Notes: generated by a model from the sequence alone, not told the origin. 43,718 bases of DNA from Verrucomicrobiota bacterium (GCA_016190065.1 JACPRI010000023.1:1-43718); one strand, 5' to 3'; positions 1 through 43,718 are shown, counted from the stretch's first letter. Program-made: numbers and translations.

Positions 1-608
1 GCCGCAGACAATCGGGCCAAAGCGAGATGGCGCCGGGCGTTCCCGAGAATCGGAACGAACCGAAAGAACCGTTCCAGCAGGGAACGCCAGGACTCGCCGT
101 GTCTTCCCTGACACGCGAGAATCATCAAGAAAGCGATTGCATAAAGCGGAGCCAGGACGCCAAGAGTTTGAGTGAGATAACCAGCAAGATTCCCGGTCGA
201 GAAGAGCTCTGGAAACGGGCCGAGAAATACGGCGAAGTGCAGCAGGAACAGGGGATAGCGGAGTTGGGCGATGGTCTTGCGCACGAGTTCAGCGCGGTCG
301 CGATAATAATCCGAGAGCAGCTTGAAGCAGGCATCCAAGCGTCCGCTTTGTTCCCCGGCCTCGAGAAGCGCGACATCGAAGGAGGGAAGCCAGCCTTCGG
401 CGTGCAACATGGATTCGCTGAACGTGGAGCCCTGCTCCAGATGAGCCAGCAAGCGCGCGACAGGCTGCCGGAAGGAGCGTGCGGGAGGATTCTTGTGGAG
501 CGTTTCCAGCGCGGTCAACAACGGCAGGCCAGCCGAGAGCATGGCCCCAATCTGATAATACAACTCGCCACGCAAGCGCAGTTGCCTGGGCGTGACGATG
601 AGTGGCAT
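1..608 (-). CDS. Type II secretion / type IV pilus assembly inner-membrane protein, GspF family (partial, runs off left edge)
   Basis: Manual minus-strand translation MPLIVTPRQLRLRGELYYQIGAMLSAGLPLLTALETLHKNPPARSFRQPVARLLAHLEQGSTFSESMLHAEGWLPSFDVALLEAGEQSGRLDACFKLLSDYYRDRAELVRKTIAQLRYP: GspF-like. Absent from the ORF track because it has no stop inside the window. Confidence 0.85.
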   Translation of the reverse strand, partial: MPLIVTPRQLRLRGELYYQIGAMLSAGLPLLTALETLHKNPPARSFRQPVARLLAHLEQGSTFSESMLHAEGWLPSFDVALLEAGEQSGRLDACFKLLSDYYRDRAELVRKTIAQLRYPLFLLHFAVFLGPFPELFSTGNLAGYLTQTLGVLAPLYAIAFLMILACQGRHGESWRSLLERFFRFVPILGNARRHLALARLSA

Positions 609-755
609 ACCCCGCAGCGCGGCCAAGCCGCGGCCAAAATCGTTAAGGCGTTACAAGGTTAAAACGTTAAATCGGGTAAGCGGGTTAAGCGGTCAAAAAC
701 TTGATCGCGGCTGGCGAGCAGCTTTGGCGACAGCAGTGCAGGGAGGTTCGCCGTT

Positions 756-1088
756 CTACCCCACCACTCGATCCAGGCCCGCTTTCAGGTCCCGCTTGCT
801 CTTCAGGCCGATGATTTGGTCTGCGACTTCGCCGTCTTTGAATAACAGCAGCGTGGGCACCGCCCGAATGCCGTGTTGCACGGCCAGCGATTGCTGCTCA
901 TCGATGTTGACCTTGCCGACCTTGAGCTTGCCGTCGTATTCGCTGGCGATCTCGTCAAGGATCGGCGCGATCATCTTGCAAGGACCGCACCACTCCGCCC
1001 AGAAATCCACGAGCACGGGAGTCGAGGATTGAGTGACCTCGAGGGCAAAATTCGTTTCGGTCAAAGTGATAATGTTTGATGCTGTCAT
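756..1088 (-). CDS. trxA: Thioredoxin
   Basis: [44 protein letters not shown] active site; start chosen at MTASN. Confidence 0.95.
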
Positions 1089-1145
1089 AAACACCATTCC
1101 TCTTCTTAAGAAATCACCTTCCGCAGGCGAGGCAGTTCGTGGTCA

Positions 1146-1577
1146 TCAGGATTGGCCTGTTAACAAGAACAATCGAACCACGACGAGCACGGCGACAAGG
1201 GCCGCGGCAACGGCCAGGATAATATCCACTCCGCTGACTCCCGATCCCATGGGCGCCGGCCGCGGCGCAGCCGACGGGCGCGGGGCCGCGGCTACCGTGG
1301 AGGCGGCGGGCCGTTGAGCGGATGCGGGTGCCGGTGTGGGAGCCGGAGCGGCGGCGGTTGGCGAGCCTCCTGGAGCCGCGGAAACCGCGGTCGGTGCTCC
1401 GGGCGCCGGTGCGGCTCCAGCCACGGCCGCGGGCGCGGGAATCTTGATGGTCGGGGCCGCGGTCGGTTTCGGGGGCAAATTGATTCGAACGGTTTCCTTC
1501 TTCGGCTGGACCTTGGCCGCTTCCACCGGTTTCGGCGGCACGGAACCCGTCGGCGTATTGGGCGTCTCTTCAGGCAT
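1146..1577 (-). CDS. Pro/Ala-rich low-complexity protein with C-terminal transmembrane helix
   Basis: PAPAAVAGAAPAPGAP-type composition, C-terminal GVDIILAVAAALVAVLVVVRLFLL hydrophobic segment; downstream of trxA on the same strand. Confidence 0.6.
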   Translation of the reverse strand: MPEETPNTPTGSVPPKPVEAAKVQPKKETVRINLPPKPTAAPTIKIPAPAAVAGAAPAPGAPTAVSAAPGGSPTAAAPAPTPAPASAQRPAASTVAAAPRPSAAPRPAPMGSGVSGVDIILAVAAALVAVLVVVRLFLLTGQS

Positions 1578-1690
1578 AAATATCGGTGTTCAACCTAGGA
1601 GTCGGTTCACGTGGTGTCAAATCGTTATTCGCGCAGGCCGCGGTGGGCGATAAGAATTGAGACTTTGGGAATGGCCCGGCGACACACCGG

Positions 1691-2023
1691 CTAGCGGGAA
1701 TCGCGCCGTCCGGAATCGCGATGGTAGTCGCCACCTCGGCCGCGGTGTTCTCCGGATCGTGGTGGGCGATCCTCCTTGGGCCGCGCAATGTTCACCGTCA
1801 ACTGCCGGCCTTGGAGTTCTTTGCTGTGGAACATTTCAACCGCTTTGTTGGCTTCTTCCGGCGTGGACATCTCGACAAAAGCGAAACCCCGGGATTTGCC
1901 CGTGAATTTGTCGAACATCACATCGACGGAGCGGACCACGCCCGCTTGCGAGAAATGGTCCTGCAAATCGCTCGCCATGGTCTGATAAGAAAGGTTGCCA
2001 ACGAAAAGTCTGGTAAGGTTCAT
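1691..2023 (-). CDS. RRM-domain RNA-binding protein
   Basis: MNLTRLFVGNLSYQTMASDLQDHFSQAGVV..KSRGFAFVEM: RNP2 (LFVGNL) and RNP1 (RGFAFVEM); RG-rich tail. Confidence 0.93.
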   Translation of the reverse strand: MNLTRLFVGNLSYQTMASDLQDHFSQAGVVRSVDVMFDKFTGKSRGFAFVEMSTPEEANKAVEMFHSKELQGRQLTVNIARPKEDRPPRSGEHRGRGGDYHRDSGRRDSR

Positions 2024-2218
2024 TTGGATTGGTTGAGTTGCGCTCGAAAACCCAGTGGGGAGATTCCGCACCCGCAGGAATCATGGAAAGTCGCCCGGAA
2101 TTGTTTGCCTGACCATCTGTCTTGCTGACACCAACACTGCTCTTTTTCGCGCAAGGCGCCACGGTAGCAAACCGCTTTCCGGAGTCAACGAGAGATTCGT
2201 CGAGAGATTCGTCGATCG

Positions 2219-3445
2219 TTAACCCGCGGGCGCGGCGTCAGCAAATTCACGACTTTCCTCTGTTTTGCCGCTCAACGTCACGCCCATTGGCAGGACGCCC
2301 GGAATCAGCCGCAACCACGGCAACAGACAAATCACCGCCGCCGGCGTCATGGCCCAATGCGCAATCACCGCGGCAGTCCGAATGCGCCGCGCGAAGCTCC
2401 GGCGCCAAGCCGCTGCATAATCGGATCCGACGCGTTCAACCGCTTTGCCTGATAACACCTCCGCTCGTTGAGCGATCAGCCGTTCGCAAAGGAGCCCCGC
2501 GGATTGAAGGGCCATACTGATGCCTTCTGCAATCACGGGATGCGCTTCACCCGCGGCGTTGCCGACGAGAAAAACCCCGCGGGAGTTCCTGAATCGAATG
2601 CCCGGCTGAATCGGTCCGACCGACAGCCAGAGACCGTCCTGAGTTGCGCCCGCCAGCGCTTCACGCGCTCCGAGGCACGATTGTTGGATGTGCTCCAGCA
2701 AGCATTGGCCCGCCGACGCTCCTCTTGCGGCAGGGCGAAGTTGGGCCAACTGATCACGCCGGACGCAACAGGACAGACTGATGCGCCCGGAGTCGGAATG
2801 CACCAGACCTCCGTAGCCGCCTGGAAAGGCCAGCAACGGCATCAGGTCGGGCGGCAATCCAGAATTCCTGAAACGCGCTTTGAAGCCGAGCAAATCGGTG
2901 TCCCGCAACCTCCAGTTGGTGGATTGCGTCGGCAGCCGGCCCTGCTCCCAGGAGCCGTGAGCAGCGATCACGATCCGGGCGCGCAGCGTTTGAGTCCTGC
3001 GCTGGTCTTGGCAGACCGCCTGGCACGCAAACCCGCCGACGTCCGAGTGCAACGCCACCGCCGACCAGGGCTGAAGCACCGTCGCGCCCGCCGACCGCGC
3101 GCGTTCCAACAACACCGCATCGAATCGGTCCCGGCCCAGAGCTCGCCCCAGGCAATCGTGACGTCTCCCGCGAGTGGGCACGTCAGCGGTGACGATGGTG
3201 TCGCGCGCGAACAGCCCGACCCGTCGGATGGCCGGACCGGCCAGCTCGCGGAATGAATCAGCAATTCCCAGTTGCCGAAACAAACGTTCGTTCGTGCTCG
3301 AAACAAATTCCCCGCAGACCTTCTGACGGGGAAACCGGGCTTTCTCCAACAATGCAACGGACCATCCGGCGTTCGCCAATAACGCCGCCGATGTCGCCCC
3401 CGCAGGGCCTCCGCCAATAATCAGTGCATCATAGCTTTCGCTCAT
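2219..3445 (-). CDS. FAD-dependent oxidoreductase (geranylgeranyl reductase-like)
   Basis: MSESYDALIIGGGPAGATSAALLANAGWSVALLEKARFPRQKVCGEFVSS; GxGxxG dinucleotide fold and FLVGNAAGEAHPVIAEGISMAL. Confidence 0.85.
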   Translation of the reverse strand: MSESYDALIIGGGPAGATSAALLANAGWSVALLEKARFPRQKVCGEFVSSTNERLFRQLGIADSFRELAGPAIRRVGLFARDTIVTADVPTRGRRHDCLGRALGRDRFDAVLLERARSAGATVLQPWSAVALHSDVGGFACQAVCQDQRRTQTLRARIVIAAHGSWEQGRLPTQSTNWRLRDTDLLGFKARFRNSGLPPDLMPLLAFPGGYGGLVHSDSGRISLSCCVRRDQLAQLRPAARGASAGQCLLEHIQQSCLGAREALAGATQDGLWLSVGPIQPGIRFRNSRGVFLVGNAAGEAHPVIAEGISMALQSAGLLCERLIAQRAEVLSGKAVERVGSDYAAAWRRSFARRIRTAAVIAHWAMTPAAVICLLPWLRLIPGVLPMGVTLSGKTEESREFADAAPAG

Positions 3446-3538
3446 AGAACGAACCAGACATTGGGGCGGCGCGGCTGCGCCGCCGTGCGTCGCCGCAGCC
3501 ACAGAAATCGGCTGCGCGGCCAGGCAGCCCCAGCAGGT

Positions 3539-4252
3539 TCATGGAATGAACCGCTGAGCCGCGAAACAGTGGCTAAACAATGCGGCCCGACGTTCCTGCA
3601 GTTGCCACCCTGCGGCGCCGGGACAGAGATTGGACAATTCGCGGCCCGCAAATCCGGCCCGCACGCTGACGCTGGCATCATGGCGCGTCACGCCGTTGCA
3701 ACCAATGAGCCCGAGCAGCCGGCTGGCGAGGAGGGCCGTTACACACCGTCTGGGTTCGCAGGCCACAAAGCACTTCGTCCGCGCGAACGCGAGTTGGAGC
3801 AGCGTGCGCAAAGCGTCTTCCGGAAAATGATGCAGAAACAGGTTGGCCACGATCAAATCGATCTCGTCGCGGCGCGCAACCGAGAGCCAGGCCAACACGT
3901 CGCTCTGCACGAACACCGCATTCCACCCGAGTCGTCGGAAAGCCTCCAGCGTCTCTTGGGCAACCGTTTTCTGGCGATCGACCAGGAGAACCTCGACGGA
4001 TTGGCAGCGGGCCGACAATTGAGCCGCCAATCGCCACATAAATGTCCCATCTCCGGCGCCCAGCTCGACGACACGGCGAACAGCGCCGGCAGACGCAAGA
4101 GCCTGGATGGTCCGGCTCAGAATGCGTGCGTTGCCCATTAGAAGATTGATTCGTTGCAAATCCCGCCTGGAGCCGAGCGCTTGCGGATCGTCGGGCGGCA
4201 GTTGGTCCAACAGTTCCGGCCCAACCTGACGCGTCATCTGCATCACGGTCAC
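3539..4252 (-). CDS. Class I SAM-dependent methyltransferase
   Basis: VVELGAGDGTFMWRLAAQL motif I; IDLIVANLFLHHF; adjacent to type III PKS. Confidence 0.8.
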   Translation of the reverse strand: MTVMQMTRQVGPELLDQLPPDDPQALGSRRDLQRINLLMGNARILSRTIQALASAGAVRRVVELGAGDGTFMWRLAAQLSARCQSVEVLLVDRQKTVAQETLEAFRRLGWNAVFVQSDVLAWLSVARRDEIDLIVANLFLHHFPEDALRTLLQLAFARTKCFVACEPRRCVTALLASRLLGLIGCNGVTRHDASVSVRAGFAGRELSNLCPGAAGWQLQERRAALFSHCFAAQRFIP

Positions 4253-4302
4253 GAATCAAATCTTACGTTTTACGCTTTACGCCCGACGCCTCGCGCCTCA
4301 AC

Positions 4303-5361
4303 TCACTCCGCTTCGAGCAGCGCGCCGTGAGAACTAAAGCCCGCGCCAAAGGCGCACATCCACCAGTATCCACTCGGCGCGTGGTTCGCCAGCGCCAATT
4401 CGAGCGCAAACAGAACGCTCGGGCTGCTCACGTTTCCAAAGTCCCGGAGGCTTGCGGCGCTCCAGACCAAGTCCTTTTCATCCAGCTTCAGGCGCTCTCG
4501 CAACGCGGCTAACACGTCCCGGCCTCCCGCGTGGAGGAGCCACGTGACGATCTGCTCCTGTCCCAGGCGAGCCTTCAGAAGCATTCGACGGAGCAAAGCT
4601 TCGGAATGCTTCGCGGCCAGCTCCGGCACTTGCAGCCTCAGAATATTACGGAGCATTCCATCTTTTTGATCGAAGCGCAGATAATCCCGGTCGGCCGGGC
4701 TGACCATACTCTCAGAGGTGTGCCAGCGGATTCGCCGGCCATTGGAATGTGGCTTCTGCGTCGAAACAACCGCGCCCGCTCCGTCGCCAAACAAGCAGGC
4801 GCTGACGAGCACGCCGGGATCGTCGTCGAGGTAGAACGCCGCGCTACAAATCTCCACGCAAATGGACAGAACACACTGGCATCGTCCCGAAGCCAGCAAA
4901 GCCTCCGCCGTGCGCAAATTGGGAATAGCTGCGCCGCAGCCTTGCCCGACCAAATCCAGTGCGAGGATGTCGGAACGCAATCCCAGCTCTTCTGCCACGT
5001 AGCTGGTCAGTCCCGGGCACAAATATCCCGTGCACGTGCTGACCAAGAGAGCGTCAACGCTGCAGGCGCCAAATGCGCACGATGCCAAAGCGCGTTGCGC
5101 CGCTGGCGCGGCCACGAGCGGCGCGTGAGTTGCAAACCGTGCGTGCAGCGCGTCGGGGTGAAGTTGGAACGCTTCGCTGAGTGGATTCAGCGCCAGGCAG
5201 CGTGTGGCGATCCCGTTGTCGCCGAGGAGAACTTTTCGGAGGATCGCTTGGGATCGTGGCGCGAGGCTGAGGAATGGCTCGGAGGCGCGCAGTGCATCCC
5301 AGCATTCCTTTTGCGTGTAACGGTGAGGCGGGGTCGCAGTGCCCAATCCGACGATGAACAT
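4303..5361 (-). CDS. Type III polyketide synthase (chalcone/stilbene synthase-like)
   Basis: MFIVGLGTATPPHRYTQ; Cys in DLVGQGCGAAIPNLRTAEAL, His in WLLHAGGRDVL, Asn in GNVSSPSVLFALE: C-H-N triad present. Confidence 0.92.
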   Translation of the reverse strand: MFIVGLGTATPPHRYTQKECWDALRASEPFLSLAPRSQAILRKVLLGDNGIATRCLALNPLSEAFQLHPDALHARFATHAPLVAAPAAQRALASCAFGACSVDALLVSTCTGYLCPGLTSYVAEELGLRSDILALDLVGQGCGAAIPNLRTAEALLASGRCQCVLSICVEICSAAFYLDDDPGVLVSACLFGDGAGAVVSTQKPHSNGRRIRWHTSESMVSPADRDYLRFDQKDGMLRNILRLQVPELAAKHSEALLRRMLLKARLGQEQIVTWLLHAGGRDVLAALRERLKLDEKDLVWSAASLRDFGNVSSPSVLFALELALANHAPSGYWWMCAFGAGFSSHGALLEAE

Positions 5362-5364
5362 GAG

Positions 5365-7320
5365 TCAATCTTCGGTTAAGACCAGCCGCTCCAGAATTTT
5401 CTCGACATCATAGATGCAACCGCCCCAGGTGCCGCCGCCGATTTGCTGCAGCGCGGCCCAGAGCTTCGTATCCGCGGGCAACGCCGGATGCGGCGCCAGG
5501 CGCTCGTGAAGCGGTCGCTTCCTCAATATCCCCGCGCCGGTCTGCGGATCGAATCGTCTTTCACCTTCGCCAATGAAGTCCACGCTGCCATCCAGCCGGG
5601 TGCGGTCAATGGCGATTCGAATCCAATCGCCGTCTTGCAGCCGGCCAATGGAACCGCCGGCCAAAGCTTCGGGACCGACGTGACCAATGCACGCGCCGGT
5701 CGAAACACCGGAGAAGCGAGCGTCGGTGATCAGCGCGACCTGCTTGCCGAACGGCAAGTGCTTCAGCGCGGATGTGAGCTGATACGTTTCCTCCATGCCC
5801 GTCCCCATGGGTCCGCACCCGATCAAAACCAGGACATCGCCGGCTTGAATGCGGCCCGCTTTGATTGCCGCCATCGCGTCTTTCTCGCTGACAAAAACTT
5901 TTGCCGGTCCTTCCTTTCGATAGATGCCGTCGCCATCAACGACGCTGGGATCAATCGCCGTGCTCTTGATGACCGCTCCTTCCGGCGCGAGATTGCCCCG
6001 CGGAAACGTGATCGTGCTGGTCAAGCCGCGCGCCCGCGCCTGATCCGGCGACATGATCACGTCGTCGGCCTCGACATCGTCCTCGCGTTGGAGGATTTCC
6101 TTGAATCGACGCCGGCGTTCGGACTTTTCCCAATCGTCCAGAACTTCGCCCATGGATTTCCCGGACACGGTGAGCGCGTTCGCTTCCAGAATCCCCAAGC
6201 GCCGCAAGTGGAGCATGACTTCCGGCACGCCGCCGGCGAGAAAGACGCGAACGGTGGGATGATTCTTCGGGCCGTTCGGCAACACATCAACAATCCGCGG
6301 AACACGCCGGTTGACGGCCATCCAGTCCTCGACTGTTGGACGGCGCAAACCGGCCGCGTGCGCGATGGCCGGAATGTGCAGAAGCAGATTCGTCGAACCG
6401 CCCACGGCTGCGTGCACGGCCATCGCGTTGCGGATGCTGGCGTCGCTGAGAACGTCGCGCATGCGGATTCCGCGTTCCTCCAAATGGCTGACCGCGCGCG
6501 CCGAACGCACCGCGGCATCTGTCCAGACCGGTTGGCCGGATGGAGCGAGAGCCGAATGCGCGACCGCGAGCCCGAGCGCTTCGGCGATCACTTGCGAGGT
6601 CGCGGCCGTCCCCAGAAACTGGCAACCGCCGCCCGGCGACGCGCAGGCCCGGCAGCCGAGTTCCGCGGCTTGCTCCAGTGAGATCATGCCATGGCTGAAG
6701 CGAGCGCCAATCGTCTGCACGGCCCCGGCGTCTTCTCCTTCCGCTGGCGGCAGCGTCACCCCTCCAGGGACCAGGACGCAGGGGAGATCGCGCATGGCCG
6801 CCAGGGCCATCATCATCGCGGGAAGACCTTTGTCGCACGTCGCCACGCCGATGACTCCGGACCTCGTGGGCAGCGAGCGAATCAGACGCCGAAACACTTG
6901 GGCAGCGTCATTGCGATACGGCAAGCTGTCGAACATTCCTACGGTCCCTTGCGTGCGGCCATCGCAGGGGTCCGAGCAAAACGCGGCGAAAGGGATGCTT
7001 TTCAAAGCGCGGAGTTCATTCGCCGCCGCCTGCACGAGCAGGCCGACTTCCCAGTGCCCCGTGTGATAGCCCAGCGCGATGGGACGTCCATCCGGAGCGC
7101 GAACTCCGCCTTGCGTGCTCAGAATCAAGAATTGTTTGCGGCCCAGTTCGCGAGGATCCCAACCCATGCCGGCATTCTGGCTCAGGCCGAAGATGTCGCC
7201 GCTCGGGCGGCTCAACAACATTTCCTCAGTCAGCGGTAACGCGCCCGCCGGGCCGGGAGCTTTGGTTTGGACGCGATAGATGTCTTCCTGGGATGCGGAC
7301 GCTTTGTCGATGACGCTCAT
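5365..7320 (-). CDS. IlvD/Edd-family dehydratase, YjhG/YagF (D-xylonate dehydratase-like) subgroup
   Basis: [120 protein letters not shown]; recognised similarity to E. coli YjhG. Confidence 0.88.
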
Positions 7321-7515
7321 GGTTTCGAACAGGAGGTAACAGAGCAAACGGACCCCAAGCAAGTCCGGTCTGGAGGTGAGTGCCTGTCAACGGCTCAACA
7401 CAACCGGTGCATCCGCAAGCTGTCGGTGGTCAAGCGCAGTGTTCACGTCGCTTCAGCTAGAAATGTCCCGACGGCTTTGGCATTCCTTGGACTCTTTCGC
7501 ACGCGGGCGACGGTG

Positions 7516-7633
7516 CTCCCTCTCCCAGCGGGAGGGGGCCGAGGTGAGGGAGAAGCGTCGGCGAATCCCAACGACTCAGGTTTGTCCGGCCTTTCACCCT
7601 CACCCTGCTCCTCTCCCTCAAGGGAGAGGGAAT
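7516..7633. repeat. REP-like composite repeat, copy 1
   Basis: ctccctctcccagcgggagggggccgaggtgaggg ... ttcaccctcaccctgctcctctccctcaagggagagggaat; second copy at 39247-39354. Confidence 0.8.
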
Positions 7634-7749
7634 CGTTGCTTGCACGTTGGAACTGAAAGCCCGCGCTCCGAATGGAACCGACAACTCATGGATGCGCTGG
7701 AGCGCAACCGAGTTGACCGAACGCGTTTTAGAAGCCAAGAATACAGTCC

Positions 7750-9972
7750 ATGCAGGCAGTTTGCGCCTTGATCTTCTACACCACCTTCGTGATGGCGATT
7801 CACAGGGTGCCTGCATCGGCTGCTGAGCGTGCTCCGGAAAACGCCCGGCGAACGGCCAGCGTCCCTGAAATCCCATTCGCGGACATCGCTCGAAGGCATT
7901 GGGCATTCCAGCCGGTCAAGCGCGTCGAACCGCCGACGGTCAAAGACCTGCGTTGGCTGAAGACGCCCGTGGATCGCTTTATCCTGGCTTCGTTCGAAGC
8001 GAAGGGCATTCCACCGACTCCTCCGGCGAGCAAGGAAGAACTGATTCGCCGCGTCACGTTTGACCTGATCGGACTCCCTCCAACGCTCGGCGAAATCGAT
8101 GCCTTCGTGAAAGATTCGTCGTCGGACGCGTCCGCGCACCTGATCGACCGTTTGCTGGCGTCCCCGCACTATGGAGAACGCTGGGGACGCCATTGGCTGG
8201 ACGTGGCGCGATTCGCGGAGACGGACGGCTTCGAACATGACGCGGTTCGGCCACACGCCTGGCGCTACCGCGATTATGTGATTCAATCATTCAACGCGGA
8301 CAAACCCTACGATCGGTTCATCAAGGAACAACTCGCGGGCGACGAATTGTTTCCGGACGAACCCGAAGCGTTGATCGCGACCGCGTTCAACCTTCTGGGG
8401 CCGGACATGGTGGATTCTGCCGACCAGATTCAGCGCCGGCTCAATCGCCTCAACGATATGACGGACACGTCGGCCTCCGCGTTCTTGGGTTTGACGATGG
8501 GGTGCGCGCGTTGTCACGACCACAAGTTTGAGCCGATTTCCCAGAAGGATTACTACCGCTTCCAGGCGTTTTTCACGCCCGCCGCTTTCCGCGACGATTT
8601 GCCAGCACCGCGTCGCGAGGAATTGGCGGCGTACCAGTCCGTGCTGAAGCAATTCAATCAACTGACGCACAAGGAGCAGGAAGAGATTGCCGCAATCGAG
8701 GCGCCGTATCGGCGAAAGCTCTACGAACGGAAGCTGGCTAAGTTGTCGCCCGAAGCACAAGTCGCTCACAAGACTCCTCCGAGCGAGCGCACCACGGAAC
8801 AGGTCAACCAAATCCAGGAGACCGCCGCGCTGGTGGAAGTGACAGAGAAGGAAATGGTCAACGCGATGAGCAAGGAGGACCGGGCGCATCATAAGACGGC
8901 CAAGGAGGCGCTGGCAAAATTTCCCAAACCCACCCCTTTGCCGATGACGATGGCCTTGCAAAAGGCCACAGGAAATCCAGCGAAGACTTTCATTCTGGTG
9001 CGGGGCGACTACAATCGGCCGGGCGATGAAGTGCAGACGGGATTCCCATCTGTGTTGGAAGGGCAGGGGAGCGAATCTCAAATTTCAAATTTCAAATCTC
9101 AAATTGGCCATTCGGACGGAAAGCGCACCTCAGCGTCCCAGCGGGCCGCGCTGGCCGGATGGATCGCAAGTCCGGACAACCCTCTGGCGGCGCGCGTCAT
9201 GGTGAACCGCATTTGGCAGCATCATTTCGGGCGCGGCTTGGTGCCGACGCCGAGCGATTTCGGTTTGAAGGGCGAGCGTCCGTCGCATCCGGAGTTGCTT
9301 GATTGGCTGGCGACCGAATTCATCACGCAAGGCTGGAGCGTGAAGAAGATGCACCAGCTCCTGTTGCTTTCGGCGGTCTATCAGCAATCCAGCCGAGCCA
9401 CTCCGGAATCGCTCGCGCGCGACCCGGAAAACCGACTCTATTCCCGCTGGCAACGAAAGCGGCTTGAAGGCGAAGTTATTCGAGACAGCTTGCTGGCGAT
9501 TGGCGGGAAGCTGAATCGCCAAATAGGGGGGCCCGGCGTGTTCCCGACGATTCCCGAGGATGTGTTCAAGGGATCCAGAGGCTGGACCGTCAGCCCGAAC
9601 GCGGCGGAGCACAATCGCCGCAGCATTTACATCTTTGCCCGACGTAATTTGCGCTTCCCGTTTCTCGAAGTGTTCGACGCGCCCGACAGCAACTTGACTT
9701 GTCCAGAGCGCCCGCGGAGCACTTCCGCGCCGCAATCGTTAACTTTGCTCAACGCGGACGAAGTCCTGGCCGCCAGCCAAGCCACGGCTGCGCGCTTGCT
9801 AAATGAGGCCAGCTCCAATAGGGCGCGTGTCGCGCTCGCCTATCGCTTGATTCTGGGGCGGCCTCCGTCGGAGAGGGAGCAGACGCTCTCCCGCGCGTTC
9901 CTGGAGCACGCTCCGCTGAGCGAGTTGTGCCGCGGCTTGTTCAACCTGAATGCGTTTGTGTACGTGGATTGA
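7750..9972 (+). CDS. DUF1549/DUF1553 domain protein without an N-terminal PSCyt1 cytochrome domain
   Basis: HWAFQPVKRVEPPTVKDLRWLKTPVDRFILASFEAKGIPPTPPASKEELIRRVTFDLIGLPPT, GCARCHDHKFEPIS, NPLAARVMVNRIWQHHFGRGLVPTPSDFG. Confidence 0.93.
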   Translation: MQAVCALIFYTTFVMAIHRVPASAAERAPENARRTASVPEIPFADIARRHWAFQPVKRVEPPTVKDLRWLKTPVDRFILASFEAKGIPPTPPASKEELIRRVTFDLIGLPPTLGEIDAFVKDSSSDASAHLIDRLLASPHYGERWGRHWLDVARFAETDGFEHDAVRPHAWRYRDYVIQSFNADKPYDRFIKEQLAGDELFPDEPEALIATAFNLLGPDMVDSADQIQRRLNRLNDMTDTSASAFLGLTMGCARCHDHKFEPISQKDYYRFQAFFTPAAFRDDLPAPRREELAAYQSVLKQFNQLTHKEQEEIAAIEAPYRRKLYERKLAKLSPEAQVAHKTPPSERTTEQVNQIQETAALVEVTEKEMVNAMSKEDRAHHKTAKEALAKFPKPTPLPMTMALQKATGNPAKTFILVRGDYNRPGDEVQTGFPSVLEGQGSESQISNFKSQIGHSDGKRTSASQRAALAGWIASPDNPLAARVMVNRIWQHHFGRGLVPTPSDFGLKGERPSHPELLDWLATEFITQGWSVKKMHQLLLLSAVYQQSSRATPESLARDPENRLYSRWQRKRLEGEVIRDSLLAIGGKLNRQIGGPGVFPTIPEDVFKGSRGWTVSPNAAEHNRRSIYIFARRNLRFPFLEVFDAPDSNLTCPERPRSTSAPQSLTLLNADEVLAASQATAARLLNEASSNRARVALAYRLILGRPPSEREQTLSRAFLEHAPLSELCRGLFNLNAFVYVD
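9074..9105. repeat. A/T-rich TTTGAAATTT repeat inside a CDS, copy 1
   Basis: aatctcaaatttcaaatttcaaatctcaaatt; its reverse complement shares AAATTTGAAATTTGAGATT with 22761-22779. Confidence 0.8.
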
Positions 9973-10002
9973 GTGGATTGATGTGGGCGCAATCTCCATC
10001 GT

Positions 10003-10203
10003 ATGGGTAAGGTTCGTCGGGGCGATTTCATCTTCGAATGGTGGATTGGCGATCATCCACCTCGCCATATTCACGTCCCAGACAGCAACGGCGAACTACT
10101 CGGTCGTGTCGTGATTAAGGACATGACTCCTCTTGAAGATTGGAAGCCGCCGAAGAAAGTGTTAGAGATAATCCGCCAATTGATTGAAGAAAGCCGACTA
10201 TGA
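10003..10203 (+). CDS. DUF4160-like small protein
   Basis: MGKVRRGDFIFEWWIGDHPPRHIHVPDSNGELLGRVVI; PPRHIHV resembles the DUF4160 PPHVHV signature; ATGA overlap with the next gene. Confidence 0.7.
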   Translation: MGKVRRGDFIFEWWIGDHPPRHIHVPDSNGELLGRVVIKDMTPLEDWKPPKKVLEIIRQLIEESRL

Positions 10204-10493
10204 AAGTTCTCAACCCACTGAAGGCCCCCTTTGGCAAAGGTAAGTTCTCCCGCGTAAAGAACGTCACCTACCGCCAGTGGGAAGACGCTTTCGAAGTTGA
10301 GTTCGACGATGGCCTCTCCTTCCTGGAACCGCACGGGACGATACGAAAAGCCAACAAGATTGCCCCCAAGGCCGTGGTGGAGCGTGTGGCCTTGGACGAA
10401 GAACTGCGTCACGGCTTCCTTGTTCGCTACGAAAACGGACAAATAGCCGAAGTCTCTTGGTCTTTCATCCGCGAACTGCCTCCAGGGAAATGA
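10200..10493 (+). CDS. DUF2442-like small protein
   Basis: VKNVTYRQWEDAFEVEFDDGLSFLEPHGTIRKANKIAPKAVVERVALDEELRHGFLVRYENGQIAEVSW; DUF2442-like, paired with the DUF4160-like gene. Confidence 0.65.
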   Translation: MKVLNPLKAPFGKGKFSRVKNVTYRQWEDAFEVEFDDGLSFLEPHGTIRKANKIAPKAVVERVALDEELRHGFLVRYENGQIAEVSWSFIRELPPGK

Positions 10494-10605
10494 AAGGCGA
10501 TTAGGAGGAGCCAGCATGTCACTCGGCCGACATTTCCCTGACTGCCGCAGCCTTCATTTTCCTCCTGTTCTCCTTTGAAGAAGTGTGTAATGTTTCTTCT
10601 AAATC

Positions 10606-12069
10606 ATGAGCTGCCAATGCACGGGACCCAACGGGCCTGAAACCCGGCCGACTTCGCGCCGCGAATTCCTGCGCCGGAGCGGATGCGGATTCGGGATGCT
10701 GGCGCTGACTTCCCTGCTGGATGCCGAAGGTTTGCTCGCCGGCAACACGCCATCGACCAAAGTGGCGCCGGTCAATCCGCTGCTGCCCAGGCCGCCGCAT
10801 TTCCCGACCAAAGCCAAGAACGTCATTTTCCTCTTCATGTCCGGCGGGCCGAGCCACGTCGATCTGTTCGATCTGAAGCCGGACTTGATTCGGCTCGCCG
10901 GCCAGCCGATTCCCGAATCGTTCGGCACGTTCAAAACGCGGCGAGCCGTGGCCAAAAACAAACTCATGCCGCCGGTGCGCCCGTTCCGAAAGCACGGCCA
11001 ATGCGGGATGGAGGTATCGGATTTCCTCCCGCACATCGCCGGCTGCGTGGATGATATTTGCCTCTTGCGCGGCTGCTATGGCGATAGTGTCACGCATCCG
11101 GAGTCCGTCTATTTGATGAACACCGGTTCGATTCTGATGGGCCGTCCGAGTCTCGGCGCGTGGGCGACTTACGGGTTGGGCACGGAAAACCAGAACATGC
11201 CTGCGTTCGTCGTGATGCCGGACCCGAGCGGCTGGGTCAAAGGCGGGGCGCCCGCCTGGGGCAATGGTTACATGCCCGCTGTGTTTCAAGGCACAATTCT
11301 GCGCGGCGGCGAATCGCCGATTCTGCATCTCAATACTCCCCAAGGCATCAGCACGGCCCAACAGCAGGCCACGGTCGATTTCATCAATCAACTCAATCGC
11401 GAGGACCTGCGGCCCGGGGAGGAACAATCGGAATTGGCCGCGCGCATCTCGGCGTACGAACTGGCGTTTCGCATGCAGGCCCACGCGCCGGAAGTCGTCA
11501 ATGTTTCCCGCGAGAGCGAGGCGACCAAAAAACTTTACGGCCTGGACAATAAGACCACGGCTGAATTCGGGCTTCGCTGCCTGTTGGCGCGGCGGATGAT
11601 CGAGCGCGGCGTTCGGTTCGTCGAACTTTATTGCGGCGACACCAACGGCTGGGACGGCCATTCTGCCGTCGAGGACAATCACGCCAAACTGTGCGCGCAA
11701 AGTGATCTTCCCGTGGCCGGGCTGCTGAAAGATTTGAGATCGCGCGGGCTGCTGGACTCCACGGTCGTTATCTGGGGTGGGGAATTCGGCCGTATGCCCA
11801 TGAGCGAAGGATCGGATGGCCGCGATCATAATCCGCATGGTTTCTGCATGTGGCTGGCCGGTGGCGGCGTGAAAGGAGGCCAGGTTATCGGTGCGACCGA
11901 TGCCGTGGGCCTGCGCGCCGAGCACGAGAAAACTCACGTCCACGATATCCACGCGACGATTCTGCACCTCCTCGGACTCGACCACACGCGCCTGACGTTC
12001 CGCCACAATGGGCGCGACGAAAGGCTGACCGATGTCGCGGGCGATGTCATCACCAAAGCGATTGCTTGA
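10606..12069 (+). CDS. DUF1501 domain (sulfatase-fold) protein
   Basis: TSRREFLRRSGCGFGMLALTSLL, NVIFLFMSGGPSHVDLFDLKPDL, VVIWGGEFGRMPMSEGSDGRDHNPHGFCMWLAGGGVKGG. Confidence 0.93.
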   Translation: MSCQCTGPNGPETRPTSRREFLRRSGCGFGMLALTSLLDAEGLLAGNTPSTKVAPVNPLLPRPPHFPTKAKNVIFLFMSGGPSHVDLFDLKPDLIRLAGQPIPESFGTFKTRRAVAKNKLMPPVRPFRKHGQCGMEVSDFLPHIAGCVDDICLLRGCYGDSVTHPESVYLMNTGSILMGRPSLGAWATYGLGTENQNMPAFVVMPDPSGWVKGGAPAWGNGYMPAVFQGTILRGGESPILHLNTPQGISTAQQQATVDFINQLNREDLRPGEEQSELAARISAYELAFRMQAHAPEVVNVSRESEATKKLYGLDNKTTAEFGLRCLLARRMIERGVRFVELYCGDTNGWDGHSAVEDNHAKLCAQSDLPVAGLLKDLRSRGLLDSTVVIWGGEFGRMPMSEGSDGRDHNPHGFCMWLAGGGVKGGQVIGATDAVGLRAEHEKTHVHDIHATILHLLGLDHTRLTFRHNGRDERLTDVAGDVITKAIA

Positions 12070-12097
12070 TTAGCGATCAGGTCTGCTTCCCCGTAAC

Positions 12098-12221
12098 GCA
12101 GAGTTGCACTCTGCTGTATCGCCGATTTTCAATCGGCAGCGCTCTGACAGATCCCAGCGCGTTCTGGCTTGTCCAGAGCTAGCGGAATGCAATTCCGCGA
12201 TACGGCAGATTGCAAATCTGC
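12098..12221. repeat. Cluster of four perfect 17-nt hairpins (7-bp stem, 3-nt loop) in two inverted pairs
   Basis: GCAGAGT-TGC-ACTCTGC (12098-12114), GCCGATT-TTC-AATCGGC (12121-12137), GCGGAAT-GCA-ATTCCGC (12182-12198), GCAGATT-GCA-AATCTGC (12205-12221); spacers tgtatc and gatacg are near reverse complements. Confidence 0.95.
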
Positions 12222-12231
12222 GCTACTCCGA

Positions 12232-14163
12232 ATGGCCACAATTAAGCTTGAAATGCGAACTGCGCGGTCACTTGCCTGGTTGATGCTCGGCGTCGCTTCA
12301 ATGGCTGGCCTCAAAGCCAGCGTCTATTCGCCTCGCGTCCTTTCTCCACACGTAGCCGACACTTACAGTCTCAAAACTTTCGCCGAATTCCATCGCTGGC
12401 GCGATTTGAACGGCGACGCGAAAGTCTATGAAATCTTCCAATACCTGATCGATCCGCGCACGGGAATTTACCCGATGGGCGTTCCGGCATGGGAGGGCGA
12501 CGAGGAGATGTCCGAGTTCGCCGCCGTTCGCGAACCGATCAAAATGCTCAACGTTTATCCCATCGGCCATTGCGGAACGCTCGGACCGACGATGGCGGGC
12601 ATCATGCAAGGGATGGGGATCGGTCCGGCGCGGACGCTCATCCTTCCGGCATGGAATCACGTGGCGTCCGAGGTTTTTTACGACGCCCGGTGGCATTACC
12701 TGGACCTCGATGTCCGCGCGATTTTCCGGCGCGCGGATGGCTCGCTCGCCTCGATGGCGGAAGCTCAGCAGGACGCCTCGCTCTGGAATAGGCCGAACAG
12801 CCCGGATTTCTTTCCGCTCGATGCGCTGCCCACAGTGAGAGCGGTGTACCAAAAAACCGCGGTGAGGCATTATTACGGCCATCCGAGCGGCGGGCACACG
12901 ATGGATTTCGTGTTGCGCCAGGGCGAGACCTTCACTCGCTGGTGGAAGCCGCAAGGCGGCCGGTGGAACCACCATTCCTCGTACGGGGCTGAACCCTTTC
13001 CGAGAACCCTGATCCAGCAGGAGCCGCGCGGGCCGAAGTGCAAGCACGCCAGTTTCACGGTTCACGCCCACGGCAATGGCCAGTTCGTTTATCGGCCAAA
13101 TCTGACTTCCAAGTCCACGGACTTTGAAGACGGCGTTTACTCCTCTCAAAACCTTGCGCCAAGTTCGACGGGGTTGACTCTGCGGGGCAGGGGAGAGGGG
13201 CACGCCATTTTTGAGGTTCGAACACCTTATGTGATCGCCCCGCTGGTCGGGAATCTCGATGCCGCTTCGGATGACCGGGAAGCGTCGGTGGTTCGGGTCG
13301 ATGCCGACGAAGCGACCGTTTCTCTGTCGATGGACAACGGCCTCACTTGGAAAGAACTGGGTCCGGCCAATGGCACGCACGACCTGACACGCCACGTCAG
13401 CGGTACCTACGGTTATTTGCTCAAGCTGGCCTTGCGTGGCGAGCCGAATACAGCCCTCGTGCGCTCAATCGAAATGACGACGTGGGTCCAGGTGCATCCC
13501 GCTTCGTTGCCTTCGCTTCGGAAAGGAAGGAACGAAATGCGCCTGATCACTGGCGATCACCACGGACTGCAAACACGCGTGTTGGAAATCCGTCCTAGCG
13601 CGGCGCGGGCGGACGAATTCGTGAGACACCTGGCCGAGCCGCCCAAGGACTACGATCCGGCGCGGCGCACGAGCCGGGTGCGCGGAACCATGACCGCGAA
13701 GGTGCAGGCGCCTCCAGGGTCAAAGATCGCCTGGTTCTCCGTCGGGGCGAGCTTCACGACTCACCAGCGCGAAGCTGCGCTGAACACGCGCAACACGATG
13801 GCCTACGCCGCGGAAGCTTCGGAACAGTTTGAACAAATCTACCGTTCTGAAATCCCCGCTGACCAAGATCACTGGCACTTCAACGTGGATCGCGAAGTAA
13901 AGCTCCAGAAACCCGCGGGCTCGGTTCTCGTCCGATACGTCGGCGATCCCGGTCTGAACAACCTCCGCATTTACGCGCATTGTCTGGAGGATCGCGCAAA
14001 CGCCGCGACGTCTGTCACCGCAACCCATGTCTGGATCGAGAACGGATTGCGCAAGAGCAAAACCGTGACGTGCGACCCGGGCGCGGCCTACGTGATTGAA
14101 ACGGAATCCGACCCGGTCGATGAATCAATTTCTCTCGCGATCTCCAGCGTTCTCCGACGCTGA
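12232..14163 (+). CDS. Exported protein with transglutaminase-like catalytic core
   Basis: YPIGHCGTLGPTMAGIMQGMGIGPARTLILPAWNHVASEVFYDARWHYLDLDVRAIF: Cys/His/Asp in transglutaminase-like order. The ORF upstream of 12232 is translated repeat. Confidence 0.6.
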   Translation: MATIKLEMRTARSLAWLMLGVASMAGLKASVYSPRVLSPHVADTYSLKTFAEFHRWRDLNGDAKVYEIFQYLIDPRTGIYPMGVPAWEGDEEMSEFAAVREPIKMLNVYPIGHCGTLGPTMAGIMQGMGIGPARTLILPAWNHVASEVFYDARWHYLDLDVRAIFRRADGSLASMAEAQQDASLWNRPNSPDFFPLDALPTVRAVYQKTAVRHYYGHPSGGHTMDFVLRQGETFTRWWKPQGGRWNHHSSYGAEPFPRTLIQQEPRGPKCKHASFTVHAHGNGQFVYRPNLTSKSTDFEDGVYSSQNLAPSSTGLTLRGRGEGHAIFEVRTPYVIAPLVGNLDAASDDREASVVRVDADEATVSLSMDNGLTWKELGPANGTHDLTRHVSGTYGYLLKLALRGEPNTALVRSIEMTTWVQVHPASLPSLRKGRNEMRLITGDHHGLQTRVLEIRPSAARADEFVRHLAEPPKDYDPARRTSRVRGTMTAKVQAPPGSKIAWFSVGASFTTHQREAALNTRNTMAYAAEASEQFEQIYRSEIPADQDHWHFNVDREVKLQKPAGSVLVRYVGDPGLNNLRIYAHCLEDRANAATSVTATHVWIENGLRKSKTVTCDPGAAYVIETESDPVDESISLAISSVLRR

Positions 14164-14218
14164 GCCTTCCAGATTTCCCATTGACCTTGGTTTCATCGCA
14201 GCGATACGATTCGCCATC

Positions 14219-15256
14219 ATGAAACCACTAGCCCATCTCCATCGTTTTTCAACCTCCATGGCGCTACCGCTTTTCGTGGCTCTGGGCGGTTTCTGCGCCC
14301 TTGCCGCGGAAAGCAAATCCGGCGGCGTGCAAATCACTGAGCAAGACGGAAAGCTGATCATCAAAATCGGCGGCCAGTTTTTCTCCGAATACCACTACAA
14401 GACCTACGGTGAGAAGGAGGTCACGCGGCCATTTTTCTACCCCGTAATCGGACCCGGCGGTGTTCCGATGACCCGGCATTGGCCGATGAAGGACGTTCCA
14501 GACGAAGCTCACGATCATCCTCATCATCGATCCTTGTGGTATGCGCACGGCGATATCAACGGCCACGACTTCTGGGCCGAGAGCGCAAAATCCGGCAAAA
14601 CCGTCCACGTCGCTTTCACGGAAATCAAGTCCGGGCAGGACGTCGGCGTCATCCGAACCCAAAACAAACTCGTGTCCGTGGACGGAAAGACTGTTTGCAC
14701 CGAAGACCGCACGATGCGGATCTACAATCGTCAAAGCGACCGCATGCTGGACTTCGAAATTACCATTAACGCCTCTCAAGGTGACGTGACGTTCGGCGAT
14801 ACCAAAGAAGGAACGATGGCGCTCCGGCTGAATGAATCGATGCGTTTGATTAGGCCGCCAGCCAAGGGTGAAAAGAAGAATCGCCCCGGCGAGGGCCACA
14901 TCGTGAACAGCGAAGGCGTGCGCGATGGCCAGACCTGGGGCAAACGCGCCAAGTGGTGCGATTACTACGGTCCCGTCGATGGCAAAACCGTCGGCGTCGC
15001 CATCTTCGATCACCCGCAGAATCCGCGGCATCCGACATGGTGGCATGTGCGCGACTACGGATTGTTCGCGGCGAACGCCTTTGGCCGCCACGATTTCGAG
15101 AGTTTGCCGGATCGGAAAGCCGGCAACTTGGTGCTTCCGGAAGGCCAGAGCGTGACGTTCCGGTATCGCATCTATTTCCACGAGGGCGACGACAAACAAG
15201 CGAAGGTCGCTGAACATTACGAAGAATACGCGCGAACCAAAGCAGCTCGAAAGTAG
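14219..15256 (+). CDS. DUF6807 (PmoA-family) protein with signal peptide
   Basis: MKPLAHLHRFSTSMALPLFVALGGFCALAAE; YHYKTYGEKEVTRPFFYPVIGPGGVPMTRHWPM..DHPHHRSLWYAHGDINGHDFW. Confidence 0.8.
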   Translation: MKPLAHLHRFSTSMALPLFVALGGFCALAAESKSGGVQITEQDGKLIIKIGGQFFSEYHYKTYGEKEVTRPFFYPVIGPGGVPMTRHWPMKDVPDEAHDHPHHRSLWYAHGDINGHDFWAESAKSGKTVHVAFTEIKSGQDVGVIRTQNKLVSVDGKTVCTEDRTMRIYNRQSDRMLDFEITINASQGDVTFGDTKEGTMALRLNESMRLIRPPAKGEKKNRPGEGHIVNSEGVRDGQTWGKRAKWCDYYGPVDGKTVGVAIFDHPQNPRHPTWWHVRDYGLFAANAFGRHDFESLPDRKAGNLVLPEGQSVTFRYRIYFHEGDDKQAKVAEHYEEYARTKAARK

Positions 15257-15377
15257 GACAGGCATCCTGCCCGCCTCCTCACGTAGCTGAACCGCATCGA
15301 GTCAGATCATGAAACCACGGATGACACGGATGAACACGGATTCGGTCGTTGGGTCAGGCTGGAAGCCTGCCCTACTT
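15253..15377. repeat. Inverted repeat of 7-3-7-type hairpins bracketing an 'accacggatgacacggat' element
   Basis: gtaGGACAGGCATCCTGCCC at the left and TCAGGCTGGAAGCCTGCcctac at the right, in inverse orientation. Confidence 0.65.
15314..15341. repeat. 'CCACGGATGACACGGAT' repeat, half copy
   Basis: accacggatgacacggatgaacacggat; related to the arms of the 16904-16984 inverted repeat. Confidence 0.75.
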
Positions 15378-15431
15378 TGGACCAAATAAATCCGTTGCGA
15401 AACACGTCCAACTACGAACCAACATCAAACC

Positions 15432-16880
15432 ATGAAAAATCTTACGCGTCGCTCCTTCCTGAAGAGTTCCTTGCTCACGGCTACCACGGTCGGTTTTTCC
15501 GCCCGTTCCTGGTCGCAAGTCCCCGGATCCAGTGAAACGATTCGCGTGGCGGTAGTGGGTTTCGGTGGGCGCGGTGGCGACCACATCAACGGCATGCGCA
15601 AGCTCAAAGACAAGCAGGTCCGAATCGTCGCGCTTTGCGACGTGGACCAAACCGTTCTGAGCAAAGGGCTGAGTACTCTGAGCAAGGACGGTGACGTGGC
15701 GGATGGCGTGACGGACATCCGGAAACTTCTTGAGCGAAAGGATATCGATGCCATCACGACGGCCACTCCCAACCATTGGCACGCTCTGGCGACGATCTGG
15801 GCCGTGCAGGCGGGCAAAGACGTGTACGTGGAGAAACCCGTTTGCCACAATGTTTGGGAAGGCCGCCAGATGGTGCTGGCCGCGCGCAAGTATCAGAAGA
15901 TCGTGCAGACTGGCACGCAGAGCCGTTCCAGCCATGGCATCCGGGAGGCCGTCGAATGGGTTCACGCCGGGAACCTCGGCAAGATCCTCGTCGCTCGCGG
16001 GCTCTGCTACAAGCCGCGCGGGAGCATTGGCAAAACGGAAGGCCCGCAAGCAGTGCCGGAGCACATCAATTATGATCTCTGGTGCGGCCCAGCACCCCTT
16101 GATCCCCTCAGACGCAGGCGCCTGCACTACGACTGGCATTGGTTTTGGGATTACGGTTGCGGCGATCTGGGCAACCAGGGCATCCATGAAATGGACCGCG
16201 CCCGCTGGTTCCTTGGCGTGTCGGAATTGTCGCCGCGCGTTTTCAGCTTTGGCGGTCGTTTGGGTTACGAGGACGATGCCGAAACGCCCAACACGCAGGT
16301 TGTTTTCCATGATTACGCAAAGGCACCCCTGATTTTTGAAGTGCGCGGCCTGCCAGAGAAGCAGGGGTCGCGCAACATGGACGCCTTCATGGGCGGCCGA
16401 GTCGCGGCGATTGTCCATTGCGAAGGTGGACACGTGGTCAGCCCGAACTATTCCAGCGCCATCGCTTATGACAAGGACGGCAAAGAACTGAAACGATGGA
16501 GCGGATCGAGCGATCACTATGATAACTTCATCAAAGCGTGCCGGTCCCGCAAACACACCGACCTGAACGCAGACATTCTCGAAGGCTATTTGTCGAGTTC
16601 GCTTTGCCACACCGGCAACGTGTCTTATCGGCTTGGGGCCAAGAAATCGCCGGACGAAGTCCGCGAGAAACTCAAAGGCAACAACGCCGCCCTGGAGACA
16701 TTTGGCCGCATGGCCGAGCATCTCAAAGCCAATGAAGTCGATCTTGATCACGACAAGCTCACCTTTGGCGAGTTCCTCACGATGGACCCAAAGGCGGAGC
16801 GTTTCATTAACAGCCGTGAAGCGGATGCCCTGCTGACAAGGCACTATCGCAGGCCTTACGTGGTCCCGGAGAAAGTCTAA
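15432..16880 (+). CDS. Gfo/Idh/MocA family oxidoreductase with Tat signal
   Basis: MKNLTRRSFLKSSLLTATTVGFSARSWS, IRVAVVGFGGRGGDHINGM, TATPNHWHALATIWAVQAGKDVYVEKPVCHN. Confidence 0.95.
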   Translation: MKNLTRRSFLKSSLLTATTVGFSARSWSQVPGSSETIRVAVVGFGGRGGDHINGMRKLKDKQVRIVALCDVDQTVLSKGLSTLSKDGDVADGVTDIRKLLERKDIDAITTATPNHWHALATIWAVQAGKDVYVEKPVCHNVWEGRQMVLAARKYQKIVQTGTQSRSSHGIREAVEWVHAGNLGKILVARGLCYKPRGSIGKTEGPQAVPEHINYDLWCGPAPLDPLRRRRLHYDWHWFWDYGCGDLGNQGIHEMDRARWFLGVSELSPRVFSFGGRLGYEDDAETPNTQVVFHDYAKAPLIFEVRGLPEKQGSRNMDAFMGGRVAAIVHCEGGHVVSPNYSSAIAYDKDGKELKRWSGSSDHYDNFIKACRSRKHTDLNADILEGYLSSSLCHTGNVSYRLGAKKSPDEVREKLKGNNAALETFGRMAEHLKANEVDLDHDKLTFGEFLTMDPKAERFINSREADALLTRHYRRPYVVPEKV

Positions 16881-16903
16881 GTGAACGCAACTCTCGAATT
16901 CTG

Positions 16904-16984
16904 ACCACGGATGACTCGGATTGACACGGATCAAAGAGGGGCTGGCCGATTCGCTTTATCCGTGTAATCAGTGCCATCCGTGGT
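16904..16984. repeat. Inverted repeat of the 'ccacggatNacacggat' type
   Basis: Arms accacggatgactcggattgacacggat (16904-16931) and atccgtgtaatcagtgccatccgtggt (16958-16984). Confidence 0.85.
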
Positions 16985-17038
16985 TTCCTGAAATCTAATC
17001 TCGCAACGTTCCGAACCCTCAAACCTGGAGATATCAAA

Positions 17039-18472
17039 ATGAAAACACTGTCCCGCCGTAGTTTTATCAAGTCCTCCCTCGTCACAACGGGCGCACTAAG
17101 CCTCTCCGCGCATTCGTGGAAAAATGTCCTGGGCGCCAACGAAGACATCCGCGTCGCCGTCGTCGGCTTCAATGGCCGAGGCGGCAGCCACATCAGTGGA
17201 TTCTCCAATATCCCCGGCGTCCGAATTGCCGCGCTTTGCGATGTGGACAGCAAGGTGTTGGACGCGGCCGTCCAGCGTTTCCAGGGCAAAGGCCAGACTG
17301 TGGAGGGCCAGATCGACGTGCGCCGGTTGCTGGAGAACAAGAATATCGACGTCATCTCGACTGCCACTCCGAACCACTGGCATGCCCTCATTACGATCTG
17401 GGCCTGTCAAGCGGGCAAGGACGTGTATGTGGAAAAACCAATCTCGCACTGCGTCTGGGAAGGCCGGAAGGCCGTCGAGGCGGCGCGGAAATATAGCCGC
17501 ATTGTCCAGGCCGGCACGCAAAGCCGCTCGAACGCGGGCCTCCGAGAAGCTTTGGATTGGGTACGCGCCGGAAATATTGGGAAGATTAAGATCGCGCGCG
17601 GGCTTTGCTACAAGCCGCGTCCGAGCATTGGCAAAGCCGACGGCCCGCAACCGATTCCGCCGTCGGTCAACTATGATCTCTGGTGCGGTCCGGCGGCGAA
17701 CGGCCCGCTCATGCGCAACCGCCTTCATTACGACTGGCATTGGGTTTGGGCTACTGGCAATGGCGACATCGGCAACCAAGGCATCCATCAAATGGACATT
17801 TGCCGCTGGGCGCTGGGCAAACCGGAACTCTCCCCCAAGATCATCAGCGTCGGCGGCCGGCTTGGATATGTCGATGACGGCGAAACTCCCAATACCCAGT
17901 TCGCGGTGCATGATTACGGCGACTCACTCTTGATTTTCGAGGTCCGTGGCTTGCCTGCTGGAACCGGCAAACGGGAGATGGACAAATACCGCACCCAAAG
18001 CGTCGGACACGTGATTGAATGCGAGGGCGGCTATCTTGCGGGCACGACGGCATACGATAAGGACGGAAACACCATTAAAACCTTCAAAGTCCGCGGCGAA
18101 GAAGGGCACTTCGAGAATTTTATCAAGGCAGTCCGAAGCCGGAAGCACACTGACCTGAACGCCGACATCCTCGAAGGCCATTTGTCCAGCGCGTTGTGCC
18201 ACACCTCGAATATCTCTTATCGTTTGGGCAAAGAAGCGAACCCGGAGGCAATCCGCGAAGCGCTCAAGACCGACAAGGCCGCCACAGAATCCTTGGGCCG
18301 CATGGAAGAGCATCTCGCGGCCAATGGAGTCGATCTGAGGAAATCAAAAGCTTCTTTAGGCGCTTTCCTGAGGATGAATGGCAAAACCGAGCGCTTCATC
18401 AACAACCCCGAAGCCGACAAACTGCTGAAGGACAATTACCGCCCGCCGTTCGTCGTTCCGGAAAAGGTTTGA
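17039..18472 (+). CDS. Gfo/Idh/MocA family oxidoreductase with Tat signal (tandem paralogue)
   Basis: MKTLSRRSFIKSSLVTTGALSLSAHSW, IRVAVVGFNGRGGSHISGF, TATPNHWHALITIWACQAGKDVYVEKPISH; collinear with 15432-16880. Confidence 0.95.
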   Translation: MKTLSRRSFIKSSLVTTGALSLSAHSWKNVLGANEDIRVAVVGFNGRGGSHISGFSNIPGVRIAALCDVDSKVLDAAVQRFQGKGQTVEGQIDVRRLLENKNIDVISTATPNHWHALITIWACQAGKDVYVEKPISHCVWEGRKAVEAARKYSRIVQAGTQSRSNAGLREALDWVRAGNIGKIKIARGLCYKPRPSIGKADGPQPIPPSVNYDLWCGPAANGPLMRNRLHYDWHWVWATGNGDIGNQGIHQMDICRWALGKPELSPKIISVGGRLGYVDDGETPNTQFAVHDYGDSLLIFEVRGLPAGTGKREMDKYRTQSVGHVIECEGGYLAGTTAYDKDGNTIKTFKVRGEEGHFENFIKAVRSRKHTDLNADILEGHLSSALCHTSNISYRLGKEANPEAIREALKTDKAATESLGRMEEHLAANGVDLRKSKASLGAFLRMNGKTERFINNPEADKLLKDNYRPPFVVPEKV

Positions 18473-18489
18473 TTTGCAGCGCAGTATCC

Positions 18490-19293
18490 ATGAATTCATT
18501 CATCAAACTCGGCGTGATCTGCGTCTTCTTGTTCGGCGCAGCCACTGGTTTGTCCCAAACTCCACCGGCTGACACCGGCAAAACTTTGCCCGCGCGACCA
18601 CCACTCGGCCTCGGCGGCGGCGCTCTGGTGTTCCACGAAAAGAGCAAGCTCCCTCTGCCTGACGGGTTCAAACTTCTCTACGAGCAGACGTTTGAGAATG
18701 AAACCGCGCTGAAGGACTTTGTGTTCACGGATGCGAAAGCCTGGAAGTTTTCCACGGACGAAAAAAGCTCCGCGCTGGAACTCGTGACCCAAAGCAAATA
18801 CGCCCCCAAGGTTCGGTCGCCGCTGAATATCGCCTTGATCGCGGACAAGGTTTTCGGCGACTTCATTCTCGAAGCCGATCTCATCCAAACCGGGAAAGAA
18901 TACGGCCACCGCGACATGGTCCTGTTCTTCGGTTTCAAAGATCCGGGCAAGTTCTACTACGCGCACATCGCCACGGCAGCCGATCCGAACGCCCACAATA
19001 TTTTCATCGTGAACGACAAGCCTCGGACCAACATCGCCAAAGAAACCACTAAAGGCGTCAACTGGGGTTTGAACGTCTGGCACAAGATCCGCCTCGAACG
19101 AAAACTCTCCGACGGCACGATCAAGGTCTATTTCGACGATCTGACGAAACCGATCATGGTGGCCGAGGACAAAACCTTCGGCGCGGGTTGCATCGGATTC
19201 GGCTCGTTCGACGACACGGGAAAGGTGGATAACATCCGGATTTGGGGTGCGGCGGTGGAGGCGAAGAAGACCGAGTTTTTCACACGGCCTTGA
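18490..19293 (+). CDS. Exported DUF1080-like (concanavalin-type) protein
   Basis: MNSFIKLGVICVFLFGAATGLSQ signal peptide; FGDFILEADLIQTGKEYGHRDMVLFFGFKD..VWHKIRLERKLSDGTIKVYFDDLTKPIM. Confidence 0.72.
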   Translation: MNSFIKLGVICVFLFGAATGLSQTPPADTGKTLPARPPLGLGGGALVFHEKSKLPLPDGFKLLYEQTFENETALKDFVFTDAKAWKFSTDEKSSALELVTQSKYAPKVRSPLNIALIADKVFGDFILEADLIQTGKEYGHRDMVLFFGFKDPGKFYYAHIATAADPNAHNIFIVNDKPRTNIAKETTKGVNWGLNVWHKIRLERKLSDGTIKVYFDDLTKPIMVAEDKTFGAGCIGFGSFDDTGKVDNIRIWGAAVEAKKTEFFTRP

Positions 19294-19393
19294 GGGGCGC
19301 ACGTAATGCGTGAAACGTAAAACGTGATGCCGCGAACTGAACTGCTCGAAGGCCAATTCAATCCGAAGAACTTCCTCGCGGCGTCTTGTGAAC

Positions 19394-19615
19394 TTAACGT
19401 CCGTTCTTTGGCTTGTTCGAAGACCGTCGGCGGATCCCGACGACATGCGGCGGGTCGATGATATCGATTCCGCCTTGTTCGTCCTCGATCACCAGATTGT
19501 GACGCCCGACGAGGACAAACTCAGGATGATGCACCACGTATTGTTCCCCGTCAGATGTCCGCACGATGAACGGCCCTTGCTTGCTCAGGCGTTTGCGGAT
19601 GGCAGCGACGTTCAT
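19394..19615 (-). CDS. Small orphan protein of the 'F.+R.SDG...VHHPEFV' type
   Basis: MNVAAIRKRLSKQGPFIVRTSDGEQYVVHHPEFVLVGRHNLVIEDEQGGIDIIDPPHVVGIRRR; paralogue at 29569-29805. Confidence 0.65.
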   Translation of the reverse strand: MNVAAIRKRLSKQGPFIVRTSDGEQYVVHHPEFVLVGRHNLVIEDEQGGIDIIDPPHVVGIRRRSSNKPKNGR

Positions 19616-19775
19616 ACGGGCCGCTTCTCGCTCAATTCTTCTGGATCGTCAAGTTCCAGTTCGCGCATCACGCATTAAGTGTGTATCCATCAGCCGTGCC
19701 AGATTCCCTCTGACAACCTTGCTCGCTGCTGGTTTGCATTTTCTTGCTTACGCCGCATTATCTGTGGATCAGGTT

Positions 19776-20720
19776 ATGCAAAATGCTTCTCCAGCTCTGG
19801 ATGGCCTGGGATTTGCCTTCGCGGTGATGTCGGTTTTCGTGAGTCTCACCGGCAACGTCGTCGGCCAGGTTCAGCTTCCCAACCAGGCTCCGGTACAAAC
19901 GCCTTTCCAAGCACCCACCCAAGCCCAGCCCGAAGGACGCTTGGCCAGCGTCAACGGCATGCAAATGTATTACGAAGTCTATGGCGAAGGCCGGCCTCTC
20001 GTCCTGCTCCACGGTTTCAAAGCCTCCAGCGAAGTTTGGCGGCCGATCGCATTGGACTTCGCCAAACAACATCGCGTCATTGTCCCGGATCTTCGCGGGC
20101 ACGGACGCTCGACGAATCCCGCCAAGCAATTCACCCATCGCCAGTCCGCGCTCGACGTGTTCGGCTTGCTGGATCTCCTCAAGATCGACCAATTCAGCGC
20201 CATCGGCATCAGCAGCGGAGGGATGAGCTTGCTGCACATGGCGACGCAAAGGCCCGACCGCGTCGAAGCCATGATTTTGATCGGTGCCACGATGTATTTC
20301 CCGGACGAAGCCCGCGCGCTCATGGGGCAGACGACGATTGAGTCGATCACGCCTGAAGAATGGCAGCACGCACGGCGAATTCATAAGCTCGGCGATGACC
20401 AAATCCGAGAACTCGTCCGTCAATTCAACGCTTTGAAGGACAGTTATGACGACATGAATTTCACCCCGCCGTTTCTCTCGAAGATTCGCGCCCGGACACT
20501 GATCATTCATGGAGATCGCGACCCGTTTTTCCCGGTGCCGATGGCGGTGGAGATGTACCGCGCGATTCCTCAGGCGTATCTCTGGGTCATCCCGAATGGC
20601 GGTCACGTGCCGGTCTTTGGCGATCCGGGCTATTTCGTGAAAACGTCCCTGGAGTTCCTGCAAGTCAGCGCCAAGGCAGAAGAGGTTCGTCCCCCGGTGC
20701 AGACTGGACGCGGCCGCTGA
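19776..20720 (+). CDS. Alpha/beta hydrolase
   Basis: PLVLLHGFKASSEVW, VIVPDLRGHGRSTNPA, SAIGISSGGMSLLHMA (nucleophile elbow), HGDRDPFFPV, GGHVPVF. Confidence 0.9.
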   Translation: MQNASPALDGLGFAFAVMSVFVSLTGNVVGQVQLPNQAPVQTPFQAPTQAQPEGRLASVNGMQMYYEVYGEGRPLVLLHGFKASSEVWRPIALDFAKQHRVIVPDLRGHGRSTNPAKQFTHRQSALDVFGLLDLLKIDQFSAIGISSGGMSLLHMATQRPDRVEAMILIGATMYFPDEARALMGQTTIESITPEEWQHARRIHKLGDDQIRELVRQFNALKDSYDDMNFTPPFLSKIRARTLIIHGDRDPFFPVPMAVEMYRAIPQAYLWVIPNGGHVPVFGDPGYFVKTSLEFLQVSAKAEEVRPPVQTGRGR

Positions 20721-20721
20721 G

Positions 20722-22728
20722 ATGTTCGCCGTTCGCACGTCGCTGCGCGGTGAGCGCGCGGGACCGGCGGACTCATTGAGAATGCGAAATCCGGAAGAGA
20801 TCAGAACAGCCCGAGAGCTGATTCGGGACGGGAAGTTGGACGAGGCTTCCACTTTGTTGCGCCGCTGCCTGGAACGCGACGCCGCCAACGCCGAGGTCTG
20901 GCTTCTGATGGCTCAAGTCGTCCGGCTCGCGGGCGATCCGAAGATGGCCTTGGAATTGATCGGGACGGCCTTGTCGCGGCAGGCGCGCCGAGCGGAATTC
21001 CTCATTGAGAAAGCAATGATTTTGGCGGCGTTGGGCCGAGTGGCTGAAGCCCGCGCCATTTGCGAGCGCGGTCTGGACTTTGACAAACTGAATTTCGAGA
21101 GCCACGCCGCGCTGGGCCGATATCACATTTCCCTGGGGCAACTGGACCCGGCTGTGCGTCATTTGCGCGCGGCCATCAAACTTCGACCCGGGATCGCCGA
21201 AACTCACAGTTTGCTGGGCCACGTGCTCATGGATGTTGGGAATTGGGCGGACGCGGAAGCGAGTCTTCAAGCCTGTTTGAAGCTCGAACCGAATCATGTC
21301 CGAGGCCTTTGGGGACTGGGCAACCTGTACCGGCAACGCGCTCGCACCGGCGAGGCGATCGAGTCTTACCATCGCGCGCTCGCCCTGAAACCCAATGAGC
21401 CTTCTCTCCTGAGCAACCTCGGAAATACCTGGCTGGATTTGGGAGAACATGAACAGGCCATTGCGTGCTACGCGCAAGCGCTGCGGCAGAATCCGAACTC
21501 GTCCGTGACGCACAGCAACTTGATCGTGGCGCTTCACTATGCCTCTGTCGTTGATCGCAATCAGATCGCCGCGGCGCATCGGGAGTGGGCTAGCCGCCAC
21601 GCCCGGAATCTTCCACGGCTCCGCCAACGCGCGCAGCGACCGCCATCGGATGGGCGAAAATTGCGTTTGGGACTTGTCTCGGCGGATTTTCGGCAGCATC
21701 CCGTGGGCCGCGTGGCTGAGGTCCTGTGCCGTTACTTGGATTCCGCGCGCTTCGATCTGTTGATCTACGACAACGGTACGCGCGCCGATCAGACCACGGC
21801 CACGCTGCAATCCTTGATTTCAAATTGGCGAAAGATCGCTCATCTCTCCGATGACGCCGCCGCCAAGCTGATCTTCGATGATGGGATCGACATTCTCGCG
21901 GACCTCTCCGGGCACACGGGCGGCCATCGTCTTCTGGTGTTTGCTCGGCAACCCGCGCCGCTGCAAATCACCCTCTTTGCCTATCCGAACACGACGGGAT
22001 TGGAAACGATGCAGTATCGAATCACGGATTTGGACTCCGATCCTCCAGGAGTGACCGATGCGCTTTACACGGAGACGCTGGTACGGCTTTCGAAGATCGC
22101 GTGGGCCTGCATGCCGCCGAGCGATGCCCCGAGCATTCCTACGCCCGCGACTGGAGAGGCGCCTTTCATTTTCGGTTGCTTGAACAATCCGAGCAAGATC
22201 AGCGCGGCGTGCGCTCAGGTCTGGAGCGAAATCCTCAAAGCCCGTCCGGATTCGCGACTGATGCTGCTGGTCAGAAATGATCCGGAACACGAACGGCGCT
22301 TGCTCGCGAAGTTCGGAAAATTCGGCGTCCGCCCCGAGCAGCTTCGGTTTGTTCCGCAGACGTCTCAGTCGGGCTACCTGGGCTATCATTACTCCATCGA
22401 TTTGATGTTGGATCCGTTTCCCTACAACGGCGGCGTCACGACGTGGGATGCGCTTTGGATGGGAGTTCCGGTGCTCACGTTGGCCGGAGACAGCTACGTC
22501 TCGCGACAGGGAATCAGCCTCCTTAAGAACGCGGGCCTGAATGAGTTTGTTGTGGCTTCAGGCCGGGAGCTGGTCGAGCGAGCGGTTACGATGGCGGGCG
22601 CAGGCAGACTCACGGAACGCCGCCGCCAGGAGATTCGCGGTCGATTGCAGCATTCGGCCTTGATGGACTACGCAAGCTACGGAAACGAATTGAGCCAGGT
22701 TCTGCTGAAGCTCTGGGAGGCGCCGTGA
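20722..22728 (+). CDS. TPR-repeat protein with GT41 O-GlcNAc transferase-like C-terminus
   Basis: N-terminal TPRs (NAEVWLLMAQVVRLAGDPKMALELIGTAL...), C-terminal KLRLGLVSADFRQHPVGR, DILADLSGHTGGHRLLVFARQPAPLQITLFAYPNTTG, LDPFPYNGGVTTWDALWMGVPVLTLAGDSYVSR. Confidence 0.9.
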   Translation: MFAVRTSLRGERAGPADSLRMRNPEEIRTARELIRDGKLDEASTLLRRCLERDAANAEVWLLMAQVVRLAGDPKMALELIGTALSRQARRAEFLIEKAMILAALGRVAEARAICERGLDFDKLNFESHAALGRYHISLGQLDPAVRHLRAAIKLRPGIAETHSLLGHVLMDVGNWADAEASLQACLKLEPNHVRGLWGLGNLYRQRARTGEAIESYHRALALKPNEPSLLSNLGNTWLDLGEHEQAIACYAQALRQNPNSSVTHSNLIVALHYASVVDRNQIAAAHREWASRHARNLPRLRQRAQRPPSDGRKLRLGLVSADFRQHPVGRVAEVLCRYLDSARFDLLIYDNGTRADQTTATLQSLISNWRKIAHLSDDAAAKLIFDDGIDILADLSGHTGGHRLLVFARQPAPLQITLFAYPNTTGLETMQYRITDLDSDPPGVTDALYTETLVRLSKIAWACMPPSDAPSIPTPATGEAPFIFGCLNNPSKISAACAQVWSEILKARPDSRLMLLVRNDPEHERRLLAKFGKFGVRPEQLRFVPQTSQSGYLGYHYSIDLMLDPFPYNGGVTTWDALWMGVPVLTLAGDSYVSRQGISLLKNAGLNEFVVASGRELVERAVTMAGAGRLTERRRQEIRGRLQHSALMDYASYGNELSQVLLKLWEAP

Positions 22729-22747
22729 AGCGCGCTGGTCTCAGACT

Positions 22748-22787
22748 CCAAATTCATTTCAAATTTGAAATTTGAGATTGGAAATGG
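22748..22787. repeat. TTTGAAATTTGAGATT repeat, copy 2 (intergenic)
   Basis: ccaaattcatttcaaatttgaaatttgagattggaaatgg; shares 19 nt with the copy inside the CDS at 9074-9105. Confidence 0.8.
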
Positions 22788-22912
22788 GCTGGGTGCAGGG
22801 GTGCAGGAGAAGAGACTTGACCCGGCTTCCCGCTTTCGCCCGTCAGGAATCGCGTACTTGAATTTTCTCCCTTTCGCGGCCGTCGGTTTCGTGGTCAACT
22901 CCCGGTGCGCCT

Positions 22913-24346
22913 ATGAAACGAAGAACATTTCTCCAATGGAGTGCCGGCACTGCTATGACACTTTCCCTTCCTCTCCCGCTCGTGCGAGCTGATGAACCCT
23001 CGGAACTCTTTAAGATTTCGCTGGCGGAGTGGTCGCTGAACAAGACTCTTCGGGCCGGGAAGATGACGAACCTCGATTTTCCTCGGATAGCCAAACGCGA
23101 GTTCGAGATCGACTGCATCGAGTTCGTCGATCAGTTCTTCCAGGACAAAGCCAAGGACCTGCAATACCTCCGGGAAGTGAAGAACCGGGCCGAGAGCGAA
23201 GGCGTCGCCACGGGCCTGATCATGCTGGACACGACTGGCGATCTCGGCGCGGCGGATAAGGCGGCTCGAGACAAAGCCGTGGAGAAAACGTTCGAGTGGA
23301 TCGACGCCGCAAAGTTCCTCGGTTGCCGTATGGTCCGGATCAATGCGCGTGGGCCTCAGCAGGCGGACGACTTGCGCGCACGAGTCGCCGAGAGCGGCGC
23401 GCGTTTGGCGGATTTCGCCGCCGAACGCAATCTGAGCGTCGGCATCGAGAACCACGGCGGGCTCTCTTCGGATCCGGAGTGGCTTGTGTCCGTCATGAAG
23501 GCCGTGAACAAGCCCAATTTCGGAATCCTTCCGGATTTCGGCAACTTCCCGGAATCCGTCAACCGATACGATGCGGTCGAAATGTTCATGCCCTACGCCA
23601 AAGGCGTGAGCGCCAAGGCCTCGCGGTTCACGCCGGAGGGCTTGGTAGGCGAAACAGACTACTTCCGCATGATGCGCATCGTCCGCGATGGCGGATACCA
23701 CGGATTTGTTGGGGTCGAATCGGGCGCTCAGACGCAGGAAGGTGAAGCGGAGGCGATCCGAAAGACGCGCGATCTGCTGAAGCGCGTTCGGCTCGACCAA
23801 GCGCGCGTAACGCCGATTTTCAATGGCAAGAACCTCGACGGCTGGACAAAGATCGAAGGCGGAGAATGGACCATTGAGGAAGGAATGCTGGTGGGCCGAC
23901 ACGGCAAGAACTGGTCCACGAACCCGGAGAAGAGTGGTTCCTGGCTCAGCACGGACAAACCATACGGCGATTTCCGGCTCGAGCTTCAGTTCACCATCAG
24001 CAAAGGCACTAACAGCGGAATCCTCTTCCGATCCTCACACGAAAAGAATCCGTCCTTCACCGGCTACGAGATGCAGATCCACGATTCCCCGGGACGCCCT
24101 CCCTCAAAAAATGGCCCCTGCTCGATTTACGCTGTGGCGGCTCCGACGAAAAACGTCATCCGTCCCGCCGGCCAGTGGAATACGGTGACGATCCTGGCTC
24201 AAGGGCCGAAGATCGTGATCGAGATGAATGGAGAACGGACCATCGACACGGAATTGGAGCGCTCGATGCGCGGGTACATCGGCTTGCAGAACCACGATGA
24301 CCGCTCGGAAGTGAGGTTCCGGAACATTCGGCTCCAGGAGCTGTGA
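22913..24346 (+). CDS. Xylose-isomerase-like TIM barrel fused to DUF1080, with export signal
   Basis: MKRRTFLQWSAGTAMTLSLPLPLVRA; FKISLAEWSLNKTLRAGKMTNLDFPRIAKREFEIDCIEFVDQFF (TIM barrel); C-terminal TPIFNGKNLDGWTKIEGGEWTIEEGMLVGR..FRLELQFTISKGTNSGILFRS (DUF1080). Confidence 0.9.
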   Translation: MKRRTFLQWSAGTAMTLSLPLPLVRADEPSELFKISLAEWSLNKTLRAGKMTNLDFPRIAKREFEIDCIEFVDQFFQDKAKDLQYLREVKNRAESEGVATGLIMLDTTGDLGAADKAARDKAVEKTFEWIDAAKFLGCRMVRINARGPQQADDLRARVAESGARLADFAAERNLSVGIENHGGLSSDPEWLVSVMKAVNKPNFGILPDFGNFPESVNRYDAVEMFMPYAKGVSAKASRFTPEGLVGETDYFRMMRIVRDGGYHGFVGVESGAQTQEGEAEAIRKTRDLLKRVRLDQARVTPIFNGKNLDGWTKIEGGEWTIEEGMLVGRHGKNWSTNPEKSGSWLSTDKPYGDFRLELQFTISKGTNSGILFRSSHEKNPSFTGYEMQIHDSPGRPPSKNGPCSIYAVAAPTKNVIRPAGQWNTVTILAQGPKIVIEMNGERTIDTELERSMRGYIGLQNHDDRSEVRFRNIRLQEL

Positions 24347-24502
24347 GCGCAATTCGGTCGGCCTGAACCTCCCGTTCGGCACGGCAATCGTCCAAATTGC
24401 TCGCGATCTGTGAAGAGATTTCTCGTCCGCGTAATCGAACGGTGGAATCGAGGACGAGGACGGTTCGGTTGCGGCTCCGCCAGGCTTTGCCGCGCTCCGT
24501 GT

Positions 24503-25186
24503 TCAAAGCGCGTTCCACAACCGCTCGAACTCCACTCCAAATGCCTTCACCAGCCGCTCGTCGCCGGTAACGATGATGTTCTCCTGATTGTAATCGGAGG
24601 CGCTTCGGGTCCAGTTGAAACTGCCGGTCACCAACGTCGCCTTGTCGAACAGCGCGAACTTGTGGTGCATGTGGTCCGGGCTTTGATCCAGCCGCACCTC
24701 CGTCCCGGACCGCCGGAACCGGTCGATGTCGGATCCCGCGTCCCGCGCCTTCTGATCGTCGCTGATGATGCGCACGCGCACCCCGCGCCGGTGGGCGGCG
24801 AGGATGGCGTCCGCGATGACGTTGTCCGCGATGGTGAACACGCACAGGTCGGCAGCGTGGCGTGCGTTGCTCAGCAGGCCGATGATGCGGCGCGCACAAT
24901 CCGGCCCGGGAGTGAAGCAAGCCTCGGACGCGCTTCGTTCCTCGCGGTCTGCCCTGGGCAGGAGCAGCTTGTTTACGTCCTCCAGCCACTGGAGCACTTC
25001 GCGCGCTGAGATGTCGGCTAACGCTTCACGGGCCAGCGCGAATGCCCGGTTGCGCGCCACATTGCGCCGGTGGTTGTCCAGCTTCGCGTCGGCGATGACC
25101 TGCGCCAGGGCGCGCTTTTCACCGCTGGACAAGCGGCAGTCGTCGAGGGTCTCGGCGAGCAACGCCTCCAACTCGTGCGGGGTCAT
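24503..25186 (-). CDS. Single-HKD phospholipase D superfamily protein
   Basis: RVRIISDDQKARDAGSDIDRFRRSGTEVRLDQSPDHMHHKFALFDKATLVTGSFNWTRSASDYNQEN: one HxK(x)4D motif. Confidence 0.88.
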   Translation of the reverse strand: MTPHELEALLAETLDDCRLSSGEKRALAQVIADAKLDNHRRNVARNRAFALAREALADISAREVLQWLEDVNKLLLPRADREERSASEACFTPGPDCARRIIGLLSNARHAADLCVFTIADNVIADAILAAHRRGVRVRIISDDQKARDAGSDIDRFRRSGTEVRLDQSPDHMHHKFALFDKATLVTGSFNWTRSASDYNQENIIVTGDERLVKAFGVEFERLWNAL

Positions 25187-25198
25187 GACGGCGCAGGA

Positions 25199-25945
25199 CT
25201 ACGGTTTAAGAGGTTCCATCCGCGCGAATTGAAGTTTGATCCAATTGACGACCTTTTCCACCATGATGGCCGTGAATTCCCCGGCGAAAACGTGGCTGGC
25301 GCCTTTGATCTCGATTAATTCCACCGGATCGTTGGCTTTCCGGAAAATATCGTGGGCATCCTGGATCGGGACGACATCGTCTTCAGTCCCATGGACGAGC
25401 AACCACGGCGCCTTGATCTGTGGAGCTCGGTCTGCAACGGAATTGATCTTCGCCATGTCGTCCATGTAGGCCTGCGAGAGCGGGCAAGCCGGTTCGTCCC
25501 ACATGAAACCTTCACCGGGTTTCACGTTGCCGAATTCACGGTCGGCGAAAGCTTTCGTGTGAACCATGCCCGCCAGCGAAACCAAGAGCCGGATGCGCTT
25601 GTCCTGGCTGGCGCGCAGCACACCGACGGCGCCGCCCATGCTATGCCCCGCGTAGCAAATCCTGCGATCCGGAAGAGCGTCCAGAACCGCACCCAGGTCG
25701 GAGACCTCTTTCGAAACGGTTGAGTCAACGAATTGGCCTCCCGATGCGCCGTTGCCGGAGAAAGAAATCCGCAGAGCTGGAATTCCGGCCTGGTTCAACC
25801 CTTCTGCCAGCGCCCCGACGAATGGCCTGTCCTTGTTGCCGGTTACGCCGTGGCCGATCACGACCACGTCTTTGGAATTCGCCTTTCCGGGGTGAAAGGC
25901 GTAATCGATCCGCTCGCCTTGAGCATTTTTGATTTCGCCGAACAT
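25199..25945 (-). CDS. Alpha/beta hydrolase
   Basis: VVVIGHGVTGNKDRPFV, RICYAGHSMGGAVGVL, LLVHGTEDDVVPIQDA, GASHVFAGE. Confidence 0.9.
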   Translation of the reverse strand: MFGEIKNAQGERIDYAFHPGKANSKDVVVIGHGVTGNKDRPFVGALAEGLNQAGIPALRISFSGNGASGGQFVDSTVSKEVSDLGAVLDALPDRRICYAGHSMGGAVGVLRASQDKRIRLLVSLAGMVHTKAFADREFGNVKPGEGFMWDEPACPLSQAYMDDMAKINSVADRAPQIKAPWLLVHGTEDDVVPIQDAHDIFRKANDPVELIEIKGASHVFAGEFTAIMVEKVVNWIKLQFARMEPLKP

Positions 25946-26044
25946 AACTCTTTGAGTTTGCTTTTGCACTGCACGGCCCGGCATGAGTCCCGGTCGATGC
26001 CAGGGCGTTCTTAGCGGCTCCGGTGCCGTTGAGCAAACTCGAAA

Positions 26045-27412
26045 TCACGCGGCGAGCGAGGCGACGGCTTCCGAGTGTTTGAATGGCCGATGACGGGGAA
26101 AGTTTGGGGAAGTCTTCAGGCGGGCCTTGAACCGGCGGCGCCGGTCTTGGGTTTCCTCGGCCGAGTAGAGCGTCTTGACCAACCGCAGAAATCCCTGCTG
26201 CAGTTCGACAACGCTCATGTCGCGTGGCCTGAGATTAATGTCGAACAGCGTGCAGAGTTCCCATGCCTGGTCGCGAATGATCCGCCCTTCCGCTTTGAGC
26301 CGACGGTAGAGCGGCGTTCCAGGAAAAGCCGTCAGAAAGGTGACCTGCACTTCGTAGAGACCCGAGTCACGCACGAAGGCCAGAACATCATCGAAGACTT
26401 CCGGCGTGTCGCCATCGAGACCGAGGATAAAGCAACCGTTGACCGTGATGCCGTAGGATTGAATTTTAGCGATGGCTTCCTGGTAGCGCTCTTGCTGGCG
26501 CATCTTCCAGTTGGCATTCAGTTCGACTCCATCCAGGCTGACCTTTCGAGGGCTTTCCAAGCCGATCAGGATTTGCTGGCAGCCGGAGTCCCGCATCAGC
26601 CCCAGAAGCTCGTCGTCCTTGGCCACGTTGAGGTCTTCTTCCGTGAACCAGCGCAAATTCTCCTTCGCCAGCGCGCGAAGCAGTTCCTTGTAATGGCTGT
26701 AGTTGACAAAACTGTTGTCGTCGGCGAATTCGATGAACGGACGCGGCCAAATCCGTTTGATGGCGTGGATTTCCTCGATCACCTTGGCGACGGGTTTCAC
26801 CTTATATCTTGGGGTGAGAAGAATCGAGCTGGCACAAAAGGCGCATTTATGCGGACAGCCTCGGCTCGTCTGGACTGTGATCCGATTGTATTTGTCCGGA
26901 TCGAGAAGATCGAAGCGGGGCAGGGGAGCGTCTCGCAGGTCAAAAGCGCCCCGCGGCGATTGGATGTAATAAGGCTTGAGCGAGCCCGTCTCTAAGTCAG
27001 CCAAGACGGAGGGCCACAGCGGCTCGCCTTCTCCCACCACCACGCTTGTGCAATGTTCCTTGGCTTCCTCCGGTACGGACGAGACATGCAATCCGCCCAG
27101 GACAACCGGAACATGTTTGGCCCGATAAAAATCCCCAAGCTCGTAAGCTTCGTTGATCTGCGCGGAAAAGGAACTGATCGCGACTAGGTCGTAATCTTCC
27201 GGCAGCGAGTCACATTTCTTCAAATCCGCAATCTCGCGATATTCGACCTTGAACTTGTCCGGCGTCAACCCGGCCAGAGTCAACAGTGACAAACTGGGCA
27301 TGGAGGCGATGAGCTTGTTCCGCTCGACAAAGCCGGGCAGCGTTAGACCAAGTTTCGTGAGTTCGTCGTTGTGCGCGCGCACACCGCTCATGGCAATAAA
27401 TCCAATTTTCAT
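26045..27412 (-). CDS. B12-binding-type radical SAM protein
   Basis: TSRGCPHKCAFCASS (CxxxCxxC); N-terminal MKIGFIAMSGVRAHNDELTK...VPVVLGGLHVSSVPEEAKEHC. Confidence 0.9.
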   Translation of the reverse strand: MKIGFIAMSGVRAHNDELTKLGLTLPGFVERNKLIASMPSLSLLTLAGLTPDKFKVEYREIADLKKCDSLPEDYDLVAISSFSAQINEAYELGDFYRAKHVPVVLGGLHVSSVPEEAKEHCTSVVVGEGEPLWPSVLADLETGSLKPYYIQSPRGAFDLRDAPLPRFDLLDPDKYNRITVQTSRGCPHKCAFCASSILLTPRYKVKPVAKVIEEIHAIKRIWPRPFIEFADDNSFVNYSHYKELLRALAKENLRWFTEEDLNVAKDDELLGLMRDSGCQQILIGLESPRKVSLDGVELNANWKMRQQERYQEAIAKIQSYGITVNGCFILGLDGDTPEVFDDVLAFVRDSGLYEVQVTFLTAFPGTPLYRRLKAEGRIIRDQAWELCTLFDINLRPRDMSVVELQQGFLRLVKTLYSAEETQDRRRRFKARLKTSPNFPRHRPFKHSEAVASLAA

Positions 27413-27804
27413 AATTTGATAATCTCCCAGAGCAAGAAACAGCCGCCCAGAATCAGGCTGACCACGGGAACGGCGAAGAACGTCCGGGCTTTCGGGCAGT
27501 GCGCCGTAACGAAACAGCAGACCGGCATGGTGATCGCACCTACAATGAACGCCCAGGACGCCACTTGCGCGCCTGGCCCGACGACCGCGAAGGTTCGAAC
27601 CGTGAGGAAAAGCAGCAGATTGACCGTGCCCAATCCGAAGAAAGAAATGTGTCCCAGCCGGTAAAGCCGCCGCTTGAAGCTGGCGTAGCCGCCGAGCCAG
27701 TTCTCTCGATGGAAGTTCAAGCCGAGGAGGAAGCCGGACGCGAAGCCTAAGACAATCCAAAGCCAGGCCATGATGAGGTTCAGTTGGGGAAAAGAGTATT
27801 TCAT
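27409..27804 (-). CDS. Small polytopic membrane protein, coupled to the radical SAM gene
   Basis: MKYSFPQLNLIMAWLWIVLGFASGFLLGLNFHRENWLGGYASFKRRLYRLGHISFFGLGTVNLLLFLTVRTFAVVG...; ATGA overlap at 27409-27412. Confidence 0.75.
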   Translation of the reverse strand: MKYSFPQLNLIMAWLWIVLGFASGFLLGLNFHRENWLGGYASFKRRLYRLGHISFFGLGTVNLLLFLTVRTFAVVGPGAQVASWAFIVGAITMPVCCFVTAHCPKARTFFAVPVVSLILGGCFLLWEIIKL

Positions 27805-27840
27805 TTGCTTGCGGCCGGGTGGGTGTTAAGAATCCAAGGT

Positions 27841-28251
27841 ATGGGTCCAATCAAGGAAAAGTATTATCGCGGTCTATTTCTGATCGCTGCGATCTACGAC
27901 TTCCTTCTGGGAATCGTGTTCACCTTTTTCCACGCGCGTGCTTTCGAGGCGTTGGGTATACGCGAGCAGATGCCTCAATTTGGCGGTTATCTTTCGCTCC
28001 TGGGTGCGTTCGTATTCGTGATTGGCGTGGCTTATTATCTGATTTCCCGAGGCGATCTGCAGCGAAATCTCGATTTGATTCTCATTGGTGTGCTGTACAA
28101 GTTGGCTTACTGCACCATCGCCTTGTATTATGCGCTCATCGGAAACGTGCCGCACCTGATCTTCGTGGCTGTGTTTGGTGTAGCAGACATGATCTTTTTC
28201 GTTCTCATGGCAGAGTGCTATATTTTTTTGCGGAAGGCAGTAAGAACCTAG
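27841..28251 (+). CDS. Small four-helix membrane protein
   Basis: MGPIKEKYYRGLFLIAAIYDFLLGIVFTFFHARAFEALGIREQMPQFGGYLSLLGAFVFVIGVAYYLISRGDLQRNLDLILIGVLYKLAY. Confidence 0.75.
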   Translation: MGPIKEKYYRGLFLIAAIYDFLLGIVFTFFHARAFEALGIREQMPQFGGYLSLLGAFVFVIGVAYYLISRGDLQRNLDLILIGVLYKLAYCTIALYYALIGNVPHLIFVAVFGVADMIFFVLMAECYIFLRKAVRT

Positions 28252-28297
28252 CGGGATCTTGACATTACGCGCGGAAAGGAAAAAGAAACTTGGCTCG

Positions 28298-28437
28298 AGC
28301 CGCCGCTTGAAGCTGGCGTAGCCGCCCAACCAATCCTCGCGGGGGAAATTCAAACGAAGGACCATTCCCGAGATGAACCCGATCAAGATCCAGCTCCAGG
28401 CGACGACCAGATTCAGTTGAGGAACGCTCAAGTTCAT
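28298..28437 (-). pseudogene. Truncated duplicate of the 5' part of the 27409-27804 membrane-protein gene
   Basis: MNLSVPQLNLVVAWSWILIGFISGMVLRLNFPREDWLGGYASFKRRL versus MKYSFPQLNLIMAWLWIVLGFASGFLLGLNFHRENWLGGYASFKRRL; gccgccgcttgaagctggcgtagccgcc is identical in both. Confidence 0.8.
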
Positions 28438-28546
28438 TTCCGTTGGCTCTTAGCAAGTCTCGCTCTCAAGTCAGGTGGAGGATACGGAAGCTTGCTGCCG
28501 GGGCGGTAATTGATAAATTCAGCGCCGCCATCAGCAAAATCAATCC

Positions 28547-29422
28547 ATGAACATCCACCACCTGGAGTTGTTCTATTATGTCGCCAAGCACGGAGGAATC
28601 AGCGAGGCGGTTCGAAACATCCCTTACGGAATTCAACAACCGGCCGTCAGCGGGCAGGTGATCCAGTTGGAGGAATACCTGGGTGCCACTCTCTTTCAAC
28701 GGCGTCCCTTTGCCTTGACCGCCGCCGGAGAGGAACTCTACGCCTTCATTCAGCCATTCTTCGACAACTTGGGCGCAGTCGGAGACAAGATTCGCGGCGG
28801 CATTTCGCAACATGTGCGCATCGGGGCTTCGGAAATCGTGCTGAAGGACCACGTGCCGGCTGTGATCCAATCAGCTCAAAAAAAATTCCCCAAGCTCAGA
28901 TTCACGCTGCACGAGGGGTATCAACCGGAGTTGGAAACCTTGCTTCAGAAGCGGGAAATTGACGTGGCGGTGACTTTGCTGGATCCGAAGCCGATTCCCG
29001 GCACCCACACGCTGCCGTTGCTGAAGCTCCCGCTCATCCTGCTGGTCAGGAAATCAAGCCGGATCCAGTCCGCCGAGGAACTCTGGAAGCGCGACCGGAT
29101 CGAGGAGACGCTGATCAGTCTGCCGTCGAACGAGACGATCTGTAAGAATTTCCAACAAAGCCTGAGCCGACTGGGCGTGGACTGGTTCACGGCCATCGAA
29201 GTCAGCTCGCTGGCGCTCGTCGAGGCCTATGTGGCGGAAGGCTATGGCATCGGCTTGGGCGTCCTCCCGCCCAAGGACAGGTTTTCACCCGATGTCCGTG
29301 TGCTGCCGTTGCCCGACTTTCAGCCGGTAACCGTCGGAGCCATGTGGCTTGGGAAACCAACTCCGGTGCTTCAGGCGCTCCTCAATGCCATGCAGGCCCA
29401 CGTGGAATCGCTCAAAAAGTAA
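28547..29422 (+). CDS. LysR-family transcriptional regulator
   Basis: MNIHHLELFYYVAKHGGISEAVRNIPYGIQQPAVSGQVIQLEEYLGATLFQRRPFALTAAGEELYAFIQPFF. Confidence 0.92.
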   Translation: MNIHHLELFYYVAKHGGISEAVRNIPYGIQQPAVSGQVIQLEEYLGATLFQRRPFALTAAGEELYAFIQPFFDNLGAVGDKIRGGISQHVRIGASEIVLKDHVPAVIQSAQKKFPKLRFTLHEGYQPELETLLQKREIDVAVTLLDPKPIPGTHTLPLLKLPLILLVRKSSRIQSAEELWKRDRIEETLISLPSNETICKNFQQSLSRLGVDWFTAIEVSSLALVEAYVAEGYGIGLGVLPPKDRFSPDVRVLPLPDFQPVTVGAMWLGKPTPVLQALLNAMQAHVESLKK

Positions 29423-29568
29423 AGCGGCACACGCTGCGAGCGGGTTCAAGCCCAGGCGCCCGGCCGCCAGTGAGATGTTCGACAGCGGTCAGCCCAGGAT
29501 TGAAGGCTTTGAAGGCTTGGCCAGTGTTGACTGGCAGCATCAAGCGACGGATCATGGGCTGCGCGCAG

Positions 29569-29805
29569 ATGAACAGCAAACTGATCAGCCAAAGAATCAA
29601 CAGCGATCCCAGCCCCTTCGTGATTCGATTGAGCGATGGGACGCGGGTTCGGGTTGCCCATCCGGACTTCGTGGCCGTTTCTCCAGGGCAAGTGCTCGTC
29701 ATCGGCAGGAACGAGTCCGTCACTAAGATCGATCCGCTCCATATTGTCACGCTTGAGGAGCCGCGACGAAAGAAATCACGGGCGAACGGGCAACGACCTC
29801 AGTAA
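29569..29805 (+). CDS. Small orphan protein, paralogue of 19394-19615
   Basis: MNSKLISQRINSDPSPFVIRLSDGTRVRVAHPDFVAVSPGQVLVIGRNESVTKIDPLHIVTLEEPRRK. Confidence 0.65.
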   Translation: MNSKLISQRINSDPSPFVIRLSDGTRVRVAHPDFVAVSPGQVLVIGRNESVTKIDPLHIVTLEEPRRKKSRANGQRPQ

Positions 29806-29833
29806 CCAGAGCCCGAGCTTCTTGGCCAGCCAA

Positions 29834-31195
29834 TCACATGTGCGCGATGATGTTGTCCCCGAACTCCGAGCACTTGATTTCGGTCGCACTCTCCATCAAG
29901 CGCGCGAAATCGTAAGTGACGCGTTTGGACGTGATCGCGCCGTTCAATCCTTTGAGGATCAAATCCGCGGCCTCCGTCCAGCCCAGGTAGCGCAGCATCA
30001 TTTCACCGCTGAGAACAACGCTGCCGGGATTGACTCGGTCCAGGTTCGCGTATTTGGGAGCGGTGCCGTGCGTCGCCTCGAAGATGGCGTGGCCGGTGAC
30101 GTAGTTGATATTTCCACCGGGAGCGATGCCGATGCCACCCACCTGAGCCGCCAGCGCATCCGACAGATAGTCGCCGTTGAGATTGAGCGTGGCGATCACG
30201 TCGAATTCATCCGGCCGCGTCAGGACCTGCTGGAGCGCGATGTCGGCAATGGCATCTTTGATCAGCAGAGCGCCAGACTTCAGAGCCGCTTTTTGTTCCT
30301 CGTTCGCGGCCGCTTCGCCTTTGTCCTTCTTCGTTCGCTCCCAGCGCGCCCACGTATAGACCTTGTCGCCAAAGATGCGTTCGGCCGCGGCGTAACCCCA
30401 ATCGCGAAACGCGCCTTCCGTGAACTTCATGATGTTTCCCTTGTGAACGATGGTGACGCTGCGACGTTTGTGCCGCAGAGCGTAATCCACCGCCGCCTTG
30501 ACGAGGCGAATCGTGCCGACAGCACTCACGGGCTTAATGCCAATGCCCACACAGACGGTGGCGCTCTGCGGCGAGTGGTCTGGCGCGGCGAGTCGGAGAT
30601 ACTCTTCGCCTTTCTGCTGGGTGCCAAAACGGACTTTGTTGAAGTCCTTGGGAAACTCTTTGGCCAGGAAGTCGAGGACCTTTTGGGCCTCGCTTGATCC
30701 GGCGGCGAATTCAATTCCCGCGTAGATGTCCTCCGTGTTCTCACGGAAGATGACCATATCGACCTTCGCCGGGTGCTTCACCGGCGAGGGCACACCTTTG
30801 AAATATTGAACCGGGCGCAAGCAGACGTAGAGATCGAGCATCTGCCGCAACGCCACGTTCAACGAGCGAATCCCACCGCCGATGGGCGTGGTCAGCGGAC
30901 CCTTGATGCCCACGAGGAATTCCTTGAACGCCGCGATGGTGTCGTCAGGAAGCCAATTGTCGAATTTGTTCTTGGCGGTCTCTCCTGCGAACACCTCGAA
31001 CCAGGCAATCTTGCGCCGCCCCGCGTAGGCTTTTTGGACGGACGCGTTAAAAACGCGTTCGCTCGCGGCCCAAATGTCCGGCCCTGTTCCGTCTCCACGA
31101 ATGAAGGGGATGATTGCCTGGTCAGGGACGGTGAGCTTGCCGTTGCTGATCGAAATCCTTCCACCCATCGGCGGGGTGACGTCTTTGTAAGCCAT
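29834..31195 (-). CDS. icd: NADP-dependent isocitrate dehydrogenase
   Basis: [95 protein letters not shown]. Confidence 0.95.
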
Positions 31196-31403
31196 GTTCT
31201 TTTCCCTTTGCGTGATAAAAATGTCCGCTGGGTTTATCGATTCTGCCGGTGGGCAGCAAGATAATTGAATGACGGGAGCAAAATGGATGAGGCCCGCTTC
31301 TCGCGCTCAACATTTTTTGTCCGAGACTGCACGGAAGTGGACTGCGCCTCCGGCGGCTGAGAACGCTCTCTGCCGAGGAACCGCTCCGTAATCTCCGGCC
31401 CGT

Positions 31404-33869
31404 TCAGCGCTTCGCCGGAACCTGATTGAGCGTGTAGTAAAACGAGTCGTGCCAAAGCGGCTTGGCTTCAGCGTTCTGGATGTCCAGACACCGCACCCAG
31501 GTCACATAACCGATTTTCCAACCTTCCAGAATTAACCGCACCTTCAGGCGGTCTGCCGAAACCTCCGCCTTCTGGACAGAGATGGGCGTCGAGCTGTCTC
31601 TTTTTCCATCGTGATCGATTTCGGGCGAACCATACGTTTCGTCATACAGATAAGTGAATTGCCTCACGTCGTAATTCTCCGTGTTTCCGGCCGCCGCGGC
31701 ATCCACCGTTTGTGTGAATGTCAAATCGAGCCCGTCGCTGGCGGCGCGAACCTCCTTGATTTCAAATGGGACTTTGCCAGTGAATCGCACCCGTTCGAGC
31801 GAATACTCCCGCGGTGCCGTTGCCGCCCAGGCCGCGTTCTTCAGTCCGCCGACATAGAGTTTTCCATCCGGCCCCATCGACAACCGGTTCACCCCGGACA
31901 AGAATCCTCTCGCAAACGGCCAAACCGCGCCCTGCCATTCGCCGTTCACTTTCTCCAAAAAAACGCGCAGCACAACGGCGTTTTGGAAATCTCCCACTAA
32001 CATCTGGCCTTTGAACGGCCCGAAACGATCGTCCTCAATCGTGACCAATCCGCTCGTGGAAGGCGACCACCGGCGCGGAAACCAAACCGCAGGCGGAGCG
32101 AGCGACGACTTAGGGCGCTTATACTCCGATTCCGGCGCGGGAGTGCCGGACGGGAAACCATAAAACTGTCCGCGCCGAAGGTGATGAAGTTTGCACGCGC
32201 CGACCCAGTTGCCCTGGTTGTCTGCCATGAACACATCATCGTCCGGGCCGTGTAACCCGAAGCCGTTCGGAGCGCGCAGCCCGCTGCAAAATCCATCCAG
32301 CTTTGCTCCATCCGCAGTGATCTTGACGCACCAGCCGACAAACGGCACGTCCCAGCGCCCGTGCTGGCCACAGAAGAGCGCGTAAAAGTTATTCTGCTTG
32401 TCGATCAAGGGACCGAAAGCGAAAGCGTGATAATTTCCGCTGTAGCCCCAGTCGGCGTTCACGGTCTCGAACCGATCTGCTTCCCCATTGCCGTCGGTGT
32501 CTGTGATGCGTGTCAGCTCCGGTTTTTGCACAACGTAGAGGTTATTGTTGAGCACCTTCAGCCCCAGTGGCTCGTTGAGTCCGCGAGCGAAGCGGCGATA
32601 AGTCGCGGCCGCGACGGATCCCGGTGCGCGCTCGACCACGTAGATTTCCCCGGACCACGTGCTGACCGCCAACTCGTCTTTCGAGAGCCAATCCATCCCG
32701 GTCACCTGGAGATTAATCTCCTTCGGCAAAGCGAATGGTTCGATGCGATAGAATTCGTCGCCGCGCTCCGGAAATGCCGCAGCTTTGTCGCCAGGCCAGC
32801 TCTTTGGCCGTGGGATTGAGGCGGGCTCATTTTGGACAACCGGCACCGCCAGGCTCACTGGAGCCGGGTGTTCCGCCGTAAATTCACGCCCGAAGCTTCC
32901 GGCGCCGGCCGAATCCTGGAAAACCGCGCTGAGAAGTTCGACGACGACCGATTGCTCGTGCGCAGGAATCCTCAACAGCGCGCGCGCTTGTTGGCCTGAC
33001 ACGCTTCTTTTGCGGAGGACGCTTTCTCCCTTCTCTTCGGCATTGATCGATTCCGCGTAAGACACCGGGCCTTCGAGGATTTTCCAGGAGGCAGACGCCG
33101 AACTGCGGGCTATGGCGAGAAGCACGCCGTTTGTCCGCTGGAACACCACGGCGGTGTCAGCACGATCCAGTCTGGCGGTGGCGTTCATTTCGGCGTGCGC
33201 CAGAAACCACAAATCCGCGGAGGACGGCCCGATCTCGTAGCGCCGGACCATGCTGGAAGGCGATGCGTTTTCAAATTTCCGGAACTGTTCCTTAACCGCA
33301 ACTGACTTTCCGTCTTCGAGTCCCACCTGGTAAAGGAGCGTGACGACGCCTCCCTTGGTGTCAATCCCCGTGAACTTCGTGCTCGGTGAAATCGGTGGCG
33401 TGAGATTCGTCGCGGGAACTTTGGTGGTCCAGGGACAGGTTGGCGGGATTGTCCAGAGCGTCGTCCCTTCCGCGACGCAGAGAAATGGCGTCTTAGAGCC
33501 GGTGTACGGCGTGCCGAACAAGCTCAAGCTTGGCCCGGTCCAGGTCGTGTGGGTCCGCAACAACTCCGTGTCAAAAGCCACATGCAGGTTTGTTGCCAAA
33601 GGAATGGCGATGCTCCGAGTCGATTCAGCCATCGGCGCCAACCGAAATCCTTGTTCGGCCGGATCGCGTTTCGGAATGACTGTTTTCTTCGGTTTCTGTG
33701 CAGTTGTGGTTGCCTGCGCCACAGGAGGCGTTTTCTTAGCTGGAACCGAATCTTGTCCCAGTGTCTGCACGCCATCCGCGCACATGCCTGCCAGAATTCC
33801 TGCGAATACGACACTCCATGAGAGCGTCCTCGTGATCGGCGCCGGCGGGAAAGTTGAGACTTGCAGCAT
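31404..33869 (-). CDS. Exported beta-propeller (PVC sugar-dehydrogenase-like) protein
   Basis: EINLQVTGMDWLSKDELAVSTWSGEIYVVERA..RFARGLNEPLGLKVLNNNLYVVQKPELTRITDTDGNGEADRFETVNADWGYSGNYHAFAFGP; MLQVSTFPPAPITRTLSWSVVFAGILAGMCADGVQ as export signal. Confidence 0.78.
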   Translation of the reverse strand: MLQVSTFPPAPITRTLSWSVVFAGILAGMCADGVQTLGQDSVPAKKTPPVAQATTTAQKPKKTVIPKRDPAEQGFRLAPMAESTRSIAIPLATNLHVAFDTELLRTHTTWTGPSLSLFGTPYTGSKTPFLCVAEGTTLWTIPPTCPWTTKVPATNLTPPISPSTKFTGIDTKGGVVTLLYQVGLEDGKSVAVKEQFRKFENASPSSMVRRYEIGPSSADLWFLAHAEMNATARLDRADTAVVFQRTNGVLLAIARSSASASWKILEGPVSYAESINAEEKGESVLRKRSVSGQQARALLRIPAHEQSVVVELLSAVFQDSAGAGSFGREFTAEHPAPVSLAVPVVQNEPASIPRPKSWPGDKAAAFPERGDEFYRIEPFALPKEINLQVTGMDWLSKDELAVSTWSGEIYVVERAPGSVAAATYRRFARGLNEPLGLKVLNNNLYVVQKPELTRITDTDGNGEADRFETVNADWGYSGNYHAFAFGPLIDKQNNFYALFCGQHGRWDVPFVGWCVKITADGAKLDGFCSGLRAPNGFGLHGPDDDVFMADNQGNWVGACKLHHLRRGQFYGFPSGTPAPESEYKRPKSSLAPPAVWFPRRWSPSTSGLVTIEDDRFGPFKGQMLVGDFQNAVVLRVFLEKVNGEWQGAVWPFARGFLSGVNRLSMGPDGKLYVGGLKNAAWAATAPREYSLERVRFTGKVPFEIKEVRAASDGLDLTFTQTVDAAAAGNTENYDVRQFTYLYDETYGSPEIDHDGKRDSSTPISVQKAEVSADRLKVRLILEGWKIGYVTWVRCLDIQNAEAKPLWHDSFYYTLNQVPAKR

Positions 33870-34087
33870 CGCGCGTATGAAGCGCAATTCGTCGCTGGTC
33901 GCAAGCCAAATCCTTTCGCTGCTTGTCATGCGTACATACAAAGGCCACCTCCAGAAGAGCCGACACGAACTTCCCCACTCCGGTGCTTCCGACTCGCGAG
34001 GTCCGGCGACATTGAGCGTTTTTATTCTCACTGGCTGCAAGGTGGACGAAATCCTTCTCGCTGTGTAAAGTTCACCTCAGATTTGTT

Positions 34088-37000
34088 GTGACACCATCTA
34101 TGATTCACTCAAGGCTCCGAGCGGTCCAGATGATCTTCGCCGCGGCGTTGTGGCTTTGCCCGGAAGACTCGAGAGGAGCGGACGCGGCGGAACGTTCCGG
34201 TACGATCCGTTTCAACCGCGACGTCCGCCCGATCCTGTCGGACAATTGCTTTGCTTGCCACGGCCCCGATGCCAAGAAGCTGAAAGGCGGCCTCCGGCTC
34301 GATCTTCGTGACTTGGCAACCAAGCCCGCCAAATCTGGAGACATAGCCATCGTGCCCGGCAAGCCAGACGAGAGCGAACTGATCGCACGCATCTTTGCCA
34401 AGGACGAAGACGATTTGATGCCGCCGCCTGAATCCCACAAGACGCTCACCCAGGCACAAAAAGAATTGTTGCGGCGCTGGATTGCCGAGGGCGCCGAGTA
34501 TGAGGGGCATTGGGCTTATCTGCTTCCAGTGAAACCCGCCGTACCTGGAACCGGGAATGGGATCGATTTCCTGGTGCAGAAGCGCTTGCAAGAGCTCGGA
34601 CTTGAACCTTCGCCTGAAGCTGACCGCCGCACTCTCGCTCGCCGGCTTCACTTCGATTTGATCGGGCTTCCACCCAGACCCGAAGATGTCGAGGCCTTCG
34701 AGCGCGACCGCTCTGCCGATGCGTATTCCAGATTGGTTGAGAAACTTCTGACCTCGCCGCATTACGGAGAACGCATGGCCATTGGCTGGCTCGACGTGGT
34801 GCGCTTTGCCGACACGATCGGGTATCATTCGGATAATCCGCGCAATATCTGGCCGTATCGCGACTACGTGATCAAGGCTTTCAACGAGAACAAACCTTTC
34901 GACCAATTCACCCGCGAACAGCTCGCTGGCGACCTTTTGCCCGGCAGCAACCAGGAACGGAAGGTCGCTTCCGCATTCAATCGACTCCTCCTCAGCACCG
35001 AAGAAGGCGGCGCGCAGGCCAAGGATTATGAAACCCGGATGCTCACCGACCGCGTTCGCGCCGTCGGGACAGTTTGGCTGGGGCAGACCATCGGGTGCAG
35101 CCAGTGTCACGATCACAAATTCGATCCGATCACGTCGCGCGATTTTTACTCGATGGGCGCGTTTTTCGCGGACATCAAGGAACCGATCATCGGTCGGCGC
35201 GAAGACGGCATGCTCGTGCCGGATGGGCTGCAAGCGGCCGAGTTATCTCGTCTCGACGAGAATCTGGCGCGACTGCAAAGCGAATTCGAGGCGCCACAGC
35301 CGGCGTGGCAAGCGGCATGGGAGATTGCCGCGTTGGACGCCATCGGTTCTGAAACGAATTGGTCTGTCCTCGCTCCGGAAAAGGCCGTGTCCGCCGCGGG
35401 TTTGAAACTGACGATTGACAAAGACCACATTGTCAGCAGCGAGCGGGACCCACGCGACGGGAAGGACACTTACCGCGTTACCGTCAAAACAATCTTGAAA
35501 GGCGTCACCGGCTTCCGGCTTGAAGCGCTAAGGTCGGACAAGCTGTCTGGCCACGGGCCTGGTCGCGGCGCCGAGGGCAATTTCGTGCTGAATGAATTCG
35601 CCGTCGAGGACGCGATGACGAACACGATCACGCTTTCGGATGTCACTGCCACTTTCGAGGCCGACGGATTTCCCGCTCGCGCCGCGGTGGACACCACGAA
35701 CGAGGCAAAAGGAGGGTGGAGCATTCGCGGCTGCACAGGTGTAAACCAGGCGATTCACTTCAGCATAGCTCAACCCATCTCCGCAGACGGCGAGACGACC
35801 CTCACGTTCGTCCTGAAACAAATCAGCGGGGCAAATCAGGTTTTGGGACGATTCCGACTCTCCGCGACGACTGCGCCGGGCGGCTTGAAGGCCGGCAAAG
35901 CGGGTCTGCCGCCGCCGGAAATTGCCGAGATTCTGAAATTGGCCTCTGAAAATCGGACCGATGAGCAAAAGTCCAAGCTTGCCGCCTATTATCGGACTGG
36001 AGCACTTGAACTGGCCGGTTTGCGACTGCGGCTGGCGGAGGCGCGAAAGGCCAAAACGAGTTTCGAGGGAACCATCCCGCGCTGCCTGGTGTCCGTCTCG
36101 ATGGAGAAGCCGCGCACGGTTCGGATTCTTCCGCGAGGCAATTGGATGATCGAGACCGGAGAAATCGTGCAACCGGCATTGCCGGCCTACTTGACCGCTT
36201 CATTTAAGAAGCCGGATGGCCGCGGACTGAATCGCCTGGACCTCGCCGAGTGGTTGGTGTCGCGCGAAAATCCGCTCACAGCCCGGGTCTTTGTAAACCG
36301 GCTTTGGAAACAATTCTTTGGCATCGGGCTGTCCAAAGTCCTCGACGATTTCGGCGCGCAAGGTGAACCGCCCGTCAATCCCGCATTGCTCGATTGGCTC
36401 GCGGGCGAATTCATGGACAGCGGCTGGGACGTAAAACATATCGTCCGGCTCATGGTGGGTAGCCAGACTTACCGGCAGTTTTCGACGGCGTCCAGGGAGC
36501 TCCAGGCGCGCGATCCCTACAACCGCGAGCTGGCCCGGCAGAGCCGATGGCGGCTGGATGCCGAATTGGTGCGCGATAATGCGCTCGCTATCTCCGGCCT
36601 GCTCGTGCCGAGAGTTGGTGGCCCGAGCGCCAAGCCGTATCAACCCGATGGCTATTGGGAGAACCTCAACTTTCCCGTGCGGAGCTACGACGCCAGCCGA
36701 AGCGCGGATCAGTATCGCCGCGGGCTTTACACGTGGTGGCAGCGCAGCTTCGTGCATCCGAGCATGCTCGCTTTCGACGCGCCGACTCGCGAGGAATGCG
36801 CCGCGGAGCGCAATCGCTCGAACATTCCGCAGCAGGCTTTGGTATTGCTCAACGACCCAAGCTATGTCGAAGCGGCTCGCGCCTTCGCCGTCCGCATTTT
36901 GAGCGAGTGCCAGGGCGACACCAAAGCGCGGATCGCCTGGGCTTGGCGCCAGGCGCTCGCGCGTCCCCCTCGCGCCGACGAATTGGAGCTGATCCAGACC

Positions 37001-37171
37001 CTCTTTGGCAAACATCTGACGAAATACCGAAAGGACGCAAACGATGCCGCAGATTTTCTGAAGGTGGGGATCGCTCCGGCGCCGTCGGGCCTTGATCCAT
37101 CCGAGTTGGCCGCGTGGACAAGCGTCGCGCGAGTTCTGCTGAATCTGCACGAGACAATCACGCGAGGTTAA
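34088..37171 (+). CDS. PSCyt1-DUF1549-DUF1553 protein (planctomycete-type cytochrome c)
   Basis: IRFNRDVRPILSDNCFACHGPDAKKLKGGLRLD (CxxCH), PHYGERMAIGWLDVVRFADTIGYHSDN, GCSQCHDHKFDPITSRDFY, NPLTARVFVNRLWKQFFGIGLSKVLDDFGAQGE. Confidence 0.95.
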   Translation: MTPSMIHSRLRAVQMIFAAALWLCPEDSRGADAAERSGTIRFNRDVRPILSDNCFACHGPDAKKLKGGLRLDLRDLATKPAKSGDIAIVPGKPDESELIARIFAKDEDDLMPPPESHKTLTQAQKELLRRWIAEGAEYEGHWAYLLPVKPAVPGTGNGIDFLVQKRLQELGLEPSPEADRRTLARRLHFDLIGLPPRPEDVEAFERDRSADAYSRLVEKLLTSPHYGERMAIGWLDVVRFADTIGYHSDNPRNIWPYRDYVIKAFNENKPFDQFTREQLAGDLLPGSNQERKVASAFNRLLLSTEEGGAQAKDYETRMLTDRVRAVGTVWLGQTIGCSQCHDHKFDPITSRDFYSMGAFFADIKEPIIGRREDGMLVPDGLQAAELSRLDENLARLQSEFEAPQPAWQAAWEIAALDAIGSETNWSVLAPEKAVSAAGLKLTIDKDHIVSSERDPRDGKDTYRVTVKTILKGVTGFRLEALRSDKLSGHGPGRGAEGNFVLNEFAVEDAMTNTITLSDVTATFEADGFPARAAVDTTNEAKGGWSIRGCTGVNQAIHFSIAQPISADGETTLTFVLKQISGANQVLGRFRLSATTAPGGLKAGKAGLPPPEIAEILKLASENRTDEQKSKLAAYYRTGALELAGLRLRLAEARKAKTSFEGTIPRCLVSVSMEKPRTVRILPRGNWMIETGEIVQPALPAYLTASFKKPDGRGLNRLDLAEWLVSRENPLTARVFVNRLWKQFFGIGLSKVLDDFGAQGEPPVNPALLDWLAGEFMDSGWDVKHIVRLMVGSQTYRQFSTASRELQARDPYNRELARQSRWRLDAELVRDNALAISGLLVPRVGGPSAKPYQPDGYWENLNFPVRSYDASRSADQYRRGLYTWWQRSFVHPSMLAFDAPTREECAAERNRSNIPQQALVLLNDPSYVEAARAFAVRILSECQGDTKARIAWAWRQALARPPRADELELIQTLFGKHLTKYRKDANDAADFLKVGIAPAPSGLDPSELAAWTSVARVLLNLHETITRG

Positions 37172-37237
37172 CCGAGACGTATCCTCCGATCCGCTTTTGC
37201 GAGAGTTCAGAACTCGAATGGCTCTACTGTAGCAACG

Positions 37238-37348
37238 ATGCGGGTTTTTTATGATGTGGACGAAACCGGCAAAAAAGTGCAAGTAAGAGCGGTCGGCCAC
37301 AAAGAAGGCAACATACTCATTCTGCGCGGAAGACGATTTGTGCTATGA
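37238..37348 (+). CDS. 36-aa micro-ORF resembling the C-terminal strand of RelE/ParE toxins
   Basis: MRVFYDVDETGKKVQVRAVGHKEGNILILRGRRFVL; ATGA overlap with 37345-37599; not in the ORF track. Confidence 0.5.
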   Translation: MRVFYDVDETGKKVQVRAVGHKEGNILILRGRRFVL

Positions 37349-37599
37349 AGACGATTCAATTGACTCCTCGGCAAATTGGACTGCGCCGGATTCTGGATCA
37401 GGCCAAGCATGAGAACGTCTTGGTCCGTTCGCCCGACGGGCGTGAGTTCATCGTCGCCGAGCTGGACGACTTCGATCGCGAGATTCAACTGGCTCGGCAA
37501 AACGCCGAACTCATGGCCTTTCTGGACGCCCGCGGTCGCAAGAGGGCCAGCATCGGCATCGCAGAATTGCGGAAAGAGCTTGGGCTGAAGAAACGCTGA
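37345..37599 (+). CDS. Antitoxin-like small protein
   Basis: MKTIQLTPRQIGLRRILDQAKHENVLVRSPDGREFIVAELDDFDREIQLARQNAELMAFLDARGRKRASIGIAELRKELGLKKR; short Phd/YefM-like layout. Confidence 0.6.
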   Translation: MKTIQLTPRQIGLRRILDQAKHENVLVRSPDGREFIVAELDDFDREIQLARQNAELMAFLDARGRKRASIGIAELRKELGLKKR

Positions 37600-37724
37600 C
37601 CCAAGCTTCATGACGTGCAGGCACAATGAAACTCATCGACCGGATCCTAATTCGGTTGTTCGGTTGAATTTCCTTCGCTTGCGGCAAGTGAAATTCATTT
37701 GGTAGCGTTGTATCAGGCCTGATT

Positions 37725-39191
37725 ATGAATTTGCCCGCTGACTTCCGCCAATTCCTCCGCCAGCGCCAAACCCGCCGCGCCTTCCTGGGCCGCTCGTCCC
37801 AAGGGCTCGGTGCACTTGCTCTGGCGTCGCTGATCAATCCAACCATCCTGAAGCTCGCCGCCGCCACGGGCGCGGCCAAGAAAGACAAATGGGCCGGCGT
37901 CATCAATCCTTGTCATTTTCCGTCCAAGACCAAGCGCGTCATCTGGATGACCATGGCGGGCGGAGCGTCGCATTTGGAGACTTTCGATTACAAGCCGAAG
38001 CTCGCGGAGATGCACGGGAAACCGATGCCGGAGTCGTTCACGAAAGGAAGGCAAATCGCGCAACTCCAGGGCGCCAAGCTCGTTTGCTTTGGGCCGCAAC
38101 ACAAATTCAAAAAGTTCGGCGCGAGCGGCGCGGAAATTTGCGATCTGTTCGAGCACATCGGCTCCGTCTCGGATGAGATCTGTTTTGTCCGTTCCATGAC
38201 GACCGACGCGATCAATCACGACCCGGCGCACATGTTCATGAACACCGGCTCGCAGATCACGGGCCGGCCGAGCATGGGATCGTGGGTGGTGTATGGACTG
38301 GGCTCCGACGCGGAGGATTTGCCAGGGTTCGTGGTGCTCACCTCGCTGGGCAAAGGCGGCCAGAACCAGCCCATCGCGGCTCGGCAGTGGGCGTCCGGCT
38401 TTTTGCCGAGCCGATTCCAGGGCGTGCATCTACGGAGCAAGGGCGATCCGGTGCTTTATCTCAGCACGCCGCCCGGCGTGAGCCGCGACCAACAGCGAGA
38501 CGTGGTGCAAACCGTCAATGCGATTAATGCCAAATACGACGCGATCGTGGACGACCCGGAGATTGCCACTCGCATTGCCCAGTATGAAATGGCGTTTCAA
38601 ATGCAGGCCAGCGTGCCGGAGTTGATGAACATCAGCCAGGAACCGCAGCACATCCTCGATCTCTACGGCTGCAAACCGGGGGACGGTTCCTTCGCTTCCA
38701 ATTGCCTCCTGGCGCGGCGGCTCGCGGAGCGAGGCGTGCGCTTCACCCAGCTTTACCACAAAGACTGGGACCACCACGGCGGCGTGAAAGAGGGCGTTCG
38801 GCTCAAGGCCTTGGAAGTCGATCGCGCATGCATGGCCCTGATTACTGATCTCAAACACCGGGGAATGCTAAACGACACGCTTGTCGTGTGGGCGGGCGAA
38901 TTCGGGCGCACGCCGATGAGCCAGGGCGGTGATGGCCGCGATCATCACAACGCCGGCTTCAGCATTTGGTTGAGCGGCGGCGGCATCCGGGGCGGCATTG
39001 GTTACGGCGCCACGGATGAACTCGGCTACGACGCGGTGGAGAATCCAGTCAACGTCCACGACCTGCACGCGACGATGCTGCGCTTGCTGGGCATCGATCA
39101 CATGAAGCTCACGGTCAAGTTTCAGGGCCTGGACGCTCGTCTCTCCGGCACCGGCGACGATGGCCGCGTGATCGACGGGATTCTCGCTTGA
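37725..39191 (+). CDS. DUF1501 domain (sulfatase-fold) protein
   Basis: RRAFLGRSSQGLGALALASLI, RVIWMTMAGGASHLETFDYKPKLAEMHGKPMPES, VVWAGEFGRTPMSQGGDGRDHHNAGFSIWLSGGGIRGG. Confidence 0.95.
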   Translation: MNLPADFRQFLRQRQTRRAFLGRSSQGLGALALASLINPTILKLAAATGAAKKDKWAGVINPCHFPSKTKRVIWMTMAGGASHLETFDYKPKLAEMHGKPMPESFTKGRQIAQLQGAKLVCFGPQHKFKKFGASGAEICDLFEHIGSVSDEICFVRSMTTDAINHDPAHMFMNTGSQITGRPSMGSWVVYGLGSDAEDLPGFVVLTSLGKGGQNQPIAARQWASGFLPSRFQGVHLRSKGDPVLYLSTPPGVSRDQQRDVVQTVNAINAKYDAIVDDPEIATRIAQYEMAFQMQASVPELMNISQEPQHILDLYGCKPGDGSFASNCLLARRLAERGVRFTQLYHKDWDHHGGVKEGVRLKALEVDRACMALITDLKHRGMLNDTLVVWAGEFGRTPMSQGGDGRDHHNAGFSIWLSGGGIRGGIGYGATDELGYDAVENPVNVHDLHATMLRLLGIDHMKLTVKFQGLDARLSGTGDDGRVIDGILA

Positions 39192-39246
39192 GGTGAGTGT
39201 GTCGTTAACGGAGAACTCATACCAATCTGCAATGCCCGCGATGGAT

Positions 39247-39354
39247 CCTCCCTCTCCCAGCGGGAGAGGGCCGGGGTGAGGAAGAGTCGCAGGCATCTCT
39301 ATTCGCACCCGACTCACTCGACGTTTTCACCCTCACCTTCGAGGGAGAGGGAAT
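39247..39354. repeat. REP-like composite repeat, copy 2
   Basis: cctccctctcccagcgggagagggccggggtgagg ... ttttcaccctcaccttcgagggagagggaat; matches the layout of 7516-7633. Confidence 0.8.
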
Positions 39355-39378
39355 ATGAACAGCCCGCACAAAGCTCGC

Positions 39379-40785
39379 ATGACGCTGCCAAAACTTGTCC
39401 TGCCTTTGCTCTTGCTGACCATCACGCTGAGCGCAGCCGAGCCGCGTCCACCCAACTTCATTTTCATTCTGATCGATGACATGGGTTGGACGGACTTGGG
39501 TTGTTTCGGAAGCACGTTTTACAAAACACCGAACATCGACAAACTGGCCGCGTCGGGCATGAAATTCACCAACGCCTACGCCGCCTGCCCCGTGTGCTCG
39601 CCCACGCGCGCCAGCATCATGACCGGCAAATATCCGGCGCGCTTGCATTTGACCGACTGGCTCCCAGGCCGGCGCGATATGTCTTCGCAAAAACTCTTGC
39701 GCCCGCAAATTCGCCAGGCGCTGCCTCTGGAGGAAGTGGCCCTGGCGGAGGCTCTGAAATCCAAAGGCTACGTCACCGCGCACGTCGGCAAGTGGCATCT
39801 CGGCGGAAAGGGCTTTGAGCCGCAGAAGCAAGGATTCGATCTCAACGTCGCTGGCGATCATACCGGGACGCCGCTGAGTTACTTTCACCCCTTCCAACGC
39901 GACGGCCGCTTCATGCCGGGACTGGAACGCGGCGAGGCAGGCGAATACCTGACCGACCGCCTGACAACGGAAGCAGAAAAGTTCATCGAACAAAATAGAG
40001 ACAAGCCGTTCTTTCTTTATCTCGCGCATTACGCGGTTCACATCCCGCTTCGAGCGAAGCAGGAACTCGTGGCCAAGTTTCAGCAAAGCCAGCCGAGCCC
40101 ATCTCACACGAACGCCATCTACGCGGCTATGATCGCGAGCGTGGATGAAAGCGTCGGCCGTTTAGTGCGGAAACTGGAGGAACTGAAACTCACGGACAAC
40201 ACCGTGATTATTTTCACGACCGACAACGGCGGTTTGTCTGTCAAAGAAGGTCCAAACACACCGGCGACTTCCAACGCTCCGCTTCGCGCAGGCAAAGGGT
40301 ATCTTTACGAAGGCGGCATCCGCGTGCCGTTGATCGTTCGCTGGCCAGGGGCCACCCACGCGGGAGGCGTTTGCCGCACGCCGGTCAGCAGCGTGGATTA
40401 TTATCCCACGATCCTTGAGATCGCGCGGGTGGAACCTGCCCAAGGACAAATCCTCGATGGCGCGAGTCTGGTTCCGTTGCTCAAACAGTCTGGTGAGATC
40501 AAGCGCGGTGCGCTCTTCTGGCATTACCCGCATTACAGCAATCAAGGCGGCAAGCCGGGCGGCGCGATTCGCGAGGGCGACTTTAAGCTGGTCGAGTTTT
40601 ACGAAGACGGCCGGCGTGAACTCTACAATCTGGTTGCAGATATTGGAGAACAGAGCGATCTGGCCAGGCAGTCGCCGGAAAAGGCTGCCGCATTGCACAA
40701 AAAACTTTCCGACTGGCGCAGGCAGGTGAATGCGCAAATGATGACATCGAACCCGGACTACAAGCCTGCCGCCGCCCCTCCTTGA
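39379..40785 (+). CDS. Secreted type I (formylglycine) sulfatase
   Basis: PNFIFILIDDMGWTDLGCFGSTFYKTPNIDKLAASGMKFTNAYAACPVCSPTRASIMTGKYPAR (C-S-P-T-R), HVGKWHLG, FTTDNGG. The ORF start at 39355 abuts the repeat. Confidence 0.93.
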   Translation: MTLPKLVLPLLLLTITLSAAEPRPPNFIFILIDDMGWTDLGCFGSTFYKTPNIDKLAASGMKFTNAYAACPVCSPTRASIMTGKYPARLHLTDWLPGRRDMSSQKLLRPQIRQALPLEEVALAEALKSKGYVTAHVGKWHLGGKGFEPQKQGFDLNVAGDHTGTPLSYFHPFQRDGRFMPGLERGEAGEYLTDRLTTEAEKFIEQNRDKPFFLYLAHYAVHIPLRAKQELVAKFQQSQPSPSHTNAIYAAMIASVDESVGRLVRKLEELKLTDNTVIIFTTDNGGLSVKEGPNTPATSNAPLRAGKGYLYEGGIRVPLIVRWPGATHAGGVCRTPVSSVDYYPTILEIARVEPAQGQILDGASLVPLLKQSGEIKRGALFWHYPHYSNQGGKPGGAIREGDFKLVEFYEDGRRELYNLVADIGEQSDLARQSPEKAAALHKKLSDWRRQVNAQMMTSNPDYKPAAAPP

Positions 40786-40941
40786 TGGGAGCTATCAACC
40801 TGAAAAGCGGAGACGGGGAGCTTCAACTTTGGTTACGACCGTCTTGTTGCGCCAATTCACTTCCATCGGATGCACTCGGCGGCGGTTCGTCTCCAGCGAT
40901 TTGTCGATCTTTCTGGGTCGATCCCAAGATGAACGCGCACG

Positions 40942-41295
40942 TCAGATGTCAGTCTGCCTCGCCCGATAACAGCTTTCACACAGATTCTCTGTGCTCTGAT
41001 CTGCGCCTCGATGCACCGTCACATGGAAGGTTGCTGAACGGTGATGGCATCGGTCGCAAAGCATAGACTGAGTGCCGGACATTGTCTGTCGGATAATCTC
41101 ATCAGTTCGCTCAAGATCGACTTGAGCTACCCACAAGTGGACGCCTCCCTCGGAAGTGTCCGTCCGCCAACCGGGAGGAGGATCGTCCGCTGGCCGGATC
41201 GTGGACTCGATGCCTGACAATGCCAGAGCCCTTTGCAGTCGCTCAGCATCGGCTCGAATTCGAAACCACAAAATGGGCGCGATCGGAGGACTCAT
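40942..41295 (-). CDS. DUF2007-like domain plus McsA-type zinc-ribbon protein
   Basis: ILWFRIRADAERLQRALALSGIESTIRPAD..GVHLWVAQVDLERTDEII, then MLCDRCHHRSATFHVTVHRGADQSTENLCESCYRAR (CxxC...CxxC). Confidence 0.65.
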   Translation of the reverse strand: MSPPIAPILWFRIRADAERLQRALALSGIESTIRPADDPPPGWRTDTSEGGVHLWVAQVDLERTDEIIRQTMSGTQSMLCDRCHHRSATFHVTVHRGADQSTENLCESCYRARQTDI

Positions 41296-41325
41296 GTTGT
41301 CCGTGAAGCAAACACAAAGACAATG

Positions 41326-41402
41326 GCCGAACGAGAATTTACCGAATGCCAGCGTCGCGTGACTTGAAACAGACGCGGCTTGTCGTCATTCGGTCCGGCG
41401 GC
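41326..41402 (-). repeat. Weak attC-like palindrome (site D)
   Basis: GCCGAAC (41326-41332); stem ACCGAATG (41341-41348)/CATTCGGT (41387-41394), inner CGCGT/ACGCG. Lies between two minus-strand genes. Confidence 0.4.
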
Positions 41403-41419
41403 TCTAGCCTTCATGACCG

Positions 41420-41797
41420 TCAGAGCAGTCCATCCGCGATCTGCCTCAAACCTACACCAAACCAGACTACCAGAAACAATCCCCACAGCACAGACAGCAG
41501 AATCTGCCAGGGCCGCTTTTGGGTCCTGAGCAGCAGAATAAGCAGCGCCGCTCCCAGCAGCGTCAACCCGGCAGCCAGCGCCCAACTGAACGAGCGAAGC
41601 CCGGCATTTGGAAAATCGACGAGTCGGACGATAGCCACACCCCACGGACCGAAATAATTGGCCAACGCAGCCGCGATATGCTGGAGCGGCGTTATGGGGG
41701 CGTCATCGGGCGCCGCCCTCAAGTGGAGGACCACAAACGGCAAGCTGACCACCAGCGCAATGATGCCGAACACGGCAAGAACTTTTCTGGTGCTCAT
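41420..41797 (-). CDS. Small membrane protein
   Basis: MSTRKVLAVFGIIALVVSLPFVVLHLRAAPDD...FSWALAAGLTLLGAALLILLLRTQKRPWQILLSVLWGLFLVVWFGVGL: several hydrophobic helices. Confidence 0.65.
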   Translation of the reverse strand: MSTRKVLAVFGIIALVVSLPFVVLHLRAAPDDAPITPLQHIAAALANYFGPWGVAIVRLVDFPNAGLRSFSWALAAGLTLLGAALLILLLRTQKRPWQILLSVLWGLFLVVWFGVGLRQIADGLL

Positions 41798-41930
41798 GAT
41801 GCTTCCGCTTTCTGTAAGGCAACAGAATGGACTCGATAAAGTAATCACCGACTCCAGCCTCACACGATTCATAGAACCGACGCCCGGCCTCCATGTCCCC
41901 GGCGGCGTCCTCCAGAATCACGACCGTCAT
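41703..41930 (-). pseudogene. RelE/ParE-family toxin, N-terminal fragment
   Basis: MTVVILEDAAGDMEAGRRFYESCEAGVGDYFIESI matches a ParE/RelE N-terminus; downstream sequence diverges and runs into the next gene. Confidence 0.65.
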
Positions 41931-42145
41931 GATTCTGAGCCTCGCAGCCGAGCCCTGAGCTGATCTAAGGTCAGAAACTTGGCCTCGCCTGTTTGCGCTC
42001 GTGCCTTCCGGTCAGCCAGAACGTCTCGATGCCACTCCGGAGAGGCTATCTCGCGTGCGTCGCGACACAGAGCGTCCCAAAGTTGCTCCATCACTTGGAG
42101 TCGTTCCGCGATAGACATTTTCTCGATTTGGGCATTCTCAAGCAC
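41927..42145 (-). CDS. Addiction-module antitoxin (short helical antitoxin)
   Basis: EKMSIAERLQVMEQLWDALCRDAREIASPEWHRDVLADRKARAQTGEAKFLTLDQLRARLR; ATGA overlap with the toxin fragment. Confidence 0.78.
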   Translation of the reverse strand: MLENAQIEKMSIAERLQVMEQLWDALCRDAREIASPEWHRDVLADRKARAQTGEAKFLTLDQLRARLRGSES

Positions 42146-42196
42146 GTGAGAACCTTAATGCCGCGTGGTGGCTAGGGCAAGCGCAGCGATATTGGT

Positions 42197-42321
42197 AGCG
42201 AACGTAAAGGGTGAGCGACCGCCGCTGGAGATGGGCTCACGCAAGCACCGTAACCGTCCGAATCCTCCGGGCAACTCCGAAACGGAAGCGCCCAGCGGCG
42301 GTTCGTCTCCACCCGTTGGGC
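42197..42321 (-). repeat. attC-like recombination site B (putative)
   Basis: Arms GGGTGAGCGACCGCCGCTGG (42209-42228) and CCAGCGGCGGTTCGTCTCCACCC (42292-42314) pair with 3 bulged bases; cores AGCGAAC (42197-42203) and GTTGGGC (42315-42321); abuts the toxin stop codon at 42322. Confidence 0.65.
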
Positions 42322-42615
42322 CTATTCTCGGTCACGTCCGTACTGAGGATGGCGACGCTGGTGCTTAACCACAGTAATCCTAACCAACTCGGCGTCCACT
42401 CGTCGAAAGTAGATGATGTAGGGGAATCGCCTCATCAGGCATCTGCGGATATCGCGCGTGACGACCATCCATCTCTCTGGGGCTGCCGCCAACGCCAAAA
42501 CTTGTCTCTCGAACTCATCGATGAATGCCGCTCCCAAACCGGGAGAACGCTCGTTGTAATAGTCACGAATCTCCGCGAGCTCGGCTTCGACGGCGGGATG
42601 GTACTCCACCCTCAT
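42322..42615 (-). CDS. RelE/ParE-family toxin
   Basis: MRVEYHPAVEAELAEIRDYYNERSPGLGAAFIDEFERQVLALAAAPERWMVVTRDIRRCLMRRFPYIIYFRRVDAELVRITVVKHQRRHPQYGRDRE: full-length ParE/RelE. Confidence 0.9.
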   Translation of the reverse strand: MRVEYHPAVEAELAEIRDYYNERSPGLGAAFIDEFERQVLALAAAPERWMVVTRDIRRCLMRRFPYIIYFRRVDAELVRITVVKHQRRHPQYGRDRE

Positions 42616-42836
42616 GGGCGAAGTCTCGCCATCATCTCCTCATGCGCCAATGGCCGAATCTCGCCGCTCTCCAACTGCCGATCACGCTCGATGGCCAGGG
42701 CTACAGCCTCGCCATCATCCGTCACCGCTGGAATCTCAAACGGGTCCACCAAACTCTCCCACAATGACTCGGCCAACAACGCTCGCTCTTGTGGCGGCAG
42801 GCGCAACGCCGCCGCCGCTATTTGGTCGATACTCAT
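42612..42836 (-). CDS. Addiction-module antitoxin
   Basis: MSIDQIAAAALRLPPQERALLAESLWESLVDPFEIPAVTDDGEAVALAIERDRQLESGEIRPLAHEEMMARLRP; ATGA overlap with the toxin. Confidence 0.87.
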   Translation of the reverse strand: MSIDQIAAAALRLPPQERALLAESLWESLVDPFEIPAVTDDGEAVALAIERDRQLESGEIRPLAHEEMMARLRP

Positions 42837-42893
42837 GAGCGGATTATAGGCCGGGAACCTTGCGAAGGAAAGCACGGGCTTTTGGCCCTTTTG

Positions 42894-43014
42894 GCCCAAC
42901 GACACCGACAGCCGCCCGGCGGCAAACGCCGGCAGACAATCCTGCGTTTGACAACCCGAACCCACGACCTCGCGCGGACGCTGGCGGCTGTTCGGTGGAG
43001 CGACTGGTTATAGC
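42894..43014 (-). repeat. attC-like recombination site C (putative)
   Basis: Arms CACCGACAGCCGCC (42903-42916) and GGCGGCTGTTCGGTG (42983-42997) pair with one bulged A; cores GCCCAAC (42894-42900, fits RYYYAAC) and GTTATAGC (43007-43014). Confidence 0.65.
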
Positions 43015-43057
43015 ACCTTCCGAAGGCTCGACTCGCCTGTCTCCTGCAAGTTCCGAC

Positions 43058-43124
43058 CTCTGTGTTCTCTGTGCTCTCTGTGGCAAAAAAACTCAGCCAC
43101 AGAGAACGCAAAGAGCGCAGAGAA
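43058..43124. repeat. 'CACAGAGAACACAGAG'-type inverted repeat
   Basis: Arms ctctgtgttctctgtgctctctgtggc (43058-43084) and gccacagagaacgcaaagagcgcagagaa (43096-43124). Confidence 0.85.
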
Positions 43125-43212
43125 AACTCGGTCACGGTCCGCTCAGCGTCGCGGACAATGATCGATTGTCTTGGAGTCATCGGCGACTCCTCAAAACAGA
43201 ACGAACTTCTGT

Positions 43213-43328
43213 GGTATAACGATACGGGTGAGCCATGACGAGGAGCGCGCCAGTGGCGTTCGACTGGAACAGCAGCGTCATCGCACTCCTCGTCATTGGC
43301 TCGACCCGGTTCGGCATCACGTTATTTG
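43213..43328 (-). repeat. attC-like recombination site E (putative)
   Basis: Arms CGGGTGAGCCATGACGAGGAG (43225-43245) and CTCCTCGTCATTGGCTCGACCCG (43286-43308) pair over 21 bp with two bulged bases; cores GGTATAAC (43213-43220) and GTTATTTG (43321-43328). Confidence 0.65.
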
Positions 43329-43718
43329 GTCAAAAAGGCACGGATCTCACGAAGGACTTCATCCTCTCTATCGATGAAGGGGGTGTGGCTCGCATTCGTG
43401 AGCACCACCACTCGAGCGCTCGGAATCTCTCTGCGGAAATGTTCGATTTCCTGCTCGTGATATTTCCGTTGCGCTTTGAGAAACTCCTGCGCGTCTCTTC
43501 GTTGCGGCTCGGACAACGTTTCAGCCCGGTCTCGGGCTTCCTTGTAACCGACGGCAAAAAACGCAAGCGCTGGCGCTTCAATTTTGCCGTACTCGGCCCT
43601 GGCCGAATAAGTGGCTTCCAACATCGAGTATATTGCTGGACCCCTCTTCTCCCCGAATAATCGGCTTGTCCATCGGCGCGCGCCGTCCAGTGATTCGCTT
43701 TCCTCTTTGGTGGGGAAA
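43322..43718 (-). CDS. Alpha/beta hydrolase, C-terminal part (runs off right edge)
   Basis: Minus-frame reading FPTKEESESLDGARRWTSRLFGEKRGPAIYSMLEATYSARAEYGKIEAPALAFFAVG...REIPSARVVVLTNASHTPFIDREDEVLREIRAFLTK; open to the window edge, with catalytic-His context NASHTPFI. Confidence 0.7.
   Translation of the reverse strand, partial: FPTKEESESLDGARRWTSRLFGEKRGPAIYSMLEATYSARAEYGKIEAPALAFFAVGYKEARDRAETLSEPQRRDAQEFLKAQRKYHEQEIEHFRREIPSARVVVLTNASHTPFIDREDEVLREIRAFLTK

Follow-up and report, generated by a model that had tools for sequence, protein, structure and literature searches.

What are the long, imperfect palindromes that separate the short genes at the right end of this contig? The window, by which we mean the entire contig C223 (43,718 nt), belongs to a fragmentary Verrucomicrobiota MAG (5.56 Mb, 472 contigs, 67.8% complete). 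The initial annotation read its right end as a series of integron cassettes with attC sites and without a visible integrase. Our analysis indicates that the final 2.8 kb of the window very probably forms the distal portion of a cassette array of a chromosomal integron, which on the available sequence counts as a CALIN. The reading as an integron array or CALIN is supported by covariance-model hits, by tandem sites elsewhere in the genome and by placement of the sites at gene 3' ends.

Structure of the palindromes

A pattern scanner for RYYYAAC-like and GTTRRRY-like cores flanking a bulged stem returned only three sites in the whole window, B, C and E (scores of 16 to 24.5). The best score in 60 dinucleotide shuffles of the window was 15, and none reached 16. 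B was located exactly as originally described; C and E were found again, with ends that had to be redrawn, as did those of the weaker site D (Table 1). At 102–125 bp and with AAC and GTT cores, B, C and E fall within the 57–141 bp range of attC sites. Some boxes are off consensus at one or two positions; R' of B and R'' of C depart from its strict form.

The one to three bulges claimed for each palindrome were counted as three in B, one in C and two in E, all on the arm adjoining the upstream gene; extrahelical bases of known attC sites lie on this same gene-proximal arm. The stem of C as scanned has one bulge, and a second is present in full-length relatives of C. The extrahelical bases of E and of these relatives are T and G on the bottom strand, 5–6 nt apart, in agreement with the T-N6-G rule for the attC bottom strand (PMC3053210). 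DNA copies of C, 81–85% identical, occur on contigs C465 and C384.

As first noted, the stop codon of the ParE-family toxin gene (42322–42324) directly abuts the GCCCAAC core of B. The core of E was said to overlap the hydrolase stop codon, but an inner core (GCCGAAC) fits the covariance model better, which puts the stop 6 nt ahead of the R'' box. Single-strand folding, a check that had been suggested for the bottom strands, was stronger for E (z from -4.3 to -5.1) and weak for B and C (about -1.2 to -1.7). Predicted folding energy alone supports E, not B and C, and is not decisive. A general bulged-hairpin scan was also tried, but its criteria were much too loose to pick out B, C and E.

Covariance models

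Because the scanner was written after B, C and E had been seen, we treat the covariance model as the independent test. Models were built on sites from other contigs (C465, C384, C82, C214 and C358), with the window left out. MAFFT misaligned the attC sites, and a small hand-trimmed seed was used instead. The first model, R1 (five seed sequences), recovered 17 sites on other contigs and E alone in the window; therefore, it was widened to a second model, R2, trained on those 17 non-window sites. Within the R2 stem 95.4% of cells are paired and double changes are found in 16 of 22 pairs. The alignment holds 75 double-change cells, compared with 27 in shuffles, and slid versions are 27–51% paired; it was fitted to the structure, and so is biased towards it, and the controls are still far exceeded. 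Structure is more conserved than sequence in these non-window sites, as is typical of attC.

Searched with R2, the window yields E (61 bits, E-value 5.9e-19), C (50.6 bits, 2.7e-15) and B (49.1 bits, 9e-15), and nothing else in the 43.7 kb is better than an E-value of 1.8; all of these E-values are rough, from a short calibration. The initial annotation had called for such a search and would have yielded to a lack of attC covariance hits; all three sites were recovered, at E-values of about 1e-14 to 1e-19. An Rfam search of the window gave zero matches. By every sequence test used, B, C and E are predicted attC sites. We tie them to the textbook attC of class 1 and Vibrio integrons because they follow the core and extrahelical-base rules and because hits of the model lie beside intI in other phyla.

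Cassettes and the distal border

The ORF table bears out the description of the credible genes from 40.9 kb rightward as short and on the minus strand.

Table 1. Features of the window (contig C223) and of the integrase and attI regions on other contigs of the same genome.
Feature	Position	Strand	Basis or remarks
Window, entire contig C223	1-43718		no sequence beyond 43718
Flanking chromosomal genes, non-cassette (DUF1501 protein, sulfatase-like)	37725..40785	+	ORFs
Half attC relic A	40878..40909	-	L'' arm GATCGACAAATCGCTGGAGACGAACCGCCGCC; 3' half absent
Last cassette gene, zinc-binding-motif protein (DUF7685)	40942..41295	-	PF24734 28.4 bits, just over cut-off
attC D, degraded	41326..41409	-	R' GTTCGGC intact, R'' decayed to GGCTAGA
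Small membrane-protein-like gene, no family	41420..41797	-	ORF; no Pfam hit
ParE-like toxin gene, truncated 5' fragment	41822..41930	-	low end approximate
Second antitoxin-like gene (Unstab_antitox)	41927..42145	-	PF09720 52.1 bits
attC B	42197..42321	-	R'' GCCCAAC, R' GTTCGCT; three extrahelical bases on L'' arm
ParE-family toxin gene of TA cassette	42322..42615	-	PF05016 44.2 bits, over cut-off
Antitoxin-like gene of TA cassette (Unstab_antitox / TIGR02574 family)	42612..42836	-	PF09720 27.8 bits, over cut-off
attC C	42894..43013	-	R'' CTATAAC, R' GTTGGGC
Cassette without convincing ORF	42900..43219	-	holds CACAGAG-type inverted repeat
attC E	43214..43315	-	R'' GCCGAAC (43309-43315), R' GTTATAC (43214-43220); two extrahelical bases on L'' arm
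Hydrolase-like gene, 3' part; first visible cassette gene	43322..43717	-	ORF, open at contig end
Split integron integrase gene	L035 (C142) 8664-13380; insert 9135-12537		RIT-like element
Recombinase ORFs of the C142 insert	9247-10242, 10223-11326, 11131-12417		
attI-region copies	C142 end; C358 6890-7004; C336 6850-7213; C372 965-1217; C110 18491-18610		

The match of the hydrolase-like product to Abhydrolase_6 is weak and under the Pfam cut-off, and the antitoxin of the first TA cassette scores 25.9 bits with TIGR02574, below the cut-off of 31.9. The membrane character of the small protein encoded between D and the ParE-like fragment was judged by eye. Pieces of the CACAGAG-type inverted repeat (about 43059–43125) recur on contigs C216 and C313 and in relatives.

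The ParE-like fragment has no Pfam hit of its own and no attC site after it, and by eye a 99-aa ORF in locus L195 can be aligned to it over about 36 codons. The region of this second TA pair is 68% identical in a relative (G005, contig C265), where it is flanked by two attC sites and the toxin ORF is 99 aa long. The 3' part of the second toxin gene in the window, together with its own attC site, appears to have been lost.

Two further sites are eroded. D was aligned by R2 with filters off (11.2 bits, E-value 0.013, 41313–41409) and by eye looks like an attC site of C358. The half site A, overlooked by the initial annotation, matches by eye the L'' arm of an attC site on C465 and gave no covariance hit above noise with R2, filters off. 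It adjoins the chromosomal genes for the sulfatase-like protein (named by eye alone) and the DUF1501 protein (PF07394, E-value 1.1e-153), and in our reading it marks where the array ends distally. The three strong sites lie within 1.1 kb, with D and A in addition, after short genes of the same orientation (one cassette lacks a convincing ORF); the definition of an array or CALIN requires two or more such sites with under 4 kb between them.

Sites across the genome and in relatives

Searched with R2, the genome yielded at least 31 sites. They are distributed over nine contigs, and no contig has them on both strands; the count is a lower bound, from the best 150 candidates scored. Similar palindromes had been predicted between other genes, and tandem sites do occur among short genes on other contigs. 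Nor are the copies scattered without regard to gene 3' ends: an ORF of at least 70 aa ends between 120 nt upstream of the site and 25 nt inside it for 25 of the 31, whereas the same holds for 9/31 on the mirror strand and for 39% of random positions. Most cassette proteins lack a Pfam family, and one is HEPN-like. The cassette gene for this HEPN (RiboL-PSP) domain protein is near attI on contig C358 of the same genome (L032, 5894–6586).

We also searched 80 public loci that encode relatives of the integrase on contig C142 of this genome (see below). R2 gave 115 hits, about 112 of which, by our reading of the table, are on the minus strand upstream of intI; the remaining three, on the plus strand, overlap minus-strand hits. 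This canonical layout, with attC upstream of intI and on the opposite strand, is also found in gammaproteobacterial and acidobacterial loci. We consider the R2 model validated because its hits in these loci follow the canonical integron layout. The initial annotation placed attI and intI to the right of the window: the polarity of the cassettes matches the layout in relatives, and direct proof of linkage is barred by the contig end at 43718.

Among 58 genomes (that of the window and 57 relatives, most from the same order), an integron integrase over the cut-off is encoded in 21 and attC sites at an E-value of 1e-4 or better are present in 44. By table count, 20 of the 21 genomes that have intI carry these sites, as do 24 of the 37 that lack it. 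In one relative of the same order (G012, 98% complete), which lacks an integron integrase above the cut-off, the attC model has 43 hits across many contigs. Shown by the sequences are attC-type structure and covariation of the family, the polarity of the sites, the cassette-like layout of the genes, copies across the genome and, in relatives, canonical association of the same kind of site with intI.

A split integrase gene and copies of attI

No intI and no attI were found on the window contig, which ends 400 bp to the right of E, and its right end overlapped no other contig of the genome in a DNA search. TIGR02249 has a single strong match in the genome, on C142, where it falls into two pieces (160.5 and 207.6 bits, each below the cut-off of 265). 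This gene, the only detectable near-full-length intI, is split, and the 68% complete MAG yielded no intact intI of the kind that a complete functional integron has. Most named relatives of the C142 integrase come from Verrucomicrobiota, among them several from Limisphaerales or "subdivision 3"; the order of the host is a presumptive one, read from these names.

The insert in C142 is 3,403 bp long, encodes three tyrosine recombinases, and has 28-bp inverted repeats near its ends (TTATGCAAAGGTGGTAGTTATGCAAAGG near both) and CGAC on both sides. RIT elements are around 3,500 bp, with a recombinase trio and a 28-9 bp inverted repeat (PMC3414803), and the insert resembles them in size, gene number, inverted repeat and the adjacent, overlapping arrangement of its recombinase genes. 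The three proteins have general XerC/XerD-type recombinase matches only, and no RIT-specific model was among the NCBIfam matches. When the flanks are joined by script they give an uninterrupted frame of 437 residues, with GGKGDKDR at the join. Whereas RIT examples in PMC3414803 sat in a transposase gene and a radC gene, this RIT-like one sits in intI, and a limited search of the open-access literature found no report of a RIT inside intI.

The orthologous intI of a congener (G001, JACQWK01) is 88% identical over the best segment, has an attC array directly upstream and has no such insert. The reading frame of this G001 gene (L088, contig C410, 6267–7669) also looks interrupted; a second intI of G001 (C621) is open. 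Conservation between C142 and G001 ends at ...ACACTG/TT (the slash marks the crossover), the expected attI crossover. Consistent with an attI next to intI and joined to a cassette at G/TT, the C142/C358 and C372 junctions read ...ATTAACACTG/TT.... C358 shares the last 115 bp of C142 at its own end (100% identity) and runs on into cassettes. Contigs C142 and C336 stop at the crossover or no more than a few bases from it, and on C358 and C372 attI abuts attC arrays. Stubs of intI lie beside attI on C336 (59 codons) and C372 (21 codons), with a weaker remnant on C110.

Origin and state of the array

Two descriptions fit the right end of the window: a CALIN, or the distal end of an array that continues into unassembled proximal sequence. 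Each attC hairpin would be the tail of a cassette whose bottom strand, folded, was once inserted by an integron integrase into an attI or attC site lying further right than the cassettes in the window. The cargo would include a TA pair, a second and decayed TA pair, an ORF-less cassette and small proteins with no annotated function. Ageing of the array would account for the erosion of D and A, the truncated toxin gene and the missing attC site. IntI most likely built the array, which may be linked to the platform on C142 and C358 and may now be frozen; the latter hinges on there being no intact integrase, and a 68% complete MAG cannot establish such an absence.

Could the palindromes be ordinary REP/BIME-like or terminator repeats instead? 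They are GC-rich, imperfect, intergenic and multicopy, and other intergenic inverted repeats, of the CACAGAG type, occur in the same genome. However, their bulges are confined to one arm, their stems covary, they have attC-type cores and share the G/TT end with the attI junctions, and model hits in other genomes are not scattered but sit upstream of integron integrases in a single orientation. Repeats of this kind are therefore scarcely credible as an explanation, and we rejected them. It is quite improbable that the cassettes were never in a long array and that IntI placed one or a few at a time at attG-like chromosomal sites (attG insertion is mentioned in PMC12444791), leaving small scattered clusters. 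Single attC sites on C214, C65 and C378, two of them beside chromosomal-looking genes of 381 and 401 aa, would suit such insertion, as would the 43 hits in the 98% complete genome of G012, with no integron integrase over the cut-off. The window, in contrast, looks like the end of an array: its three strong sites and two remnants share one orientation and continue to the contig edge, and other array contigs behave in the same way.

A narrower form of the array reading makes the window the distal end of the array of C142 and C358, one integron split by the assembler. The orientation is compatible, several array contigs end inside arrays, and C142 and C358 share their identical 115-bp end. We nevertheless regard this form as unlikely. 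Distal array borders are also found at the ends of C465 and C384, which means that the genome has at least two arrays; C336, with the same end except for the last 5 bases, is an equally good partner for C358; and C223 is linked by sequence to none of these contigs. Tentatively, the genome may hold a retired, multi-platform integron, in which duplicated attI sites with intI stubs fed separate arrays, the last full-length intI was lost to the RIT-like element, and dozens of attC cassettes are frozen and decaying, those at the distal end of the window being an example.

The array itself, as read here, resembles known systems. CALINs as defined by IntegronFinder (PMC9024848) are clusters of attC sites that lack an integron integrase; the array agrees with them in the number of its attC sites and in the single orientation of its short genes, and no integrase was found on its contig. 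The window stops at the contig edge, so that the absence of a nearby intI is unproven, and two of its five sites are eroded; CALINs are over-counted in draft assemblies (PMC9024848). With the sedentary chromosomal arrays of Vibrio and Xanthomonas it shares TA cassettes, a majority of unknown genes, a cassette that has no ORF and a single orientation; it differs from them in its host, a member of the Verrucomicrobiota, in having several types of attC and in the spread of the sites over many contigs. Inactivated intI is common in Xanthomonas (PMC12444791, PMC8618304). Integrons have been recorded in Verrucomicrobiota (listed as a phylum in PMC8618304); in IMCC26134 (CP011265.1, locus L104), IntI is 46% identical over the best segment to that of C142 and attC arrays lie directly upstream, whereas in the genome studied here a RIT-like element breaks up the only near-full-length intI that was detectable.

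Integrons, CALINs and inactivated intI genes are already known (the latter two well known, PMC12444791), as are integrons in Verrucomicrobiota; the unusual features are the RIT-split intI and the duplicated attI. The window adds a well-supported cassette array for an under-described order of Verrucomicrobiota. C142 is a candidate for natural loss of intI by intragenic RIT insertion, with attI duplicated, and the case bears on how arrays persist and decay once the integrase is gone.

In two species, the stretch from intI to the attI crossover also holds conserved inverted motifs of the CTGATAAACCGCAG...CTGCGGTTTATCAGG type (L035, 13340–13560; L088, 6150–6370). These are possibly IntI-binding or regulatory sites.
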